This document shows positions 1 through 64,000 of a stretch of DNA of 64,000 nucleotides, piece after piece. The position numbers and the translations under genes are program-made. The notes beneath the pieces are model-generated. The model saw only the letters and a list, made by a program, of their open reading frames with translations. It had not been told where the DNA came from and made no database searches. Numbering within the stretch: the first letter of the stretch is position 1; each line of letters opens with the position of its first letter. Source of the DNA: Quadrisphaera granulorum (GTDB lineage: Bacteria > Actinomycetota > Actinomycetes > Actinomycetales > Quadrisphaeraceae); contig NZ_QGDQ01000001.1 in assembly GCF_003149145.1 (NCBI RefSeq), positions 124,001 to 188,000 of the forward strand. The letters run 5' to 3'.

Positions 1-324
1 GACTCGGGGGCGGCTGCAGGACGCAGTACCTCCGGTCGCGAATGATCACTCACGGTGATCAAGGTCGCCCAGATGGCCCCCTTGCTCGTGACCGTTCTCA
101 CGTTGACCTGGGCTGCGATGGTTGAACCTGGACAGACCGGACGCCGGGATGGCACTGTCGGTGACCGACAGCGCTCCGGGCCCGCCGGTGGTGCCCGCCT
201 GCCGCGTCGCGGTGGCGCCCTCCGGGCCCACTCGCACCAGACCCGCCTTCCCCCGGGTCCTCGCGGACCACCCGGGGCTCCGTGCTGCGCGCCCACGCGG
301 GTGCGCTGGTCTGGAAGGCCCTGA
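1..324. other. 5' edge, no gene recognised
   Basis: The first 324 bases hold only short overlapping open frames in all directions, none with a recognisable product, so I treat this as the intergenic or leader region upstream of the secreted protein that begins at 325. The only structure noted is the 19-base dyad at 43-61. A gene ending just outside the window cannot be excluded. Confidence 0.5.
43..61. repeat. 19-bp dyad with 7-bp arms
   Basis: The sequence TGATCACTCACGGTGATCA has perfect 7-base arms (TGATCAC / GTGATCA) around a 5-base centre. The symmetry is of the kind bound by dimeric regulators, but its distance (about 260 bases) from the next start codon leaves its role unknown. It is too short to be a convincing terminator. 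Confidence 0.35.
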
Positions 325-1179
325 GTGCTCCGTCCGTCACCCCGTCGACGTCCATCCCGCGGACCGGTGCGCACCGCCACCGGCTTGCTGGCCGCAGGCG
401 CCGTGGTGCTGACGGCATCGGGTGCGTCCCTCCTCACGCCGACGGGGACGACCTCCGAGGCGGGTCCGACCACGCATGAGCGCGTCGCCGCGGTGTGGCG
501 CGCCGCTGGCGACGAAGCCCCTCGCGCCGCCGCCGACGCGCAGCTGCTCGGGGAGCTGGCCGGCGAGCGCGGGCAGGGCGCGAGCCGCAGCCTCGACCGT
601 GCGGCTGCTCCGACAGCTCCTGCGGCCTCAGCCGGCGCGGACTCTGCACCCAGCGCGGCCACTGCGGACGCCGGGGCCGTCGCAGTGTCCGACGATCCCG
701 TCGCCCAGGCGCAGCAGCGGATCCAGGACCTGCAGGACCAGAAGGTGGCCGACGAGGCCGACACCGAGCTCCACGACGAGGCATCACAGGTCTCGGCGGC
801 TGAGGCACGCCAGGCGGTGGCCGCAGCCGAGCAGCAGCGGGCCGCCGAAGCGGAGCAGGCGGCTCTGGCGGCCGCCCAGGCCGACCCCCGGTCGGTGGCG
901 GCCCCGCTGGTCGCCGCCCGCGGGTGGGATGCCGGCCAGTTCCAGTGCCTGGACCGCCTGTGGACCAAGGAGTCCGGGTGGAAGTGGTCCGCGGACAACC
1001 CCTCGTCGAGCGCCTACGGCATCCCGCAGGCCTTGCCCGGGAAGAAGATGGCCTCCCACGGTGAAGGGTGGGTCGACGATCCCCGCGTTCAGATCGCCTG
1101 GGGCCTGGACTACATCGCTGACGTCTACGGCACGCCGTGCCGGGCCTGGGGCCACAGCCAGGCCGTCAATTGGTACTGA
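325..1179 (+). CDS. Secreted transglycosylase-like (lysozyme-fold) protein
   Basis: 284 residues beginning with GTG. A hydrophobic segment at about residues 18-36 should act as a signal peptide or anchor. An Ala/Ser-rich stretch follows, then an Ala/Gln/Glu-rich probable coiled coil (about 130-190), and a C-terminal globular domain (about 205-284) with WTKESGWKW, a GIPQALPG motif and a DPRVQIAWGLDYI helix. This is the pattern of actinobacterial aggregation-promoting-factor/lytic-transglycosylase-like domains, with Glu216 as the likely catalytic acid. The expected role is cell-wall remodelling outside the membrane. It stands alone, convergent with fumC across a strong hairpin. The N-terminal start is the least certain part; the domain call is from motif pattern only. 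Confidence 0.75.
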   Translation: MLRPSPRRRPSRGPVRTATGLLAAGAVVLTASGASLLTPTGTTSEAGPTTHERVAAVWRAAGDEAPRAAADAQLLGELAGERGQGASRSLDRAAAPTAPAASAGADSAPSAATADAGAVAVSDDPVAQAQQRIQDLQDQKVADEADTELHDEASQVSAAEARQAVAAAEQQRAAEAEQAALAAAQADPRSVAAPLVAARGWDAGQFQCLDRLWTKESGWKWSADNPSSSAYGIPQALPGKKMASHGEGWVDDPRVQIAWGLDYIADVYGTPCRAWGHSQAVNWY

Positions 1180-1229
1180 TCTGTCGCTGGTGTTGACCGG
1201 TTGCCCGGCTCACACCGCCGGCTGACACG

Positions 1230-1276
1230 AACGCCCGAGGGCCCCGCAGACCTGGTCTGCGGGGCCCTCGGGCGTT
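1230..1276. terminator. Bidirectional hairpin between convergent genes
   Basis: Two perfectly complementary 23-base arms (1230-1252 and 1254-1276) are separated by a single T, giving a very G+C-rich hairpin whose tip must open to form a loop. It lies between the stop of the secreted protein (+) and the stop of fumC (-). There is no T run, so it may act on either strand by stem strength alone. Confidence 0.75.
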
Positions 1277-1293
1277 CTCCTGCGCTGGTGAGG

Positions 1294-2730
1294 CTAGGCC
1301 TTTGTGGGCGGGCGGGTCATCGCCATGACGTCGAGGGCCGTGTCGAGCTGAGCCTCGGTGACCTCACCGCGCTCGACGAAGCCCAGGTCGATGACGGCCT
1401 GGCGCACCGTGACGCCCTTGGCCACGGCGTGCTTGGCCACCTTGGCGGCCGCCTCGTAGCCGATGACGCGGTTGAGCGGTGTGACGATCGAGGGCGAGGC
1501 CTCGGCGTAGTGGCGGGCCTGCTCGACGTCGGCCTCGAGCCCGTCGACCACCTTGGTGGCCAGCACCCGGGAGCCGTTGGCGAGCAGTCGCGTGCTCTCC
1601 AGCACGCCGAGCGCCATCACCGGGATCTGCACGTTGAGTTCGAAGGCGCCCGACGCGCCCGCCCAGGCGACGGTCGCGTCGTTGCCGATGACGCGGGCGC
1701 ACACCATGAGCACGGCCTCGTTGATGACCGGGTTGACCTTGCCCGGCATGATCGAGGAGCCCGGCTGGAGGTCGGGGATGCGCAGTTCGCCTAGGCCCGT
1801 GTTGGGGCCGGATCCCATCCACCGCAGGTCGTTGTTGACCTTGGTCAGGCTCACGGCAATGGTCTTCAGCTGACCCGACAGCTCCACCAGGCCGTCACGC
1901 GCGGACTGTGCCTCGAAGTGGTCGCGTGCCTCGGTGAGCGGCAGGCCGGTGTCTTCGGCGAGCAGCTCGATGACGCGCTGCGGGAACCCGGCGGGGGTGT
2001 TGATGCCGGTGCCCACCGCGGTGCCGCCCAGGGGCACCTCGGCCACGCGGGGCAGCACCGCCTGCAGCCGCTCGATGCCGTAGCGGACCGCCGCGGCGTA
2101 CCCGCCGAACTCCTGCCCGAGCGTCACGGGGGTCGCGTCCATGAGGTGGGTGCGCCCCGACTTCACGACCTGCGCGAACTCCGACGCCTTGGCCTCCAGG
2201 GAGGCGGCGAGCTGCTCCAGGGCCGGCACGAGGTCGTTGACGACGGCGCTGGTGGCCGCCACGTGCACCGACGTCGGGAAGACGTCGTTGCTGGACTGGG
2301 AGGCGTTGACGTGGTCGTTGGGGTGCACGGCCTCGCCGAGGGAACGGCTGGCGAGCGTGGCGATGACCTCGTTGGCATTCATGTTCGAGCTGGTGCCCGA
2401 CCCGGTCTGGAACACGTCGACGGGGAACTGGTCGTCGTGGGCGCCGGTGGCCACCTCCTCCGCGGCGGCTGCGATCGCGTCCGCCACGGCCTGGGGGAGC
2501 ACACCCAGCTCGGCGTTGGCCAGTGCCGCGGCCTTCTTGACGCGCGCCAGGGCCTCGATGTGGCTGCGCTCCAGCGGGGTGCCGCTGATGGGGAAGTTCT
2601 CGACGGCGCGCTGCGTCTGCGCGCGCCACAGGGCTGCCGCGGGAACGCGGACCTCACCCATGGTGTCGTGCTCGATGCGGTACTCCGCGCCATCTACCGT
2701 GCCCACCGTCGGGCCCTTCGCGTCAACCAT
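1294..2730 (-). CDS. fumC: Class II fumarate hydratase
   Basis: 478 residues if started at the ATG at 2730 (MVDAKGPT). It interconverts fumarate and L-malate in the cytosolic TCA cycle. The family signature [11 protein letters not shown] is at about residues 322-332, with the substrate-site motif [13 protein letters not shown] and the [11 protein letters not shown] loop also intact; the length fits the iron-independent class II enzymes. No clear Shine-Dalgarno sequence precedes this ATG, and the reading frame stays open upstream through a methyltransferase-like domain (see the 1294-3570 entry), so stand-alone translation is assumed from family homology rather than shown. The gene lies downstream of the carbonic anhydrase on the same strand. 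The enzyme call is firm. Confidence 0.93.
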
Positions 2731-3570
2731 GGTGCCGATCGTCGCAGAACCGCTCGGCGCGCCGACACCGGCTCCCGGCACGTGACCACCCGATCGGGCG
2801 GCACCGCGGGCCACCACCAGCCAGTACTCCAGCGAGCGGCCTTCCCGCTCCACTACCTGCCGCACGATCTGGACGTCGCGCAGACCTCGTGTGCCGCGCG
2901 CGACAGCGGCCAGCGCCGACGGCTCGTGGGAGCACCACACGGCCAGCACCCCGTCGGGCGCCAGCGCCGCCGCAGCCGCTGCCAGGCCGGCGTCGTCGTA
3001 CAGGTGGGTGTTGGTCGGCGCCACGAGGAAGCCGGGGCCGTTGTCGATGTCGAGGAGCACAGCGTCGAGCGAGGCAGGCTCCGCCGCGCGCAGCGCAGCG
3101 GCGACATCGTCGACGACGACGTCGACCCGCGGGTCCGCCAGCACGTCAGCGGTGGCGGGCACAAGCCCCGCGCGCACCCACTCGACGACGCTCGGCTCGA
3201 GCTCCACCACCACCGCGCGGACCACGCGGGCGTCGGTGAGCACCTCGGCGAGGGTGAATCCGAGCCCGAGGCCCCCGACGAGCACGCGCCACCCGCCGCC
3301 GTCGTCGCTCCTGGCAGCCTCGTCGGCTCCCAGGAGGTCGAGCGCGACGCTGGCGAGGAGGCGCTCGGTGGAGGCGTCGCCGTCGTCCATGACGAGGACC
3401 CCACCGACCGCCAGCTCCACCAGTGCAACCTCTCCGGGGGCCGTGTCGCGGCGGCGCAGCACCACCTCACCGGAGACACCGTCAGCGCGGCCGAGTTCGG
3501 TCCAGACCGGTCCGACTCCTACCGGCCCGACTCCTCCTAACCCGATCCCTATCGGACCGGCTGCGGTCAC
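1294..3570 (-). CDS. Spermidine-synthase-like domain in frame with fumarase
   Basis: From a GTG at 3570 the frame runs 758 codons to the fumC stop. The first 280 (2731-3570) form a class I SAM-dependent methyltransferase fold like the spermine/spermidine synthase family: motif [14 protein letters not shown], the acidic [11 protein letters not shown] strand and the [14 protein letters not shown] strand. The GTG sits 8 bases after the carbonic anhydrase stop and has GAGGG upstream, a reasonable ribosome site. Codon by codon, the junction (ending [11 protein letters not shown]) contains no stop, so ribosomes that start here must read into fumC. Either a real fusion protein is made, or a stop or frame change has been lost by mutation or sequencing error. 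No aminopropyltransferase partner (speD) is present, so polyamine synthesis is not implied. Confidence 0.6.
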
Positions 3571-3578
3571 GCCGGCCC

Positions 3579-4286
3579 TCAGGCGTTGACCGAGTCGGCG
3601 CCTTCGAGCAGCGTCACGCGCCCGGTGGCCAACTCGTACGCGGCACCCACGACGGCGGCGCGGCCCGCCTCGACGGCGCGGGCCAGCGCCGAGGAACGGT
3701 CGCGGAGGAGGTTGGCGGTGGCCTTGACGTGGGCGGCGCCCACGATGGTGGCCTCGACGGCCGGGTCGTCGTCGCGGGCCCGGCCATGCCGCGCCACGAG
3801 GATGCTCGGGGCGACCCGCTCGACGATGTCGCGGACGTACCCGCCGGGCACGGAGCCGCCGTCGAGCGCGTCCAGGGCTGCGCCCACCGCACCGCACCGC
3901 TCGTGGCCGAGGACGACGACGAGCGGCACGCCCAGCACGTCCACCCCGTACTCGACGGAGCCGAGCACCGCGGAGTCGACCACGTGCCCCGCCGTCCTCA
4001 CGACGAAGAGGTCGCCCAGGTCGGCGTCGAAGACGAACTCCGCCGGGACGCGGGAGTCCGAGCAGCCCACCACCAGCGCGAACGGACGCTGCTCGGTGAC
4101 CAGCTCGGCGCGCTTGGAGGCGGTGCCGACCTCCGAGCTCCGTTCCACCACAAACCGTTCGTTGCCCGCGGCGAGGGCTGCCCACGCCTGGGCTGGAGTC
4201 GAAGGCCGCTCTGCAGAGGGCGGCGGGCTGTCTGGGCGGACGGAGGGCGGCAGCACGGGCACGGCCGCATGATGCCGCAGACGCAC
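3579..4286 (-). CDS. Beta-class carbonic anhydrase
   Basis: 235 residues, GTG start at 4286. It catalyses reversible hydration of CO2 to bicarbonate in the cytosol. The zinc ligands of the family are visible: Cys75 in CSDSR with the Asp77/Arg79 dyad, His128 and Cys131 in GHERC. The first 30 or so residues are Pro/Arg-rich and may be linker or an over-long start. It is followed after 8 bases by the methyltransferase-fumarase frame, so the three functions are probably co-transcribed. Bicarbonate supply to carboxylation reactions feeding the TCA cycle is a plausible reason for the linkage, but that is inference. Confidence 0.9.
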
Positions 4287-4307
4287 CGGTACCGCCCGTC
4301 GTGATCG

Positions 4308-5780
4308 TCACTGAGCGCGTGGTGACCGCGTGCGCAACGCGAAACCCACCGCGGCGGCTGCGACCAGGCACAGCGCGGCGTCCACCACCAGTGCCGCGCG
4401 CACGCCGGGCAGCAGGCCGCCCGCGGCGCCACCGGCGCTGAAGGCCGTGATGACCGCCGCCAGCACCGGCGTGCCGAGCGTCATCCCGACCTGCTGGGAC
4501 ATCGTCACCAGGCCCGTGGCCATGCCCTGCAGCTCGTCCGGCACTCCCGAGGTAGCAGACACGACCCCCGCCACGATGGCGAGCAGGTGGGCCACCCCCG
4601 TGACCACACCCAGCACCGTCAGAGGGAGCACCCACGCCCGCTGGTCACCTCCCAGCGCCAGCGCCCCGACGGCGGCCCCCTGCACGAGGAAGCCCAGGCA
4701 GATCGTGCGCGTCACCCCGGCCTTGGCGATGACGCGAGGGGCCAGCACCCCACCGGTGACGGACGCGACGCCGAGAGCCCCGAACACCAGGCCGGTGACG
4801 AGCGGCGAGAACCCCAGCACCTCCTGCAGGTGCAGGGTGAGCACGAACACCAACGCTGTCTCGGTGGCGAACACCGTGACCAGCGTGAGGTTCCCCCAGC
4901 TCACCTGGCGCTGGCGCAGCACCTCCAGCCGCACCAGCGGGTGCGCGGCGCGACGCTCCACGGACACGAACACCGCCGCAGAGACCACAGCAACGGCCAG
5001 AGCGCCCGCCACCGCAGGGTCGAACCAGCTGTGGGTGCCCGCCCGCGAGATGGCGAAGACCAGCGCGACCAGCGCCGTGGTCACCGTGAGAGCCCCCGGC
5101 ACGTCCAGGCGCTCACGAGGTGCGCCAGTGGCCCGCCCCGGCGAGGTCCCGGCTGCCTCGCGCAGTGACAGCGGCCCCGCCACCAGCACGAACGCCGCCA
5201 CCGCCACGTTGAGGAAGAAGGCCCACCGCCAGCTCACCGCCTCGGTGAGCACACCGCCCAGCAGGGCCCCGCACGTGAACCCCGCCGCCATGAGCGCGCT
5301 GTTGAGGCCGAGCACACGGTCTCGGGCGGGCCCTTCGGGGAACGCGGTGGTCAGCAGCGACAGCGCGGCGGGCGTGACCATCGCCGTCGCCACGCCCTGG
5401 GCCACCCGAGAGGAGAGCAGCACCGCGGGGTCGGTGGCCAACCCGCCAACGAGGGAGGCGACACCCAGCAGGGCCGCGCCGAGCAGAAAGATCCGCCGGC
5501 GCCCCACCAGGTCGGCAAGGCGCCCGAACAGCAGGGTGAAACCGGCCGCGCACACCGCGAAGCCGCTAGTGACCCACTGCAGGTCGTCGACGCCGAGGCC
5601 GACGTCCCTCCCGATCCGCGGCAGCGCCACCGTGAGGATCGAGAAGTCGACCGCCAGCGTGAAGCTGGCGGTGAACAGCACGAGCACGGCCAGGCGCTCG
5701 CGGAGGGAGAGCCGCGTTGATGGCGCCGAGGGAGCTGATGGGGGTGCTGCGGGAGCTGGTGACGCGGCTGACGTGGGCAT
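4308..5780 (-). CDS. MFS drug/solute exporter, DHA2 type
   Basis: 490 residues from the ATG at 5780, chosen because AGGAGG lies 5-6 bases upstream; longer frames starting upstream lack this. After a Pro/Ala/Ser-rich cytoplasmic N-terminus come about 14 hydrophobic segments. The DHA2-type motifs are present: [20 protein letters not shown] in TM1 and [17 protein letters not shown] between TM2 and TM3. Members of this family are proton-driven multidrug or small-molecule exporters of the inner membrane. The divergent XRE regulator at 5913 is the likely controller. The substrate cannot be told from the sequence. Confidence 0.87.
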
Positions 5781-5912
5781 CGGACCTCCTGGATGGAGCG
5801 ATTGCGGAGGTCTCGACGGTGGCGGGGGAGGGCGGTGGCCAGCCAGGTCCTGCGTTTTCCTACCAGCGGCAGGGTCAGGCTGAGGACGGCGCGCATCATC
5901 GATCATGGCTCG
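5781..5912. promoter_or_regulatory. Divergent promoter region, MFS / XRE regulator
   Basis: 132 bases separate the divergent starts of the exporter and the regulator and must hold both promoters. An AGGAGG ribosome site for the exporter lies at the left end. Near the regulator start, an ATCATCGATCATG stretch is nearly palindromic and could be an operator. No convincing -35/-10 pair was found. Confidence 0.45.
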
Positions 5913-6812
5913 GTGACCGTGTCTGCCCCTCCGCCGTCCGCCACGCGCCAGCCCTCGTCACCGTCGCGTCCGCCCGGTCCGCTGGGTGACTTCCTGCGGG
6001 CCCGCCGGGAGGCGCTCACCCCTGAGCGCGCGGGAGTGCACAGCTACGGCCGGCGTCGGGTGCAGGGCCTGCGGCGCGAGGAGGTGGCCCAGATCGCCGG
6101 GGTCTCGGTCGCCTACTACACCCGGCTGGAGCAGGGGACGGCGACGACGGCGTCGGTGCCGATCCTGGAGGCTCTCGCCCGGGCGCTCCTCCTCACCGAC
6201 GACGAGCGCACGCACCTGCTGGCCCTCGCCGGTCCGCGCCACGCCTCGCGTCGTCGTCCTCGCCGGGCCGAGCACGCCACCCCCGCGGCGAGCCAGGTCC
6301 TCGCAGCCGTCGACGAGGTCCCGGCCATCCTGTTCGGGCGCCGTAACGACGTGCTCGGCTGGAACCGCAGCGGCCACGCGCTCTTCGCCGGTCACCTCCC
6401 CTTCGAGGCACCCGACGACCCGGCGGCCCGGCCCAACTTCCCGCGGATGGTCTTCCTCGACCCGCACGTCCGCGGAGTGTTCCGCGAGTGGCGGGACGAA
6501 GCGTCACGCGTCGTCGCTGGTCTGCGTTTCCTCGCGGGGGCCGCCGTCGACGATCCGGCGTTCGCCGAGCTCGTGGGGGAGCTGAGCCTTTCCAGCCCCG
6601 AGTTCGCGGCGCTGTGGAGCCGGCAAGGGGTGGTCAAGTGCTCCAGCGGCACCAAGCTGCTGCGGCACCCTCAGGTGGGTGACCTGGACGTCGACTTCCA
6701 GGTCATGGAGCTCCTAGAGGCCGACGGCCAGCGCATGGTGCTGTACACGGCGCCGCCGGGCAGCAGCTCCGCGCACGCCCTCGCCCTGCTGCGGGCCACC
6801 ACCGACGCGTGA
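5913..6812 (+). CDS. XRE-family regulator with MmyB-like ligand domain
   Basis: 299 residues from GTG at 5913. A helix-turn-helix lies at about residues 54-75 (RREEVAQIAGVSVAYYTRLEQG is its core). The C-terminal two thirds match the MmyB-like ligand-binding domain found in many actinobacterial repressors: the LGWNRSGHALFAG, DPHVRGVFREW and KLLRHPQVGDLDVDFQ segments are typical, and some members bind fatty-acid-like ligands. Divergent placement next to the MFS exporter suggests it represses that exporter and responds to its substrate. A second GTG at 5919 is an equally possible start. Confidence 0.85.
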   Translation: MTVSAPPPSATRQPSSPSRPPGPLGDFLRARREALTPERAGVHSYGRRRVQGLRREEVAQIAGVSVAYYTRLEQGTATTASVPILEALARALLLTDDERTHLLALAGPRHASRRRPRRAEHATPAASQVLAAVDEVPAILFGRRNDVLGWNRSGHALFAGHLPFEAPDDPAARPNFPRMVFLDPHVRGVFREWRDEASRVVAGLRFLAGAAVDDPAFAELVGELSLSSPEFAALWSRQGVVKCSSGTKLLRHPQVGDLDVDFQVMELLEADGQRMVLYTAPPGSSSAHALALLRATTDA

Positions 6813-6835
6813 GCGCCGACGCCTGAGGTCAGCCC

Positions 6836-7765
6836 TCAGACGCCGAGCAGCTCCCGGCGCCACGGCGGGTCGGCGCCCGGACGGGACACGGTGATCGCGC
6901 CGACGCGCGCGGCGTGCGCGAGGAGGGTCTGCACGTCGTCGTTGTGGATGTCGCGCAGCGCCTCGCGGCGCGCAGCGCCCAGCAGGTCGTGCTCGGCGAG
7001 ACCGTCGATGAGGGCCGCCATCACCGAGTCACCGGCGCCGACGGTGTCGGCCACCGTCACCTTCTGAGCCCGCACCTCCGCGCGTCCGCTGCGCGCCCGG
7101 GCCACCAGGCCCTGCGCCCCGCGGGTCATCACAGCGAGCGACACGCCGCGGTCCACCCAGGAGGCCAGCAAGGCCTCGTGGTCGCCGCCCGGCTGGAGCC
7201 AGTCGGCGTCTTCGTCGGACAGCTTCACCACGTCGCAGTGATCGATGAGCGCGTCGATGCGCTCGCGCACCAGCGTCGGGTCACCCATGAGCGAAGGCCG
7301 CACGTTCGGGTCGAACGAGGTGGTGGCGGTGGCGCGGTAGCGCTGCACCAGCTGGCTCACAGCCCCGGCGCCCGGTTCGAACCACGAGCCGATCGACCCG
7401 GTGTGAACCGCCAGGGGAGCCTCCGGCAGCGCCGCGTCAAGGGCCGAACCCTCGGGCAGCTCCCACGTGAGGTCGAACACGTACGAGGCCGACCCGTCGG
7501 CCGCCAGCGTCGCCTGAGCGGTAGACGTCGCGCCGGGCCGCACGGTGCCGTCGACGATCTCGACTCCGGAGGCCCGCAGGTGGGCCAGGACGGCCGCGCC
7601 GCGCTCGTCATCGCCCAGGTGGGCGAGCAGCTGCGTGGCACGACCCAGCCGCGACAGGCCGATGGCCACGTTCAACGGACTGCCGCCGGGGTACTCCCGG
7701 GCGCTGCCGTCGGCGGAGTGGACGACGTCGACCAACGCCTCGCCGATGACGAGCACAGAGCTCAC
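6836..7765 (-). CDS. PfkB-family carbohydrate kinase (fructokinase-like)
   Basis: 309 residues. The GTG at 7765 is preceded by AGGAGG at a 6-base spacing, which rules out the longer frame upstream. It phosphorylates a sugar with ATP in the cytosol. PfkB signatures are present: an N-terminal GGSPLNVAIGLSRLG and a C-terminal DTVGAGDSVMAALIDGL, with Asp246 as catalytic base and the GAGD anion hole at 243-246. Its close resemblance to bacterial fructokinases suggests fructose as substrate, but PfkB proteins also act on ribose, adenosine and other sugars. No sugar transporter is adjacent. Confidence 0.85.
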   Translation of the reverse strand: MSSVLVIGEALVDVVHSADGSAREYPGGSPLNVAIGLSRLGRATQLLAHLGDDERGAAVLAHLRASGVEIVDGTVRPGATSTAQATLAADGSASYVFDLTWELPEGSALDAALPEAPLAVHTGSIGSWFEPGAGAVSQLVQRYRATATTSFDPNVRPSLMGDPTLVRERIDALIDHCDVVKLSDEDADWLQPGGDHEALLASWVDRGVSLAVMTRGAQGLVARARSGRAEVRAQKVTVADTVGAGDSVMAALIDGLAEHDLLGAARREALRDIHNDDVQTLLAHAARVGAITVSRPGADPPWRRELLGV

Positions 7766-7864
7766 GGGTGACCTCCTGTCACGCGCCCGGTGCGGACGCT
7801 GGGAAGCGGACTGTAGCGGCAGCGATCGCCGTGACCTCACCCGTGCGAGTGCGAGCATGGTGGG

Positions 7865-8482
7865 GTGAGCGAGGTCCGGTCAGCAGCGAACCCTGTGCCG
7901 CCCCCTGCGGGCAAGCGGCCACGGGGGTTCGAGACACCCGGCGACATGCTCCGCACCATGCTCTTCGTGCTGGGGCTCGTGCTGGTGCTCGTCTTCATCA
8001 CCGCTCGCCCGCCCGGTGACCACCGACCCCCTGCCGACGTCGCCGCCACCGCGGCGCAGGCCACCGCCAGCGGCCTGACCGCGAGCGTGCCGTCACTGCC
8101 CGAGGGGTGGAAGCCCTCCACCACCCGCTTCGGCCCGGACGCCGCGGAGGGCCTGCCGACCTTCCACGTCGGCTACCTCGACCCGGCCGGCGCCTACGGC
8201 GGCATCAGCGTCACCCAGGCCACCACACCCGGGTGGGTGGAGGGCGTGGCCGGTGAGGCTGCTGTCGCCGACGGCACCCGCGACCTCGCCGGGCGCACCT
8301 GGGACGTGTGGACCAACGCCGACACCCGCGGCATCACCCTGGTCAGCGACCCGGCGACCAACCCGACCGCCGACGTCACGGGCCCGGCCGTCGCCGTGAC
8401 CAGCCGAGGGGACGACGCCGCGCTCCAGACGCTCGCTCAGGCCGCCGTCGCCTCCGTCGGGACCCCGGCGGCGCAAGGCTGA
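7865..8482 (+). CDS. DUF4245 family membrane-anchored protein
   Basis: 205 residues from GTG. A cytoplasmic basic N-terminus is followed by one transmembrane segment at about residues 33-48 (MLFVLGLVLVLVFITA) and an extracytoplasmic domain with the SLPEGWKPSTTRF and YLDPAGAYGGISVTQA segments that mark DUF4245. Function is unknown. This family commonly sits beside xseB/xseA in actinobacteria, as here, where it is convergent with them. No catalytic motif was seen. Confidence 0.8.
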   Translation: MSEVRSAANPVPPPAGKRPRGFETPGDMLRTMLFVLGLVLVLVFITARPPGDHRPPADVAATAAQATASGLTASVPSLPEGWKPSTTRFGPDAAEGLPTFHVGYLDPAGAYGGISVTQATTPGWVEGVAGEAAVADGTRDLAGRTWDVWTNADTRGITLVSDPATNPTADVTGPAVAVTSRGDDAALQTLAQAAVASVGTPAAQG

Positions 8483-8507
8483 CGTGCGGCTGTCGCCGGA
8501 CTGACGC

Positions 8508-8726
8508 TCAGCCCTGGGAGCGAGCCGCCTCCAGACGCTCGCGGGCGCCGTCCAGCCACTGTTGGCACCGCGTGGCCAGCGCCTCGCCGCGCTCCCACAG
8601 GCGCAGCGACTCCTCCAGGCTCGCGCCGCCGGTCTCCAGGCGGCGCACCACCTCGACCAGCTGGTCGCGCGCCTGCTCGTAGCCGAGCTGTGCGATCTCC
8701 TCGGGCAGTGCCGGTGCGTCAGCCAT
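8508..8726 (-). CDS. xseB: Exodeoxyribonuclease VII small subunit
   Basis: 72 residues from ATG at 8726, overlapping the end of xseA by 8 bases, so the two subunits are translationally coupled. The small helical protein shows the family core [20 protein letters not shown] followed by [15 protein letters not shown]. It coats the large subunit in the complex that digests single-stranded DNA to oligonucleotides during repair. Confidence 0.93.
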
Positions 8727-10044
8727 CGTCGTCCTCCTGGAAGTTCTCGTCGTCTTCGCTGTCGACCACCTCAACGACGATCGACCCACGCGCCAGCCGC
8801 GCCCGCAGCCACTCACCGGCCGGGGCGTCCTCGGGAGAGCGGACCACCTGGCCCTCGTCGGTCTGCAGCACCGCGTACCCGCGCTCCAGCACAGCCGCAG
8901 GGCTCAGCGCCCGCACGCTCGCGGTCAACCCCGCCAGCACCCCCGCCTGCTCGCGCAGCCGACCCTCCAGCGCCCGGCGCCCGCGCTCGCGGGCCTCGGT
9001 GACCGTGCGGGTGGGCTCGGCGAGCAGGGCGCGCGGGTCGGCCAGCACCGGGCGCGAGCGCAGCTGCGCAAGGTGGGTCTGCTCAGAGTCGACAAGGCGC
9101 AGCACCGTGCGCCGCAGCCGGGAGCGAGCGACCTCGAGACCCGCCAGCTCCTCGGCGACCGCGGGGACCACGCGCCGTCCGGCGTCGGTGGGGGTGGAGG
9201 CGCGCACGTCCGCCACGAGGTCGAGCAGGACGTTGTCGACCTCGTGCCCGATCGCGCTCACCACGGGCGTGGCGCAGGCGGCCACCGCGCGGCACAGGGC
9301 CTCGTTGCTGAAGGGGAGCAGGTCCTCCAGGGAGCCGCCGCCGCGGGCGACGACGATGACGTCGACGTCGGGGTGGTCGTCGAGTTCGGCCACGGCCGCG
9401 CTCACCTCGGACACCGCGCCGGTGCCCTGCACGGCCACCTGCCGGATCTCGAAGCGGACACCGGGCCAGCGGTCGCTGGCGGTGCGCACCACGTCGCGCT
9501 CGGCCGCGCTGGCGCGCCCGCAGACCAGACCCACGCAGCGCGGCAGGAACGGCAGCGGTTTCTTGCGGTGCTCGTCGAGCAGGCCCTCGGAGGCGAGCAC
9601 GCGCTTGAGGTGCTCGATGCGCGCCAGCAGCTCGCCCACGCCCACCGGGCGGATGTCGGTGGCCTGCAGCTGCAGCACGCCGCGCTTGGTCCAGAACTCG
9701 GGGCTGGCCCGCACCACCACGCGGGCGCCCTCGGCGAGCCCCCCGGGCAGCGCGTCGAGCAGGCGCACGTGGGCGCTGACCGGCAGGGACATGTCGACGT
9801 CGGTGTCGCGGAGGGTGAGGTATGCCGTCGTCGTCCCAGGGCGCCGGGTGGCCTGGACCACCTGGCCCTCCACCCAGACCTGCGGCATCTTCGCCACGTA
9901 GTCGCTGATCTTCATGGTGAGCAGCCGCACCGGCCACGGGTGCTCCGCGCTGGTCTGCGCGGCGGTCGGCGGGAGCGCCGGGGCAGGGGTTGCCTGCTTC
10001 TGTCCGGCCCCCCGCTCGGCCGCTTGCGCTCCGGCTTCCACCAC
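8719..10044 (-). CDS. xseA: Exodeoxyribonuclease VII large subunit
   Basis: 441 residues from GTG at 10044. An N-terminal OB-fold (about 45-140; [18 protein letters not shown] onward) precedes the catalytic domain, which contains the [18 protein letters not shown] and [24 protein letters not shown] motifs, and an extended helical C-terminus that binds XseB. It degrades single-stranded DNA from both ends. It is divergent from ispH with only 22 bases between the starts, so their promoters overlap. The first 40 residues are poorly conserved and a downstream start is possible. Confidence 0.93.
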
Positions 10045-10054
10045 GCCGCGACCT

Positions 10055-10060
10055 TACGAT
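10055..10060 (+). promoter_or_regulatory. TACGAT -10 box of ispH
   Basis: TACGAT lies 6 bases before the GTG of ispH. This spacing places the transcription start at or within a few bases of the start codon, so the mRNA is probably leaderless; there is no Shine-Dalgarno sequence. Confidence 0.6.
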
Positions 10061-10066
10061 GGACGT

Positions 10067-11134
10067 GTGACAGCGCTGGAGACGAACGCCGCCCCTGTGG
10101 ACGGCGCAGCCGCCGACGCGCGCGATGGGGGGCCCCGCCGCAAGCAGGTGCTGCTCGCAGCGCCCCGTGGCTACTGCGCCGGGGTCGACAGGGCGGTCGA
10201 GACGGTGGAGAAGGCCCTCGAGCACTACGGCGCCCCCGTCTACGTGCGCAAGGAGATCGTCCACAACAAGCACGTCGTCGAGGTGCTGAGCCGTCGCGGC
10301 GCCGTCTTCGTCGACGAGACCGACCAGGTGCCCGAGGGCGCCCGCGTCGTCTTCTCCGCCCACGGCGTCTCCCCGGCGGTCCGCGAGGCCGCCGCGGCCC
10401 GGTCGCTGCAGACCCTCGACGCCACCTGCCCGCTGGTCACCAAGGTCCACCGCGAGGCCGTGCGCTTCGCCCGAGACGGGTACTCGATCCTCCTGGTCGG
10501 CCACGAGGGCCACGAGGAGGTCGAGGGCACCGCGGGCGAGGCCCCCGACCACGTCACCTTGGTCGACGGACCCGAATCAGTGGACGCCATCGAGGTTCCC
10601 GACCCCTCCCGGGTGGTCTGGCTGTCGCAGACCACGTTGTCCGTCGACGAGACCATGGAGACCGTCCGCCGCCTGCGCGAGAAGTTCCCGCAGCTGGCGG
10701 ACCCGCCCTCGGACGACATCTGCTACGCCACGCAGAACCGCCAGGTCGCGGTGAAGAAGGTGGCCGCTCGCGCTGACCTCGTGATCGTGGTCGGCTCGGC
10801 CAACTCCTCCAACTCCGTGCGCCTCGTCGAGGTGGCGCTGCAGCACGGGGCGACGTCCTCCTACCGCGTCGACTCCGCCGCCGAGCTGCGCGACGAGTGG
10901 TTCGACGGCGTGGACGTCGTGGGGGTGACCTCGGGCGCCTCGGTGCCGGAGGTCCTCGTCGACGACGTGCTGGCCTCCCTCGCCGATCGCGGCTACGGAG
11001 AGCCGGAGGAGGTCCGCACCGCCACCGAGGACCTCGTCTTCTCGCTGCCGCGCGAGCTGCGCACCAACCTCGGGCTGACGCCCACGGGCGGCTCGGGGCG
11101 CGGCGGCGCGTCGTCGTCCTGCTCGACCAGCTGA
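10067..11134 (+). CDS. ispH: 4-hydroxy-3-methylbut-2-enyl diphosphate reductase
   Basis: 355 residues. It carries out the last step of the MEP isoprenoid pathway, reducing HMBPP to IPP and DMAPP. The three cysteines that hold its iron-sulfur cluster are conserved: Cys37 in GYCAGVDRA, Cys121 in ATCPLVTK and Cys219 in ICYATQNRQ, as are the IVHNKHVVE and GSANSSNS segments. The GTG at 10067 is chosen because a -10 box lies 6 bases upstream; the frame is open further up but would overlap xseA. The Ser/Gly-rich tail is not conserved. Confidence 0.95.
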
Positions 11135-11139
11135 CGCAG

Positions 11140-11472
11140 GTGCCTGGTGCTGGCGGTGGCCCGCTGGGGGGCGACTGGGTCTCCGGGGAGCGGGTGTTCG
11201 GGCCGCCTGCCGGCACGTTCGACGCTGACTGGCTCGTGCCGGTGGTGCGCGAGGCGGTGCCCGACGCCTCCCACGAGCGGGTGCGGGAGGCCGTGGTCCG
11301 CGTGTGGGCGGTGCTGCGGGAGGAGGCGGCCTTTCGTGGCTGCGCGCCGGCTGACGTGCCGCTGGACGTGGTGGGGTCACGCCTGGGCTCCTCCGACCAG
11401 CCCGCGGACCGCGTCGACGAGGCGGCGCTGACCGCCGTCCGGGCTGCCGTGCGCGCCTACGGCGTCCGCTGA
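11140..11472 (+). CDS. Small hypothetical protein after ispH
   Basis: 110 residues from GTG at 11140, five bases after the ispH stop, so probably translated with it. Third-position G/C bias is strong throughout, which supports real coding. The protein has an acidic helical centre (DADWLVPVVREAVPDASHER) and no motif or membrane segment that I recognise. The function is unknown; the boundaries rest on codon bias and proximity. Confidence 0.55.
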   Translation: MPGAGGGPLGGDWVSGERVFGPPAGTFDADWLVPVVREAVPDASHERVREAVVRVWAVLREEAAFRGCAPADVPLDVVGSRLGSSDQPADRVDEAALTAVRAAVRAYGVR

Positions 11473-11487
11473 CCCACCCACGCCCCT

Positions 11488-11550
11488 CCGCGACGATCAC
11501 GCGCCTGCGCGCCACTTCCCCGCGACGATCAAGCAGATCCGCGCCACCCC
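11488..11550 (+). repeat. 33-bp intergenic repeat, two diverged copies
   Basis: Two units about 32 bases apart share the core CCGCGACGATCA. The second (about 11519-11550), with GATCAAGCAGATCCGCGCC, is the reverse complement of the repeat units at 12569-12667 on the other side of the AbiEi/DUF559 gene. Copies therefore bracket that gene in inverted orientation. Confidence 0.7.
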
Positions 11551-11556
11551 ACGCAG

Positions 11557-11588
11557 TTGTCCACAGGTAACCGCTCGCCTGTGGATGA
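11557..11588. other. Inverted pair of DnaA-box-like 9-mers
   Basis: TTGTCCACA (11557-11565) and TGTGGATGA (11580-11588) face each other and extend to an 8-base inverted repeat TCCACAGG / CCTGTGGA. The first matches the high-G+C DnaA-box consensus. There are no replication genes nearby, so this is unlikely to be an origin. It could titrate DnaA, or be a hairpin linked to the downstream gene, 40 bases away. Confidence 0.4.
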
Positions 11589-11627
11589 CCGAAGCGGGGT
11601 GAGGGCTCTCCCCGCCACTCTGCGACG

Positions 11628-12572
11628 GTGTCTCACCGACGGATGCCGCCTCGTGAACCGCTCCTGCCGTTCACCCGACGTGACCTCCGCAGCGTGGGGG
11701 TGAGTCAGCGGACGGTCGACAGGTATCTCGCCGCCGGCCTCCTCTGCGAGCCGGTCACCGGTGTGTACTGCGACGCCCGGACCGTTGATGACGACGCCGT
11801 GCGGATCCAGATTCTGGCGCTCGCGATGCCCGAGGGGGCCGCGGCCACGAGGGGCACGGCGGCGTGGATCCACGGCTTCGACCCGCGCGCACCGCACGAA
11901 CGCGGAGGTCCGCTGCAGCTGGAGTGCGTCGTCGACCCCAGCTCCGGGCTCCTCCTGCCACGGCGCCGGGGGCTGATCACCCATCACGACCGGCTTCCGG
12001 CCGGAGACGTCATCGCGGTGGGCGGGATCCCTGTGACGAGCGTCGACCGGACTGCGCTCGACGTCGCGAGGTTCCTCGCGCCGCACATGGGACTGGCCGT
12101 GGTGGACGCCATGGCCCACGCCGGCCTCATCGACCCCGCGTCGCTGCGGCAGCGCTACGAGGAGTGGCCCGAGCGGCAGCGGTGGATGGGGCGGGGCAAG
12201 CGGACCCTGGAGCTGTGCGAGCCGAAGTCGGAGTCATTCGGCGAGTCGTGGACGCGGCTGCGCGTCATCGACGCGGGCTTCCCGCGACCCGAGCCTCAGA
12301 TCTGGGTGCCCGAGGAGCGTCCAGGCGCGTTTCGCCTCGACATGGGGTGGCGGGAGGTGCGTCGTGCGATCGAGTTCGATGGCGAGGAGGACCACTCCAA
12401 GGACGACGACCGCGACCGTGACGACGATCGCCGCGAGAGGCTCCGCCGCGACTACGGCTGGACCGTGTGGCCGGTGCGCAAGGGCGACGTCCTTGGCTGG
12501 GACATGAACCTCGAGCGCGCCGTCGGGGAGCTGTTGGGCCTGGAACCGAAGATCCGCAGGCGAATGTGGTGA
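11628..12572 (+). CDS. AbiEi-like N-domain plus DUF559/Vsr-like nuclease-fold protein
   Basis: 314 residues from GTG (ATG at 11643 also possible). The N-terminus (about 12-60; FTRRDLRSVGVSQRTVDRYL then GVY) resembles the winged-helix domain of AbiEi type IV antitoxins. The C-terminal part (about 220-300) has the DUF559/Vsr-like pattern: an Arg-rich LDMGWREVRRAIEFDGEEDH core, a very acidic DDDRDRDDDRRERL helix, and a DYGWTVWPVRKGDVL strand. Such stand-alone fusions are widespread in actinobacteria without an AbiEii toxin partner, and none is present here. A role in nucleic-acid processing or regulation is inferred. The gene is enclosed by inverted 33-bp repeats, and its stop codon lies inside the right-hand array. 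Confidence 0.75.
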   Translation: MSHRRMPPREPLLPFTRRDLRSVGVSQRTVDRYLAAGLLCEPVTGVYCDARTVDDDAVRIQILALAMPEGAAATRGTAAWIHGFDPRAPHERGGPLQLECVVDPSSGLLLPRRRGLITHHDRLPAGDVIAVGGIPVTSVDRTALDVARFLAPHMGLAVVDAMAHAGLIDPASLRQRYEEWPERQRWMGRGKRTLELCEPKSESFGESWTRLRVIDAGFPRPEPQIWVPEERPGAFRLDMGWREVRRAIEFDGEEDHSKDDDRDRDDDRRERLRRDYGWTVWPVRKGDVLGWDMNLERAVGELLGLEPKIRRRMW

Positions 12573-12667
12573 CGCGGATCCGCTTGATCGACGCGGTGAG
12601 GGTGACGCGGATCCGCTTGATCGTCGCGGTGAGGGTGGCGCGGAGGTGCTTGATCGTCGCGGCAGGG
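12569..12667 (-). repeat. Three tandem 33-bp repeats
   Basis: Units at 12569-12601, 12602-12634 and 12635-12667. The first two differ by one base (GATCGACGC versus GATCGTCGC); the third is more diverged but keeps CTTGATCGTCGCGG. They are the reverse complement of the copies at 11488-11550. Units abut directly with no unique spacers, so this is not a CRISPR array. The first unit overlaps the stop codon of the upstream gene. Confidence 0.85.
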
Positions 12668-12695
12668 CAGGGCAGGGCAGGGCAGGGCAGGGCAG
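12661..12695. repeat. (GGCAG)7 microsatellite
   Basis: Seven perfect copies of the pentanucleotide GGCAG immediately follow the 33-bp tandem array and end 18 bases from the stop of the GH15 gene. Replication slippage should make copy number variable between strains. It lies outside coding sequence. Confidence 0.9.
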
Positions 12696-12712
12696 GACGA
12701 CGACGGGGCGGG

Positions 12713-14521
12713 TCAGCCGCCGAGGGCGCGGTCGAGGTTCACGGCCGCGCTGATGAGCGCCAGGTGCGTGAACGCCTGCGGGAAGTTGCCCAGGGCCTCC
12801 CCGGCCGGGCCGATCTCCTCGGCGTACAGCCCCAGGTGGTTGGCGTAGGTGAGCATCTTCTCGAAGGTCAGGCGCGCCTCCCGCAGCCGCCCGGCCCGGG
12901 TGAGCGCCTCGACGTACCAGAAGGAGCAGAGGTTGAAGGTGCCTTCGTCGTCGTCGAGACCGTCGTGGCCGTCGATGGCGTAGCGGGAGACGAGGCTGTC
13001 CGCCACGAGCGTGTCGCCGATCCGGTCGAGCGTGGACAGGAAGCGCGGGTCGGTGGGGCCGGAGAACTTCACCAGCGGCATGACCAGCAGCGAGGCGTCG
13101 AGCGTGCGGCTGCCCGGGTACATCGTGTAGGCGCCGAGCTCGGGGTCCCAGCACTCCTCCTGCACGAAGCGGTAGGCCTTGGCGCCCAGGCGCCGCCACC
13201 GCTCGGTGGGCGCCGGCAGCCCGCGGGAGCGGGCCAGGCGGACGGCGCGGTCGTACGCGACCCACGTCATGAGTGCCGAGTACGTGAACCGCTGCCGGGG
13301 GCCGCGGACCTCCCAGACGCCCTCGTCGGGGGTGTCCCAGTTGTCGGCCAGCCAGTCGAGCCGGCGCGACAGGGTGGACCACAGGTCCCACGAGATCGGC
13401 ACCTCGCGGTTGAAGAGGTAGACGGAGTCCATGAGCTCGCCGTAGACGTCGAGCTGGCGCTGACCGACGGCGTTGTTGCCGATGCGCACCGGGCGTGAGC
13501 CGCGGTAGCCCTCGAGGTGGTCGAGCACCTGCTCGGGGATGTGCTCGCTGCCGTCCACCGCGTACATGATCATAACGTCGCGTTCGGCGTCGGCGGCCTC
13601 GCAGCGCCGTTGCACCCAGTCCATGAACGCCGACGCCTCGTCCAGGTACCCCAGTCGCATGAGGCCGTAGGTGGTGAACGCGGCGTCGCGCAGCCAGGAG
13701 TAGCGGTAGTCCCAGTTCCGTGAGCCCCCGAGCGCCTCCGGCAGCGACGTCGTCGGTGCGGCGACCAGCGCGCCGGTGGGGTGGTAGACGAGCAGCTTGA
13801 GCGTCAGCGCGGAGCGCTGCACCACCTCGCGCCAGCGGCCGCGGTAGCGCGACTTCGCCGACCACCGCTGCCAGTAGTCGTTGGTGGTCTCGAAGAGCTC
13901 GTCGACCTCCCCGTCCTTCAGCGGGTGCACCTCGCCGCGCCACTCCAGGACGACGTCGACCTGCTCGCCGTCCTCCAGGGCGAGCTCGGCGACGACGCCG
14001 GGGCCGCCGCGCCCGCGCTCCACCACCTTCAGGTGCACCGGTGGCTTGACGCGCAGGACGAAGCGCCCGGCGGGGGAGGTGAAGACGGCGCCCACTCCGT
14101 CCACGAGGTGCACCTCGTGACGCGCTCGTCCGTAGTCGAAGGCGGGGGAGCAGTCGAGGGTGAACTCCGCCCGGCCGCGCACGGCCCGCGCGCGGCGGAC
14201 CAGGAGGTCGCGCGGGGCTGCGGTGCTGGAGGTCTCCGGGACCATGAAGTCGACGACTTCACCCACCGCGTCCCTGCCGAGGAAGCGCGTCAGCAGGATG
14301 TTCGTGTCGGGCAGGTACAGCTGCTTGGGCCGGGAGGCCGTCCGGGCACTGAGCCGGAAGGAGCCGCCGCGGTCGGCGTCGAGCAACGACGCGAACAGCG
14401 ACGGCGCGTCGAAGCGGGCCGGGCAGTACCAGTCGACGGTGCCGTCGGTGCCGACCAGCGCGGTGGTGCGCAGGTCTCCGATGACACCGTGCTCCTCGAT
14501 CGGCAGGTAGCGGTCAGGCAC
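12713..14521 (-). CDS. Glycoside hydrolase family 15 (glucoamylase/trehalase-like)
   Basis: 602 residues, GTG start. An N-terminal beta-sandwich domain (PIEEHGVIGDLRTTALVG onward) precedes an (alpha/alpha)6 catalytic barrel containing GGSRNWDYRYSWLRDAAFT, the GYRGSRPVRIGNNAVGQRQ segment and a C-terminal EEIGPAGEALGNFPQAFTH, where a catalytic glutamate is expected. There is no signal peptide, so it acts in the cytosol. Intracellular GH15 proteins of this type hydrolyse alpha-glucosidic bonds, and some actinobacterial ones are trehalases; the sequence alone does not decide the substrate. It stands alone, with no trehalose genes nearby. Confidence 0.88.
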   Translation of the reverse strand: MPDRYLPIEEHGVIGDLRTTALVGTDGTVDWYCPARFDAPSLFASLLDADRGGSFRLSARTASRPKQLYLPDTNILLTRFLGRDAVGEVVDFMVPETSSTAAPRDLLVRRARAVRGRAEFTLDCSPAFDYGRARHEVHLVDGVGAVFTSPAGRFVLRVKPPVHLKVVERGRGGPGVVAELALEDGEQVDVVLEWRGEVHPLKDGEVDELFETTNDYWQRWSAKSRYRGRWREVVQRSALTLKLLVYHPTGALVAAPTTSLPEALGGSRNWDYRYSWLRDAAFTTYGLMRLGYLDEASAFMDWVQRRCEAADAERDVMIMYAVDGSEHIPEQVLDHLEGYRGSRPVRIGNNAVGQRQLDVYGELMDSVYLFNREVPISWDLWSTLSRRLDWLADNWDTPDEGVWEVRGPRQRFTYSALMTWVAYDRAVRLARSRGLPAPTERWRRLGAKAYRFVQEECWDPELGAYTMYPGSRTLDASLLVMPLVKFSGPTDPRFLSTLDRIGDTLVADSLVSRYAIDGHDGLDDDEGTFNLCSFWYVEALTRAGRLREARLTFEKMLTYANHLGLYAEEIGPAGEALGNFPQAFTHLALISAAVNLDRALGG

Positions 14522-14583
14522 GCCGGAACCCTAGTGAACCGTGTCTCCGCGCCGGGGTTCGGACGGCGGCTCAGGCGGACGAT

Positions 14584-15813
14584 TTAGACGCTCCGCTGGG
14601 CGTGGATCGGCGGGCCGGTCAGGTCGGTGACCGTCTGGCGCCCGTCGTGGCTGCTGGGTGGCACCACGAGCTCGGGGGCCGTGAGGGGACGGGGCAGGGT
14701 GTCGACGACGGGGACGTCGGGCACGGTGACGTCGGTGAGGTCGAGCGCGCCCATCCGCCGTGCCGAGACCAGCACGCGGGTCTCCAGGGTGCCGACGACC
14801 TTGTTGTAGTCGTCGACGGCGCGCGCCAGGGTTCGGCCGAGCTTGCCCGTGTGCTCCCCGAGGGTGGCGAGCCGTCCGTGCAGCTCACGGCCGATGGTGA
14901 ACAGCTCGCGCGCGCCGTCGGACAGCGCCGCCTGCTGCCAGGTGATGGCGACCGTGCGCAGCAGGGCCAACAGTGTGGTGGGCGTGGCCAGCACCACCTT
15001 GCGGGCCATGGCGTGTTCGAGCAGGGCCGGGTCGGCCTCGCAGGCCGAGGCGAGGAAGGCCTCACCGGGGACGAAGCAGATGACGATCTCCGGGGCGGGC
15101 TGGAACGCCGTCCAGTACTGCTTACCGGCCAGGGCCTCGACGTGGCCGCGCAGCGCGCGAGCGTGCTCGGTGGCCGCCGCGGCGGCGCGCCGCTCGCCGA
15201 GCGCCGCCCCGGGCGCCAGACCGTCACGCGCGTTGAGGAACGCCGCCAGCGGCGCCTTCGCGTCGACCACGACGTGCTTGCCCCCGGGCAGGTGGACGAC
15301 GGCGTCGGGGCGCACCGCCTCGCCGTCGCTGTTGACACCGACGGCCTGCACGTCGAAGTCGACCCGTTCGAGCATCCCGGCGTGCTCCACCACCCGGCGC
15401 AGCTGCACCTCGCCCCAGGCGCCGCGCACGTTGGGGGAGCGGAGCGCGCCCGCCAGCGACTCGGTCTGGTGGCGCAGCGCCTCCCCGGAGGCGGCGACCT
15501 GCTGCAGCGTGGCCCCGAGGCGCCCGTACTGCTCGGCACGATCGCGCTCGAGCTGCTGCACCTGCCGCTCGATGCGCGCCACCGAGCTGCTCACGGGCGC
15601 CAGGACGGCGGCCAGCTCCCGCTCCTCCTCGTGCTCGGAAGCCAGCTGGGCCTCGAGCACGTCGACCCGGGACGCGAGCAGGTCTCGCTCGGCGGCTACC
15701 TGCGCGGCCCGGAGCCGTTCGCGCCCGATGACCACCTGCCATGCGCCCGCAGCGCCGACCGCCGCCCCCGCGACGAGGGCGAGCAGCACCACCAGCAGCG
15801 AGAGCGCGTCCAC
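14584..15813 (-). CDS. rmuC: DNA recombination protein RmuC homologue
   Basis: 409 residues from GTG at 15813, preceded by GAGG. An N-terminal membrane anchor (about 3-25; LSLLVVLLALVAGAAVGAA) leads into a coiled coil (about 35-110) and the RmuC domain with RGAWGEVQLRRVVEHAGM, VVDAKAPLAAFLNARDG and the FVPGEAFL segment. The family resembles nucleases and limits recombination at inverted repeats. It is divergent from ychF. An alternative GTG lies at 15837. Confidence 0.88.
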   Translation of the reverse strand: MDALSLLVVLLALVAGAAVGAAGAWQVVIGRERLRAAQVAAERDLLASRVDVLEAQLASEHEEERELAAVLAPVSSSVARIERQVQQLERDRAEQYGRLGATLQQVAASGEALRHQTESLAGALRSPNVRGAWGEVQLRRVVEHAGMLERVDFDVQAVGVNSDGEAVRPDAVVHLPGGKHVVVDAKAPLAAFLNARDGLAPGAALGERRAAAAATEHARALRGHVEALAGKQYWTAFQPAPEIVICFVPGEAFLASACEADPALLEHAMARKVVLATPTTLLALLRTVAITWQQAALSDGARELFTIGRELHGRLATLGEHTGKLGRTLARAVDDYNKVVGTLETRVLVSARRMGALDLTDVTVPDVPVVDTLPRPLTAPELVVPPSSHDGRQTVTDLTGPPIHAQRSV

Positions 15814-15898
15814 GTCCTCGACGGTCCCACGCGGCACCGACAGCCCGTGCCTGAACTGCGCAGCACGGCGCGTCGCCGTGACTGACGCCGCGCTCGCG

Positions 15899-15904
15899 TA
15901 GGCT
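15899..15904 (+). promoter_or_regulatory. TAGGCT -10 box of ychF
   Basis: TAGGCT ends 9 bases before the ychF GTG, the spacing expected for a leaderless or near-leaderless transcript. There is no ribosome site between them. Confidence 0.5.
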
Positions 15905-15913
15905 CCCCTTCCC

Positions 15914-16999
15914 GTGGCGCTCACCATCGGCATCGTCGGCCTGCCCAACGTCGGCAAGTCCACCCTCTTCAACGCCCTGACGAAGAACTCGGTGCTGGCG
16001 GCGAACTACCCGTTCGCGACGATCGAGCCGAACACGGGCGTCGTCCCCCTCAACGACCCGCGGCTCGACAGGCTCGCCGAGGTGTTCGGCAGTGAGCGCA
16101 CGGTGCCCGCCACCGTGACCTTCGTGGACATCGCGGGCATCGTCCGCGGCGCCTCCGAGGGCGAGGGCCTGGGCAACAAGTTCCTCGCCAACATCCGCGA
16201 GGCCGACGCGATCTGCCAGGTGGTCCGTGCCTTCGCCGACCCGGACGTCGTCCACGTCGACGGTCGCGTCGACCCCAAGGCCGACATCGAGACGATCGCC
16301 ACCGAGCTCGTGCTCGCCGACCTGCAGACCCTCGAGCGCGCGGTGCCGCGCCTCGAGAAGGAGGTCAAGGGCAAGAAAACCGACCCCGCGGTGCTCGCGG
16401 CGGCGGTCGCGGCACAGGGCGTGCTCGACCAGGGCATCACCCTGTTCGCCGGAGCTGGCGCCGCCGGAGTGGACGTCGAGCAGCTGCGCACCCTCGGTCT
16501 GCTCACCACCAAGCCGTTCCTCTTCGTCTTCAACGTCGACGAGGCCGGCCTCGTCGACGAGGCGCGCCGTGCCGAGCTGACCTCCCTCGTGGCGCCCGCC
16601 CAAGCGGTGTTCCTCGATGCCCAGCTCGAGGCCGACCTGGCCGAGCTCGACGACGACGAAGCCGCCGAGCTCCTCGCCAGCGTCGGCCAGAGCGAGCCCG
16701 GACTCGACATCCTGGCGCGCGCGGGCTTCGAGACCCTCGGCCTGCAGACCTACCTCACAGCCGGCCCCAAGGAGTCGCGCGCGTGGACCATCCGCCGCGG
16801 CGCCACCGCGCCCGAGGCAGCCGGCGTCATCCACACCGACTTCCAGAAGGGCTTCATCAAGGCCGAGGTCATCGGCTTCGAGGACCTCGTGGCGGCCGGC
16901 TCCGTGGCGGAGGCCCGCAAGAGCGGCAAGGCCCGCATCGAGGGCAAGGAGTACGTCATGACCGACGGCGACGTCGTGGAGTTCCGCTTCAACGTCTGA
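15914..16999 (+). CDS. ychF: Redox-regulated ATPase YchF (OBG family)
   Basis: 361 residues from GTG. A P-loop GLPNVGKSTLFNALTKN at about residues 8-24, switch II DIAGIVRGASEGEGLGNKFL, the C-terminal TGS domain with FQKGFIKAEVIGFEDL, and the end MTDGDVVEFRFNV identify the family clearly. Despite its G-protein fold, YchF prefers ATP. It associates with ribosomes and takes part in stress responses and translation. Near-universal gene of normal length, single transcription unit. Confidence 0.96.
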   Translation: MALTIGIVGLPNVGKSTLFNALTKNSVLAANYPFATIEPNTGVVPLNDPRLDRLAEVFGSERTVPATVTFVDIAGIVRGASEGEGLGNKFLANIREADAICQVVRAFADPDVVHVDGRVDPKADIETIATELVLADLQTLERAVPRLEKEVKGKKTDPAVLAAAVAAQGVLDQGITLFAGAGAAGVDVEQLRTLGLLTTKPFLFVFNVDEAGLVDEARRAELTSLVAPAQAVFLDAQLEADLAELDDDEAAELLASVGQSEPGLDILARAGFETLGLQTYLTAGPKESRAWTIRRGATAPEAAGVIHTDFQKGFIKAEVIGFEDLVAAGSVAEARKSGKARIEGKEYVMTDGDVVEFRFNV

Positions 17000-17121
17000 C
17001 CCTGGGTCAAGGCGCGTTTCGGGCTGCGGTCTGTGCGCCCGGGCGGGTGCACCTGCCTGTCGACGTTGCTGCTCCCAGGTCCGTGTGGTCATCTGATCTC
17101 ACGATGCGAGGGGAGTCACCG

Positions 17122-18285
17122 ATGGTCGAGCGTTCGCCGGCGCCTGAGCAGGCCGAAGCTCCCGCCCAACAGTCCGCCCAACAGTCCGCCGAGGTGCCGG
17201 GCGAGCACGCCGGAGAGAAGCGCCCAGGCGGCGCGAAGCCGTCACGCCGCGCGGTGATCGGCGCGGGCGTCGGCGCTGTCGCCGCCGCTGGGCTCGCCAC
17301 CTGGGCAGCGGTGCGGTTCGGCGGGGGAGACGAGGACGGCGCCGCGCCGTCGCCGTCGTCGTCCTCCTTCGTCCCCCGGTCCTGGATCTCCGGTGCCGCG
17401 GGAGAAGGCGTGGCTGACGGCGCGTACGCCGCCGCCCGCGGCAGCGACATCGCGGTGTCGGCCACGTGGTTCGACAACAACGAGGCGCAGCTCGAGCTGT
17501 ACACGCTGCAGCCGGGGGCGGAGTTCGCCACCTGGGACAAGCCGCTGGACATCTCCCTCGGCGCCATCGACATGAAAAACCACGGGGAGACCTGGGCCCA
17601 GGCCGCGGCGGGCGCCTACGAGGACCGCTGGCGCCAGTCGCTGACGTTGCTCCGTGACATCTGGGGAGACCGCCAGGCCACCGCCTACATCCGGTTCGCC
17701 CACGAGATGAACGGCGACTGGTACCCATGGAAGGTCGTCTCGGACGACGTCGCCGACTTCAAGACGGCGTGGGACCGCTACCGCTCCATCCAGCAGGCCG
17801 TGTTCTCCGCATCGAAGCTCGTGCTCTGCTTCAACCGGGAGTCGTCGAAGTCCGGGTACGACTGGCGCGAGCTGTACCCCGGCGACGGGCTCGTCGACGT
17901 CATGGGCGTCGACTACTACAACCAGTTCGGCGCCATCGAGACCGCGGAGCAGTGGGACGCGTCGATGACCTCGAAGGACGCCTTCGGCGCACCCAAGGGT
18001 CTGCAGGGCCACCTGGACTTCGCGAAGCAGGTCGGCCTACCGCTGGCGGTGTCGGAGTGGTCCGGCAACGCCGACGAGGGCGACTACCCCGTGTTCGTGC
18101 AGAAGATGCACGAGTTCTTCTCCCGCCACGGCGGCACCGGGGCCGGTGAATTGCTCTACGAAGTCCAGTTCAACGTGGACATGGACGGCTCCAACCGCAA
18201 GTTCCTCCTGGTCACCCCGAAGACGCGCATGCCGAAATCTGCCAAGGCGTACACCAGCCTGCGCTGGGGAGGCCCCAGCTCCTGA
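17122..18285 (+). CDS. Tat-exported glycoside hydrolase, GH26-like
   Basis: 387 residues. ATG at 17122 is preferred over ATG 17104 because GAGGGGAG lies 6-7 bases before it. A long N-terminal tail leads to a twin-arginine signal (SRRAVIGAG, residues 41-49, then a hydrophobic core), so the folded enzyme is exported. The catalytic domain (about 85-387) has RFAHEMNGDWYPW with Glu195 as proposed acid/base, and AVSEWSG with Glu312 as proposed nucleophile, in the positions expected for clan GH-A family 26 (beta-mannanases and related beta-glucanases). The likely substrate is a plant or fungal beta-mannan or glucan. No sugar importer is adjacent. Confidence 0.83.
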   Translation: MVERSPAPEQAEAPAQQSAQQSAEVPGEHAGEKRPGGAKPSRRAVIGAGVGAVAAAGLATWAAVRFGGGDEDGAAPSPSSSSFVPRSWISGAAGEGVADGAYAAARGSDIAVSATWFDNNEAQLELYTLQPGAEFATWDKPLDISLGAIDMKNHGETWAQAAAGAYEDRWRQSLTLLRDIWGDRQATAYIRFAHEMNGDWYPWKVVSDDVADFKTAWDRYRSIQQAVFSASKLVLCFNRESSKSGYDWRELYPGDGLVDVMGVDYYNQFGAIETAEQWDASMTSKDAFGAPKGLQGHLDFAKQVGLPLAVSEWSGNADEGDYPVFVQKMHEFFSRHGGTGAGELLYEVQFNVDMDGSNRKFLLVTPKTRMPKSAKAYTSLRWGGPSS

Positions 18286-18331
18286 CCCTGCCTCAAGTCC
18301 GCCGCCAGCGAACCGATGGGGAGAGGTATAG

Positions 18332-19948
18332 GTGCAGACGGCGCCTGCTCTCGAGGGGGCCGACGTGGCGATGACGCGGTGGGCGGACATCCGCCTGGGA
18401 GGCAAGCTCGCAGTCCTCGTGGCCGTGGGTGGACTGGCGACGGTCGCGATGGGCGGCTTCGCCGTGGCGGCGCTGCGCGACGTCGCCCGTGAGGTCGATG
18501 CCCTCAGCGCGAGCAACCACGCCACCCAGGAGGCGCTCGAAGCGGACATGATGCACGACGCCGTCCGCGGGGACCTGCTCCGCATGATCGTCACCAAGGA
18601 CGCCGCCGACCGCCAGGCCGCTGCCGCCGACCTCGCCGAGCACTCCAAGGCACTGAACGACCACCTGCAGGCCGTCGCTGACAGCGGGCTCAGCGCCGAC
18701 GTGACGGCCGCGGTCACCGCCGTCCGTCCCGACGTCGACGCCTACCTCAAGGCCGCTGCCGATGCCTCCGCCCTCGCCGTCGGCGACCCGGCCGCCGCTC
18801 TGGCCGCCTTCCCCGCCTTCCAGAAGGCCTTCAGCGCGCTCGAAGAGTCGATGCCGACCGTGGGTGACGCCGTCGACGCCGGTGTGGAGCAGACACGGGC
18901 AGGTGTTGCCGCCCAGTTCCGCACGGCCCTGGTCTCCCTGGCCACCACCGCCGCCATCTCCCTGGCGGTGTTAAGCGCGCTCGGCGTCGCCGTCACCCGG
19001 TCGGTCACCAGGCCGCTGCGCACCGTCACGGACGTGGTGACCGCGCTCGCGGACGGCGACCTCACCCGCAGCGCCGACCTGCACCGCGCCGACGAGCTCG
19101 GCGTCACCGCTGCCGCGCTGGATCGCGCGCTCGGCTCGCTGCGCACCGTGCTCTCCGGAGCCGCCGCACAGGCCGACGCCGTCGCCAGCGCCTCCGAGCA
19201 GCTGCGCGGCACGGCCGCTCAGCTGGCCGCTTCCTCGCAGGAGGCGAGCGCGCAGACGCGGTCGGTGGCGGACACGGTCGGGGAGGTCTCCTCGGGCGTG
19301 CGCACGGTGGCGGCCGGCGCCGACGAGATGGGCTCGGCGATCCGCGAGATCGCGCGCTCCACCGGCGAAGCGACGCGCGTGGCCAACACCGCTGTCGAGG
19401 CCGCCTCGACCGCCACGCAGACCGTCACCGGCCTGGGGGTTGCCAGTCGGGAGATCGGCGACGTCGTCAAGGCCATCACCTCCATCGCCGAGCAGACCAA
19501 CCTGCTCGCCCTCAACGCCACCATCGAGGCCGCTCGCGCCGGCGAGGCCGGCAAGGGCTTCGCGGTGGTGGCCGCCGAGGTCAAGGAGCTCGCCCGCGAG
19601 ACCGCCGCCGCCACGGAGAACGTCGCGCGGCGCGTGGAGACCATCCAGCAGGGCACCAGCGGTGCCGTCGCGGCCATCGCCGCGATCTCCGAGGTCATCC
19701 AGGAGATCTCAGCGCACCAGTCGACCATCGCCGCGGCGGTGGAGCAGCAGACGGCCACCACCCAGGAGATGTCGCGCTCCGCGGTGGAAGCCGCCGGTGG
19801 CGCCGACAGGATCGCCGCGAGCGCGGACTCGATGGCCGGTGCGGCCACCTCGACGAGCGCCGCGCTGGCGCAGACCCGCAGTGCTGTGGACGACCTGGCG
19901 GGCCGTGCCTCGGAGCTGCGCCGCGAGGTCGCGTCCTTCAGGTTCTAG
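18332..19948 (+). CDS. Methyl-accepting chemotaxis protein
   Basis: 538 residues; GTG at 18332 is supported by GGGGAGAGG 5-7 bases upstream. The order is TM1 (about 25-48), an extracytoplasmic helical sensor domain (about 50-200), TM2 (about 203-225), HAMP (about 226-280) and the cytoplasmic signalling domain, whose hairpin tip [18 protein letters not shown] (about 385-402) is intact. It should sense a ligand outside the cell and control CheA. No chemotaxis or flagellar genes are within the window, so its partners lie elsewhere. Confidence 0.92.
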
Positions 19949-19967
19949 GGCGGGCGAGGCTCTAGGG

Positions 19968-21572
19968 CTAGGTTCTCGGTCCGACAGCGCGGCAGGCGAG
20001 CTGCAGTGCCAGGCGCTGCTCGTGGTCGTTCAGGCTGACGCCGAGGAGCCGTTCGATGCGGGCCACACGCTGGGCCGCGGTGTTGCGGTGGATGCCGAGG
20101 GTGGTCGCGGTCTCCGACAGTGACGATTCCGCGTCGAGGTAGACCCGCAGGGTCTGCACCAGCGAGGGGTCGGAGAGCAGGGGCTCCAGAAGACTGCGGG
20201 CCGCCGGCTCGAAGGTCTCCGTGCGGGTCCACGCGAGCAGCGTCTGGGCCACGCCCAGCTGGTCGACGTGGAGGAACCGTCCCTGCTCGGGGCGTCCGGC
20301 GGCCAGCAGAGCGGCGTCGGTGGCCTCCGAGAGCGTTCTCGCAATGCCTGCCGGTCCCTGGTGAGGTCTGCCGACCCCGGTGGCGCACCCGGTGATGTGG
20401 CGCAGTGCGTTGTGCAGACGCCGGAAGCGCTCCGCCAGGTGCCGCACCTCCACGGCGCTGGGAGACCTGTCGCTGCTCCACCAGCCGCTCCAGCCGTCAC
20501 CGTGCTCGGCCACCACCAGCTGCAGGCCGGCCTCTGAGGCGCACCTCAGCGCCTCGTGGCGCAGGCCCGCGACGTCGGTGGTGTTCCCGGTGCGGACCCG
20601 TACGCCCACGTGCCAGCCGGCCATCGGCCAGCCGGCTGCCGCGGCGCGCTGGCGCAGCTCGGGGCTGGGTTCGCCGGTGAGCCTGAGCACGTCGGTGAGC
20701 AGTGCGGCGCGGCCGCGGGCGTCGCGCTCCACCGCGGTGCGGTCGGCAGCGAGCCATCCGGCGACGGCGGTGCTGGCCGCGGCCAGCACATCGTCGGTGA
20801 CGACGACGGCGGACGTCGGCACGCGGGCCACGAGCCATCGCTGCACGCTGCGCAGTCCGGGGAGGAGCCCGGCGAGCAGTACCGGCCGCGCGACCGTGGT
20901 CTCGCCAGTGGTCGCGTTGCCGGCCCCGTCGGAGCCGCGTTCGCGCTGGGGCACCGGCGTGTCGGGTCTCGGCACCACCAGGGACGGGTCTCCGTGCAGC
21001 ACCGCACCGGAGGCGTCCGTCAGTGCCACGGGCACCGCGAGCAGCTGGGAGCACAGGTCGACGAGCGGACCGGGGGCGGTGACCCTCCCCTCGGCGACGG
21101 CGCGCGAGACGGTCAGCACCGCCCGTGCCGCGGCGACCTCGGGAGCTGCGAGGTGCACCGCAGCGGACGCCGCCAGGTCGAGCAGCGGCCCGCCGGCCCC
21201 CACGACGCACAGGTCAAGGCGGGTGCACAGCAGCCGGGTGGGGCCCGGCAGCGGCTCGGTGCCCGCGAGGAGCGCGGCCCGGGCACCGGCATCGGCAGCA
21301 CGGCGCAGCACGGCGTCCAGGCGCCACGCCGGCGCCGTGCGCCACGAGGGCCCGGCCAGCACCACCAGCGCGTCGACCGCCGCAGCGGTACCCAGCTCAT
21401 CGGGGGAGTCGAGCAGGACGACTCTGCTCAGCGGCACTCCCGCGGGGTCACCCGCGAGCACCACCGCACTGCGCCACTCCGGCAGCGCCCTGACCGAGGC
21501 GAGCGAAGGGCCCACCGCCGGGCCGGTCACCGCACCGGGCCCGGCAAAGGACCCAGCAAGCGACCCGGTCAC
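19968..21572 (-). CDS. PucR/CdaR-type transcriptional regulator
   Basis: 534 residues; the GTG at 21572 overlaps the previous stop as GTGA. The N-terminal half is Ala/Leu-rich and resembles the purine-catabolism regulator domain. The C-terminal helix-turn-helix (about 475-530; LRVYLDAESSLSETATTLGIHRNTAAQRVARIERLLG) is the PucR C-terminal domain, shown here in part only. Regulators of this class control purine, allantoin and amino-acid catabolism. As last gene of the permease-hydantoinase-DUF917 operon it probably controls that operon and is itself made in proportion to it. The dyad at 28128-28144 is a candidate binding site. Confidence 0.85.
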   Translation of the reverse strand: MTGSLAGSFAGPGAVTGPAVGPSLASVRALPEWRSAVVLAGDPAGVPLSRVVLLDSPDELGTAAAVDALVVLAGPSWRTAPAWRLDAVLRRAADAGARAALLAGTEPLPGPTRLLCTRLDLCVVGAGGPLLDLAASAAVHLAAPEVAAARAVLTVSRAVAEGRVTAPGPLVDLCSQLLAVPVALTDASGAVLHGDPSLVVPRPDTPVPQRERGSDGAGNATTGETTVARPVLLAGLLPGLRSVQRWLVARVPTSAVVVTDDVLAAASTAVAGWLAADRTAVERDARGRAALLTDVLRLTGEPSPELRQRAAAAGWPMAGWHVGVRVRTGNTTDVAGLRHEALRCASEAGLQLVVAEHGDGWSGWWSSDRSPSAVEVRHLAERFRRLHNALRHITGCATGVGRPHQGPAGIARTLSEATDAALLAAGRPEQGRFLHVDQLGVAQTLLAWTRTETFEPAARSLLEPLLSDPSLVQTLRVYLDAESSLSETATTLGIHRNTAAQRVARIERLLGVSLNDHEQRLALQLACRAVGPRT

Positions 21573-22681
21573 CACGCAGCCCCGGCGGGCTGCGCCACGA
21601 GCACCGGGTCGACGTCGAGACCGAACGACCGCGGCATCACCCGGCCGACGTGCTCGGGCCTGGCCCAGAAGGCGGGCGCGGGGAGCTGCAGCACGACGAC
21701 GTCGTCGCCGCGGCGGATCCTGTCGCACGCGACGACGCGCGCCGTGCGCCGCTCCACCACCACGAGCAGGTCGGGAGCGGTGGCCACCGGGGCGCCGTCT
21801 TCGAAGACCACGAGGTACTCGTTCTCCATCTCCAGCCGCAGCAGCGCGCTGGTCTGCTGGTCGCGCACGCACACCGAGCCCCGCCCGAAGCCCGCCCCCG
21901 CGTGCCGGGCCACCTCCACCACCCTGCCGGCGCCGAGCAGCCGGGCGCCCAGCGCTGCCACGACGTCGTCGGGAGACGCCGACGTCCCCAGCGCCTCCAG
22001 CCGTGCGCCCAGCTCCAGGCAGCGCCGCGTGGCGCGCACCGGACCTTCGAGGCTCCAGTCCTCGCGGACCACGGGCGCGGTGGCCAGCGCGGCCCAACCG
22101 CCCTCGGCGGCCAGCACCGCGCGCACCACACGCTCGCAGCGCACGGCGTCACCGCCGTCCACGAGCACCACCTGCCCTCGGGGCAGCGCCAACGCCAGAG
22201 GGGGTAGCGCACCGTCCACCACGGCCAGCGAGAACTGGTCGAGCCGCGGCAGGGCACGTCCGCACAGGTCGACGTCCACCACGGGAAGGTCGCACCACAC
22301 CGCCGTGGCCAGCGCTGTCACGCCGTTGAGCCCGGCCGCCTCGATGGAGGCGAGTGCGGTGGCGCTCCGCCTGCTCCACCGCTCGATGGCGCGCAGCGCC
22401 CGGGCGAACTCCCCACCGCCGGCCAGCTCCTCGGTGAAGGCGCTCGCGGCGCCCACCATCCCGACGAAGGACACGGCGAGGTGGGTGGCGCCGTCGGGAT
22501 CGAGCAGCCGGACGTACCCGTCACCGACGGCGTGACCGAACATCAGCCCGGCCGGGCGGGCGTCGCCGCCCCCGCCGGACCCGAGCACGTCCGCGCCGCG
22601 CACCAGCGCGGGGACGTCCGCTGCCGTGACCCTGCGGAGGTCCCACACGTCATCGGGGGGCGAGCCGTGCACGGGGAACAC
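21569..22681 (-). CDS. DUF917 protein, divergent paralogue 3
   Basis: 370 residues, GTG start at 22681. The overall fold matches the two DUF917 neighbours, but every conserved motif is altered: GSGGGGDARP for GTGGGGDPxIG, VGMVGAASAF for MMGAPTVMVEKI, AAGLNGVTAL for the (E)xGGxNS motif, and DLCGRALPRL for DGMGRAFPEL. The C-terminal half (RLEMENEYLVVFEDG) is better kept. DUF917 is, from memory, now linked to S-methyl-thiohydantoin desulfurase. This copy may be a non-catalytic partner or have changed specificity. It is translationally coupled to the regulator that follows. Confidence 0.8.
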   Translation of the reverse strand: MFPVHGSPPDDVWDLRRVTAADVPALVRGADVLGSGGGGDARPAGLMFGHAVGDGYVRLLDPDGATHLAVSFVGMVGAASAFTEELAGGGEFARALRAIERWSRRSATALASIEAAGLNGVTALATAVWCDLPVVDVDLCGRALPRLDQFSLAVVDGALPPLALALPRGQVVLVDGGDAVRCERVVRAVLAAEGGWAALATAPVVREDWSLEGPVRATRRCLELGARLEALGTSASPDDVVAALGARLLGAGRVVEVARHAGAGFGRGSVCVRDQQTSALLRLEMENEYLVVFEDGAPVATAPDLLVVVERRTARVVACDRIRRGDDVVVLQLPAPAFWARPEHVGRVMPRSFGLDVDPVLVAQPAGAAW

Positions 22682-22732
22682 CCTGGCACCGCACGCCCCC
22701 CGAGAGCGGTGAGGCCGACGTCAGGCGCCCGC

Positions 22733-23854
22733 TCAGACAGCCACGGGCTCGGAGAACCGCTCGGACACGAGCTCCTCCACCGGCACGAACGGCTGCTCCA
22801 GACCGAACGCGGCAGGACCGAACACCGCGAGGGCCTCCGGCGTCCGCATGATCGGCGGGGTGGAGATGCCGAGCACCACCACGCGCTGCCCGTAGCGCAG
22901 GGACTCCGTGGTGATGGGCTCGGCGGAGGTGTCGTCCAGCACGCAGATGAGGTCGGGCACCACGCACACGGGCTCGCCGTCGCGCAGGGCCAGCAGGTGC
23001 TCGTTCTGGAAGCGCAGCTCCAGCTCACCACCGTCGAAGCCGGCGACGGTGCACCCGCCGCGGGTGAAGCCGCCGACGGTGCGCCGCTCGACGTCGCTGA
23101 CCTTGCCGCGGAACAGCGGCCGCACGTTCTGGTAGATGGTCCCGGCGAAGAACTCGGCGAGCGCCGCGAACGGGTCCCGGTGCTCCTCGCGGGCCTCCCG
23201 GATGGCGCGGCCCGCGCCGATGCCCAGCGACAGGGTGCGCGGGATGGCCACGCGCTTCACGTCCGCCCCCGTCATCGCGTACTCGGCGATGAGCGCCGCG
23301 CCACCGAACTGGATGGCGCAGGCGCGGGAGAGGCGCTCCATGCGCACGTCGTCGTCGCCGGTGTCGACGATGACGGTCTCGTGGCGGTCACCGGCGACCA
23401 CCATGGGGGAGGCGTGCACCCCGTAGACGCTGAACGTCTCCATCTGCAGCTCGGGGAAGGCGCGGCCCATCCCGTCGGCGTCGATGATCGGCAGCCCTGC
23501 GCGGGCCGCCACGAGCAGCGGGATCATCGAGTTCAGTCCGCCGCACTCGATGGGCATCGTGGCCTGCGCCGTACGGCCCAGGTGCGCCTCGAGGGTGCGC
23601 AGGGCCAGCACCGGCTCGGTGCCGCGCGGAATCTTCTCCACCATGACGGTGGGGGCGCCCATCATCGCGGTGGGAATGACGAAGAGGTCGTCGTCCACCT
23701 CGTCGGGGTCGAGCACGGTGATCGGGCCGTGCTCCTTGATGGCCTCCGCGACGAGAAGGCGGCCGATGTACGGGTCGCCCCCGCCGCCGGTGCCGAGCAG
23801 GGTGGCGCCGCGTGAGAGGTCGGCCAGGTGGGACTCGTCGAGCAGCCAGCTCAT
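22733..23854 (-). CDS. DUF917 protein, paralogue 2
   Basis: 373 residues; ATG at 23854 overlaps the previous stop by 4 bases. The family motifs are intact: LGTGGGGDPYIG near the N-terminus, MMGAPTVMVEKIP, ECGGLNSMIPLL, DADGMGRAFPELQMETF, and a C-terminal half with DVERRTVGGFTRG and RFQNEHLLAL. DUF917 proteins usually sit beside HyuA-type hydantoinases, as here. The likely role is a step in breakdown of a cyclic amide or thiohydantoin-like substrate, in the cytosol (no signal peptide). The exact reaction is not evident from sequence. Confidence 0.85.
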   Translation of the reverse strand: MSWLLDESHLADLSRGATLLGTGGGGDPYIGRLLVAEAIKEHGPITVLDPDEVDDDLFVIPTAMMGAPTVMVEKIPRGTEPVLALRTLEAHLGRTAQATMPIECGGLNSMIPLLVAARAGLPIIDADGMGRAFPELQMETFSVYGVHASPMVVAGDRHETVIVDTGDDDVRMERLSRACAIQFGGAALIAEYAMTGADVKRVAIPRTLSLGIGAGRAIREAREEHRDPFAALAEFFAGTIYQNVRPLFRGKVSDVERRTVGGFTRGGCTVAGFDGGELELRFQNEHLLALRDGEPVCVVPDLICVLDDTSAEPITTESLRYGQRVVVLGISTPPIMRTPEALAVFGPAAFGLEQPFVPVEELVSERFSEPVAV

Positions 23855-24978
23855 GCGGAGACTCCTTCGAGGAGGACGGCATCGTCGGGGTAGCCGAACG
23901 CGGAGGGGCCGGCCAGCGCCAAGCCCTCCGGGCTACGCCAGCGCGGGTCGCAGGGGGCGACGATCACGCTGACGCGGTGGCCGAAGCGGAGCTGCTCCGT
24001 GGTGATCGCCGCGCCCGTGGCGGTGTCGAGCAGGCAGATGAGGTCGGGGGCGGTGGCGATCACGCGTTCGCCGTCGTCGTCCCTGTCCGCAGGGCGGTCG
24101 CGGACGAGGAGGTTCTCGTTCTGGAAGTCGATGGTGAGCGTGCGCCCCACGTCGCAGCCGGAGCCTTCGAGGACCGCGGTGCCGCGAGCGAAGCCCGTGG
24201 TGGTGCGCCGCTCGACGTCGATCACCTTGGCCCGGGCCAGCACGCGGCCGCCCAGGTGCTCGGCGACGGCGGCCGCCGGGTCGTCTCCGGCAGCGCCGGG
24301 CTCCAGCAGATCACCGAGGGACGCGGCCAGCGAGAGCGTCCCGGGGACGAGGCCGCGGCGGGCTGCGGCGCCGTCCATGGCGTAGTTGGAGATCATCGCC
24401 GAGCAGCCCATGTCGATGGTGACCGAGCGGGCCAAGCGCTCGGCCCAGCGGTTGTCGACGGTGTCGAGCACCGCGCAGTTGCCCTTCTCGTCCACCACGG
24501 ACATGGGGGTGGCCCGGACCCCGGTCAGCGTGAGCAGCACCTGCTGCAGCTCGGGGAAGGCGCGGCCCATGCCGTCGCCGTCCACCAGCGGCAGGCCCAG
24601 CTCCGCGGCCGCGGCCACCGGGACCAGGGAGTTGACCCCTCCGGCCTCGATGCACGCGACGTGCGTGACGCCCAGGCCGAGGTGCCGAGTGAGGGCCTCG
24701 ACGGCGCGGCCGACCTGGTCTGCCGAGGGGATCTTCTCCACCATGACCGTGGGGGCGCCCATCATCGCCACGGGCAGCACCACGGCGTCGTCAGGGAGCT
24801 CGGCCAGCGGTGTCAGGGCCACGGGACCGTAGGCGCGGATGGCCGCGGCGGCCATGAGGGCACCGATGTGCGGGTCGCCGCCTCCGCCGGTGCCGAGGAC
24901 GGCGGCGCCGCGGGAGATGGCGCGGACCTCCGCCAGCCCCACCTCCCGCAGCTGCCGTGGTGCCGTGGCCGCGCTCAT
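23851..24978 (-). CDS. DUF917 protein, paralogue 1
   Basis: 375 residues; ATG at 24978 overlaps the hydantoinase stop by 4 bases. It is close to paralogue 2 in all motifs (GTGGGGDPHIG, MMGAPTVMVEKIP, EAGGVNSLVPV, DGDGMGRAFPELQQVLL, DVERRTTTGFARG, DFQNENLLVRD). Translational coupling to HyuA suggests the two proteins form a complex or act in sequence. Having two motif-intact copies in one operon may mean a hetero-oligomer. Reaction uncertain, as for the other copies. Confidence 0.85.
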   Translation of the reverse strand: MSAATAPRQLREVGLAEVRAISRGAAVLGTGGGGDPHIGALMAAAAIRAYGPVALTPLAELPDDAVVLPVAMMGAPTVMVEKIPSADQVGRAVEALTRHLGLGVTHVACIEAGGVNSLVPVAAAAELGLPLVDGDGMGRAFPELQQVLLTLTGVRATPMSVVDEKGNCAVLDTVDNRWAERLARSVTIDMGCSAMISNYAMDGAAARRGLVPGTLSLAASLGDLLEPGAAGDDPAAAVAEHLGGRVLARAKVIDVERRTTTGFARGTAVLEGSGCDVGRTLTIDFQNENLLVRDRPADRDDDGERVIATAPDLICLLDTATGAAITTEQLRFGHRVSVIVAPCDPRWRSPEGLALAGPSAFGYPDDAVLLEGVSA

Positions 24979-26576
24979 GCCCGGGACCCCACCGGCAGCG
25001 GCTCGCGCAGGTCGACCGACGAACGGGCGGTCAGGGACAGGTCACCCACGGCCTTGACCCGAATCCGCGTGGCGCCGCCGGGCAGGTAGGGCAGCGGCAC
25101 CTCGTCGATCTCGAGCACCTCGACGCTCGACGGGACGGCACCGTTGGAGATGGCGCGCTCGACGGCCTCGGCGCGCGCAGCCTCGAGCACGTCGCCGCGC
25201 CGACCCGGCTCGATGGTGAAGACCCTGTCGACCTCCCCGCCGACCTGCGCGATGGCGGCGCCGATGGCGTTGGCCACCGCGAAGTTCTCCGGGCGGAGCA
25301 CCTCGCCGCTGCCGGGGAGATGCTCCGGCAGCAGCACCGACCCGCCGCCCACGGCCACGACCGGTAGCGGCTGGGAGGAGGTGCGCATCCGGTCCACCGC
25401 GTCGGCGACATCGGCCGCGATCCGCGCGAGGGCGGCAGCCACGAGCTCCTTGTCGAGGTGCGCGACCCGGGCGCGGTCGCCGATGTCGGCGCGGCCGGCG
25501 GCCACGGCGATGTCGGTGGCGGTGAGGGTGTCACCGCCGAAGACCAGCGCCCGCTCGGTGAGGCGGTAGCCCACCGAGTCCGGACCCACGGTGGCCGAGG
25601 AGCCGGCGCCGCGGACCAGCGAGCCGCCGCCGATGCCGATGGAGAGCACGTCGGGCATCCGGAAGTTGGTCCGGATCCCGGCCACCGACACCTCGGTGGT
25701 CGCCTCGCGGGGAAAGCCGCGGGTCAGGACGCCGACGTCCGACGTCGTCCCGCCGACGTCGACGACGGCGCACGTCGTGACGCCCGACAGCACCGCGGCG
25801 CCGCGCATGGAGTTGGTCGGGCCGGAGGCGAACGTGGAGACGGGGTAGCGGCGGGCGTGCTCGACGTCCATGAGCGTGCCGTCGTTCTGGCTGAGGTAGA
25901 TCGGCGCGTCGATGCCGGCGCCCGCCACCGCGGCGAACAGGCCACCGACGATGTCGGAGGCGAGCTCGCGGAGAGCGGCGTTGACGATGGTGGCGTTCTC
26001 GCGTTCCAGCAGGCCGATCCGCCCGATCTGGTGCGACAGGGAGATCGCGACGTCGGGCAGTTCCTCGGCCAGCACCTCCGCCGCGCGCAGCTCGAACTCC
26101 GTGTTGACCGGAGAGAACACCGACGTGATGGCCACGCTGCGCACGCCGTGCGCGGCCATGTCGGCGGCGTGGCGGCGCAGCTCGTCGGGGTCGAGCTCGG
26201 AGATGGTCCGTCCGTCGAACTCGTGGCCGCCGTGCGCCAGGTAGGAGCGACCGGAGACCGCCTCCACGAGCCGCTGCGGCCAGTCGACCATCGGCGGCAG
26301 AGCCGCCGTGGCCGGCAGCCCGAGGCGCAGCGCGGCCGTCGGGGCGAGGCGCCGCGCCTCGACGAGGGCGTTGATGAAGTGCGTGGTGCCGATCATCACC
26401 GCCTTGACGCCAGCAGGGTCGAACGCCCGCTGGTCCTGTAGCGCGCCCAGGGAGGCGGTGATGCCGCTGGACACGTCAGAGGTGGTGGGGCTCTTGACGG
26501 CCGCCAGCACGCTGTCGTCGTCGCCCAGGAGGACGGCGTCGGTATTGGTGCCGCCGACGTCGATGCCGATGCGCAT
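24975..26576 (-). CDS. Hydantoinase/oxoprolinase family protein (HyuA type)
   Basis: 533 residues from ATG. An actin/hexokinase-like fold is shown by GIDVGGTNTDAVLL (residues 4-17), IGTTHFINALVEARRL, SQNDGTLM, FASGPTNSMRGAA and VVDVGGTTSDVGVL. HyuA proteins hydrolyse cyclic amides such as 5-oxoproline or N-methylhydantoin at the cost of ATP, usually with a HyuB subunit. No HyuB is encoded here; the DUF917 proteins occupy its place in the operon. It follows the permease after 33 bases and overlaps the first DUF917 gene by 4. Confidence 0.88.
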   Translation of the reverse strand: MRIGIDVGGTNTDAVLLGDDDSVLAAVKSPTTSDVSSGITASLGALQDQRAFDPAGVKAVMIGTTHFINALVEARRLAPTAALRLGLPATAALPPMVDWPQRLVEAVSGRSYLAHGGHEFDGRTISELDPDELRRHAADMAAHGVRSVAITSVFSPVNTEFELRAAEVLAEELPDVAISLSHQIGRIGLLERENATIVNAALRELASDIVGGLFAAVAGAGIDAPIYLSQNDGTLMDVEHARRYPVSTFASGPTNSMRGAAVLSGVTTCAVVDVGGTTSDVGVLTRGFPREATTEVSVAGIRTNFRMPDVLSIGIGGGSLVRGAGSSATVGPDSVGYRLTERALVFGGDTLTATDIAVAAGRADIGDRARVAHLDKELVAAALARIAADVADAVDRMRTSSQPLPVVAVGGGSVLLPEHLPGSGEVLRPENFAVANAIGAAIAQVGGEVDRVFTIEPGRRGDVLEAARAEAVERAISNGAVPSSVEVLEIDEVPLPYLPGGATRIRVKAVGDLSLTARSSVDLREPLPVGSRA

Positions 26577-26609
26577 GCCAGGTCTCCTCGTGCCGTGGGT
26601 GCGGGGTGC

Positions 26610-28028
26610 TCAGCGCGCCGAGGACGGCGCGGTGCTGCTCGGGCTGGTCGGGCTGGTCGGCCCACTGGCGGGAGCGGTGGCACCGCGAGCGTCGGTCAGG
26701 TCGATGACGTCGGCTGAGGCGTCCGTGGTGCGAGACAGGCCCACTTCGCGCAGCAAGCCGGCCTTGCCGGCCACCACGTACAGCACGAAGGCGATGACGA
26801 GGGAGTTGATGGAGCCCAGACCCACGGTGAGGAAGTAGCCGCTCACCGAGGCGATCGCCCACACTGCGAGGGTGGCGGGCACCCAGGTGGGGGAGCTGGC
26901 GGGGACGGCGCCGCCGTTGGCGCGGGAGGCCTCAAGCTCGCCGCGCCAGCGCTTCACCACGAAGTACTCGGCCACCATGATCCCCGCGACCGGCGGGAAC
27001 ACGACGCCCAGGATGATGAGGAAGTCGGTGAACTTCGTGAGGATGCCGGCCGCCGCAAGGAGACTGCCGACCAGGCCCAGCAGCCCCGTGACGAGAGCGC
27101 GGTTGATGGTGCGGCCGGTGAGGGTGCCGATGAAGTTCACCACCGCGAGGCCCGCGGAGTAGAGGTTCCAGTCATTGATCTTCACGGTGCCCAGGAGGAC
27201 GACGAGCACGGCCACCCAGCCCACCGATGACGTGAGGATAGCGGTGATGTCGCTGGAGCCGATGGCGTGGGCGAGCAGCACGCCCGACATGCCGATGAGG
27301 TACTCACCGATGGTGAAGCCGACCACCGTCTGCTTCACGACGTCCGAGGAGCTCCGGTTGTAGCGGGACATGTCCGGCGTGATGACCGCACCGACGATGA
27401 AGCCGCCCGCCACGAGGGTGGTGCCGGTGGCCAGGTCGATCTGCGGGCCCGGGGGAGCGGACGCCATGAGGGCGGTGACGTCGGTCTTCGAAAGCTCGCT
27501 GATGATTGCCCACCCGACGAGGACGAGGAAGGCCGGCACGGTGAGGTAGGCCGTCCACGCCATCGAGCCGAAGCCGAAGACGCAGATGGCCGTGACCACC
27601 AGGCCGAAGACGATGGACCAGCCCCAGACGGGCAGGACGCCGACGGTGGACGCGAGGCCCTGGGCGGAGACGGCGGACTGCACGCCAAACCAGCCGATGA
27701 GACTCATCCCGATGGCGAGACCCATGAGTGCCGAGCCGCCGCGGCCGAACCCGAGCCACCGGGCGATCAGTGAGGTGGACATGCCCTCCTTGCACCCGAT
27801 GATGCCGACAAAGATCGACACCACCTCGAGGATGACGGCGCCGAGGGTGAACGCCAGGAATGCCTGCCAGAAGCCCATGCCGAACCCGAGGGCGGCTCCG
27901 AGGAGGAACTGGCTCAGTGCGGACACCTGCCCGAACCGCTGAACCGCCACCGAGAACCACGAGTAGCGGGCCTCCAGGGGCACCCGTCCCATCGCGTAGT
28001 CGTCAACTCCGTGCACACCACCAGCCAC
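26610..28028 (-). CDS. NCS1-type cytosine/purine/hydantoin permease
   Basis: 472 residues; GTG at 28028 follows AGGAGG at 7 bases. About 12 hydrophobic segments; the RYSWFSVAVQRFGQVSALSQF start, GCKEGMSTSLIARWLGFG, ITPDMSRYNRSSSDVVKQT and GVVFPPVAGIMVAEYFVVKRW are typical of nucleobase:cation symporter-1 transporters (CodB-like). It is the first gene of the catabolic operon and probably brings in its substrate, for which a purine-derived or hydantoin-like heterocycle is the best guess. The C-terminal 45 residues are a Ser/Thr/Pro-rich tail. Confidence 0.88.
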   Translation of the reverse strand: MAGGVHGVDDYAMGRVPLEARYSWFSVAVQRFGQVSALSQFLLGAALGFGMGFWQAFLAFTLGAVILEVVSIFVGIIGCKEGMSTSLIARWLGFGRGGSALMGLAIGMSLIGWFGVQSAVSAQGLASTVGVLPVWGWSIVFGLVVTAICVFGFGSMAWTAYLTVPAFLVLVGWAIISELSKTDVTALMASAPPGPQIDLATGTTLVAGGFIVGAVITPDMSRYNRSSSDVVKQTVVGFTIGEYLIGMSGVLLAHAIGSSDITAILTSSVGWVAVLVVLLGTVKINDWNLYSAGLAVVNFIGTLTGRTINRALVTGLLGLVGSLLAAAGILTKFTDFLIILGVVFPPVAGIMVAEYFVVKRWRGELEASRANGGAVPASSPTWVPATLAVWAIASVSGYFLTVGLGSINSLVIAFVLYVVAGKAGLLREVGLSRTTDASADVIDLTDARGATAPASGPTSPTSPSSTAPSSAR

Positions 28029-28127
28029 GGCCCTGCCTCCTTCTCCACCGTTCGAGCGATGGAGCGAGAACGTAGGGTCAGGCGGCGTGAGCGTCAGTGG
28101 ATGACGTGCACGGTTCGCCGTTGAGAT

Positions 28128-28144
28128 GTGTGCATGCTGCACAC
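28128..28144. promoter_or_regulatory. Operator-like dyad upstream of the permease operon
   Basis: GTGTGCATGCTGCACAC has perfect 7-base arms (GTGTGCA / TGCACAC) around TGC. It lies 100 bases upstream of the permease start on the operon's promoter side, and beyond the stop of the NlpC/P60 gene. It is the best candidate for a PucR or other regulator site controlling the operon. Confidence 0.5.
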
Positions 28145-28157
28145 CCTCCCGTCGTCG

Positions 28158-28928
28158 TCAGACGACGCGGCGGAACTGCACATCGTCGGTCCACAGTGAG
28201 CGGACCGAGACGCTCTCACCGGTACGCGGCGAGTCGATGATCTTGCCGTCGCCGGCGTACATGGCCACGTGGCCGTAGTTGTCGAAGAGCACCAGGTCAC
28301 CCACGCGGGGCTCGGAGACCGCGTACCCGGCCGACCGCATGGCCGCAGAGGTCCGGGGCAGCGGCACCCCGACCTTGGCGTACGCGTACTGCACGAGGCC
28401 GGAGCAGTCGAAGCCCGACGTCGGGCTCGTGCCGCCGAACCGGTAGGCGAGGCCCACGCTCTCCTTGGCGACGGCGACGGCCGCCTCGCCTGCGGAGGGC
28501 TCGGCCGGAGCCGGTGCGGCGGCGGGCGCCGCGTCGGTGGCGGGGGCGCCGCCCGTAGGGATGGAGAGCACCTGGCCGGGGTAGATCGTCGAGCTCCAGG
28601 CGAGGTTGTTGGCGGCGAGCACCGCCTGGGTGCTGACGCCAGCGGCGCGGGCGATCTTCGAGACGGTGTCGCCGGACCTCACGGTGACCGTTCCGCCGCC
28701 GAGGTTGCCGTTGGCCGGAACCGGGGAGGCGGCCACCGACAGGGTGCTGGCGGCCTTCACGGCGGGAGTACCGGCGTGCGAGGTCCCGGGGACGTGAGCG
28801 GAGGCGGCGCCCGCCGTCGCGACGACGGGGACCGCTGCAAGGGCGCCCGTCGTCACCACCATGCGGGTGACGGTGCTGACGTCGACGAGGGGACGCACCG
28901 GTGCGCGGTGCCGTGCAGTACGAGCCAC
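28158..28928 (-). CDS. LysM and NlpC/P60 cell-wall hydrolase
   Basis: 256 residues from GTG at 28928, chosen because a TAGCGT box lies 7 bases upstream. A signal peptide (hydrophobic 23-45, AGAASA end) is followed by a LysM peptidoglycan-binding domain (about 81-124; VRSGDTVSKIARAAGVST), an Ala/Pro-rich linker and an NlpC/P60 endopeptidase domain (about 150-256) with catalytic Cys175 in FDCSGLVQYAY and His220 in NYGHVAMYAG. It should cleave peptide stems of peptidoglycan outside the cell, as RipA-type enzymes do. Confidence 0.92.
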   Translation of the reverse strand: MARTARHRAPVRPLVDVSTVTRMVVTTGALAAVPVVATAGAASAHVPGTSHAGTPAVKAASTLSVAASPVPANGNLGGGTVTVRSGDTVSKIARAAGVSTQAVLAANNLAWSSTIYPGQVLSIPTGGAPATDAAPAAAPAPAEPSAGEAAVAVAKESVGLAYRFGGTSPTSGFDCSGLVQYAYAKVGVPLPRTSAAMRSAGYAVSEPRVGDLVLFDNYGHVAMYAGDGKIIDSPRTGESVSVRSLWTDDVQFRRVV

Positions 28929-28935
28929 GACAGCG

Positions 28936-28941
28936 ACGCTA
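28936..28941 (-). promoter_or_regulatory. TAGCGT -10 box of the NlpC/P60 gene
   Basis: On the minus strand, TAGCGT ends 7 bases before the GTG at 28928, indicating a leaderless mRNA. No ribosome site is present. Confidence 0.55.
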
Positions 28942-29076
28942 GGTGATCGTCCCGTCACTGTCTGGAGAACTCCGGATCCCCAGGAAGTTCCCACGGACGG
29001 ACGTTCGCGGACGAGCCGGGACGGAGCGGGCGGAGGAGACGTGAGAGATCCGGCGCCCCGCTGCGATGGGCGCCCC

Positions 29077-29082
29077 TAGCCT
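29077..29082 (+). promoter_or_regulatory. TAGCCT -10 box of the DedA gene
   Basis: TAGCCT ends 7 bases before the GTG at 29090. This favours that start, with a leaderless mRNA, over the ATG at 29066, which lies upstream of the box. Confidence 0.55.
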
Positions 29083-29089
29083 GAGCGGC

Positions 29090-29782
29090 GTGACCCCGAT
29101 CCTCGCGCTGGGCCCCGCCTGGCTTGACCCCGACTCGCTCATCAGGACTCTGGGCTTCGTCGGGCTCCTTGTCATCGTCTTCGTCGAGTCGGGGCTGCTC
29201 GTCGGGTTCTTCCTCCCCGGTGACTCTCTGTTGTTCACCGGCGGCCTGCTGATCGCTACCGGACAGCTCCCGGTGCCGCTGTGGCTGGCGCTGCTGCTGG
29301 TTCCGCTCGCTGCGGTGCTGGGCGACCAGTGCGGCTACCTCATCGGTCGGCGGCTCGGCCCGGCGGTCTTCAAGAAGCAGGACGCTCGGTTCTTCAAGCC
29401 CAAGTACGTCGAGGACGCCTACGCCTTCTTCGACAAGTACGGGGGGCGGGCGGTGCTGCTGGCCCGCTTCGTGCCGGTGGTGCGTACCTTCGTGCCCGTC
29501 GTCGCTGGTGTGGGGCGCATGGACTACAAGCACTTCCTGGCCTGGAACGTCGCCGGGGGAGTGCTATGGGGTGCGGGCGTCACCACCCTCGGCTACCTGC
29601 TCGGCGGCATCGCCTTCGTCCGCGACAACATCGAGGTCATCCTCATCCTCATCGTGCTGGTCTCCGTGCTCCCGGTGGCGTTCGAGGTGCTGCGTGCCCG
29701 CCGCCGCGGCCGAGTGGGGTCTGACCGGTCAGGGGCCGAGGCTGCCGGAGGATCGCGCGGGCGAGGCGCTCACCGCGCGTGA
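29090..29782 (+). CDS. DedA family membrane protein
   Basis: 230 residues. Hydrophobic segments at about 20-45, 48-78, 130-160 and 170-198 surround the family motifs FVESGLLVGFFLPGDSLLF, GDQCGYLIGRRLG and RFVPVVRTFVPVVAGVGRM. DedA proteins are inner-membrane lipid transporters, involved in undecaprenyl-phosphate or phospholipid flipping. Single gene, divergent from the NlpC/P60 gene; both bear on envelope maintenance. The charged tail is not conserved. Confidence 0.9.
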   Translation: MTPILALGPAWLDPDSLIRTLGFVGLLVIVFVESGLLVGFFLPGDSLLFTGGLLIATGQLPVPLWLALLLVPLAAVLGDQCGYLIGRRLGPAVFKKQDARFFKPKYVEDAYAFFDKYGGRAVLLARFVPVVRTFVPVVAGVGRMDYKHFLAWNVAGGVLWGAGVTTLGYLLGGIAFVRDNIEVILILIVLVSVLPVAFEVLRARRRGRVGSDRSGAEAAGGSRGRGAHRA

Positions 29783-29968
29783 TCAAGCGGTGAACGCCGG
29801 GTAGGACGGGTCAGCCTTCCTGGTTGCGAATCGGTAACGGCTGGCACAGGAAACCCCTTGACAGGTTGCGCGACGGCTGGGCGTCGGGATGGAGTGAGCC
29901 GTCCAGTCGGGAGCCCGCACGATCTGCGGTCCCCCGTGCCGTGATGCCCGACGAAGGGTCCTCCTCGC

Positions 29969-31720
29969 GTGTTCACCTCTCGCAGAGCCCCAGCCGCTCT
30001 TGCCGTCCTCGCAGGCGGCGCCCTGCTCATCTCCGGATGTTCCGCCGATCGTGGAGGAAGCTCCAGCGACGCCAGTGGGAGCGCGGGTGCCACCGGCCCG
30101 AGCAACGCGACGATCACCGTGGCGCACGAGCAGGAGTTCAACGCCTACAACAACAACACGGCGGACCAGAACGCCGTGCAGAACTCTGTCGTGCTCAACA
30201 ACGTGCTCGACGGCTTCTGGGACTTCGGGCCCGATGGTGGGCTGCGTAACAACACCGAGTTCGGCACCTTCGAGAAGACGAGCGACGACCCGCTGACCGT
30301 CAAGTACACGATCAACGACAAGGCCGTCTGGTCCGACGGTGAGCCCATCGACTGCGACGACATCGTGCTCACCTGGGCCGCCAACTCCGGCAAGTTCGCC
30401 AGCCAGGAGACGGACGAGAACGGCAACCCGCTCTCGGGCTTCTCCTCCGCCTCGACGAGCGGCTACGAGGACATGAACTTCCCCGAGTGCAACGCCGGGG
30501 ACAAGACGGTCACCGTCACCTACACCAAGACCTTTGCCGACTGGGCCAGCGCGTTTGGCATCAATCCGAACATCATGCCCGCGCACATCGTGGCGAAGAA
30601 CGCAGGCGTTTCCGACCTCATCGGCGCTCTGAAGAACAACACTGCCGACCAGGTGGCCGCGCTGGCGAAGTTCTACAACACCGGTTTCATCGGCAACCCC
30701 GGCACCGTGGACAAGGCCAACTGGGTCTCCTCCGGCCCGTACCTGATCGATTCCTGGCAGGCGGGGCAGTCGATCACCCTCAAGGCCAACCCGAAGTGGT
30801 GGGGCACCCCCGCCAAGACGGGCACGATCGTCATCCGGTTCATCGACGCCACGGCCCAGGCCCAGGCTCTGGCCAACGGTGAGATCCAGGTGGCGCGACC
30901 GCAGCCCGCCGCTGACATCCTCAAGCAGCTGCAGGCCATCAATCCGCCGGTCAAGATCGACCAGGGTGACGAGTACACGTTCGAGCACCTGGACTTCAAC
31001 TTCCAGGGCGAGTTCAAGGACGCGAACCTGCGCAAGGCGTTCGCCCTGTGCGTGCCGCGCCAGCAGATCGTCGACAACCTGATCAAGCCGGTCAACGAGA
31101 ACGCGACCGTGCTGAACTCCCGCTACAAGCTGGCGTTCCAGGAGGGCTACCAGGGCGTGGTCCAGGCCTCCTACAGCGGACAGTACGACCAGCCGAACAT
31201 CGAGCAGGCCAAGCAGCTGCTGGGCGGCAAGACGGGCGTCACCGTGCGCATCGGCTACCAGACCCCCAACCAGCGCCGCACCAACGCCGTCTCCCTCATC
31301 AAGGCCTCCTGCGACCAGGCCGGCTTCAACGTCCAGGACGCAGGCCAGGAAGACTTCTTCGGCAACGGCCTCGCCGCCGGTAACTTCGACGTGGCGCTCT
31401 TCGCCTGGTCGGGCTCGCCGCTGGTCTCCGGCAACGCCTCGACGTACATCACCGGCGGCGGCAACAACAACGGCAAGTACTCCAACCCCCAGGTCGACCA
31501 GCTGACCGCGACCCTGCTCACGCAGACCGACACGGCCCAGCAGGACCAGACCATCGGGCAGATCGAGAAGATCCTCTGGGACGACCTGGCCACCATCCCG
31601 ATCTTCACCTTCCCCGGTGTCCAGGCCAACGACACCAAGGTGAGCGGACCCGCGTTCCAGCCGGCGCAGAGCCAGCAGACGTGGAACGACAACGAGTGGG
31701 CGGTCGCGCAGCAGTCGTGA
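29969..31720 (+). CDS. ABC transporter substrate-binding lipoprotein, family 5
   Basis: 583 residues from GTG. The lipobox LLISGC puts the lipidated Cys at residue 24, so the mature protein is anchored outside the membrane. The SBP_bac_5 pattern of peptide/nickel-type importers follows: YTINDKAVWSDGEPIDCDDIV, VSSGPYLIDSW, LRKAFALCVPRQQIVDNLI. It heads a five-gene importer operon. The 186-base region before it carries a TTGACA box (29858-29863) but no convincing -10. The ligand is probably an oligopeptide, but other solutes are taken by this family. Confidence 0.9.
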   Translation: MFTSRRAPAALAVLAGGALLISGCSADRGGSSSDASGSAGATGPSNATITVAHEQEFNAYNNNTADQNAVQNSVVLNNVLDGFWDFGPDGGLRNNTEFGTFEKTSDDPLTVKYTINDKAVWSDGEPIDCDDIVLTWAANSGKFASQETDENGNPLSGFSSASTSGYEDMNFPECNAGDKTVTVTYTKTFADWASAFGINPNIMPAHIVAKNAGVSDLIGALKNNTADQVAALAKFYNTGFIGNPGTVDKANWVSSGPYLIDSWQAGQSITLKANPKWWGTPAKTGTIVIRFIDATAQAQALANGEIQVARPQPAADILKQLQAINPPVKIDQGDEYTFEHLDFNFQGEFKDANLRKAFALCVPRQQIVDNLIKPVNENATVLNSRYKLAFQEGYQGVVQASYSGQYDQPNIEQAKQLLGGKTGVTVRIGYQTPNQRRTNAVSLIKASCDQAGFNVQDAGQEDFFGNGLAAGNFDVALFAWSGSPLVSGNASTYITGGGNNNGKYSNPQVDQLTATLLTQTDTAQQDQTIGQIEKILWDDLATIPIFTFPGVQANDTKVSGPAFQPAQSQQTWNDNEWAVAQQS

Positions 31721-31732
31721 TCTGATCCGCAC

Positions 31733-31770
31733 CGTCGGCCGGGCCCTTCCCCGGGAGGGCCCGGCCGACG
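31733..31770 (+). terminator. 14-bp stem-loop after the binding-protein gene
   Basis: Perfect arms at 31733-31746 and 31757-31770 enclose a 10-base loop. There is no T run. Position just after the binding-protein stop and before the permeases suggests a partial terminator or mRNA-protecting hairpin that lets the binding protein be made in excess, common in such operons. Confidence 0.7.
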
Positions 31771-31943
31771 CCTGTCCCACGCCGGACGCGTCCTTGCGGA
31801 CACCCCGGCCCGACCTGATGTCGGCGGAAGAGCACTCTGGTGCACGGCTCCGAGCCGGGGCGCCTGCAGCCCGCTGGCCCGGGCACTCGCCGAGCGCCCC
31901 GTCCGCTCTTCCGCACCGCCGCCCGTGAAAGGGTTCCCTGCCC

Positions 31944-33473
31944 GTGGTCGCTTTCATCTTGAGGCGCCTGCTGATCTCGATCGGCGTCTTCTTCGTCGCC
32001 ACGTTCCTCATGTACGTGCTGGTCGCCAACGCCGGCGACCCGCTCGAGGACCTCTACAACATCTCTGACCCGGGCGACCGCGCCGCCCGCATCGCGGCGC
32101 GCACCCAGATCATGCAGCTCGACACGCCCGTGGTGGTGCGCTACGTCCATTGGCTGGGCGATCTCCTGGGCTACCTCTGGGGGGCCGGGAGCCTCGGCGT
32201 CAACCGCGCCGGCCAGGCCGTCGCGCCGCTGCTGGGTCTAGCGCTCAGCAGCACGCTGCGCCTGGTGCTGCTGTCCACGGTGCTCGCCATCGTCACGGGC
32301 GTGGCGGTGGGCATCGTCTCCGCGCTGCGCCAGTACACGAGCTTCGACTACACCATCACCTTCTTCTCGTTCGTCTTCTACTCGCTGCCCATCTTCTGGG
32401 CGGCGGTGCTGCTCAAGCAGTTCGGCGCGATCGCCTTCAACGACTGGCTGGGAGACCCCGTGGTCCCGCTGCCGGTCTTCGTGCTGCTCGCGGCCCTGGG
32501 CGGGCTGTTCGCGGTGAGCCTGGTGGGCGGTCGCACGTGGCTGCTCCGGGGTGCCTCGTTCGCCGGGGGCTTCCTCGCCGTCGCAGCCGTTCTGCTCGTG
32601 CTGTCGCAGACCGACTTCCTGGCGCGCCCGAGCCTCGGCCCCGTGGGGGTTTCGGTGCTGGGCCTGGCCGCCGCGGTGGGCATCACGGCACTGGTCTCGG
32701 GTCTGGCGGCCCGTCGTGTGCTCATCGCCTCGCTGGCCGGTGCGGTGGTCGGGATCATCATCTACGTCGCCACGCTCAGCGTGCTCGTCGATGCGACCTG
32801 GCCGCTCTTGCTCGGCCTGTTCGCGATCACTCTCGTGGTGGCCGGTGGTGTCGGTGCCGGCATCGGAGGCATCGACAGGAGCCGAGCGGTGCGTGCTGCG
32901 GTGCTCTCGGGCGCTGTTGTCGCGGGGCTCGGCCTGGTCGACTGGCTGATGTTCGCGTGGCCTGACTACGTGGCGAACTCCTTCGGGCGCCCCATCGCCA
33001 CCATCGGCTCCAACACGCCGAACTACACGGGCAACCTCTGGCAGACCACGCTCGACTCCCTGACCCACATCGTGCTGCCCAGCATCACGCTCGTCCTCAT
33101 CTCGTTCGCGCAGTACACGCGCTACACCCGCTCGAGCATGCTCGAGACGATGAATCAGGACTACGTGCGCACCGCCCGGGCCAAGGGCCTCACCGAGCGC
33201 ACCGTGATCATGCGGCACGCCTTCCGCAACGCGCTCATCCCCGTGACCACCCTGGTCGCCCTCGACTTCGCTGCGGTTGTCGGCGGCGCGGTCATTACCG
33301 AGCGGATCTTTGGCTGGAAGGGCATGGGGGCGCTGTTCATCGAGGGCGTCTACACGGTGGACCCGCCGCCGGTCATGGCCTTCTTCGTCGTGTCCGCCGC
33401 TGCGGTCCTGCTGCTCAACATCGTCGCCGACATCGTCTACGCCTACCTCGACCCGAGGATCCGCCTCTCATGA
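31944..33473 (+). CDS. Peptide ABC transporter permease, DppB type, with large insert
   Basis: 509 residues, against about 310-340 for typical DppB proteins. The N-terminus (VAFILRRLLISIGVFFVATF), central membrane region and C-terminal EAA loop (DYVRTARAKGLTERTVIMRH) are normal. The extra length is an insert at about residues 170-335 that contains perhaps five or six additional hydrophobic segments, then the standard fold resumes. The frame is uninterrupted through it. It pairs with the DppC-type permease, whose ATG overlaps its stop (ATGA). Function of the insert unknown. Confidence 0.88.
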   Translation: MVAFILRRLLISIGVFFVATFLMYVLVANAGDPLEDLYNISDPGDRAARIAARTQIMQLDTPVVVRYVHWLGDLLGYLWGAGSLGVNRAGQAVAPLLGLALSSTLRLVLLSTVLAIVTGVAVGIVSALRQYTSFDYTITFFSFVFYSLPIFWAAVLLKQFGAIAFNDWLGDPVVPLPVFVLLAALGGLFAVSLVGGRTWLLRGASFAGGFLAVAAVLLVLSQTDFLARPSLGPVGVSVLGLAAAVGITALVSGLAARRVLIASLAGAVVGIIIYVATLSVLVDATWPLLLGLFAITLVVAGGVGAGIGGIDRSRAVRAAVLSGAVVAGLGLVDWLMFAWPDYVANSFGRPIATIGSNTPNYTGNLWQTTLDSLTHIVLPSITLVLISFAQYTRYTRSSMLETMNQDYVRTARAKGLTERTVIMRHAFRNALIPVTTLVALDFAAVVGGAVITERIFGWKGMGALFIEGVYTVDPPPVMAFFVVSAAAVLLLNIVADIVYAYLDPRIRLS

Positions 33474-34477
33474 CCACCACCGATCCGCGCACGACTGCCG
33501 GCGAGCCCGGGGGGCCAGGTGCTGCTGGCGACTCCGGCGACGCCTCGGGCCTGTCCGTCGTCGCTCTCTCCCAGGGCCAGCTGGTCCGCCGGCGGTTCTT
33601 CCGCCACCGGGGCGCACTGGCTGGCATGGCCGTGCTGCTCTTCGTCATCGTGCTGGCGTTCAGCAGCATCGGCTTCGCCGGCATCCCGGGGTGGTGGCAC
33701 TACAGCTTCACCCAACCCACGCCCATCGAGAACGGTGGTCGACCCACGCTCGACGTGGTGCCCTGGCTCGACGGTGACGGCCTGGCCTGGGGCGACCACC
33801 CCTTCGGCCAGGACAACATCGGCGTCGACTACTTCGCGCTGACCATGCGCGGGGCGCAGCGATCCTTGATCATCGCCTTCATGGTGGGCGTCGTCGCGAC
33901 CATCATCGGCACGCTCATCGGGGCCCTCGCCGGCTACTTCCGTGGCTGGGCGGACAGCCTCCTCATGCGCGTCACCGATGTCTTCATCACCATCCCGGTG
34001 ATCGTCATCGGCGCCGTGCTGGGCCGCCGCTTCGGGGCGCTGCCGATCGCCCTCTTCGGGGCGATCCTCGGGGTGCTGCTCTGGACCTCGCTCGCGCGCC
34101 TCGTGCGCGGCAGCTTCCTCTCGCTGCGTGAGAAGGAGTTCGTGGAGGCGGCCCGTGCGATGGGCGCATCCAGCAGCCGCATCATCTTCAAGCACATCCT
34201 GCCCAACAGCCTCGGCGTCATCATCGTGGCCGCCACGCTGGTCATCGCCGTCGCCATCCTCACGGAGAGCGCCTTGAGCTACCTCGGCCTCGGTGTGCGG
34301 GCGCCGGAGACCTCCCTCGGCCTGCTCATCAGCGACTACGAGTCAGCCTTCACCACCAGACCGTGGCTCTTCTGGTGGCCAGGCCTGTTCATCGTGCTCA
34401 TCGCCCTGAGCGTCAACTTCATCGGTGACGGCCTGCGTGACGCCTTCGACCCGCGCCAGGCGAGGGTGCGCTCGTGA
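33470..34477 (+). CDS. Peptide ABC transporter permease, DppC type
   Basis: 335 residues, start overlapping the DppB-type stop by 4 bases. A cytoplasmic Gly/Ser-rich tail, TM1 (about 50-70), an extracytoplasmic loop with PFGQDNIGVDYFALTMRG, and five further membrane segments around the EAA loop (EKEFVEAARAMGASSSRIIF). It forms the membrane channel with the DppB-type subunit. Normal length. Confidence 0.92.
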   Translation: MTTTDPRTTAGEPGGPGAAGDSGDASGLSVVALSQGQLVRRRFFRHRGALAGMAVLLFVIVLAFSSIGFAGIPGWWHYSFTQPTPIENGGRPTLDVVPWLDGDGLAWGDHPFGQDNIGVDYFALTMRGAQRSLIIAFMVGVVATIIGTLIGALAGYFRGWADSLLMRVTDVFITIPVIVIGAVLGRRFGALPIALFGAILGVLLWTSLARLVRGSFLSLREKEFVEAARAMGASSSRIIFKHILPNSLGVIIVAATLVIAVAILTESALSYLGLGVRAPETSLGLLISDYESAFTTRPWLFWWPGLFIVLIALSVNFIGDGLRDAFDPRQARVRS

Positions 34478-35595
34478 GCGCCGCGACCCCGGCGCCCGGA
34501 GCGCCCGCGGCCGAGGCGCCCGTCCTTCAGGTCGAGAACCTCACGGTTGCCTTCCCCACTGAAGACGGCGTGGTCCGCGCGGTGCGCGGTATGAACTACG
34601 CGGTGGCGCCCCGTGAGGTGCTCGGCATCGTCGGTGAGTCGGGCTCGGGCAAGTCCGTCTCGTCCATGGCGGTCATGGGTCTGCTGCCGCGGAGCGCGCA
34701 GATCACCGGTCGCATCCTGTTCCGCGGCGAGGACGTGCTCTCCATGAGCCCGCGCCAGCAGCGCGGACTCCGGGGCCGGAGGGTCAGCATGATCTTCCAG
34801 GACCCGATGACGGCGATGAACCCCGTCTACACCGTCGGTGACCAGCTGGCCGAGGCCGTGCGCTCGCACAGTGCCGTCCCGCAGAAGGTGGCGCTGAAGC
34901 GGGCCAAGGACATGCTCGACCTGGTCGGCATCCCCCAGGCGGAAGCGCGGCTTCGCGCCTACCCGCACGAGTTCTCCGGCGGCATGCGCCAGCGCGCGAT
35001 GATCGCCATGGCGATCATCAACGACCCCGACGTCATCATCGCCGATGAGCCGACCACCGCTCTCGACGTGACGGTGCAGGCGCAGGTGCTCGACACGCTG
35101 ATGTCCGTCAAGGACGCCGTCGACGCCGCCATCGTCTTCATCACCCACGACCTCGGCGTCATCGCGCAGGTGGCCGACCGCGTGCTGGTCATGTACGCGG
35201 GCAAGCCTGTCGAGATCGGCACCACCACCGAGGTCTTCAGCAAGCCCCTCATGCCGTACACGGCGGGCCTGCTCGGGTCGACGCCGTCGGCCGAGGGCAC
35301 CCGAGCCGGTGAGCGCCTCCGACCCATCTCGGGCGCGCCGCCGTCGCTCATCTCCCTTCCGCAGGGTTGCCCCTTCGGGCCGCGCTGCCCGCTCGTCCGC
35401 GACGACTGCCGCGCCAGCGAGCCGGAACTACGCCACCGCGGCGCCACAGGCGCGGCGCTTGCTGGGGTGGCTGCGGGGGCACCGCTGCCCGTGGTCAGTC
35501 CGAACCACCTCGCCGCGTGCCACCACAGCGACGAGCTGCTGGCTGCCGCCGACGCCACCCGCTTCTTCCGCGCCGAGAGCGAGGTCACCTCGTGA
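34474..35595 (+). CDS. Peptide ABC transporter ATP-binding protein, DppD type
   Basis: 373 residues; GTG overlaps the previous stop as GTGA. Walker A GESGSGKS at 54-61, signature [16 protein letters not shown], Walker [13 protein letters not shown] and the H-loop IVFITHDLG are intact, followed by the oligopeptide-transporter C-terminal domain with [14 protein letters not shown], whose cysteines can hold a cluster in related proteins. It powers import with the DppF-type subunit. Confidence 0.93.
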
Positions 35596-36710
35596 GCACG
35601 AACCCGCAAGACCCAGCGCGCTCTGGGGCGCCGATCGCGGAGCGCGACGCGCACCTGCTCGACGTCCGCGACCTGGTGATGAACTTCCCCGTGCGGGGCG
35701 GCGGCGTCTTCCAGCGCGTGGTCAACCACGTGCAGGCGGTCTCGGGCGTGAGCTTCAGCCCCGACGCGGGGGAGACCCTCGGCGTGGTCGGGGAGTCCGG
35801 CTGCGGCAAGTCGACGACGGGACGTGCGCTTCTCCAGCTGCACAAGCCGACGTCGGGCTCGGTGCGCTTCGACGGGAAGGAGCTCATCGGGCTGTCCGAG
35901 AAGGACCTGCGCCCGGTGCGCCGCGACCTGCAGATCGTCTTCCAGGACCCGTACGCCTCGCTCAACCCGCGGCTGCCGGTCAACGACATCATCGGCGAGC
36001 CCCTGGTCATCCACGGGACCATCACCGACAAGGCCGCCCGCAAGGAGCGCGTGCGCGAGTTGCTGCAGCTGGTAGGCCTTTCGCCCGAGCACGGCAACCG
36101 CTACCCGCACGAGTTCTCCGGCGGTCAGCGCCAGCGCATCGGCATCGCCCGGGCGCTCGCGCTGGGACCCAAGCTGCTCGTGCTCGACGAGCCGGTCTCC
36201 GCGCTCGACGTCTCGGTGCAGGCCGGCATCGTCAACCTCCTCGAGGACCTCCAGGCCGAGCTGGGGATCGCGTACATGTTCATCGCCCACGACCTCTCGG
36301 TGGTGCGGCACATCTCCGACCGCGTCGCGGTGATGTACCTGGGCAAGATCGTGGAGATCGGCCCCCGGGACGACATCTACGACCGCCCCATGCACCCGTA
36401 CACGCAGGCGCTGCTCTCGGCCGCGCCGTCGGCCGATCCGGGGGTCGCGCGGGCTGCGGCGAAGGAGCGCATCGTCCTCGAGGGCGACGTGCCCTCGCCC
36501 CTCAATCCGCCCTCGGGCTGCCGCTTCCGCACCCGCTGCTGGAAGGCGCAAGACATCTGTGCGACCACCGAGCCGCCGCTGGTGGAGAAGGACGGCGGCG
36601 GTGCCGGCCACCAGATCGCGTGCCACTTCGCCTCCACCGAGGTCGGTCACCCCGGCGGGCGGACCGCGCTGCCTGTGCTGAGCGGTCGGGCCGGCGGGGA
36701 GGCCGCCTGA
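35592..36710 (+). CDS. Peptide ABC transporter ATP-binding protein, DppF type
   Basis: 372 residues; GTG at 35592 overlaps the preceding stop as GTGA, which fixes the start within a longer open frame. Walker [10 protein letters not shown] at 67-75, [14 protein letters not shown], signature [16 protein letters not shown], Walker [13 protein letters not shown] and C-terminal [16 protein letters not shown] are all typical. Completes the importer as second ATPase. Confidence 0.93.
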
Positions 36711-36739
36711 CCTCGTCACCGAGCCGCCGGGGGCTGCTC

Positions 36740-37177
36740 GTGGTGGGCGCCGCGCTGGTCGACGACCTCGCGGCGCCCCGCCGTCTGCTCGCGGCGCGGC
36801 GTAGCAAGCCGTCATCGCTGGCGGGCGGCTGGGAGCTGCCCGGCGGGAAGGTGGAACCGGGGGAGTCTCCGGAGGATGCGCTGCGCCGGGAGCTGCGCGA
36901 AGAGCTTGGCGTCATGGTGGAGCTGGGTGTGGAGCTGGTCCCGGCGCAGCGACCGGGCGCTGGTGGTCTCTACGCGGGCGACGGCGTGTGGCCCCTGCCT
37001 GGCGTCGGCGTGATGCGGGTCTGGTGGGCACGGGTGACCTCCGGGGAGCCCGCGCCTCTGGAAGACCACGACGCACTGCGCTGGCTGAACCTCGACGACT
37101 GGGTGGGCGGCGTGGCGTGGCTGCCCGCCGACATGCCCGTGGTGACTGCGCTGCGTGCCTCGCAGCACCCGCGTTGA
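36740..37177 (+). CDS. NUDIX hydrolase (MutT-like)
   Basis: 145 residues from GTG at 36740; the start is uncertain because the frame is open upstream into the importer gene. The complete NUDIX box spans G36 to V58 (GKVEPGESPEDALRREL then REELGV), preceded by the LAGGWELPGG motif of MutT-type 8-oxo-dGTP pyrophosphatases. It probably cleans oxidised nucleotides from the pool. It lies 29 bases after the transporter operon and may be co-transcribed without a shared function. Confidence 0.82.
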   Translation: MVGAALVDDLAAPRRLLAARRSKPSSLAGGWELPGGKVEPGESPEDALRRELREELGVMVELGVELVPAQRPGAGGLYAGDGVWPLPGVGVMRVWWARVTSGEPAPLEDHDALRWLNLDDWVGGVAWLPADMPVVTALRASQHPR

Positions 37178-37205
37178 CAGGCTCTCGCCGTCGTCCTCGT
37201 CACTG

Positions 37206-38162
37206 TCAGGGGGTCACAGGCGTGGCTGGCGGGGCCGGCGTCGGGTGGGCGGCGTGGAGCAGGACGACGACGGCGGCGCCGACCAGCAGAGCCGTCGTGG
37301 CGGCTCCCGCGACCAGCACCCCGCCAGCGGGTGACGTCACGGACTGACCGGCCAGCGCCTGCCACGTCAGCAGTCCCAGCGCGGCGCCCCATCCCACGCT
37401 GGCCAGGGTGACCAGCTCCAGCCGTGTGCGAGCAGTGAGAGCGGTGGCGGCCGCGGGCCAGCGACGCGCCACGAGCGACAGCGCGAGCACCAGCAGCGGC
37501 AGGCCCTGCAGCGCGTGCATGCCGACGAAGTGCGGCACGCGCAGGTCGCCCGCGACGGTGCTCCACCCCAGCAGCGGGAGACCGGGGCCGCCGTCGCCGG
37601 CGCCGACGGTGTGAGCTCCCGAGATGCCGCGGAAGTCCGCGAGCTGCGCGGACGTCGGCGACGTCATGAGGAAGGCCACCGCCATCCCCGCGAGGGAGAG
37701 CACGACCCCGGCGCGCACCGACAGGTCGAAGGCGGCGTCACCGGAGGGGCTGCGCCAGAGGAGCACGCCGACCACCGCCGTGATCAGCCAGACGACGGCG
37801 ATGCTCACGCCCATCACCGCGAACGCCACGGCGTGGGCGGGGGTGGAGACGTTGAAGTGGCTCGTCGTCCCGAGTACTGCGGCGCCGATGATGATGACCA
37901 TCTCGACGGCGAGGAGCGCCGCAGCCACGGCACCGAGGGCCCGCGCGAGGCGCTGCCCGCGGCGTAGCCGCGTGATGAGCCAGGCGAGCGTCACGCCGTA
38001 GAGGGCGATCGACAGCTCGAACTTCAGCGGCTTCACCCAGCCGTTCGTCCCCGTGATCTGCACCGGGTCGAGCACGGCGAGCGCCGTCGTCGGGACGGCG
38101 AGGACGAGCATCGCGGCGGCCAGCCACACCAGGGGTGAGCGGCGCAGGCCGGACGCAGTCAT
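37206..38162 (-). CDS. Multi-pass membrane protein, function unknown
   Basis: 318 residues with seven or eight hydrophobic segments and short charged loops (NGWVKPLKFELSIALYGVT; LADFRGISGAHTVG; VPHFVGMHALQGLPLL). The conserved-looking histidines in PHFVGMHALQG might bind a metal or haem, but this is a guess. Its ATG overlaps the stop of the MerR-type regulator gene by 4 bases, so the two are translated together and the regulator probably governs its expression. No family name recognised. Confidence 0.7.
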   Translation of the reverse strand: MTASGLRRSPLVWLAAAMLVLAVPTTALAVLDPVQITGTNGWVKPLKFELSIALYGVTLAWLITRLRRGQRLARALGAVAAALLAVEMVIIIGAAVLGTTSHFNVSTPAHAVAFAVMGVSIAVVWLITAVVGVLLWRSPSGDAAFDLSVRAGVVLSLAGMAVAFLMTSPTSAQLADFRGISGAHTVGAGDGGPGLPLLGWSTVAGDLRVPHFVGMHALQGLPLLVLALSLVARRWPAAATALTARTRLELVTLASVGWGAALGLLTWQALAGQSVTSPAGGVLVAGAATTALLVGAAVVVLLHAAHPTPAPPATPVTP

Positions 38163-38809
38163 GACGGCTCCTCGGTGGAGTGGGAGTGGGAGTGGGAGGT
38201 GGTGCGGGCGACGTGCTCCTGGGCGATACGCCGCAGGCCCGCCACGAGAACGTCACCGAGGACGGTGCCGACCACCACGGTCTCGGCGCTGCGGTCGCGA
38301 TCGGCGGCGTCGGGCCAGACGAGGGCGAGGTCGGTGCGGGCGACCGCCTCGGCGGCGCGCGCATAGTGGGGCAGGCCGTCGAAGAGGTCCTTGCGGCCCA
38401 TCGCGACCCACGTGTCGAGTACCGCGGCGACCTGCGCGAGCCCGGGGTTGCCGTCATGCACGGCCCACCCCTGCGCGGCGACGAGGTCGAGGACGGCGGC
38501 GCGTGACGGGTCCGACGGCGGCGACGACGCCTCCCGGCCGGGGAGGGCGTGCTGCGCGACGCCCATCACCTCGGTGAGGGGGACCTGCGGATCGTCGACG
38601 GCGGCGACGACGGCGCGCACGCGGGAGATCGGCAGTCCGCCCACGTCGACGAGGGCTCGCACGAGGTGCAGCCGGCGCACGTGCTCCTCGCCGTAGGAGA
38701 CCTGGTTGTAGCCGGTCTTGGCAGCGGGTGGGAGGAGGCCCTCGCGGACGTAGAACTTGATCGTCGCGGGTGACGTACCGCTGCGCTCAGCGAGCTCGGA
38801 GATGCGCAC
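38159..38809 (-). CDS. MerR-family transcriptional regulator
   Basis: 216 residues from GTG at 38809. A MerR winged helix at the N-terminus (MRISELAERSGTSPATIKFY, then LLPPAAKTGYNQVSYGEEHV), a dimerisation helix (about 70-85), and a larger ligand-sensing C-terminal region with no cysteine cluster, so not a metal sensor of the classical type. It ends in a His/Ser tail. Upstream lies a triple 15-bp array that is the obvious candidate binding site for this regulator. Confidence 0.87.
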   Translation of the reverse strand: MRISELAERSGTSPATIKFYVREGLLPPAAKTGYNQVSYGEEHVRRLHLVRALVDVGGLPISRVRAVVAAVDDPQVPLTEVMGVAQHALPGREASSPPSDPSRAAVLDLVAAQGWAVHDGNPGLAQVAAVLDTWVAMGRKDLFDGLPHYARAAEAVARTDLALVWPDAADRDRSAETVVVGTVLGDVLVAGLRRIAQEHVARTTSHSHSHSTEEPS

Positions 38810-38829
38810 GGGAGTGACGCTACGACATG

Positions 38830-38880
38830 GATAGTGCCACTGTCGATAGTTTCACTCCCGATAGTTCCACTCTCGATAGA
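38830..38880. promoter_or_regulatory. Triple 15-bp operator-like array
   Basis: Three consecutive 15-base units (38830-38844, 38845-38859, 38860-38874) with consensus GATAGTNNCACTNNC and a partial fourth GATAGA. Units one and three are imperfect dyads (GATAGT then ACTGTC or ACTCTC). The array begins 21 bases upstream of the MerR start and about 130 bases before the GGDEF-EAL start, and could control both. The exact 15-base period puts repeats about one and a half helical turns apart. Confidence 0.6.
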
Positions 38881-39012
38881 TGGTTCCTCGAGGCGCCTGT
38901 CAGGTCTCGGGTACTCCGGCGTCGCGGGGTCCCTGGTGGACGGCCGGTAGGCCGCCCCGAGGTCACCCGTCCGCGCACTCCTGCCCTCCGGTGCGGCACC
39001 CGATGGACAGGT

Positions 39013-41514
39013 GTGACCCAGGCCGACGCAGCGCCGCGGGCGGCGCCCGGCCGGCCGCTGTGGCAGGTGCTCGTGGCGCTCGTCCTGATCCCCGCGCTCG
39101 CAGCGGTGACCTTCGCGGGGCTGCTGGTGATGACGTGGCAGCAGCAGGAGCGCAGTGCTGTCGCGGCTCAGCGTGCCGTGTCCGGCGTCGAGGATCTCAG
39201 CGCCGTCCGTCGCTCGATCGACGCGGAGGCGGTGCCGGCGCTCCGGCTCGCCGTCGTCACCGGACCCGAGCGCGAGGCGCAGGAGAGTCGCCTCGCCGAA
39301 CGCCGTGCTGCCACCGACGACGCCCTGCGACGGCTGGAGGGGGCGGAGCGACGGTCGGTCGTCACCCAGCTCGCGGTGGCGCGCTCGCAGACGGATGCCC
39401 GTCATGTCTCGACGGCCTACCGGGCCGCGGCGGACGAGCTGGCGGACACGGCACAGCGCGCCACCGCCACCGCTCTCACCGGCGACCTCACCCCCGCGAC
39501 CGCTGCTGCGGTCATCCAGGTGCAGCAGCTGGCCCTGCAAGGGCAGGTCACGGGATCACAACTGCCTCTCCTGCTCGACTCCGCGCCCCCTCCGGTCGCC
39601 TCGCTCTCCGCCGCCGCAGCAGCCAGCGCCGACCGCGACGCCGCACTGGCCGGGCAGCTCGCCGACGCCGTCACCGGGGCGCGCGCCGCGGCCGAGCAGG
39701 ACGCGGCGTCGGCGCGGGCGCGGGTGAGTGCCCTCGTCCAGCTGTGCGCTGCCGTGGTGCTGGCGGCCGTGGCCGGGGCGCTGCTCGTGGACCGCTGGAT
39801 CAGTGGGAGCGCCGCCGCGATCACCGCGACGGCGGGGCGGGCTTCCCGAGGGGATCTCGCGGAGGTGGCCGAGGCCGGACCGCGCGAGCTGCGCACCGTG
39901 GCACGGGCGCTGGCCGCCGTCGTCGTCGCCCTCCAGCAATTGCAACGGCAGGCGCGCCTCGTCGCGGACGGGCGCCCCGAACAAGCCCTCGCCCTACCGG
40001 CCCTTCCCGGACCCCTCGGACAGGACCTGCGGGCGTGGGCGGTGGAAGCCGTCCGCGCGACTCAGGTGGAGGAGCAGCTGCAGGTGCAGGTCGCGCACCT
40101 GGCCTCCCACGACGCTCTGACCGGCCTGGCCGTGCGCGCCCGCGTGCTCAGTGACCTGGAGCAGCTGCTGGAGAGCGACCGCGCCCAGGGGCGACGCACC
40201 GGGCTGCTCTTCGTCGACCTCGACGACTTCGCGACGCTCAACGACGTCCACGGCACCGCGGTCGGCGACCAGCTTCTCGCGGCGGTCGCCGCGCGACTGC
40301 GAGCTGCGGTGCGTGAGGGCGACGTCGTCGGACGCCTCGGTGGCGACGAGTTCGTCGTCGTCGTCCCCGATGCCCCCGACGGCGAGGCGCTGCTAGGGCA
40401 GGCGAGCAGGATCGTGCGCGCCGTCAGCGAGCCGGTGCGGCTGGGCGATTTCGGCCTCGTGGTCGGCGCCAGCGTCGGTGTCGCGCTCACTGGGGGCGCC
40501 CACGCGAAGGCCTCCGCCGGTGCCGTCGCGCGCACGCTGCTCGCCGAGGCCGACACCGCCGCCCACCGCGCCAAGGCGGCCGGCCGGGGGCGCGTGGAGC
40601 TCTTCGACGACGCGCTGCGCGCGCAGCTCACCGAGCTCGCCCAGACCGAGCAGGCGCTGCGGACCGCGCTGGCGCTGGGGCAGCTGCGCGTGGTCTACCA
40701 ACCCGTCGTCCCCCTCTCTCAGGACCAGGACCAGGACCAGGACCAGGACCAGGACCAGGACCGGGACCAGGACCAGGACCAGGACCAGGACCAGGACGAC
40801 GACGACGGCGGCGCGCTGCTCGGCGTGGAGGCGCTGCTGCGCTGGGACCGTCCCGGTCACGGACCTGTCGACCCGGCCGCGTTCATCGCCGTCGCCGAGC
40901 GCAGCTCCCTCGTGCGCGACCTCGGCTGCTTCGTGCTGGCCGAGGCGGCGCTGCAGCTGGTGCGCTGGAGCGTGCGCGGCTACGCCGTCCCGGTGGTCTC
41001 GGTGAACGTCTCCCGGCGCCACCTTGCCGATCCGCGCGTGGTGCCCGACGTGCTGGAGGCGCTGGCCACCGCCGGGCTGGAGCCGCAGCGGCTGCAGCTG
41101 GAGATCACCGAGACGGTGCTCGTGGACGACCCGCGCGCCGCGGCCCACCTGGGGGCGCTGCGCTCGCACGGCGTGCGCGTGGCCATCGACGACTTCGGCA
41201 CCGGGTTCACCTCCGTCGCGGCGCTCGCTACCACCCCCGCCGACCAGCTCAAGGTCGACGCCGGCTTCGTCACCGCCGAAGGGCCCGCGGCCGAGCAGCT
41301 GCTCGAGCTCATGGCCCGCGCGGGCACGGCGTTCGGGCTGGAGGTGGTGGCCGAGGGCGTCGAGACCGCGGAGCAGGCGGCGCGCGCCGCGCGCGCCGGG
41401 TGCACGGGCGCGCAGGGGTGGCAGTTCTGCCCGGCGCTGAGCGCCCGGGAGCTCGAGGCCCGTCTGCCCCGCGTCGGAGCCAACCGAGGGGTGGTCGTCG
41501 CGCCGGTACGCTGA
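39013..41514 (+). CDS. GGDEF-EAL cyclic-di-GMP turnover protein
   Basis: 833 residues from GTG at 39013 (a GTG/ATG start further up, to 38827, would overlap the operator array). TM1 (about 20-42), an extracytoplasmic helical sensor region, TM2 (about 235-258), HAMP-like linker, GGDEF domain with the intact motif at 443-447 (GRLGGDEFVVVV), then EAL domain with E606-A-L608, VNVSRRHL, LEITETVL, IDDFGTGF, LKVDAGF and VVAEGVET, so both synthesis and breakdown sites look competent. A run of 13 Gln-Asp/Arg-Asp pairs (570-595) sits ten residues before the EAL motif. Confidence 0.93.
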   Translation: MTQADAAPRAAPGRPLWQVLVALVLIPALAAVTFAGLLVMTWQQQERSAVAAQRAVSGVEDLSAVRRSIDAEAVPALRLAVVTGPEREAQESRLAERRAATDDALRRLEGAERRSVVTQLAVARSQTDARHVSTAYRAAADELADTAQRATATALTGDLTPATAAAVIQVQQLALQGQVTGSQLPLLLDSAPPPVASLSAAAAASADRDAALAGQLADAVTGARAAAEQDAASARARVSALVQLCAAVVLAAVAGALLVDRWISGSAAAITATAGRASRGDLAEVAEAGPRELRTVARALAAVVVALQQLQRQARLVADGRPEQALALPALPGPLGQDLRAWAVEAVRATQVEEQLQVQVAHLASHDALTGLAVRARVLSDLEQLLESDRAQGRRTGLLFVDLDDFATLNDVHGTAVGDQLLAAVAARLRAAVREGDVVGRLGGDEFVVVVPDAPDGEALLGQASRIVRAVSEPVRLGDFGLVVGASVGVALTGGAHAKASAGAVARTLLAEADTAAHRAKAAGRGRVELFDDALRAQLTELAQTEQALRTALALGQLRVVYQPVVPLSQDQDQDQDQDQDQDRDQDQDQDQDQDDDDGGALLGVEALLRWDRPGHGPVDPAAFIAVAERSSLVRDLGCFVLAEAALQLVRWSVRGYAVPVVSVNVSRRHLADPRVVPDVLEALATAGLEPQRLQLEITETVLVDDPRAAAHLGALRSHGVRVAIDDFGTGFTSVAALATTPADQLKVDAGFVTAEGPAAEQLLELMARAGTAFGLEVVAEGVETAEQAARAARAGCTGAQGWQFCPALSARELEARLPRVGANRGVVVAPVR
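40720..40797 (+). repeat. In-frame hexanucleotide microsatellite, 13 copies
   Basis: Twelve CAGGAC units plus one CGGGAC (the eighth) code for twelve Gln-Asp and one Arg-Asp pair inside the EAL domain. Because units are six bases, gain or loss keeps the frame and changes only loop length. Confidence 0.95.
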
Positions 41515-41549
41515 GGGTCTTCACCCCACGACGGATCGAGTGCACATCC

Positions 41550-43454
<1,905 letters not shown>

Positions 43455-43492
43455 GGCGCCTCGCCTCGTTCGCGCCGCCCCCTCCGCCTGAC

Positions 43493-43545
43493 TGGCACGG
43501 GGTGGCCCTGTGCCACTCCTACTGGCACAGGGCCACCCCGTGCCA
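43493..43545. repeat. Perfect 23-bp dyad with 7-base loop
   Basis: Arms 43493-43515 and 43523-43545 are perfect reverse complements, and pairing continues outward with one mismatch (CTGA / TCAG). Each arm is itself bounded by TGGCAC and GTGCCA, so it can also fold on its own. It follows the typA stop by 38 bases and could end transcription of typA, but its unit structure looks like a dispersed repeat. Confidence 0.85.
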
Positions 43546-43690
43546 CTCAGGGAGTGGCCCAGATCCACCCGGTAGCGGGGTTGACACTCAGGGCGACGAC
43601 GACGGCGGTCGCGCCCGTGAGGTCCGCGCGGCTGCGGCCAGATCCCGTCGTATCCATCCAGATCCAGGCGCCTGCATCCGATACGGGAGT

Positions 43691-44344
43691 GTGGAACCGA
43701 CGGTGGGTCAGGCCACAGGCCGGCGTTCCTACGACGCCAGCGGCCGTCGGGCACGCGCTGCGGAGAACCGGGCCCGCGTGCTTGCCGTTGCCCGAGACCT
43801 GCTGCTCACCGAGGGGTTCGCGGAGTTCTCCGTGTCCCGGGTCGCCGCCGCGGCGGAGGTCTCCGCTGAGCTCGTCTACAAGGCGGTCGGCGGCCGTGCC
43901 GCTCTCCTCGCCACGCTGCTCGACGTCGCCATCGGTGGTGACGACGAGCCGGTCGCCCTCGCCGAGCGCGAGGCGATCATGGCGCTGCGATCCCTGACCG
44001 ACGCCCGCGAGGTCCTCCACGGGTACACCGCTGTCGCCGTGGCGGTGCAGGAGCGCACCGCACCGCTGCTGCTCTTGGCGCTGCGCTCCACAGGTGACAC
44101 CGGCGCCGCGGCGCTGCTCGCCAAGGCCGACGGCGAGCGGCTGGCCGGCATGACAGGCCTCGCGCGGCACCTCCTGGGGACCGGCCAGACGCGACCCGAC
44201 ATGGACCTCGAGGCGTTGCGCGACGCCCTGTGGGCCCTGAACGGCATTCAGCTGTGGGACCAGCTCGTGGTGCAGCGGGGGTGGACACCCGCCCGCTACG
44301 GCGAGGTGCTGGAGCGCCTCTTCGTGGCCGCCGTCCTGGCCTGA
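43691..44344 (+). CDS. TetR-family transcriptional regulator
   Basis: 217 residues from GTG at 43691 (43703 also possible; GGGAG lies only two bases before the first). N-terminal helix-turn-helix at about 20-60: ENRARVLAVARDLLLTEGFA then FSVSRVAAAAEVSAELVYKA. The C-terminal ligand domain is helical and unrecognised. A CGTATC / GATACG pair about 24 bases apart upstream might be its operator. It precedes the ATPase/TOPRIM pair on the same strand, but a 70-base gap makes co-regulation uncertain. Confidence 0.82.
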   Translation: MEPTVGQATGRRSYDASGRRARAAENRARVLAVARDLLLTEGFAEFSVSRVAAAAEVSAELVYKAVGGRAALLATLLDVAIGGDDEPVALAEREAIMALRSLTDAREVLHGYTAVAVAVQERTAPLLLLALRSTGDTGAAALLAKADGERLAGMTGLARHLLGTGQTRPDMDLEALRDALWALNGIQLWDQLVVQRGWTPARYGEVLERLFVAAVLA

Positions 44345-44414
44345 TCCGCGGGCACGGGTCGTCCTGTCCGGCTTGAGATGCATGTGGGGCGCCTCGAACT
44401 GGGAAGATGGTTCG

Positions 44415-45581
44415 ATGCGGATCACCCGCCTCAAGCTGCGCAACTGGCGGAACTTCAAGAACGTCGACGTCATCGTCGGTGAACGTCTGGTCGTCGTCGG
44501 CCCCAACGCGAGCGGCAAGTCGAACCTGCTCGATGCGGTGCGCTTTCTCCGCGACATCGCGCTGCCCAGCGGTGGGCTGCAGAACGCCGTGACCTCCCGG
44601 GGAGGTCTGAGCCGCGTGAGGTGCCTCTTCGCCCGCAACAACAACAACGGCTGGGTGTCCGTGGAAGTGGAGCTCGGTGACGACGACGGTGGCGCGCGGT
44701 GGAGCTACCGAGTCGATGTGAAGAGCGAAGGGCGTGGCCCTCGGCGACCGCTCGTCGCCAAGGAGGTTGTCACACGCGATGGGGCGGTCCTGCTCGAAAG
44801 GCCCGACGCTTTTGACGAGCAGGACCCTGAACGGCTCACGCAGACGGCTCTAGAGCAGATTTCCGCGAACCACGAGTTCCGGGACGTCGCCGACTTCCTG
44901 GCAGGTGTCAGATACCTGCACCTTGTCCCGCAAGTCATCAGAGACGCCACCCGAGCGGGAGACCAGGCGGATGACCCCTTTGGCGGCGACTTCATCGCCC
45001 GAATGAACCGGGTGACCAAGGGCAATCGCGATCGCTACCTCAAGCGAGTCACCGCAGCGCTCGCTCTCGCAGTCCCGCAGTTCGAGTCGCTCGACGTCGT
45101 CGTCGATGCCGACGGGCACCCCCACCTGGAGAGCCGCTACACGAACTGGAGGCAGCAGGGTGCCCGGCAGGATGAGCGGGACATGAGCGACGGGACCCTG
45201 CGCCTCATCGGACTCCTGTGGTCGCTGGTCGAGGGGGGGCGCAAGCGGGGGCCGGTGTTGCTGGAGGAACCGGAGCTTTCGCTCCACCCGGCCGTCGTGA
45301 GGACGCTTCCGTCCGTGTTGTCCCGTGCCCAGCAGCGGAACGGTGTCCAGGTGATCTTGACGACGCACAGTCCCGAACTCCTCAGTGACGAGTCGCTGGG
45401 AGCTGATGAGGTCCTTCTCCTCACAGTGGGAGGCGACGGCACGACGGCGACTCTCGTGGCGGACATCCCCGAGGCCGCGCAGGCCGTCGAGGACGGGATG
45501 AACCTCGCCGATGTGGGCCTCCCCAGGACGGCACCCCAGAGCGTGGAGCAGCTGGTGAAGGCTGTCTTCGCCAGTGCCTAA
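44415..45581 (+). CDS. AAA/ABC-type ATPase of a two-gene module (RecF/OLD-like)
   Basis: 388 residues from ATG. The N-terminus ITRLKLRNWRNFKNVDV is the RecF/SMC-like beta hairpin of AAA_15/AAA_21 proteins. Walker A GPNASGKSN (29-37), signature-like SDGTL (258-262), Walker B LLEEPELSLHP with Glu284/Glu285 and the H-loop His318 in TTHSPELL are intact. Such ATPases power the sensing half of anti-phage systems (OLD, Gabija, PARIS, and Rlo-type pairs). Its stop overlaps the start of a TOPRIM-like gene by 8 bases. Third codon positions carry more A/T than in the neighbours, hinting at transfer. Confidence 0.85.
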   Translation: MRITRLKLRNWRNFKNVDVIVGERLVVVGPNASGKSNLLDAVRFLRDIALPSGGLQNAVTSRGGLSRVRCLFARNNNNGWVSVEVELGDDDGGARWSYRVDVKSEGRGPRRPLVAKEVVTRDGAVLLERPDAFDEQDPERLTQTALEQISANHEFRDVADFLAGVRYLHLVPQVIRDATRAGDQADDPFGGDFIARMNRVTKGNRDRYLKRVTAALALAVPQFESLDVVVDADGHPHLESRYTNWRQQGARQDERDMSDGTLRLIGLLWSLVEGGRKRGPVLLEEPELSLHPAVVRTLPSVLSRAQQRNGVQVILTTHSPELLSDESLGADEVLLLTVGGDGTTATLVADIPEAAQAVEDGMNLADVGLPRTAPQSVEQLVKAVFASA

Positions 45582-46197
45582 CCACACCGGGCTCGTCGGG
45601 GTCCTGGTGGAAGGGGAGACCGACGTTCCCGCGACCGACGCCATCCTTGAGACGTGTGGTCTTGTCAGGGATTCCGCGCGAACCGTCGTTGCCCTCGGCA
45701 AGGGCCAGCTCGACTCGCGCGTTGCCGCCCTGAACCGGAACGCGCGGCACCAGAGGTGGCTCGTCCTCCGAGACCTTGACCGCGACGAAGGGCGATGCGC
45801 TCTGGCGCTCCGCCGACGTTTGCTCCCGCCCGGTCAGCAGGAGCCACACCTTGTCCTCCGTGTTGCTGTCACGTCCCTGGAGGCCTGGCTGCTCGCGGAC
45901 GCCGAGGCATTCGCGGACCACTTCGCGGTGCCGCTGTCAAAACTGCCGCCTCACCCCGACGATCTGGACGATGCCAAAGTCGCGTTGGTCAACGCCTGTC
46001 GGTCCTCGAGATCTCGTGCCGTTCGTGCAGGAATCGTGCCGTCGGCTCAAGCCCGTCGGCGAGTGGGGCCTGAGTACGTCGCGCTCATGGGGGACTACTG
46101 CCGAGAGGCCTGGAGGCCGGCCGTCGCAGCTGCCGTGTCGCCGAGCCTGGCGAGGGCGCTCCGCGACGTCAGGCAGCGGTTCGCGGGGGGCAGCTAG
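45574..46197 (+). CDS. TOPRIM/DUF4276-like partner protein
   Basis: 207 residues from GTG at 45574. It starts with a TOPRIM-like strand-helix GVLVEGETDVPATDAIL (acidic Glu13, Glu15, Asp17) and has LRDLDRDEG with Asp67, Asp69 and Asp71, the pattern of a metal-binding nuclease or primase fold. Later segments (VTSLEAWLLADAEAFADHF; VGPEYVALMGDYCREAW) are of a type I associate with small proteins beside AAA ATPases. With the preceding ATPase it looks like an OLD-family enzyme split in two. Nuclease activity is inferred, not shown. No methylase or helicase is adjacent. Confidence 0.72.
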   Translation: MPNHTGLVGVLVEGETDVPATDAILETCGLVRDSARTVVALGKGQLDSRVAALNRNARHQRWLVLRDLDRDEGRCALALRRRLLPPGQQEPHLVLRVAVTSLEAWLLADAEAFADHFAVPLSKLPPHPDDLDDAKVALVNACRSSRSRAVRAGIVPSAQARRRVGPEYVALMGDYCREAWRPAVAAAVSPSLARALRDVRQRFAGGS

Positions 46198-46200
46198 CGT
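46195..46200 (+). promoter_or_regulatory. TAGCGT -10 box of mshB
   Basis: TAGCGT overlaps the stop codon of the TOPRIM-like gene and ends 8 bases before the mshB GTG, indicating that mshB has its own leaderless promoter and is not part of the preceding module. Confidence 0.55.
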
Positions 46201-46208
46201 GGCCGATC

Positions 46209-47306
46209 GTGACGACGACGCCTGACGCGCCCGCCCCTGATCCCGACCAGTCCGCGGGTGCCGGCACCGTGGCGCCGGCTGCCGATGACGTGATCGCCCA
46301 GCTGGCGGACGTGGTCGACGACGTCGCCGAGCGTGCCTTCGAGCCGGAGGAGCTCGCGGCGATGGAGTCGCTCGACGTCCCGCGGCGGATGCTGCTCGTG
46401 CACGCCCACCCCGACGACGAGACCATCGGCAACGGCGCCACCATGGCCCGCTACGCCGCGGCCGGCGCGGGCGTCACGCTCGTCACCTGTACCCGCGGCG
46501 AGCGCGGCGAGGTGGTGGAGCCGGAGCTGGCGCATCTCGAGGGTGACCACGCCGCTCTGGGTGCCCACCGCGTGCTGGAGCTCGCCGCGGCGATGGAGGC
46601 GCTCGGCGTCACCGACCACCGCTTCCTCGACGACGCCCCGCTGGCCGGTGAAGACCCGGCGGCCACGGCCGCCGCACGCTACGAAGACTCCGGCATGGCG
46701 TGGGGCGAGGGCATGCGCGCCGTCGCCGCGCCCGACACCGGACCCGCGGCGTTCGTCCGCGCCGACCTCGACGAGGCCGCCTCCCGCCTGGCCGGTGTAC
46801 TGCGCGAGGTGCGCCCGCAGGTGGTCATCACCTACGAGCCCGGTGGCGGCTACGGCCACCCCGACCACGTGCAGGCTGCTGCCGTGGCGCGCCGCGCCGT
46901 CGAGCTCGCGGCAGACCCGGCCGCGCCGCAGGTGCCGGGCGGCGTGCCGTGGGAGGTCGCGAAGTTCTACGAGGGCGTCGTGCCGGCGTCCGTGGCCGCC
47001 GACTCCTTCGGGGACGACCGCTCGTCCTGGCCGTCGATGGTCGTCGACGACGACGAGGTCACGTGTGTCGTGGAGGCGCCCGAGCAGCTGTCCGCCAAGG
47101 CCGCGGCCCTGCGTGCCCACCGCAGCCAGATCCGCCTGCGTCTCGCGGGTGAGGGCGTTCCGGAGTTCATGGTCAGCCAGGACCGCTGGCTGGCCGTGTG
47201 GACCACCGAGGCCTACCGGCTGGCTCGCGGGGTGGCGGCCCCGGACACCCGCCGCGCCGACGGGCTGGAGAGCGACCTCTTCGCGGGGATCGCCCCACCC
47301 GCCTGA
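46209..47306 (+). CDS. mshB: Mycothiol deacetylase MshB (PIG-L family)
   Basis: 365 residues from GTG. The zinc site is intact: AHPDDE with His67, Asp69 and Asp70, and GGGYGHPDH with His217/His220. It removes the acetyl group from GlcNAc-inositol in the synthesis of mycothiol, the thiol buffer of actinobacteria. The Ala/Asp-rich first 55 residues are variable. The related Mca amidase is an alternative, but the TRGERGEVV and VWTTEAYRLARG segments fit MshB better in my reading. Confidence 0.85.
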   Translation: MTTTPDAPAPDPDQSAGAGTVAPAADDVIAQLADVVDDVAERAFEPEELAAMESLDVPRRMLLVHAHPDDETIGNGATMARYAAAGAGVTLVTCTRGERGEVVEPELAHLEGDHAALGAHRVLELAAAMEALGVTDHRFLDDAPLAGEDPAATAAARYEDSGMAWGEGMRAVAAPDTGPAAFVRADLDEAASRLAGVLREVRPQVVITYEPGGGYGHPDHVQAAAVARRAVELAADPAAPQVPGGVPWEVAKFYEGVVPASVAADSFGDDRSSWPSMVVDDDEVTCVVEAPEQLSAKAAALRAHRSQIRLRLAGEGVPEFMVSQDRWLAVWTTEAYRLARGVAAPDTRRADGLESDLFAGIAPPA

Positions 47307-47320
47307 TGCTCAGCGTGACC

Positions 47321-47363
47321 TTCGCTCACGCAATGTAGGGATCTCCCTTCTTGCGTGAGTGAA
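47321..47363. terminator. Near-perfect 13-bp stem-loop after mshB
   Basis: Arms 47321-47333 (TTCGCTCACGCAA) and 47351-47363 (TTGCGTGAGTGAA) pair at 12 of 13 positions around a 17-base loop that contains a smaller GGGA/TCCC pair. Likely terminator of mshB, or an attenuating structure before the FtsH-like gene 60 bases on. Confidence 0.65.
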
Positions 47364-47423
47364 CGGTTGCGGAGCGTTTCGACTTCTCGCTGTCATGGTC
47401 CCGAGTCGACACGGGGAGTACGC

Positions 47424-49355
47424 ATGAAGTCACAGCAGGGTGTGCGCCGGGACAGCGCCGATGTCGGCCGCAACCGCGAGCGTCGGCGCCAGCGGCGGCT
47501 GCTGCGGATCGCCGTCGTGCTCGGTCCTGTGGCCGGGTACCTCTGGTACCGGATCCTCACGGGCGACCCGGTCAGTGCCGCGGACGTCGCGCTGCCCGTC
47601 GTCGACCCGCTGTACGTCATCATCGGGCTGTTCTTCCTCGTGATGATCGGCGTGCTGCTGGCGCAGGTCGTGGTCTCGGGGCGCTCGCCGCACGTGGTCT
47701 ACCGCCCCGAGCAGATCGACGTCTCGATGGACGACGTCAAGGGCCTGGGCCCGGTCAAGGAGGAGGTGCAGCGGTCGCTCGACCTGTTCCTCGCCGGGCG
47801 CACCTTCCGGCGCGACATGGGCGGCACCCCGCGCCGCGGGCTGCTCTTCGAGGGACCTCCCGGCACCGGCAAGACCCACATGGCCAAGGCGATGGCCCGC
47901 GAGGCCGGCGTGCCCTTCCTCTACGTCTCCGGCACCAGCTTCCAGTCGATGTACTACGGCGCCACCGCCCGCAAGATCCGCTCCTACTTCCGGGCGTTGC
48001 GCAAGGCCGCGCGCGCCGAGGGTGGGGCCATCGGCTTCATCGAAGAGATCGACGCCATCGCCACCGTCCGCCACGGGATGCCCATGGCGCCCGCAGCGCC
48101 GGTGAGCTCGAGCAGCGTCGTGTGCTGCGGCGGCCTCGAGGGCCTGCCGATGCAGTCCTCGCGCGCCACCACCGTCTCGGCGATGACCACTGAGGGCGTC
48201 GGCGGCGTGGTCAACGAGCTGCTGGTGCAGATGCAGTCCTTCGACGAGCCCACGGGGGCACAGCAGCTGGTCGGCAGACTCGTCGACGCGGTGAACCTGC
48301 TGCTCCCGGCGCACCGCCAGCTGCCGCGTCCGCGGGTCGAGCCCGTCGACGTCCTGCTCATCGCCGCCACCAACCGCGCCGACTCCCTCGACCCCGCACT
48401 CCTGCGCCCGGGCCGCTTCGACCGCCGCCTCACCTTCGACGCCCCCGACCAGCGGGGACGCCGCGAGGTGCTCGACCACTTCCTGGCGCGCAAGGCCCAC
48501 GAGGCGGAGCTGGACGACGACGAGCGCCGCGACGCCCTCGCCGGCATCACCGCGGGCTCCACGCCGGTGATGATCGAGAACCTCCTCGACGAGGCCCTGG
48601 TCAACGCGGTGCGTCGTGGCGCGTCGGCCATGAACTGGAAGGACGTCGAGCACGCCCGCCTGGTGACGTCCGTAGGGCTGGGCTCGCCGGTCGGCTACAC
48701 CGACCGCGAGGCCCGACTCATCGCCACCCACGAGGCCGGCCACGCCGTCGTCGCCCACCTCGTGGCCCCGCAGCGCCGCCTGGAGGTGCTGACCATCATC
48801 AAGCGCGCCGGGGCGCTCGGTCTGCTCGCGCACGGCGACGCCGAGGAGGTGTGGACCCGCTCGCGCAGCGAGCTGGTCTCGCTGGTGCAGATCGCCTTCG
48901 GTGGGCAGGTGGCCGAGGAGCTCGCGTTCGGCGACGTCTCCACCGGCCCCAGCTCCGACCTCGCCTACGCCACGCGCATCGGCGCGCAGATGGTCGGCTC
49001 GGCCGGCATGGCCGGCACGCTGGTCTCCTTCGCCGCAGCCGAAGCCTCGCCCGTGGGGGAGGGGCTGGTCGGCAGGGTGCTCGGTGACAGCAGCACCCGC
49101 GCCCAGCTGGAGCAGCTGCTCGGGGAGCAGCGGGATGCCGTGCGCGCCCTGCTCGGCGCGAACACCCACCTCGTGGCGGCCCTGCGCGACGCGCTGCTCG
49201 AGCGCCACGAGCTCATCGGGCACGAGATCACCGACGTGCTCGCCGCCGCCGGGCCCGCCGTGGAGATCTCTGGGGTGAGCGCGGCGCCGCGTGGGGCCGC
49301 CGTCGTCGTCCTGCCCGGCACGGGGTCGGCGTCCGCTCCTACCGTGGGCGCGTGA
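47424..49355 (+). CDS. FtsH-like AAA+ zinc metalloprotease, divergent
   Basis: 643 residues; ATG at 47424 follows GGGGAG. Two N-terminal hydrophobic segments (about 28-45 and 60-84), AAA domain with Walker A GPPGTGKT (144-151), Walker B FIEEID (205-210), sensor AATNRADSLDPALLRPGRFDRR with arginine finger, and a peptidase domain with HEAGH (436-440) and a probable third zinc ligand in VSTGPSSDLAYAT. Unlike housekeeping FtsH, Walker B has Glu207 where Asp is usual, and an extra segment of about 60 residues lies after it (with CCGG). It should degrade membrane or regulatory proteins. Confidence 0.87.
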   Translation: MKSQQGVRRDSADVGRNRERRRQRRLLRIAVVLGPVAGYLWYRILTGDPVSAADVALPVVDPLYVIIGLFFLVMIGVLLAQVVVSGRSPHVVYRPEQIDVSMDDVKGLGPVKEEVQRSLDLFLAGRTFRRDMGGTPRRGLLFEGPPGTGKTHMAKAMAREAGVPFLYVSGTSFQSMYYGATARKIRSYFRALRKAARAEGGAIGFIEEIDAIATVRHGMPMAPAAPVSSSSVVCCGGLEGLPMQSSRATTVSAMTTEGVGGVVNELLVQMQSFDEPTGAQQLVGRLVDAVNLLLPAHRQLPRPRVEPVDVLLIAATNRADSLDPALLRPGRFDRRLTFDAPDQRGRREVLDHFLARKAHEAELDDDERRDALAGITAGSTPVMIENLLDEALVNAVRRGASAMNWKDVEHARLVTSVGLGSPVGYTDREARLIATHEAGHAVVAHLVAPQRRLEVLTIIKRAGALGLLAHGDAEEVWTRSRSELVSLVQIAFGGQVAEELAFGDVSTGPSSDLAYATRIGAQMVGSAGMAGTLVSFAAAEASPVGEGLVGRVLGDSSTRAQLEQLLGEQRDAVRALLGANTHLVAALRDALLERHELIGHEITDVLAAAGPAVEISGVSAAPRGAAVVVLPGTGSASAPTVGA

Positions 49356-49900
49356 GCGGGCTTCCAGACCAGCACTCGGACCAGCACTCGAGAGACCACG
49401 CAGACCAGCACGCGGACCCGGACGCCGCCGCGGCGGCGTTCCAGTCGATCGCGGCGGGGGTCGCCGTCGCCAGCACCCGCTGGCGCGGCGTCGACCACGC
49501 CATCACGGTCACCTCGTACACGTGGGTCAGTCGTGAACCGCCCGTCCTGCTCGTGTGCGTGCACGAGGACGCCCGCTTCCTCGACGCCGTGGAGGAAGCG
49601 GGCGTCTGGGGCCTGTCGCTGCTGCCCGACAGCGCCCGCGCCGTCGCGAACTGGTTGGCGACTCCGGGACGGCCCGCTCGTGGGCAGCTCGACAGGGTGC
49701 CCCACCAGGCCGGACCCGTCACCGGGGTGCCGCTGCTGGACGGCTGCCTGGCCACCTTCGAGTGCCGGACCACTGCGGTGCACCCCGCCGGTGACCACGC
49801 CGTGGTGCTGGGGCTCGTGGTGGGTCTCGGTCAGTCGCCGACCGGCCCCTCGACAAAGCCGCTGGTCAGGTTCGCGCGTTCTTACCACGCGCTCGTCTGA
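49352..49900 (+). CDS. Flavin reductase-like (FMN-binding split barrel) protein
   Basis: 182 residues; GTG overlaps the protease stop as GTGA, so the two are coupled. After a His/Asp/Gln-rich start with a short repeat (DQHSDQHS), the fold shows FQSIAAGVAVAS, HAITVTSYTWVSREPPVLLVCVH and a C-terminal AVVLGLVVGLG strand of the flavin reductase family (HpaC/NTAB-like). It probably binds FMN and NAD(P)H; substrate unknown. Confidence 0.83.
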   Translation: MSGLPDQHSDQHSRDHADQHADPDAAAAAFQSIAAGVAVASTRWRGVDHAITVTSYTWVSREPPVLLVCVHEDARFLDAVEEAGVWGLSLLPDSARAVANWLATPGRPARGQLDRVPHQAGPVTGVPLLDGCLATFECRTTAVHPAGDHAVVLGLVVGLGQSPTGPSTKPLVRFARSYHALV

Positions 49901-49907
49901 TCATCCC

Positions 49908-49913
49908 TAGCCT
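49908..49913 (+). promoter_or_regulatory. TAGCCT -10 box of the VanW-type gene
   Basis: TAGCCT ends 7 bases before the ATG at 49921, fitting a leaderless mRNA; no ribosome site is present. Confidence 0.5.
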
Positions 49914-49920
49914 TCCTGGC

Positions 49921-51987
49921 ATGGTGATGCCGGGGGGAGCGGCGCAGCTGCTGGAGATGCTCGAGCGCAGCGGCGAGTCCGAGCGCGGGACCACGGGGGT
50001 GGTGCCGGCGCCTCGTAGGCCCCAGCACCGCCGTGAGCGCACCGCCGCCGGATCCGACGCCGACGTCCTCGTCCTCCCCGAGACCGGCGCCGCTCGCGTG
50101 GCAGGCCCTCCCGCGCCTCAGCGCCTCGCCGGGCTGGTGACCGAGCCGGTCCTGGAGCCCGTCGCCGGGCACCTCGCAGGCCCCTTCGCCGCAGCACCGC
50201 CGTCGACAACGACTGCAGCGGCGACCACAACGACCACAACGACGACGACGGCGGTCATGCGCGGTCAGCGGATCCGGGTGCTGGCACTGGTGGCTGCGGC
50301 GGGGCTCGTCGCGGCCGCCTGGTCCGGCGTCTCGACCCGCCTGGCCGACCGGGTGCCGGATGGCACCACCGTCGCGGGGGTCGCCATCGGTGGGCTCGAC
50401 CGCACGGAGGCCGTCACGCTGCTGGCCCGCATGCTCGAACCCCGGCTGACGCAGCCGCTGGAGGTGCGCCTGGACGCGCCGCTTGCCCAGGGCCGGACGA
50501 CGGCGATCGACCCCGCCGTGGCGGACCTGCGCCTCGACGCTGCCGCCACCGTCTCCCGCGCGATCGGGCCGGTCGGACTGCCTACCACCCTGTGGCACCA
50601 GCTCAGCGGTCGCGGCGCTGTCGAGCCGGTGCTGCGGGGTGACCCCGCCGACCTGGCCTCGGCGGTGGAGCGTGCGGCGGTAGCCCTGGACGTGCCGCCC
50701 ACCGAGGGCTCCATCAGCTTCGCCTCCGGTGCGCCGGTCGTGGTGCCCCCGGTCGAGGGAGCGGCCCTCGACCGGGACGCGGCGGCCGACCTCGTGCGGC
50801 GGGCCTGGCTGGCGGGCCCGGGAGAGGCCGGCGGAGAGCGTCCGCTGGCGCTCCCGGCGACGTCGGCCGCACCTCACGTCTCCGCCGACGCGCTGGCCGA
50901 GGCCCTCCGTACCCAGGCTGCGCCCGCCGTCGCCGGACCGCTCACCGTCGTGGTCGGGGAGCGCAGCGTCGTGCTGCCGCCGGCCGCGGTGGTGCCCGCG
51001 CTGTCCGTGGGCGCGGACGCCGACGGTCTGCGCCTGCACGTCGACGGCGCCGCCCTCGCCGCTGCCGTCGCTACGGCCGACCCCTCGACCCTCACGCCCG
51101 CGCAGGACGCTCGCCTGGACACCAGCGGTGCCGTCCCCGTGGTGGTACCCGCCGTCCCCGGGGCCGAGCCCGACCCGCAGGCGCTCGCCGCCTCGGCCGC
51201 CGAGGCTCTCGTCGCGAGTGGAGACGAGCGCACCGCGCGTGTCGCGACCCGTGCCGTGGAGCCGGCGTTGACCACCGAGGCGCTCACGGCGATGGGCATC
51301 ACGACGCTGCTCGGCCAGGTGGTCTCGCCGCTCACGGCCGACCCCGCCCGCACGCAGGACGTCACCGTCGCCGCCCGCGCCCTCGACGGTGCCGTCCTCG
51401 CGCAGGGCCAGTCGCTCGACGTGGGCGCTCGCCTGGGCGAGCCCAGCGCTGAGGCGGGCTGGGTTCCCGCGGTCGTCGTCGTCGACGGCAGGGCTACCTC
51501 GACGCTGTCCGCGGGCACCACCCAGGTCGCCTCCGCCGTCCATGCGGCGGCCTACGCCGCCGGCCTGCAGGTCGACGCCCGCACCGCCCCCGAGTCGTGG
51601 AACCCGCGTGACCCCGTCGGGCTGGACGCCGTTGTCGAGCCGGACGCGCCGTTGCAGCTCAGCGAGGTGGCAGGGCCGGGAGCCGTGCTGCGCGTGGAGG
51701 TCGTCGACGGTGCGCTGCGCGTGCAGGTCTGGGGCCCGGCTGGGCGCACGGTGACCCTGTCCACGTCGCCCGCCACCGATGTGCGGACGGCGCCGCAGCT
51801 GTCGGATCCCTCGCCGCGGTGCGTGCCCCAGCCCGGCATGGACGGCTTCACCGCCACCGTGACACGCACCATCACCCCGCAGGGCGGACAGCCCGCCACC
51901 GACGACCTCGTCACGACGTACGCGCCGCGGGCGGCCATCACGTGCACTGCCGCGGCGGTGGGCGGCCTCCCTCCGTCGCTGGACTGA
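49921..51987 (+). CDS. VanW-type protein with peptidoglycan-binding-like repeats
   Basis: 688 residues. A cytoplasmic Pro/Ala-rich tail includes a Thr run (nine in a row near residue 105) just before one transmembrane segment (about 115-135). The extracytoplasmic part holds two PG_binding_4-like modules (DGTTVAGVAIGGLDRTEAV; about 145-420) and a weak VanW-like domain (about 455-570; LDGAVLAQGQSLDVGARLG, TTQVASAVHAAAYAAG). Related proteins are linked to cell-wall modification. Domain calls rest on spacing and pattern, and the VanW region lacks some usual residues. Confidence 0.72.
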   Translation: MVMPGGAAQLLEMLERSGESERGTTGVVPAPRRPQHRRERTAAGSDADVLVLPETGAARVAGPPAPQRLAGLVTEPVLEPVAGHLAGPFAAAPPSTTTAAATTTTTTTTTAVMRGQRIRVLALVAAAGLVAAAWSGVSTRLADRVPDGTTVAGVAIGGLDRTEAVTLLARMLEPRLTQPLEVRLDAPLAQGRTTAIDPAVADLRLDAAATVSRAIGPVGLPTTLWHQLSGRGAVEPVLRGDPADLASAVERAAVALDVPPTEGSISFASGAPVVVPPVEGAALDRDAAADLVRRAWLAGPGEAGGERPLALPATSAAPHVSADALAEALRTQAAPAVAGPLTVVVGERSVVLPPAAVVPALSVGADADGLRLHVDGAALAAAVATADPSTLTPAQDARLDTSGAVPVVVPAVPGAEPDPQALAASAAEALVASGDERTARVATRAVEPALTTEALTAMGITTLLGQVVSPLTADPARTQDVTVAARALDGAVLAQGQSLDVGARLGEPSAEAGWVPAVVVVDGRATSTLSAGTTQVASAVHAAAYAAGLQVDARTAPESWNPRDPVGLDAVVEPDAPLQLSEVAGPGAVLRVEVVDGALRVQVWGPAGRTVTLSTSPATDVRTAPQLSDPSPRCVPQPGMDGFTATVTRTITPQGGQPATDDLVTTYAPRAAITCTAAAVGGLPPSLD

Positions 51988-52076
51988 CCTCGCACTGACC
52001 CGGCGTTTTCCCGACACGCTGGCCTCACCTGGACGGTGGGTCGTCATCGCGCGCGGGCAGGTGGAAGACTGGTCCC

Positions 52077-52403
52077 GTGACCTACGTGATCGCGCAGCCC
52101 TGCGTCGACCTGAAGGACCGCGCCTGCGTGGAGGAGTGCCCGGTCGACTGCATCTACGAGGGCAGTCGATCGCTGTACATCCACCCCGACGAGTGCGTCG
52201 ACTGTGGCGCCTGCGAGCCCGTGTGCCCCGTAGAGGCCATCTACTACGAGGACGACGTGCCCGCGCAGTGGGCCGACTACACCACGGACAACGCGGCGTT
52301 CTTCGATGACCTCGGCTCCCCCGGGGGTGCCGCCAAGCTGGGCGCCATCTCCAAGGACGCCCCGCTCGTGGCGTCGCTGCCCCCTCAGGAGACGGGGCAC
52401 TGA
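52077..52403 (+). CDS. fdxA: 7Fe ferredoxin
   Basis: 108 residues from GTG. Cysteines 9, 17, 21 and 25 near the N-terminus and 40, 43, 46 and 50 in [13 protein letters not shown] match FdxA-type ferredoxins with one 3Fe-4S and one 4Fe-4S cluster. A cytosolic electron carrier, often next to dapC in actinobacteria, as here. The last bases overlap the inferred start of dapC. Confidence 0.96.
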
Positions 52404-53590
52404 CCGCGCTGACCGGCCCGGGGACGTCGCGGACGGGATCCCTTCCCGATTTCCCCTGGGACGCGCTCGGCCCGGCGGCGCGGCGTGCTCGCGCCCACCC
52501 CGGCGGCATCGTCGACCTGTCGGTCGGCACCCCCGTCGATCCGACCCCCGAGGTGGTGCAGCGCGCCCTACGTGACGCCGCCGACGCCCCCGGGTACCCG
52601 CTGACAGCGGGCACGCCCGCGCTGCGCGAGGCCGCCGCTGGGTGGGCCGCCCGCTCGCGGGGAGCCGTCGGGCTCGACCCGGAGGCGGTGCTCCCGACCA
52701 TCGGCTCCAAGGAGCTCGTGGCGTGGCTACCGACGCTGCTCGGGTTGGGCCCGGGCGACGTCGTCGTCATCCCCGAGGTCGCCTACCCCACGTACGACGT
52801 CGGCGCCCGCCTGGCGGGTGCGCGCGCCGTCGCCGTCCCCCCGGGCGGCTGGCCGACCGAGGAGCAGCTGCGCGGTCCCGACGGCGCCCCCGGGCGGGTG
52901 CGCCTGGTGTGGCTGAACAGCCCCTCCAACCCCACGGGTGCGGTCGCCGGTGTCGAGCAACTGCGCTCCGCCGTCGAGCGCGCCCGCGCCGAGGGCGCCG
53001 TGGTGGCCTCCGACGAGTGCTACGCCGAGCTCGCGTGGGACGTCGAGGAGGTGCCCAGCGTGCTCGACCCGCGCGTCTGCGGCACCGGGAAGGGCAGCCA
53101 CGACGGCCTGCTGCTCGTGACGTCGCTGTCCAAGCGGTCCAACCTCGCGGGCTACCGCGGCGGCGCGGTGCTGGGAGACCCCCGCCTCGTGGCGCAGCTG
53201 CTCGCGGTGCGCAAGCACGCCGGCATGATCGTCCCGGCGCCCGTGCAGGCGGCCGTGGCGGCGGCCTTCTCCGACGACGAGCACGTCGCCGTGCAGCGCG
53301 AGCGGTACCGCGCCCGCCGCAGCGTGCTGCGGGCGGCGCTGGAGGGCGCCGGCCTGCGGGTGGAGCACTCCGAGGCGGGCCTGTACCTGTGGACGCGCGC
53401 CGCTGGCGCCGCCGGAACTGCTAGCGGCAGTGGCTGGGAGCTGCTCGACCGCCTCGCCGACCTGGGCATCCTGGTGGCGCCCGGAGACTTCTACGGACCG
53501 TCAGCGAGTGCTCACATCAGAGTGGCTCTCACGGCCTCCGACGAACGCGTCTCTGCCGCCGCTGCGCGGCTCGCCGCCCTGGCCGGGTAG
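52400..53590 (+). CDS. dapC: Succinyldiaminopimelate transaminase
   Basis: PLP-dependent class I/II aminotransferase of the succinylase branch of lysine synthesis. Lys245 in [14 protein letters not shown] carries the cofactor; [10 protein letters not shown] and [10 protein letters not shown] are typical. The first ATG/GTG/TTG in frame is 52553, which would remove the conserved start ([20 protein letters not shown]). Upstream in frame the only possible starts are CTG codons: CTG at 52400 overlaps the fdxA stop (CTGA) and has AGGAGA 7-8 bases before it. I therefore propose a CTG start (396 residues); automatic calls may give 52553-53590 (345 residues). Confidence 0.85.
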
Positions 53591-53706
53591 CTTCACCTCC
53601 GGGTCGCCAGCGCCTCGCCTGCTGCCGCTCCGATGCTCGACCGCTGCTGCGTCCCGAAGCCTGAATCCACAGTCTCATCACCACCCCGACGACGAGGAGC
53701 CGCGCC

Positions 53707-55026
53707 ATGACCGACCCCGCAACCGGTCCCATGACCGCCGTACCTGCGGAATCGCCCGTGGCCCTGATCCACCCAGGCGGGACGCTGCCGCTCACGGTGG
53801 TGCCCGCGGTCGACGGCAACGACGGGCTCGACGTGTCAGGTCTGCTGAAGCGGACCGAGTACGTCACGCTCGACCCGGGCTTCGTCAACACCGCCTCGTG
53901 CCAGAGCAACATCACCTACATCGACGGCGATGCCGGTGTGCTGCGCTATCGCGGCTACCCGATCGAGCAGCTGGCCGAGCACTCCACCTTCGCCGAGGTG
54001 AGCTACCTGCTCATCAACGGGGAGCTGCCCACGCCGGCGCAGCTGGAAGACTTCACCGCGCGGATCAACCGCCACACGATCCTCCACGAAGACCTCAAAC
54101 GCTTCTTCGACGGCTTCCCGCGTGACGCGCACCCGATGCCGGTGCTGAGCTCGGCGGTCTCGACGCTGTCGACCTTCTACCAGGACTCGCTGAACCCCAA
54201 GGACGCCGCACAGGTCGAACTGTCGACCTTCCGCCTCCTGGCCAAGCTGCCGACCATCGCGGCGTACGCCTACTCCAAGTCCACCGGCCGCCCGATGCTC
54301 TACCCGGATAACTCCAAGGGCCTGGTGGAGAACTTCCTGCGGATGACGTTCGGCTGGCCGGCCGAGCCCTACGAGCCCGACCCGGAGATGGTCAAGGCGC
54401 TCGACCTGCTCTTCGTGCTCCACGCCGACCACGAGCAGAACTGCTCCACGTCCACGGTCCGCATGGTCGGCTCGTCGGGCGCCAACCTCTTCGCGTCCGT
54501 CTCCGCCGGCATCCACGCGCTGTCGGGCCCCGCTCACGGCGGCGCCAACTCGGCGGTGCTGGAGATGCTCGAGGCGATCCACCGCGGCGACGACGACGCC
54601 GACTCCTTCATGGCCAAGGTGAAGGACAAGCGCGACGGCGTGCGCCTCATGGGCTTCGGGCACCGTGTGTACAAGAACTACGACCCGCGCGCCGCCATCG
54701 TGAAGAAGACGGCCGACCGGGTGCTGGCCCGCGCCGACAACCCGCTCCTCGACATCGCCAAGCGCCTCGAGGAGATCGCCCTCCAGGACGACTACTTCGT
54801 CCAGCGCAAGCTGTACCCCAACGTCGACTTCTACACCGGCCTCATCTACCAGGCGATGGGCTTCCCGACGCGGATGTTCACGGTGCTGTTCGCCCTCGGG
54901 CGCCTGCCCGGCTGGATCGCGCAGTGGCGCGAGGGTGTCACCGACCCCAACATGAAGATCAACCGGCCGCGCCAGGTCTACACCGGCTCCGCCGAGCGCC
55001 AGTACGTGCCCTTCGCGGAGCGCTGA
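53707..55026 (+). CDS. gltA: Citrate synthase
   Basis: 439 residues; ATG preceded by GAGGAG. It condenses oxaloacetate and acetyl-CoA. The catalytic triad is in place: His277 (SGPAHGGANS), His319 (GFGHRVYKNYDPRA) and Asp374 (PNVDFYTGLIY). Length and the N-terminal small beta domain fit the hexameric Gram-negative/actinobacterial type. The 116-base gap after dapC suggests its own promoter. Confidence 0.96.
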   Translation: MTDPATGPMTAVPAESPVALIHPGGTLPLTVVPAVDGNDGLDVSGLLKRTEYVTLDPGFVNTASCQSNITYIDGDAGVLRYRGYPIEQLAEHSTFAEVSYLLINGELPTPAQLEDFTARINRHTILHEDLKRFFDGFPRDAHPMPVLSSAVSTLSTFYQDSLNPKDAAQVELSTFRLLAKLPTIAAYAYSKSTGRPMLYPDNSKGLVENFLRMTFGWPAEPYEPDPEMVKALDLLFVLHADHEQNCSTSTVRMVGSSGANLFASVSAGIHALSGPAHGGANSAVLEMLEAIHRGDDDADSFMAKVKDKRDGVRLMGFGHRVYKNYDPRAAIVKKTADRVLARADNPLLDIAKRLEEIALQDDYFVQRKLYPNVDFYTGLIYQAMGFPTRMFTVLFALGRLPGWIAQWREGVTDPNMKINRPRQVYTGSAERQYVPFAER

Positions 55027-55040
55027 CCCCGCACCCCTTC

Positions 55041-55112
55041 CCGCAGCCGGGCGCCTGGTTGCGGTTCCGGACCCCTTTGGAACCGCAGCCGAGCGCCTGG
55101 TTGCGGTTCCGG
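55041..55112. repeat. 30-bp direct repeat with internal hairpin
   Basis: Units 55041-55070 and 55083-55112 are 30 bases long, differ at one position and are 42 bases apart. TGCGGTTCC at 55060-55068 pairs with GGAACCGCA at 55079-55087, forming a hairpin across the join that could terminate transcription from both convergent genes (gltA and the gene ending at 55116). Confidence 0.85.
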
Positions 55113-55115
55113 GGG

Positions 55116-56120
55116 CTACTCGACGCGACCACCGGCGACGAGGACGACGGCGGCACCAGCCGGCGCCAGCCGCGCCCGGTCCGCCTCCGGGACGTCCACC
55201 CAGCCGTCATCGGGCCGGTCGCGGCGCCACTGCTTGCCGTCCGTGCCGACGGCCACCACCTGGAAGTCGGCGGCGTGCGCCACCGCCCACTGCGCGGCCG
55301 ACCAGCCGGTGCGCCGCTGCGCGTCCTCGACGGCGCCGCGTGAGACCGGCGCACCGATGAGCGCGCCCGCTCCCTCGTCGGCCGGAGCGATCGCCACCCG
55401 GGTGCCGCGTTCCCGCGCGAAGGCGTCCACCAGCGGCTGCGTGCGCGGCCAGTACCCGTCCGCCGCCGCGGCCTCCGCCGAGGAGTCCGGCACCGGACGC
55501 AGCCGGCACGTCAGCGCGGCGGGGGAGTACCCGGTCAGCGCGGAGGCGTAGGCGCGGCCCTCCGGCTCGTGGTCGGCATAGGCATCGGGGAAGGCTGACC
55601 GCTGCACGCGCTGCGCCACCTCGGTGATGGGCTCGTCGGCGTACCCGTCGACCTTGATGAGCACGTCGAGGAACGCGTTGGTGGAGTACACCGGGTCCTG
55701 GATCTGCTCGGGGGTTCCCCAGCCCTGCGAGGGGCGCTGCTGGAACAGGCCCAGGGAGTCGCGGTCTCCGTAGGCGATGTTGCGCAGCTTGCTCTCCTGC
55801 ACGGCCGTCGCCAGCGCGATAGTGGCGGCGCGCGCGGGCATGCCGCGCTGCTGCGTGATGGCGGTGATGAGCGCGGCGTTGGCGGCCTGGTCGGGCGCCA
55901 GGTCGTACTCGGTGCGCTGGGCGCCCTCGCCGCTGACGGCGGTGCACCGCTCCACCACCACGGTGCTCGAGGGTGCCACCTGATTCACGGCGACCCACGC
56001 GCCACCGGCGAGGACGGCGAGCACGGCCGCCGTCCCCACCAGCCTGCCGAAGGCGCCGGAGCCGCCGCCCCGGCGCGGGGGCGGCGGCGCGGGACGCCTG
56101 CGCTGTTGCACTGTCGCCAC
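55116..56120 (-). CDS. Secreted or anchored protein with lysozyme-like region, function unknown
   Basis: 334 residues, GTG start. A basic Pro/Arg-rich N-terminus precedes one hydrophobic segment (about 28-48), then an extracytoplasmic domain containing AATIALATAVQESKLRNIAY and GDRDSLGLFQQRPSQGWG, a pattern of transglycosylase-like folds with the Glu of QESK as possible catalytic residue. The C-terminal third is unrecognised. Such proteins are common and uncharacterised in actinobacteria. It is 54 bases downstream of dapD on the same strand and may be co-transcribed. Confidence 0.72.
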   Translation of the reverse strand: MATVQQRRRPAPPPPRRGGGSGAFGRLVGTAAVLAVLAGGAWVAVNQVAPSSTVVVERCTAVSGEGAQRTEYDLAPDQAANAALITAITQQRGMPARAATIALATAVQESKLRNIAYGDRDSLGLFQQRPSQGWGTPEQIQDPVYSTNAFLDVLIKVDGYADEPITEVAQRVQRSAFPDAYADHEPEGRAYASALTGYSPAALTCRLRPVPDSSAEAAAADGYWPRTQPLVDAFARERGTRVAIAPADEGAGALIGAPVSRGAVEDAQRRTGWSAAQWAVAHAADFQVVAVGTDGKQWRRDRPDDGWVDVPEADRARLAPAGAAVVLVAGGRVE

Positions 56121-56174
56121 GGTCTCGGCCGGGTCAGCCGGGTTGCCCGGGTTCCTGAACGGTCGCCGCAGCCG

Positions 56175-57170
56175 TCAGTTGGCGTGCAGGGCGTCGTTGA
56201 GGACGACGGCGGCCTTGGTGAGCGCCACCGCCTCCACTGCTCCGCTCGTGGAGTTGCGACGCAGCAGCAGACCGTCGCGCCCTGACAGGTCACGGGCCTT
56301 GACGACGACGGGCTCGTCGCCCGGCTGCCAGCCCTCGGGGGCGTGCGCCAACGCCAGCTCGCCGGTGAGCACCACCTTGGTGCCGGCCGTGACGTAGAGG
56401 CCCGCCTCGACGACGCAGTCGTCACCGAGGGAGATGCCGATGCCGGCGTTGGCGCCCAGCAGCGACCGCTTCCCCACGGAGATGACCTGCGTGCCCCCGC
56501 CGGAGAGCGTCCCCATGATCGAGGCGCCGCCGCCGACGTCGCTGCCGTCTCCGACGACGACGCCCGCCGAGATCCGGCCTTCCACCATCGAGGCGCCGAG
56601 CGTGCCGGCGTTGAAGTTCACGAAGCCCTCGTGCATGACGGTGGTGCCCTCGGCGAGGTGCGCGCCCAGGCGCACCCTGTCGGCGTCGGCGATGCGCACG
56701 CCGGTCGGGAGCACGTAGTCGACCATGCGGGGGAACTTGTCGACGCCGAGCACCTGCACCGGCCCGCTCGCGCGCAGGCGCAACCGGGTCTGCTCGAACC
56801 CGGCCACCGGGCAGGGGCCGCGGTCGGTCCACACGACGTTGGCGAGCTTGCCGAAGATCCCGTCGAGGTTGATGCTGCGCGGCGCCGCGAGCCGCGCGGA
56901 CAGCAGGTGCAGACGCAGGTAGGCGTCGGGCGCGTCGGCCGGCGCGGCGTCGAGGTCGATCTCGGTGCGCACCACGTGCGTCCGCACGCCGCGGGCCGGG
57001 TCCTCGCCGGCGAGGGCGGCCAGGGCCGCGGGGACGGCGGAGGGGCTGTCGTCGCTGGGGGCGGCGCCGAGCGCGGGGCTGGGGTACCAGGTGTCGAGCA
57101 CGGTCTGGTCGCTCGTGGAGCTGGTGGCCAGGCCGTAGCCCCAGGCCGTGCGGGGGGTGCCGGTGGTCAT
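56175..57170 (-). CDS. dapD: Tetrahydrodipicolinate N-succinyltransferase
   Basis: 331 residues from ATG at 57170, fixed by a TACCCT box 6 bases upstream. It transfers succinyl from succinyl-CoA to tetrahydrodipicolinate. The left-handed beta-helix repeats are clear ([20 protein letters not shown] onward, [40 protein letters not shown]). The N-terminal domain is of the longer actinobacterial type. Divergent from dapE, which acts two steps later. Confidence 0.93.
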
Positions 57171-57176
57171 GGCTCC

Positions 57177-57182
57177 AGGGTA
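57177..57182 (-). promoter_or_regulatory. TACCCT -10 box of dapD
   Basis: On the minus strand TACCCT ends 6 bases before the dapD ATG, indicating a leaderless transcript. Confidence 0.55.
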
Positions 57183-57299
57183 GGAGGGCGTGTGACGCGT
57201 GGGGCACGGTTGGCGGTGCTGACCGCGTGCTGACAGGTGAGGTGTGGTGCAGCGGGGTGGCACCGGACCGGGATCACCGACCGGAGGCCCGACGGCACC

Positions 57300-57305
57300 T
57301 AGGGT
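57300..57305 (+). promoter_or_regulatory. TAGGGT -10 box of dapE
   Basis: TAGGGT ends 7 bases before the dapE GTG, selecting this start over upstream in-frame codons and indicating a leaderless transcript. Confidence 0.55.
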
Positions 57306-57312
57306 CGTCGCT

Positions 57313-58539
57313 GTGAGCAGTACCACCGGGCGGACCCACGACCCAGCTCCCCACCACCGGCTCGACCTCACCGGCGACGTCGTCGACCTGGCCGCCGCCC
57401 TGTGCGACGTCGAGTCGGTGAGCGGCCGCGAGGGTCCCCTCGCCGACCTCGTCGAAGACGCCCTACGACACCTCGGCTCCCGCGAGGGAGCTGGCGGCGG
57501 ACACTACGAGGTGCTGCGCCACGGCGACGCCGTGGTGGCCCGCACCCGGCTCGGCCGCGCCGAGCGCGTCGTCGTCGCCGGTCACCTCGACACCGTCCCG
57601 CTGGCCGGGGGCGACGTGCCCTCGCGCCGCGAGGTGGTCGACGGTGTGGACCGGCTCGTGGCCCGCGGCGCCACGGACATGAAGGGCGGCGTCGCGATGG
57701 CCCTGTCGGCAGCGGCTGCCGTGGCGGAGGCGCTGGCCAGCGAGCCGCGCCGCGTGGTGCGTGACGTCACCTGGGTGTTCTACGACCACGAGGAGGTGGA
57801 CTCGTCCCTCAACGGCCTCGGGCGTTTGGCGCGTCGCCGCCCCGAATGGCTCGCGGGCGACGTCGCCGTCCTCGGAGAACCCACCAACGCGAGCATCGAG
57901 GGCGGCTGTAACGGCACGCTGCGCGCGGAGATCCGGCTCACCGGCCGCGCCGCGCACTCGGCGCGCTCATGGGTGGGCGTCAACGCCATCCACCTCGCCG
58001 CACCGGTGCTGTCCCGGCTGGCCGCGTACGAGGCGCGCAGCATCGAAGTGGACGGTCTTGTCTACCGGGAGGGCCTCAACGCCGTCGGTATCAGCGGTGG
58101 CGTGGCGGGCAACGTCATCCCCGATGCCTGCACCGTCACGGTCAACCACCGCTTCGCCCCCTGCTTCACCCCGGCGCAGGCCGAGCAGCACGTGCGTGAG
58201 GTGTTCGCCGGGCTGGACGAGCAGGTCGGCGCGGAGATCGTCGTCGTCGACGCCGCGCCCGGCGCCCGCCCCGGACTGGACCACCCCGCCACCCGCGACT
58301 TCGTGCAGCAGGTGCAGGCCCGCAGTGGCCGCCAGCCCGTCGCCAAGCTTGGCTGGACCGACGTCGCCCGCTTCTCCGAGCTCGGGGTGCCCGCGGTGAA
58401 CTTCGGCCCCGGAGACCCGCTGCTCGCACACACCGCCGGCGAGTGGTGCTCCGTCGAGGAGATCCGCGAGTGCCGTGAGGGGCTCCTCGCCTGGCTGCTG
58501 CCGACGACGACGAGCGCGTCCTCGTCGTCCAGGGGGTAG
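57313..58539 (+). CDS. dapE: Succinyl-diaminopimelate desuccinylase
   Basis: 408 residues from GTG. M20 metallopeptidase fold with the two-zinc site: His91/Asp93 ([12 protein letters not shown]), bridging Asp122 ([11 protein letters not shown]), catalytic Glu160/Glu161 (DHEEVDSS), Glu188 ([11 protein letters not shown]) and a C-terminal His in LLAHTAGEW. It releases LL-diaminopimelate for lysine and peptidoglycan. The Thr/Ser-rich end is variable. Confidence 0.93.
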
Positions 58540-58546
58540 CCGGGCC

Positions 58547-59533
58547 GTGCCCCCGACGCGGCTCGTCGTCAGGCTCCAGGCTCCCGCGCAGCGGGCGCCG
58601 TGGCGGCTGAGGGGCCGCAACCCGGTGGCCGTGGCCGCGCGGGTGGCGCTGCGGGCATCAGGGCTGCGGCTCGGTGGGCGCGCCGCGGAAATGTGTTTCT
58701 ACCTGCTGCTGTCGGCGGTGCCGCTGGTCACTGCCCTCGGGGCCGGCCTGGGCCTGCTGGGGCGTGTGCTCGACCCCGACGACGTCGGCGCCGCGCAGGC
58801 CTTCCTCGTGCAGCTGCTCGACGCCGTCCTCAGCCCGGCTCTGGCCGCCAGCCTGGGGGCGCCGCTGGTGCGCGAGCTGCTGGCGCAGGAGCAGACGGGC
58901 GTCGCCGTCGGATCGGCGGTGGTGGCCCTCGTGGTGGCCAGCCGCGTGGTGCGCTCGGCGTTGCGGGTGCTGCGCGAGGGCGAGACGCCCGTCGAGGAGC
59001 GCCGCCCGGTGCTGCTCTTCGTCCTCTCGCTCGCACTCACGGCGGTGTCCGTGGTGGCGGGGGCGCTCATGCTCGTCGTCCTCGTGGTGGGGCCGCTGCT
59101 GGGCGGCGGCGAGCGCCTGGCCCAAGCCCTGGGTCTGGGAGATGTCTTTGCCACCGTCTGGGAGATCGGCCGCTGGCCGGTGCTGCTGCTCGTGGTCGCG
59201 GCCGGGCTGGCGCTGCTCTACCGGGTCGGTGCCCCGGTGCGGGTGACGTGGCGCTCGGTGGTTCCGGGCGCGGTCTTCGCGACCGCGGCCCTGGTCGGGT
59301 TGGTGGTCGCGTTCCGGGCCTCCCTGGCGGTGCTGGGTACCCCCGGCCCGGTGACGACATCGGGCGACGAGGCCGTGCAGGCCGCGTCCACCGTGGTGGG
59401 CGCGCTCGTGGCCGCGATGCTCCTGGGCTGGTTGGGCAGCGGCGTCGTGCTGCTGGGCGGTCTGGTCAACGAGGAATGGGCCGCCGGCGCGCGGGGAGGA
59501 CGCTCGCCGAGCGCGTCCGCGATCTCCGGCTAG
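58547..59533 (+). CDS. YihY/BrkB family membrane protein
   Basis: 328 residues; GTG at 58547, seven bases after the dapE stop with AGGGGG upstream. Six hydrophobic segments; AAEMCFYLLLSAVPLVTALG is the family's first membrane motif and VTWRSVVPGAVFATAALVG its later one. Function in the family is not settled (once mis-called ribonuclease BN). Probably co-transcribed with dapE. Confidence 0.83.
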   Translation: MPPTRLVVRLQAPAQRAPWRLRGRNPVAVAARVALRASGLRLGGRAAEMCFYLLLSAVPLVTALGAGLGLLGRVLDPDDVGAAQAFLVQLLDAVLSPALAASLGAPLVRELLAQEQTGVAVGSAVVALVVASRVVRSALRVLREGETPVEERRPVLLFVLSLALTAVSVVAGALMLVVLVVGPLLGGGERLAQALGLGDVFATVWEIGRWPVLLLVVAAGLALLYRVGAPVRVTWRSVVPGAVFATAALVGLVVAFRASLAVLGTPGPVTTSGDEAVQAASTVVGALVAAMLLGWLGSGVVLLGGLVNEEWAAGARGGRSPSASAISG

Positions 59534-59536
59534 CGT
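59531..59536 (+). promoter_or_regulatory. TAGCGT -10 box of the CoA-disulfide-reductase-like gene
   Basis: TAGCGT begins on the stop codon of the YihY gene and ends 7 bases before the next ATG, indicating a separate leaderless promoter. Confidence 0.55.
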
Positions 59537-59543
59537 CACCGAC

Positions 59544-60986
59544 ATGGCTGCAGGCCGCTCGCGCGTCGTCGTCGTCGGAGGTGACGCCGCCGGCATGGCG
59601 GCGGCCTCGCAGGCCCTCCAGCAGGCCCGTCAACGGCAGCCCCGCGGGCGCGAGCTGGAGGTGGTCGCGTTCGAGCGCGGCAGCGCCACGTCGTACTCGG
59701 CGTGCGGCATTCCGTACTGGGTCGGCGGGCTGGTCGGGTCCCGCGAGGGGCTGATCGCGAGAAGCCCGGAGGAGCACCGGCGCCGCGGGATCGACCTGCG
59801 GATGGGCACCGAGGTGGTCGGCGTCGACCTCGCCGCTCGCACCGTGACCTGGCGTCGGGTGGGTGATCAGGACGACGACGGCCCGCGCGAGGGCAGCGAC
59901 GGCTTCGACCAGCTCGTCATCGCCACCGGCGCGGTGCCGCGCCGCCCCGACGCGCCCGGCTTCGACGCCGGCCCGGAGGCCGGCGTGCATGGGGTGCAGA
60001 CCCTGGACGACGGCTCGGCGCTCATCGCCGACCTCGAGTCCGGTCGCGTGCGCCGGGTGGTGGTGGTCGGCGGCGGCTACATCGGCCTGGAGGTGGCCGA
60101 GGCCTGTGTGCTCCGCGGCCTGCACGTCACCGTGGTGCAGCGCGGCGCGACGCCGCTGGGCACCGTCGACGACGACATGGGCGCCCTCATCGCCGAGGCC
60201 GTCCGAGGTGAGGGCGTGCACCTGGTCACCGGCGAAGAGGTCTGCGGCCTGGAGCTCGCGCCCGCCTCCGAGGGCGGACGCGTGCGCGCCGTGCACACGG
60301 CCGGCGGCCTGGAGCTGCCGTGTGACCTCGTGGTCATGGGGCTCGGCGTGGCCCCGTCGGTGGCGCTTGCGCGCGAGGCGGGCGTGCCGCTGGGGGAGTC
60401 GGGCGCCATCGCCGTCGACGTCGCCCAGCGCACCCGGGCCGAGGGGGTGTGGGCCGCGGGCGACTGCACCGAGGTGCGCCACCGCGTCTCCGGCCGCGGG
60501 GTTCACGTGCCACTGGGCACCCACGCCAACAAGCAGGGCCGGGTCGCGGGGATCAATCTCGGCGGCGGGTACGCGACGTTCCCGGGGGTGGTCGGCACCG
60601 CCATCACCAAGGTGTGCCGGGTGGAGATCGGACGCACGGGTCTGTCCACCGAGGAAGCCACCGATGCGGGGTTCCAGGTGGTGACCGTCGCTGTCGACTC
60701 CACGACCACCGCCGGGTACATGCCCGGTGCGGAGCCCGTGCGCGTCAAGCTCGTCGCCGACGAGCGCAGCGGCAGGCTGCTCGGCGGCCAGGTCGTGGGG
60801 CGCTCCGGTGCTGGCAAGAGGATCGACGCGCTCGCGATCTGCGTGTGGAACGAGATGACGGTCGAGGAGGTGCTCTCCCTCGACCTCGCCTACGCCCCGC
60901 CGTTCGCGCCCGTGTGGGACCCGGTGCTCATCGCCGCCCGCAAGGCCGCTCAGGCCGTGGAGTCCGCCTGCCGGAGCGATGGCTGA
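59544..60986 (+). CDS. FAD-dependent pyridine nucleotide-disulfide oxidoreductase, CoA-disulfide-reductase-like
   Basis: 480 residues from ATG. FAD-binding GGDAAGMAAASQA (12-24), the active-site Cys54 in SYSACGIPYWVGG, NAD(P)H-binding VVGGGYIGLEVAEA, FAD-site AEGVWAAGDCTEV and the dimerisation domain. The single redox Cys in this position is that of CoA disulfide reductases and NADH oxidases of the group. It may reduce a low-molecular disulfide or O2; substrate undecided. Confidence 0.87.
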   Translation: MAAGRSRVVVVGGDAAGMAAASQALQQARQRQPRGRELEVVAFERGSATSYSACGIPYWVGGLVGSREGLIARSPEEHRRRGIDLRMGTEVVGVDLAARTVTWRRVGDQDDDGPREGSDGFDQLVIATGAVPRRPDAPGFDAGPEAGVHGVQTLDDGSALIADLESGRVRRVVVVGGGYIGLEVAEACVLRGLHVTVVQRGATPLGTVDDDMGALIAEAVRGEGVHLVTGEEVCGLELAPASEGGRVRAVHTAGGLELPCDLVVMGLGVAPSVALAREAGVPLGESGAIAVDVAQRTRAEGVWAAGDCTEVRHRVSGRGVHVPLGTHANKQGRVAGINLGGGYATFPGVVGTAITKVCRVEIGRTGLSTEEATDAGFQVVTVAVDSTTTAGYMPGAEPVRVKLVADERSGRLLGGQVVGRSGAGKRIDALAICVWNEMTVEEVLSLDLAYAPPFAPVWDPVLIAARKAAQAVESACRSDG

Positions 60987-61079
60987 GGAGCGGCAGACAC
61001 GCCGCCGCCACGCGCACGCGCATCTCGGTCGACCGTCCGGGGGCTGGTGGAACCCTGGGAGGTGGGGTGATGATCGGTC

Positions 61080-61358
61080 ATGCGCGTCGTCCCGGCCCCC
61101 GCCCGCAGCGCTGTCGTGCGCGACCGCGACCGTCCCGCCCGCGCCCTGCGCGTGACGACCCATCCCGACGCTCCCGGCGGTGGCCTCGTGGTGCTCTCGC
61201 TCTGGGACGGTGACGTGTGCACCACCACGCTGCGGCTGGACCCCGAGGACGCCGCCGACCTCGTGCGAGCCCTGACCGACGCCGCCGTTGCCGCGGCGCC
61301 GCGTCGGCCCCGCTCACCGCACGGACCGACGACGGGTGAGATCGCCGCCGCCAGCTGA
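61080..61358 (+). CDS. Small conserved-type hypothetical protein
   Basis: 92 residues from ATG. The middle (GGGLVVLSLWDGDVCTTTLR, then LDPEDAADLVRALTDA) looks like a small alpha/beta domain with a helix near the end; both ends are Arg/Pro-rich. Codon bias supports coding. No function recognised, no membrane segment. Stands alone between two gaps of about 90 and 140 bases. Confidence 0.65.
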   Translation: MRVVPAPARSAVVRDRDRPARALRVTTHPDAPGGGLVVLSLWDGDVCTTTLRLDPEDAADLVRALTDAAVAAAPRRPRSPHGPTTGEIAAAS

Positions 61359-61372
61359 CCGCGGTGTGCACA

Positions 61373-61420
61373 ACTTCCTTGATCGTTACGAGGTCATCTC
61401 CCTGCGACGATCAAGGAAGT
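61373..61420. repeat. 14-bp perfect dyad with GATCAAG core
   Basis: ACTTCCTTGATCGT (61373-61386) and ACGATCAAGGAAGT (61407-61420) pair perfectly around a 20-base loop, and TGCA blocks further out extend the symmetry. The GCGACGATCAAG core is shared with the 33-bp repeats around 11.5-12.7 kb. May act as terminator of the small gene at 61080. Confidence 0.75.
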
Positions 61421-61499
61421 CATGCACGATGGGCGCCGATCGTGCGGGTCTTCTGCATGATCACGCACCTGCTTCCGGGGCGGCTGGCAAGGTGGGCCC

Positions 61500-62114
61500 G
61501 TGCCCGCGATCGCCGTGTACTGCTCCGCCTCCGAGCGCATCGACCCCCGCCACGTGCAGCTGGCGGCCGAGGTCGGCTCCCTGATCGCCGCCCGCGGTCA
61601 CTCCCTGGTCTCGGGCGGTGGCTCGGTGTCGATGATGGGTGCTGTCGCCAAGGCCACCCGTGAGGGAGGCGGCCGCACCTACGGCGTCATCCCCCGCGCC
61701 CTCCTGGAGAAGGAGGTCGGAGACCGCTACGCCGACGAGCTGGTGGTCACCGAGGGCATGCGCGAGCGCAAGGGCCTCATGGACGACGCCGCCGACGCCT
61801 TCGTCGTGCTGCCCGGAGGCCTGGGCACCCTCGAGGAGCTGCTGGAAGTGTGGAGCGCCAAGGCGCTCGCGTTGCACGGCAAGCCCGTCGTCGTGTGCGA
61901 CCCGACGGGCGTGCTCGCGCCGTTGCGTGAGGCCGTCGAGGCGCTCGTCGTCGGCGGGTTCGTGCAGCGTGCCGCAGCCGACGAGGTGGTGTGGACGGCG
62001 AGCGCCGCCGAGGCGCTCGACGCCGTCGAAGCGGGCCTCGCCGCTGCCAGCTCGGTCCCCGCGCTCGCTCCGGAGTCGGTGCGCACCCAGGAGGGTCTGG
62101 AGTCCGGCGCCTGA
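61500..62114 (+). CDS. LOG family (TIGR00730) nucleoside 5'-monophosphate phosphoribohydrolase
   Basis: 204 residues from GTG. A Rossmann-like fold with LVSGGGSVSMMGAVA and the signature PGGLGTLEELLEVW. Family members release cytokinin-type or other bases from nucleoside monophosphates. The first motif has Ser-Val-Ser where Gly/Leu residues (GGxxGLMG) are usual, but the catalytic Glu region is intact. Cytosolic. Confidence 0.88.
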   Translation: MPAIAVYCSASERIDPRHVQLAAEVGSLIAARGHSLVSGGGSVSMMGAVAKATREGGGRTYGVIPRALLEKEVGDRYADELVVTEGMRERKGLMDDAADAFVVLPGGLGTLEELLEVWSAKALALHGKPVVVCDPTGVLAPLREAVEALVVGGFVQRAAADEVVWTASAAEALDAVEAGLAAASSVPALAPESVRTQEGLESGA

Positions 62115-62187
62115 GCGGCTGCCGGTGCATCGGCGCCCGCTCAGGCTCACGGGCGCCGCGTGCGCGATCGTCTGGCAGCATCGCCGC

Positions 62188-62508
62188 GTGACCCTCGTCC
62201 TGCTGCTCGTGGCGGTAGCCGTGGTGGGGGTGGTCGTCGCTGTCGCGGCGGGCCGCCTGCCGGCGGGAATGCCAGGCCCGACGGGCGGCAGTCCGCACCG
62301 GCCGCTGCCGGCCCGCAGCCTGGAGCCGGCGGACCTCGACGCGCTGCGCTTCTCCGTGGTGCCGCGCGGCTACCGCATGGACGAGGTCGACGCCACGCTC
62401 GCCAGGCTGCGCGCCGAGCTGGCCGAGCGCGACCGCCGTCTGGAGGCGCTGGCCGCTGCTGCGAGCACCCCCGTGGCCCGCCCATCCACCCGTGACGAGG
62501 AGAGCTGA
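62188..62508 (+). CDS. DivIVA-domain membrane-anchored protein
   Basis: 106 residues from GTG. One N-terminal membrane segment (about 2-21; LVLLLVAVAVVGVVVAVAAG) is followed by a linker and a short DivIVA-type motif (FSVVPRGYRMDEVDATLARL) leading into a coiled coil. Small DivIVA-like proteins of this sort occur in actinobacteria, possibly recruited to curved membrane or growth zones. Followed directly by the SRPBCC gene. Confidence 0.8.
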   Translation: MTLVLLLVAVAVVGVVVAVAAGRLPAGMPGPTGGSPHRPLPARSLEPADLDALRFSVVPRGYRMDEVDATLARLRAELAERDRRLEALAAAASTPVARPSTRDEES

Positions 62509-62509
62509 C

Positions 62510-62971
62510 GTGGCCCGCTTCACCGCGCACCGCGAGGTGGCTGCCCCCGCTGACGTGGTCTGGGAGCTGGTCACCGACTGGTCCCGCCACGGCGACTGGA
62601 TCCCGCTGACCACCATGACCGTCGAGCACGACACCGGCGGTGTGGGCACGCGTTTCGTCGGTCGCAGCGGCATCGGCCGTGCCGCCTTCGACGACCCCAT
62701 GGAGGTCACCTCCTGGGAACCTCCCACCCCCACTCGCGCCGGGACCGCGGCCATCGAGCACCGCGGCCGGCTGGTGCTGGGTCACGCGGAGGTGCAGGTG
62801 GTGCCGCTGCCGGGGGGCCGCAGCCGGCTGCGGTGGACCGAGGACATCTCCTTCGTCAACAAGAAGCTGTCGCGCGCTGTCACCCTGCCGATCGCGGTGG
62901 GCGGGTGGCTGGCGTTCGGCAACACCCTCAAGAAGGTCGCCGCCGAAGCCGAGGCCCGGGCATCCCGGTGA
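62510..62971 (+). CDS. SRPBCC (polyketide cyclase/START-like) family protein
   Basis: 153 residues; GTG at 62510 is chosen because GAGGAGAG lies 5-7 bases upstream, though a GTG at 62492 inside the previous gene is in frame. The helix-grip fold shows AHREVAAPADVVWELVTDWS, GDWIPLT, and a C-terminal helix after AVGGWLAFGNTLKKVA. Likely binds a hydrophobic ligand; role unknown. One base after the DivIVA-like gene, so co-translated. Confidence 0.85.
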   Translation: MARFTAHREVAAPADVVWELVTDWSRHGDWIPLTTMTVEHDTGGVGTRFVGRSGIGRAAFDDPMEVTSWEPPTPTRAGTAAIEHRGRLVLGHAEVQVVPLPGGRSRLRWTEDISFVNKKLSRAVTLPIAVGGWLAFGNTLKKVAAEAEARASR

Positions 62972-62981
62972 GCTTCGCCGC

Positions 62982-64000
62982 GTGATCGTCCTCCTGGACG
63001 GGCTGCTCTCCGCGCGCCAGCGCGCCGGATCCGCCCTGCACGCTGCGGGAGCCCGCGCCTGGCTGCGATTCACCGCCCTGCCCGGCTGGGCGCAGGCGCT
63101 GCTGCTCTACGCGGCCACCCGGGTGTTCGCCGCGGCGGTGACGGTCAGCGTCGCGCGGTTCCAGGAGCAGTCGGTGTGGACGCCGGCCTCGCCGTCCTAC
63201 CCGATCATGGCCGCGGACCTGTGGGACGCGACCTGGTACCGCAAGATCGCCGAGGGCGGGTACCCGCTGCCGCTGCCCCGCTCGGCCGACGGCGCCGCCG
63301 CCCAGAGCGAGTGGGCCTTCTTCCCCGCCTACCCGCTGCTCGTGCGGCTGCTCATGACGGTCACCGGCGGGAGCTGGGAGGTCGTGGCACCGACCACCGC
63401 GCTGCTGCTGGGCGCTGCTGCCGCCGTCGTCCTGAGGAGGCTCTTCGCCCGCGTGGCGGGGGAGCAGGCGGCCCTCGCGGGGCTGCTGCTCGTGCTCTGC
63501 GCCCCCGCGGCGCCCGTCCTGCAGTACGCGTACACGGAGTCCCTCGCGCTGCTGGCGCTGGCGTGGGCACTGCTCACGCTGGTGGAGCGCCGCTACGGCT
63601 GGTGCGTGCTCGCCGTGCTGCTGCTCGGCGCCACCCGTGCCGTCGCTCTGCCGTTCGCGCTGGTGGTGCTCGTGCACGCCGTCGCACGGTGGCGCGCGGA
63701 GGGGCGCTCCGTGACGCTGCGCGACCGGTTCGCCCTTCTGGGCCTGCTGGTCGCCAGCGGTGTTGCCGGCCTCGCCTGGCCGGTGGCGGTGGGCGTGGCC
63801 ACCGGCATCCCCGACGCCTACACGGAGGTCCAGTCGGCCTGGCGCAGCGGGCAGGTGGTCTGGGTGGTGCCGTGGCTGCGGGCCTCGTCCCAGCTCTTCG
63901 GCGACGTCGCCGGCCCGGTGCTCCTCGTGGCGGCGCTGGCGGCGCTGGTGTGGTGGTGCACCGGGCCGGCGGCGCGCTCCCTGGGCCCGGAGCTGCCTGC
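62982..64000 (+). CDS. PIG-V-like membrane glycosyltransferase, 3' end outside window
   Basis: Open from GTG at 62982 to the window edge (339 codons, no stop), so partial. Multiple membrane segments; the loop DLWDATWYRKIAEGGYP and FFPAYPLLVRLL are typical of GT-C mannosyltransferases of the PIG-V type, which use polyprenyl-phosphate mannose on the outer face of the membrane. It begins 10 bases after the SRPBCC gene. Acceptor unknown. Confidence 0.78.
   Translation, partial: MIVLLDGLLSARQRAGSALHAAGARAWLRFTALPGWAQALLLYAATRVFAAAVTVSVARFQEQSVWTPASPSYPIMAADLWDATWYRKIAEGGYPLPLPRSADGAAAQSEWAFFPAYPLLVRLLMTVTGGSWEVVAPTTALLLGAAAAVVLRRLFARVAGEQAALAGLLLVLCAPAAPVLQYAYTESLALLALAWALLTLVERRYGWCVLAVLLLGATRAVALPFALVVLVHAVARWRAEGRSVTLRDRFALLGLLVASGVAGLAWPVAVGVATGIPDAYTEVQSAWRSGQVVWVVPWLRASSQLFGDVAGPVLLVAALAALVWWCTGPAARSLGPELP

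Follow-up and report, generated by a model that had tools for sequence, protein, structure and literature searches.

Which protein works with HyuA when HyuB is absent from its operon? HyuAB enzymes, such as the caprolactamase CapAB (6yra), N-methylhydantoinase (7hk5/9h03) and 5-oxoprolinase, are expected to open cyclic amides in an ATP-driven reaction (PMC8453981, accessible part). In a 64,000-nt stretch of Quadrisphaera granulorum DNA (hereafter, the window), a short HyuA shares the HyuA fold and both phosphate motifs with these enzymes. However, no HyuB, which carries the Asp-His-Asp-His metal site, was found in the window, and genes for DUF917 proteins stand in its place. The preliminary description of this DNA had linked a permease, HyuA, three consecutive DUF917 proteins and a PucR regulator. 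All six genes were confirmed on the minus strand by sequence, open reading frames (ORFs) and Pfam matches, with unchanged coordinates. They are listed below in operon order, with Pfam E values.

28036..28042, minus strand: Shine-Dalgarno-like AAGGAGG, 5' of the permease start (from sequence)
26610..28028, minus strand: NCS1 (CodB-like) permease, probable importer, GTG start at 28028 (PF02133, 4.5e-17)
24975..26576, minus strand: short HyuA, 533 aa, ASKHA ATPase subunit (PF05378, 9.3e-37; PF01968, 2.6e-30)
23851..24978, minus strand: DUF917/S-Me-THD protein A, orthologue group A (PF06032, 3.9e-55; PF20906, 1.1e-60)
22733..23854, minus strand: DUF917/S-Me-THD protein B (PF06032, 8.9e-58; PF20906, 9.1e-65)
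21569..22681, minus strand: DUF917/S-Me-THD protein C (PF06032, 2.2e-36; PF20906, 1.1e-34)
19968..21572, minus strand: PucR-type regulator (GGDEF-like and PucR HTH domains), final operon gene (PF13556, 5.8e-21; PF17853, 1.5e-15)

The permease gene and hyuA are separated by 33 bp. The hyuA/A and A/B junctions are 4-bp overlaps, B and C are 51 bp apart given a GTG start of C at 22681, and C overlaps the regulator gene by 4 bp, the GTG start of the latter (21572) overlapping the stop of C. Four-base overlaps occur at three of the five operon junctions and at three of the four within the last five genes, which agrees with the "mostly" of the preliminary description. A promoter scan and a terminator scan each gave a single match, both within the permease gene. 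The permease scored 166.2 bits against the NCBIfam cytosine permease model, under its cut-off of 326, and passed the wider-family Pfam cut-off; its sole match among PDB sequences at E <= 0.01 was the cytosine permease 7qoa (E 1.2e-30). The dN/dS values against two congeners were 0.10-0.28 across the six genes (0.23-0.28 for C), and by this comparison all six look to be under purifying selection.

The HyuA-A-B-C operon is a conserved unit, with constant gene order in many actinobacteria. Among 81 loci (80 fetched loci and the window), the A-B-C set stands in this order behind HyuA in at least 53, a minimum count, as genes at L053, L082 and L087 appear to be split or to contain frameshifts. This frequency, together with the apparent purifying selection on the six genes, argues against chance. 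The letters were assigned by the best BLAST score against the three window proteins. For distant loci (e.g., L117, L118, L120, L121 and L004, the copy on contig C25 of the same genome), a letter denotes the nearest match only, and a tree built by a quick method with SH-aLRT support alone places some of their DUF917 proteins outside the assigned letter. The NCS1 permease is present in the window operon and in 68 of the 80 fetched loci; six of the 12 lacking it are truncated close to HyuA. When non-core ORFs of 90 aa or longer were clustered all against all, no further gene was found to travel with the operon across genera: the two large clusters (59 and 23 loci) are formed by antisense ORFs of hyuA and of the permease gene, and the others comprise at most nine loci. 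In a sample of 396 genomes of the phylum, 18 carry DUF917, that of Q. granulorum included, and DUF917 adjoins HyuA in 16 of these 18.

HyuB was found in none of the 80 fetched loci by a search that detected its positive controls. The absence of HyuB that the preliminary description had singled out is real and conserved. The surprise was partly misplaced, since absence is common in the short HyuA subfamily: among 56 searched genomes carrying the short HyuA type, HyuB was not found in 30 and was found in 26. Microbacterium testaceum is one of the 30, and no fewer than 11 of them have the A-B-C set, including a single-contig, 100% complete genome (G120) with the full A-B-C operon. A HyuB required in trans, which the preliminary description had named as grounds against its proposal, was therefore rejected at the family level. 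In the strain itself a HyuB could act in trans, as the Q. granulorum genome contains four HyuB genes, all on other contigs (C25 and C7).

The phosphate motif P1 (DxGGTxTD) occurs in all 82 HyuA ORFs compared and P2 (DxGGT) in 81, and K28 is present in 100% of the 82 aligned rows. Asp6 lies in P1 and Asp273 in P2 of HyuA. The adenosine motif GxxPGP occurs in one and is missing in 81, so ATP use could differ; in the alignment, the five long HyuAs of the Q. granulorum genome show PGP in the corresponding columns. Window HyuA covers positions 1-211 of the 291 of the PF01968 profile and is 129-181 aa shorter than three scanned long HyuAs of the genome. Hydant_A_C (PF19278) was found in none of seven short HyuAs, window HyuA included, versus all three scanned long ones. 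In size, Hydant_A_C and GxxPGP, the operon HyuA accordingly differs from that of HyuAB enzymes. Its AlphaFold model matches CapA (6yra) with Z 28.6 and an rmsd of 3.7 over 499 residues, aligning to residues 6-613 of the 691 modelled.

Proteins A, B and C each contain PF06032 and PF20906 (119.9-218 bits, E 1.1e-34 to 9.1e-65; Pfam cut-offs 27 bits). The model of B (pLDDT 95.3) matches 2o3i (CV_3147) with Z 41.6 and 27% identity over 341 residues; 2o3i, the single solved DUF917 relative found, is labelled a hypothetical protein. Besides 2o3i, the fold search gave nothing above Z 5.0. The matches to the cobalamin biosynthesis proteins 3by5 (Z 5.0) and 2w6l (Z 4.2) may reflect only a common arrangement, and the lack of HyuB-type or carboxylase partner subunits among the fold matches excludes nothing. 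C is a fast-evolving paralogue that retains the core acidic/Arg motif; it is the most diverged member of the set and probably auxiliary.

Genes near the operon and its relatives were considered for hints of the substrate. Within 6 kb, members of the racemase family, M20 and the family-5 ABC binding proteins were each found at nine of 126 loci (the window's family-5 gene included) and none of the three in 606 kb further away, which served as a control. A nitrilase-family amidase occurs at two of the 126 loci. Molybdenum hydroxylase large subunits (five ORFs near, one far) show a weaker link than the other accessory genes. These counts are minima from single-sequence searches (the family-5 protein of L136 was missed), some matches are fragments at locus ends, the queries were chosen among nearby genes and the loci are not independent. 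The cyclic-amide breakdown put forward in the preliminary description gains from the racemase (Asp/Glu/hydantoin-type), M20 amidohydrolase and nitrilase-family amidase beside relatives, and is limited in that they occur at a minority of loci. The transporters, peptide-type and NCS1, are mixed, and the accessory genes point to mixed substrates.

We rate the chances as roughly even that the operon provides for uptake of a cyclic amide or ureide and for its opening by an ATP-dependent enzyme of short HyuA and DUF917. The NCS1 permease would import a small cyclic amide or ureide. With ATP, HyuA would activate the amide of the ring, the probable product being an O-phospho-iminol like the one proposed for CapA and 5-oxoprolinase, and DUF917 would add water at the activated carbon and open the ring, the step of the HyuB metal site in HyuAB enzymes. 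PucR would control the operon genes. We infer that HyuA and DUF917 form a complex, that the phosphorylation takes place and that DUF917 has the ring-opening role. Judged from the constant gene set, a multi-subunit enzyme of A, B and C is plausible; a hydantoin-, (dihydro)pyrimidine- or oxopurine-like ring is our guess for the substrate.

The ring-opening proposal is favored by the HyuB-free loci and genomes together with DUF917 beside HyuA in 16 of 18 genomes, by the retained P1 and P2, the missing Hydant_A_C and the CapA match, and by accessory genes that fit cyclic-amide catabolism. It is also favored by Clostridioides difficile, in which genes for a permease, DUF917 and a hydantoinase, bearing consecutive locus tags, show joint expression changes (PMC12915319, accessible part). 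It is weakened by the missing GxxPGP, by the HyuA-HyuB pair that directly adjoins HyuA-DUF917 in several genomes (L222, L224, L225, L230 and L163), by the HyuB found in 26 of the 56 genomes and by the minority status of the accessory genes. Simple replacement of HyuB by DUF917 is not proven and suits such genomes less well than a joint complex or two enzymes acting in succession. A further point against the proposal is that the characterized DUF917 proteins, going by their NCBIfam names, remove sulfur and are not known to be ring-opening enzymes.

An improbable alternative is that a HyuB gene elsewhere in the genome supplies the partner of short HyuA and that the DUF917 proteins are extra enzymes of the pathway. 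The four HyuB genes of the strain and the 26 HyuB-bearing genomes would suit it, as would the neighborhoods: HyuB adjoins HyuA-DUF917 in G500, G391, G402, G303 and Ketogulonicigenium and lies about 5 kb off in Novosphingobium. The 30 genomes in which HyuB was not found, G120 among them, and the lack in short HyuA of the Hydant_A_C domain of long HyuAs argue against it. Desulfuration of a thiohydantoin (ergothioneine-type) by A, B and C, with HyuA opening the resulting hydantoin, is likewise improbable; a link of DUF917 to S-methyl-thiohydantoin desulfuration had been raised in the preliminary description. The desulfuration reading draws on the family name, S-methyl-thiohydantoin desulfurase in both Pfam and NCBIfam, and on a relative operon (L153) with OsmC and a homologue of the cysteine desulfhydrase Cds1 (572 bits, cut-off 600). 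However, A, B and C scored 87.7, 96.4 and 62.4 bits against NF058532 (cut-off 450) and 66.1, 71.8 and 51.0 bits against NF058529 (cut-off 440). The latter cut-off was reached in none of the 396 genomes of the phylum sample; the nearest protein (254.9 bits, G038) is from one of the two DUF917 genomes without an adjoining HyuA. Genes for ergothioneine or S-methyl-ergothioneine catabolism are the context expected of a desulfurase. The ORF clustering gave no conserved extra neighbor, the Q. granulorum genome has one urocanase-family gene, and a Cds1 homologue lies within 6 kb at one of the 126 loci. The score gap and the phylum sample led us to reject desulfuration as the leading idea.

That HyuA-DUF917 hydrolyzes diketopiperazines, which are cyclic dipeptides, or similar cyclic peptides is unlikely, if somewhat better placed. 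Family-5 (peptide-type) binding proteins, M20, M19 and M24 peptidases, AroM and OPT adjoin relatives, and cyclodipeptide-oxidase clusters without a cyclodipeptide synthase are enriched in DUF917, hydantoin-racemase-like and AroM genes (PMC11055893, accessible part). Against this stand the NCS1 permease of the window operon and of most fetched loci, and the queried peptidase families, found within 6 kb at only two of the 80 (M20 at L075, M19 at L121). The window's own family-5 ABC binding protein (29969-31720) was rejected as a cyclic-peptide link: it is encoded on the opposite strand, with two unrelated genes in between, and as a query it found no match within 6 kb at any other locus. It is very improbable that the complex is something other than a hydrolase and that HyuA phosphorylates the substrate for an ATP-dependent carboxylation or other transfer, as in acetone and acetophenone carboxylases. 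The HyuA model does match the acetophenone carboxylase subunit 5l9w (Z 28.8) and the acetone carboxylase subunit 5svc (Z 25.1) about as well as CapA, but M20, the nitrilase family and the racemase in some relatives fit ring opening better, which is a weak argument.

Returning to ring opening by HyuA and DUF917, a broader version is possible but doubtful: HyuA-DUF917 would be a further ATP-driven cyclic-amide enzyme architecture beside HyuAB, in which short HyuA makes the phospho-iminol and DUF917 hydrates that carbon, as its desulfurase relatives do at the S-methyl-imidate carbon of S-methyl-thiohydantoin, with one DUF917 chemistry and an A-B-C hetero-oligomer. If so, the whole DUF917 family, whose only solved member found is labelled a hypothetical protein, would share a common chemistry, in which an activated ring C=N carbon is hydrolyzed and either sulfur or phosphate departs as the leaving group. 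DUF917 and short HyuA are annotated as "DUF917" and "hydantoinase/oxoprolinase family" in many bacteria and haloarchaea, plasmids included; were the pair one HyuB-independent enzyme, the "hydantoinase" annotations would gain a partner. Culturable strains that have no HyuB, and whose operon supplies transporter, enzyme and regulator by itself, would then be a concrete test set.

Among the titles and abstracts listed from the openly accessible literature, no description of a HyuA-DUF917 enzyme was found, nor in that literature the term "thiohydantoin desulfurase". In the accessible portions of this literature, a hydantoinase role for DUF917 was suggested once, from sequence and structure, and DUF917 otherwise appears as gene mentions in tables or text. 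The accessible parts of PMC13081902, PMC11633122, PMC4617892, PMC8305020, PMC4016543, PMC3852281 and PMC13405746 were not relevant to the pair.

Related gene groups differ in DUF917 number and transport. A, B and C share PF06032 and PF20906 with the S-methyl-thiohydantoin and thiohydantoin desulfurases (NF058532 and NF058529), but fall far under the equivalog cut-offs, are coupled to HyuA and form three paralogues. Operons of Listeria and Lactiplantibacillus (PucR, cytosine permease, DUF917, HyuA) and of Sodalis (permease, DUF917, HyuA) encode the same protein families, and no HyuB was found in the stretches read; in contrast to the window operon, their single DUF917 precedes HyuA and groups in the tree with none of the branches of A, B and C. 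Plasmids of Rhizobium, Aminobacter and Aureimonas carry a racemase, an ABC transporter, HyuA, two DUF917 proteins and LuxR in that order. Their HyuA is 58-60% identical to the operon HyuA and their DUF917 copies fall inside the wider B branch, whereas an ABC importer and the racemase replace NCS1. DUF917 copies number two on these Rhizobium-type plasmids, three on a Haloferax plasmid, and one in the Listeria, Lactiplantibacillus, Planococcus, Sodalis and Arsenophonus examples, in which, within the proposed explanation, a single DUF917 protein would be enough.

The preliminary description of this operon (19968-28028) was correct as to its six genes, their order and their overlaps. The genes, in transcription order, are as follows.

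28028-26610, minus strand: NCS1 permease, first gene
26576-24975, minus strand: HyuA (533 aa), second gene
24978-23851, minus strand: DUF917 A, third gene
23854-22733, minus strand: DUF917 B, fourth gene
22681-21569, minus strand: DUF917 C, fifth gene
21572-19968, minus strand: PucR-type regulator, last gene

Read from the sequence, 4-base overlaps are present at the HyuA/A, A/B and C/PucR junctions; gaps of 33 and 51 bases separate the permease from HyuA and B from C, respectively. The permease is related to CodB (7qoa). A gene for a methyl-accepting chemotaxis protein (18332-19948) adjoins the operon, and chemotaxis towards the operon's substrate is possible. Upstream, a family-5 ABC binding protein (SBP_bac_5) is encoded on the opposite strand (29969-31720); no sign of its conservation with the operon was seen among the HyuA loci.

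Relatives of HyuA were sought in one genome per species (84,980 species), and the best 80 loci of at least 551 confirmed relatives were analysed. Neighbourhoods were mapped with profiles built from the window genes, and DUF917 copies were typed as A, B or C by best BLAST match to the window proteins. A-B-C occurred in at least 53 of 81 loci (the 80 relatives plus the window), always in identical order; this count is a minimum, since some loci end at contig ends or have split frames (L053, L082, L087). The other sets were A-C (7), A-B (7), B-C (3), B-A (3), A only (5), B only (2) and C-A (1), and C was the sole DUF917 by this typing in 0 of 81. Of the 80 relatives' loci, 68 have the permease and 74 have PucR. 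Pairwise dN/dS against two congeners was highest for C (0.23-0.28); the other five genes gave 0.10-0.21. An all-against-all comparison of the remaining ORFs revealed no additional gene that accompanies the operon in different genera. Loci of Amycolatopsis and Actinocrispum have a gene for a short-chain dehydrogenase between B and C (identified by Pfam in L045 and L069, and by sequence similarity in L046, L049, L059 and L064).

HyuB was searched for with a profile built from four HyuB proteins of the window's own genome. The profile recovered the controls, namely the HyuBs beside the long HyuAs (L040-L044) on other contigs of that genome and the annotated HyuBs of loci L155 and L163. It matched nothing in the window, confirming that HyuB is missing from the operon as first described, and nothing in the 80 loci (mean 18.8 kb). 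Among 56 genomes, all chosen for carrying the window HyuA type, HyuB was present in 26 and not found in 30, with one HyuB-positive genome entered twice (G240 and G687, same match). Among the HyuB-free genomes, the full A-B-C operon is carried by G120 (a single contig, 100% complete), by G106, G162 and G192, and by the genomes of loci L068, L081, L085, L096, L099, L105 and L109, among others. A HyuB partner in trans for the short HyuA is possible for the window strain alone, because it has four HyuB genes, all on other contigs.

Absence of HyuB characterises a widespread pair of HyuA and DUF917, of which the A-B-C triple is the actinobacterial version. In a phylum sample that included the window's own genome, DUF917 was present in 18 of 396 genomes and adjoined HyuA in 16 of the 18; the exceptions were G574 (fragmented contig) and G038. 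Plasmid records matched by the HyuA query (121) and the DUF917 query (123) had nearly identical host lists. The arrangement is PucR, cytosine permease, DUF917 and HyuA in Listeria and Lactiplantibacillus, and cytosine permease, DUF917 and HyuA in Sodalis. Rhizobium, Aminobacter and Aureimonas have a racemase, ABC importer, HyuA, two DUF917 genes and LuxR. On a Haloferax plasmid, genes for DUF917, HyuA, DUF917 and DUF917 follow those of an ABC importer that includes a family-5 binding protein. The group also appears in published tables. In Lactobacillus rhamnosus, the accession numbers of a hydantoinase, DUF917 and a cytosine permease are consecutive (PMC7513527). For Clostridioides difficile, a table dealing with hcpR and nitrosative stress shows joint changes of a permease (1.69), DUF917 (1.18) and hydantoinase (1.18) with locus tags 1615-1617 (PMC12915319). 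A second group in the window's genome, on contig C25 (L125:11469-15494 and L126), comprises a HyuA-like gene with no Pfam match at 1e-5, DUF917 (96.5 bits) and PucR. It sits among three HyuA-HyuB pairs within ~25 kb, and a second methyl-accepting chemotaxis protein gene (L125:99-1685) lies ~11 kb from its DUF917 gene.

The window HyuA is a distinct short type. By Pfam, it has Hydant_A_N and Hydantoinase_A positions 1-211 of 291, with no match to Hydant_A_C. In six short HyuAs (Amycolatopsis, Rhizobium, Lactiplantibacillus, Haloferax, Listeria and Sodalis), Hydantoinase_A reaches only position 173-210 and Hydant_A_C was likewise unmatched; it was found in all three long HyuAs scanned from the window genome (partial in one). 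An AlphaFold model (33 sequences, pLDDT 87.1) matched acetophenone carboxylase (residues 1-515, Z 28.8), caprolactamase CapA residues 6-613 (residues 1-515, Z 28.6, rmsd 3.7, 499 residues) and acetone carboxylase (residues 1-516, Z 25.1). Motifs were compared with the description of CapA, which includes phosphate motifs P1 and P2 (PMC8453981). P1 was kept in 82/82 and P2 in 81/82 HyuA ORFs; the adenosine motif GxxPGP was present in 1/82. In the alignment, the corresponding columns read PGP in all five long HyuAs from the window genome.

A, B and C each contain both S-Me-THD domains (Pfam). The model of B (pLDDT 95.3) had a single clear PDB match, CV_3147 (2o3i; Z 41.6, 27% identity), named a hypothetical protein in its sequence file. 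Asp125, Asp127, Gly130, Arg131, Gly215, Glu285, Pro300 and Gly351 (B numbering) are invariant in 54 aligned members. C keeps the core: conservation is 98-100% at the positions aligned with Asp-x-Asp and Gly-Arg and at three Glu positions. It is relaxed at many positions near-invariant in A and B. A, B and C fall on separate branches of a tree (132 rows; quick method, several forks open), with A related to Mesorhizobium and Qingshengfaniella proteins and B to those of Rhizobium-type plasmids, Haloferax and deep Actinomycetota; none of the 132 rows placed a member of C outside Actinomycetota.

Of the functions first proposed, cyclic-amide breakdown is plausible, and desulfuration is unsupported: A, B and C score 51-96 bits against two NCBIfam desulfurase models with cut-offs of 440 and 450. 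The one desulfurase-like DUF917 in the phylum sample, that of G038, also stays below the cut-off (254.9 bits); this gene (L223) has no HyuA next to it, and its neighbours encode an OPT transporter and an AroM-like protein (194 bits against a cut-off of 198). The accessory genes and the CodB-related permease suggest that a small nitrogen heterocycle or cyclic amide is broken down. The mechanism proposed for CapAB has the A subunit activating the lactam with ATP and the metal site of B opening it (PMC8453981). By analogy, HyuA would activate the substrate and DUF917 would add water; the missing adenosine motif speaks against this reading. On the basis of sequence and structure, a paper on cyclodipeptide oxidases suggests that hydantoin-like rings are opened by DUF917 proteins, which it calls uncharacterised (PMC11055893). 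No experimental description of the pair was found in the open-licence literature. HyuA-HyuB adjoins HyuA-DUF917 in G391, G402, G500, G303 (cut by the stretch) and Ketogulonicigenium, so both pairs can share one gene group and DUF917 is not necessarily a replacement for HyuB.

Accessory genes were surveyed within 6 kb in 126 mutually non-independent loci with the window HyuA type, and domains were confirmed for some of them; the queries were picked from genes already noticed nearby, so the counts indicate association, not rate. Asp/Glu/hydantoin racemase family genes occurred in 9 loci, M20 amidohydrolase in 9 and family-5 ABC binding protein in 8, or 9 if the unlinked gene of the window is included. 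The counts were 4 for the molybdenum hydroxylase large subunit, 2 for a nitrilase-family amidase and 1 for a cysteine desulfhydrase. In 606 kb further away, the racemase, M20 and binding protein had no match and the molybdenum hydroxylase had one. Some actinobacterial variants (L108, L116 and L072, also L092 and L120) have genes for molybdenum hydroxylase subunits, for a MoaA-like protein or for a xanthine/uracil permease near HyuA-DUF917, which suggests possible oxidation of a ring to a lactam as a first step. In a relative operon on a plasmid of Streptomycetaceae NBC_01309 (L153:6577-14847), OsmC and a homologue of the cysteine desulfhydrase Cds1 (572 bits, cut-off 600) lie between the two DUF917 genes. 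This hints that the ring may contain sulfur or derive from cysteine, as in 2-oxothiazolidine-4-carboxylate, a 5-oxoprolinase substrate. Loci L161 and L163 combine DUF917-HyuA with AroM and M20 (L161 also with racemase and OPT), a partial match to the gene types that PMC11055893 reports for cyclodipeptide-oxidase clusters. Since importers differ between lineages, different HyuA-DUF917 operons may have different substrates. Six records named as Listeria or Enterococcus phages (H141-H145 shown) contain an unannotated relative of the window HyuA (~48% identity in the five shown), possibly as host DNA in the assemblies.
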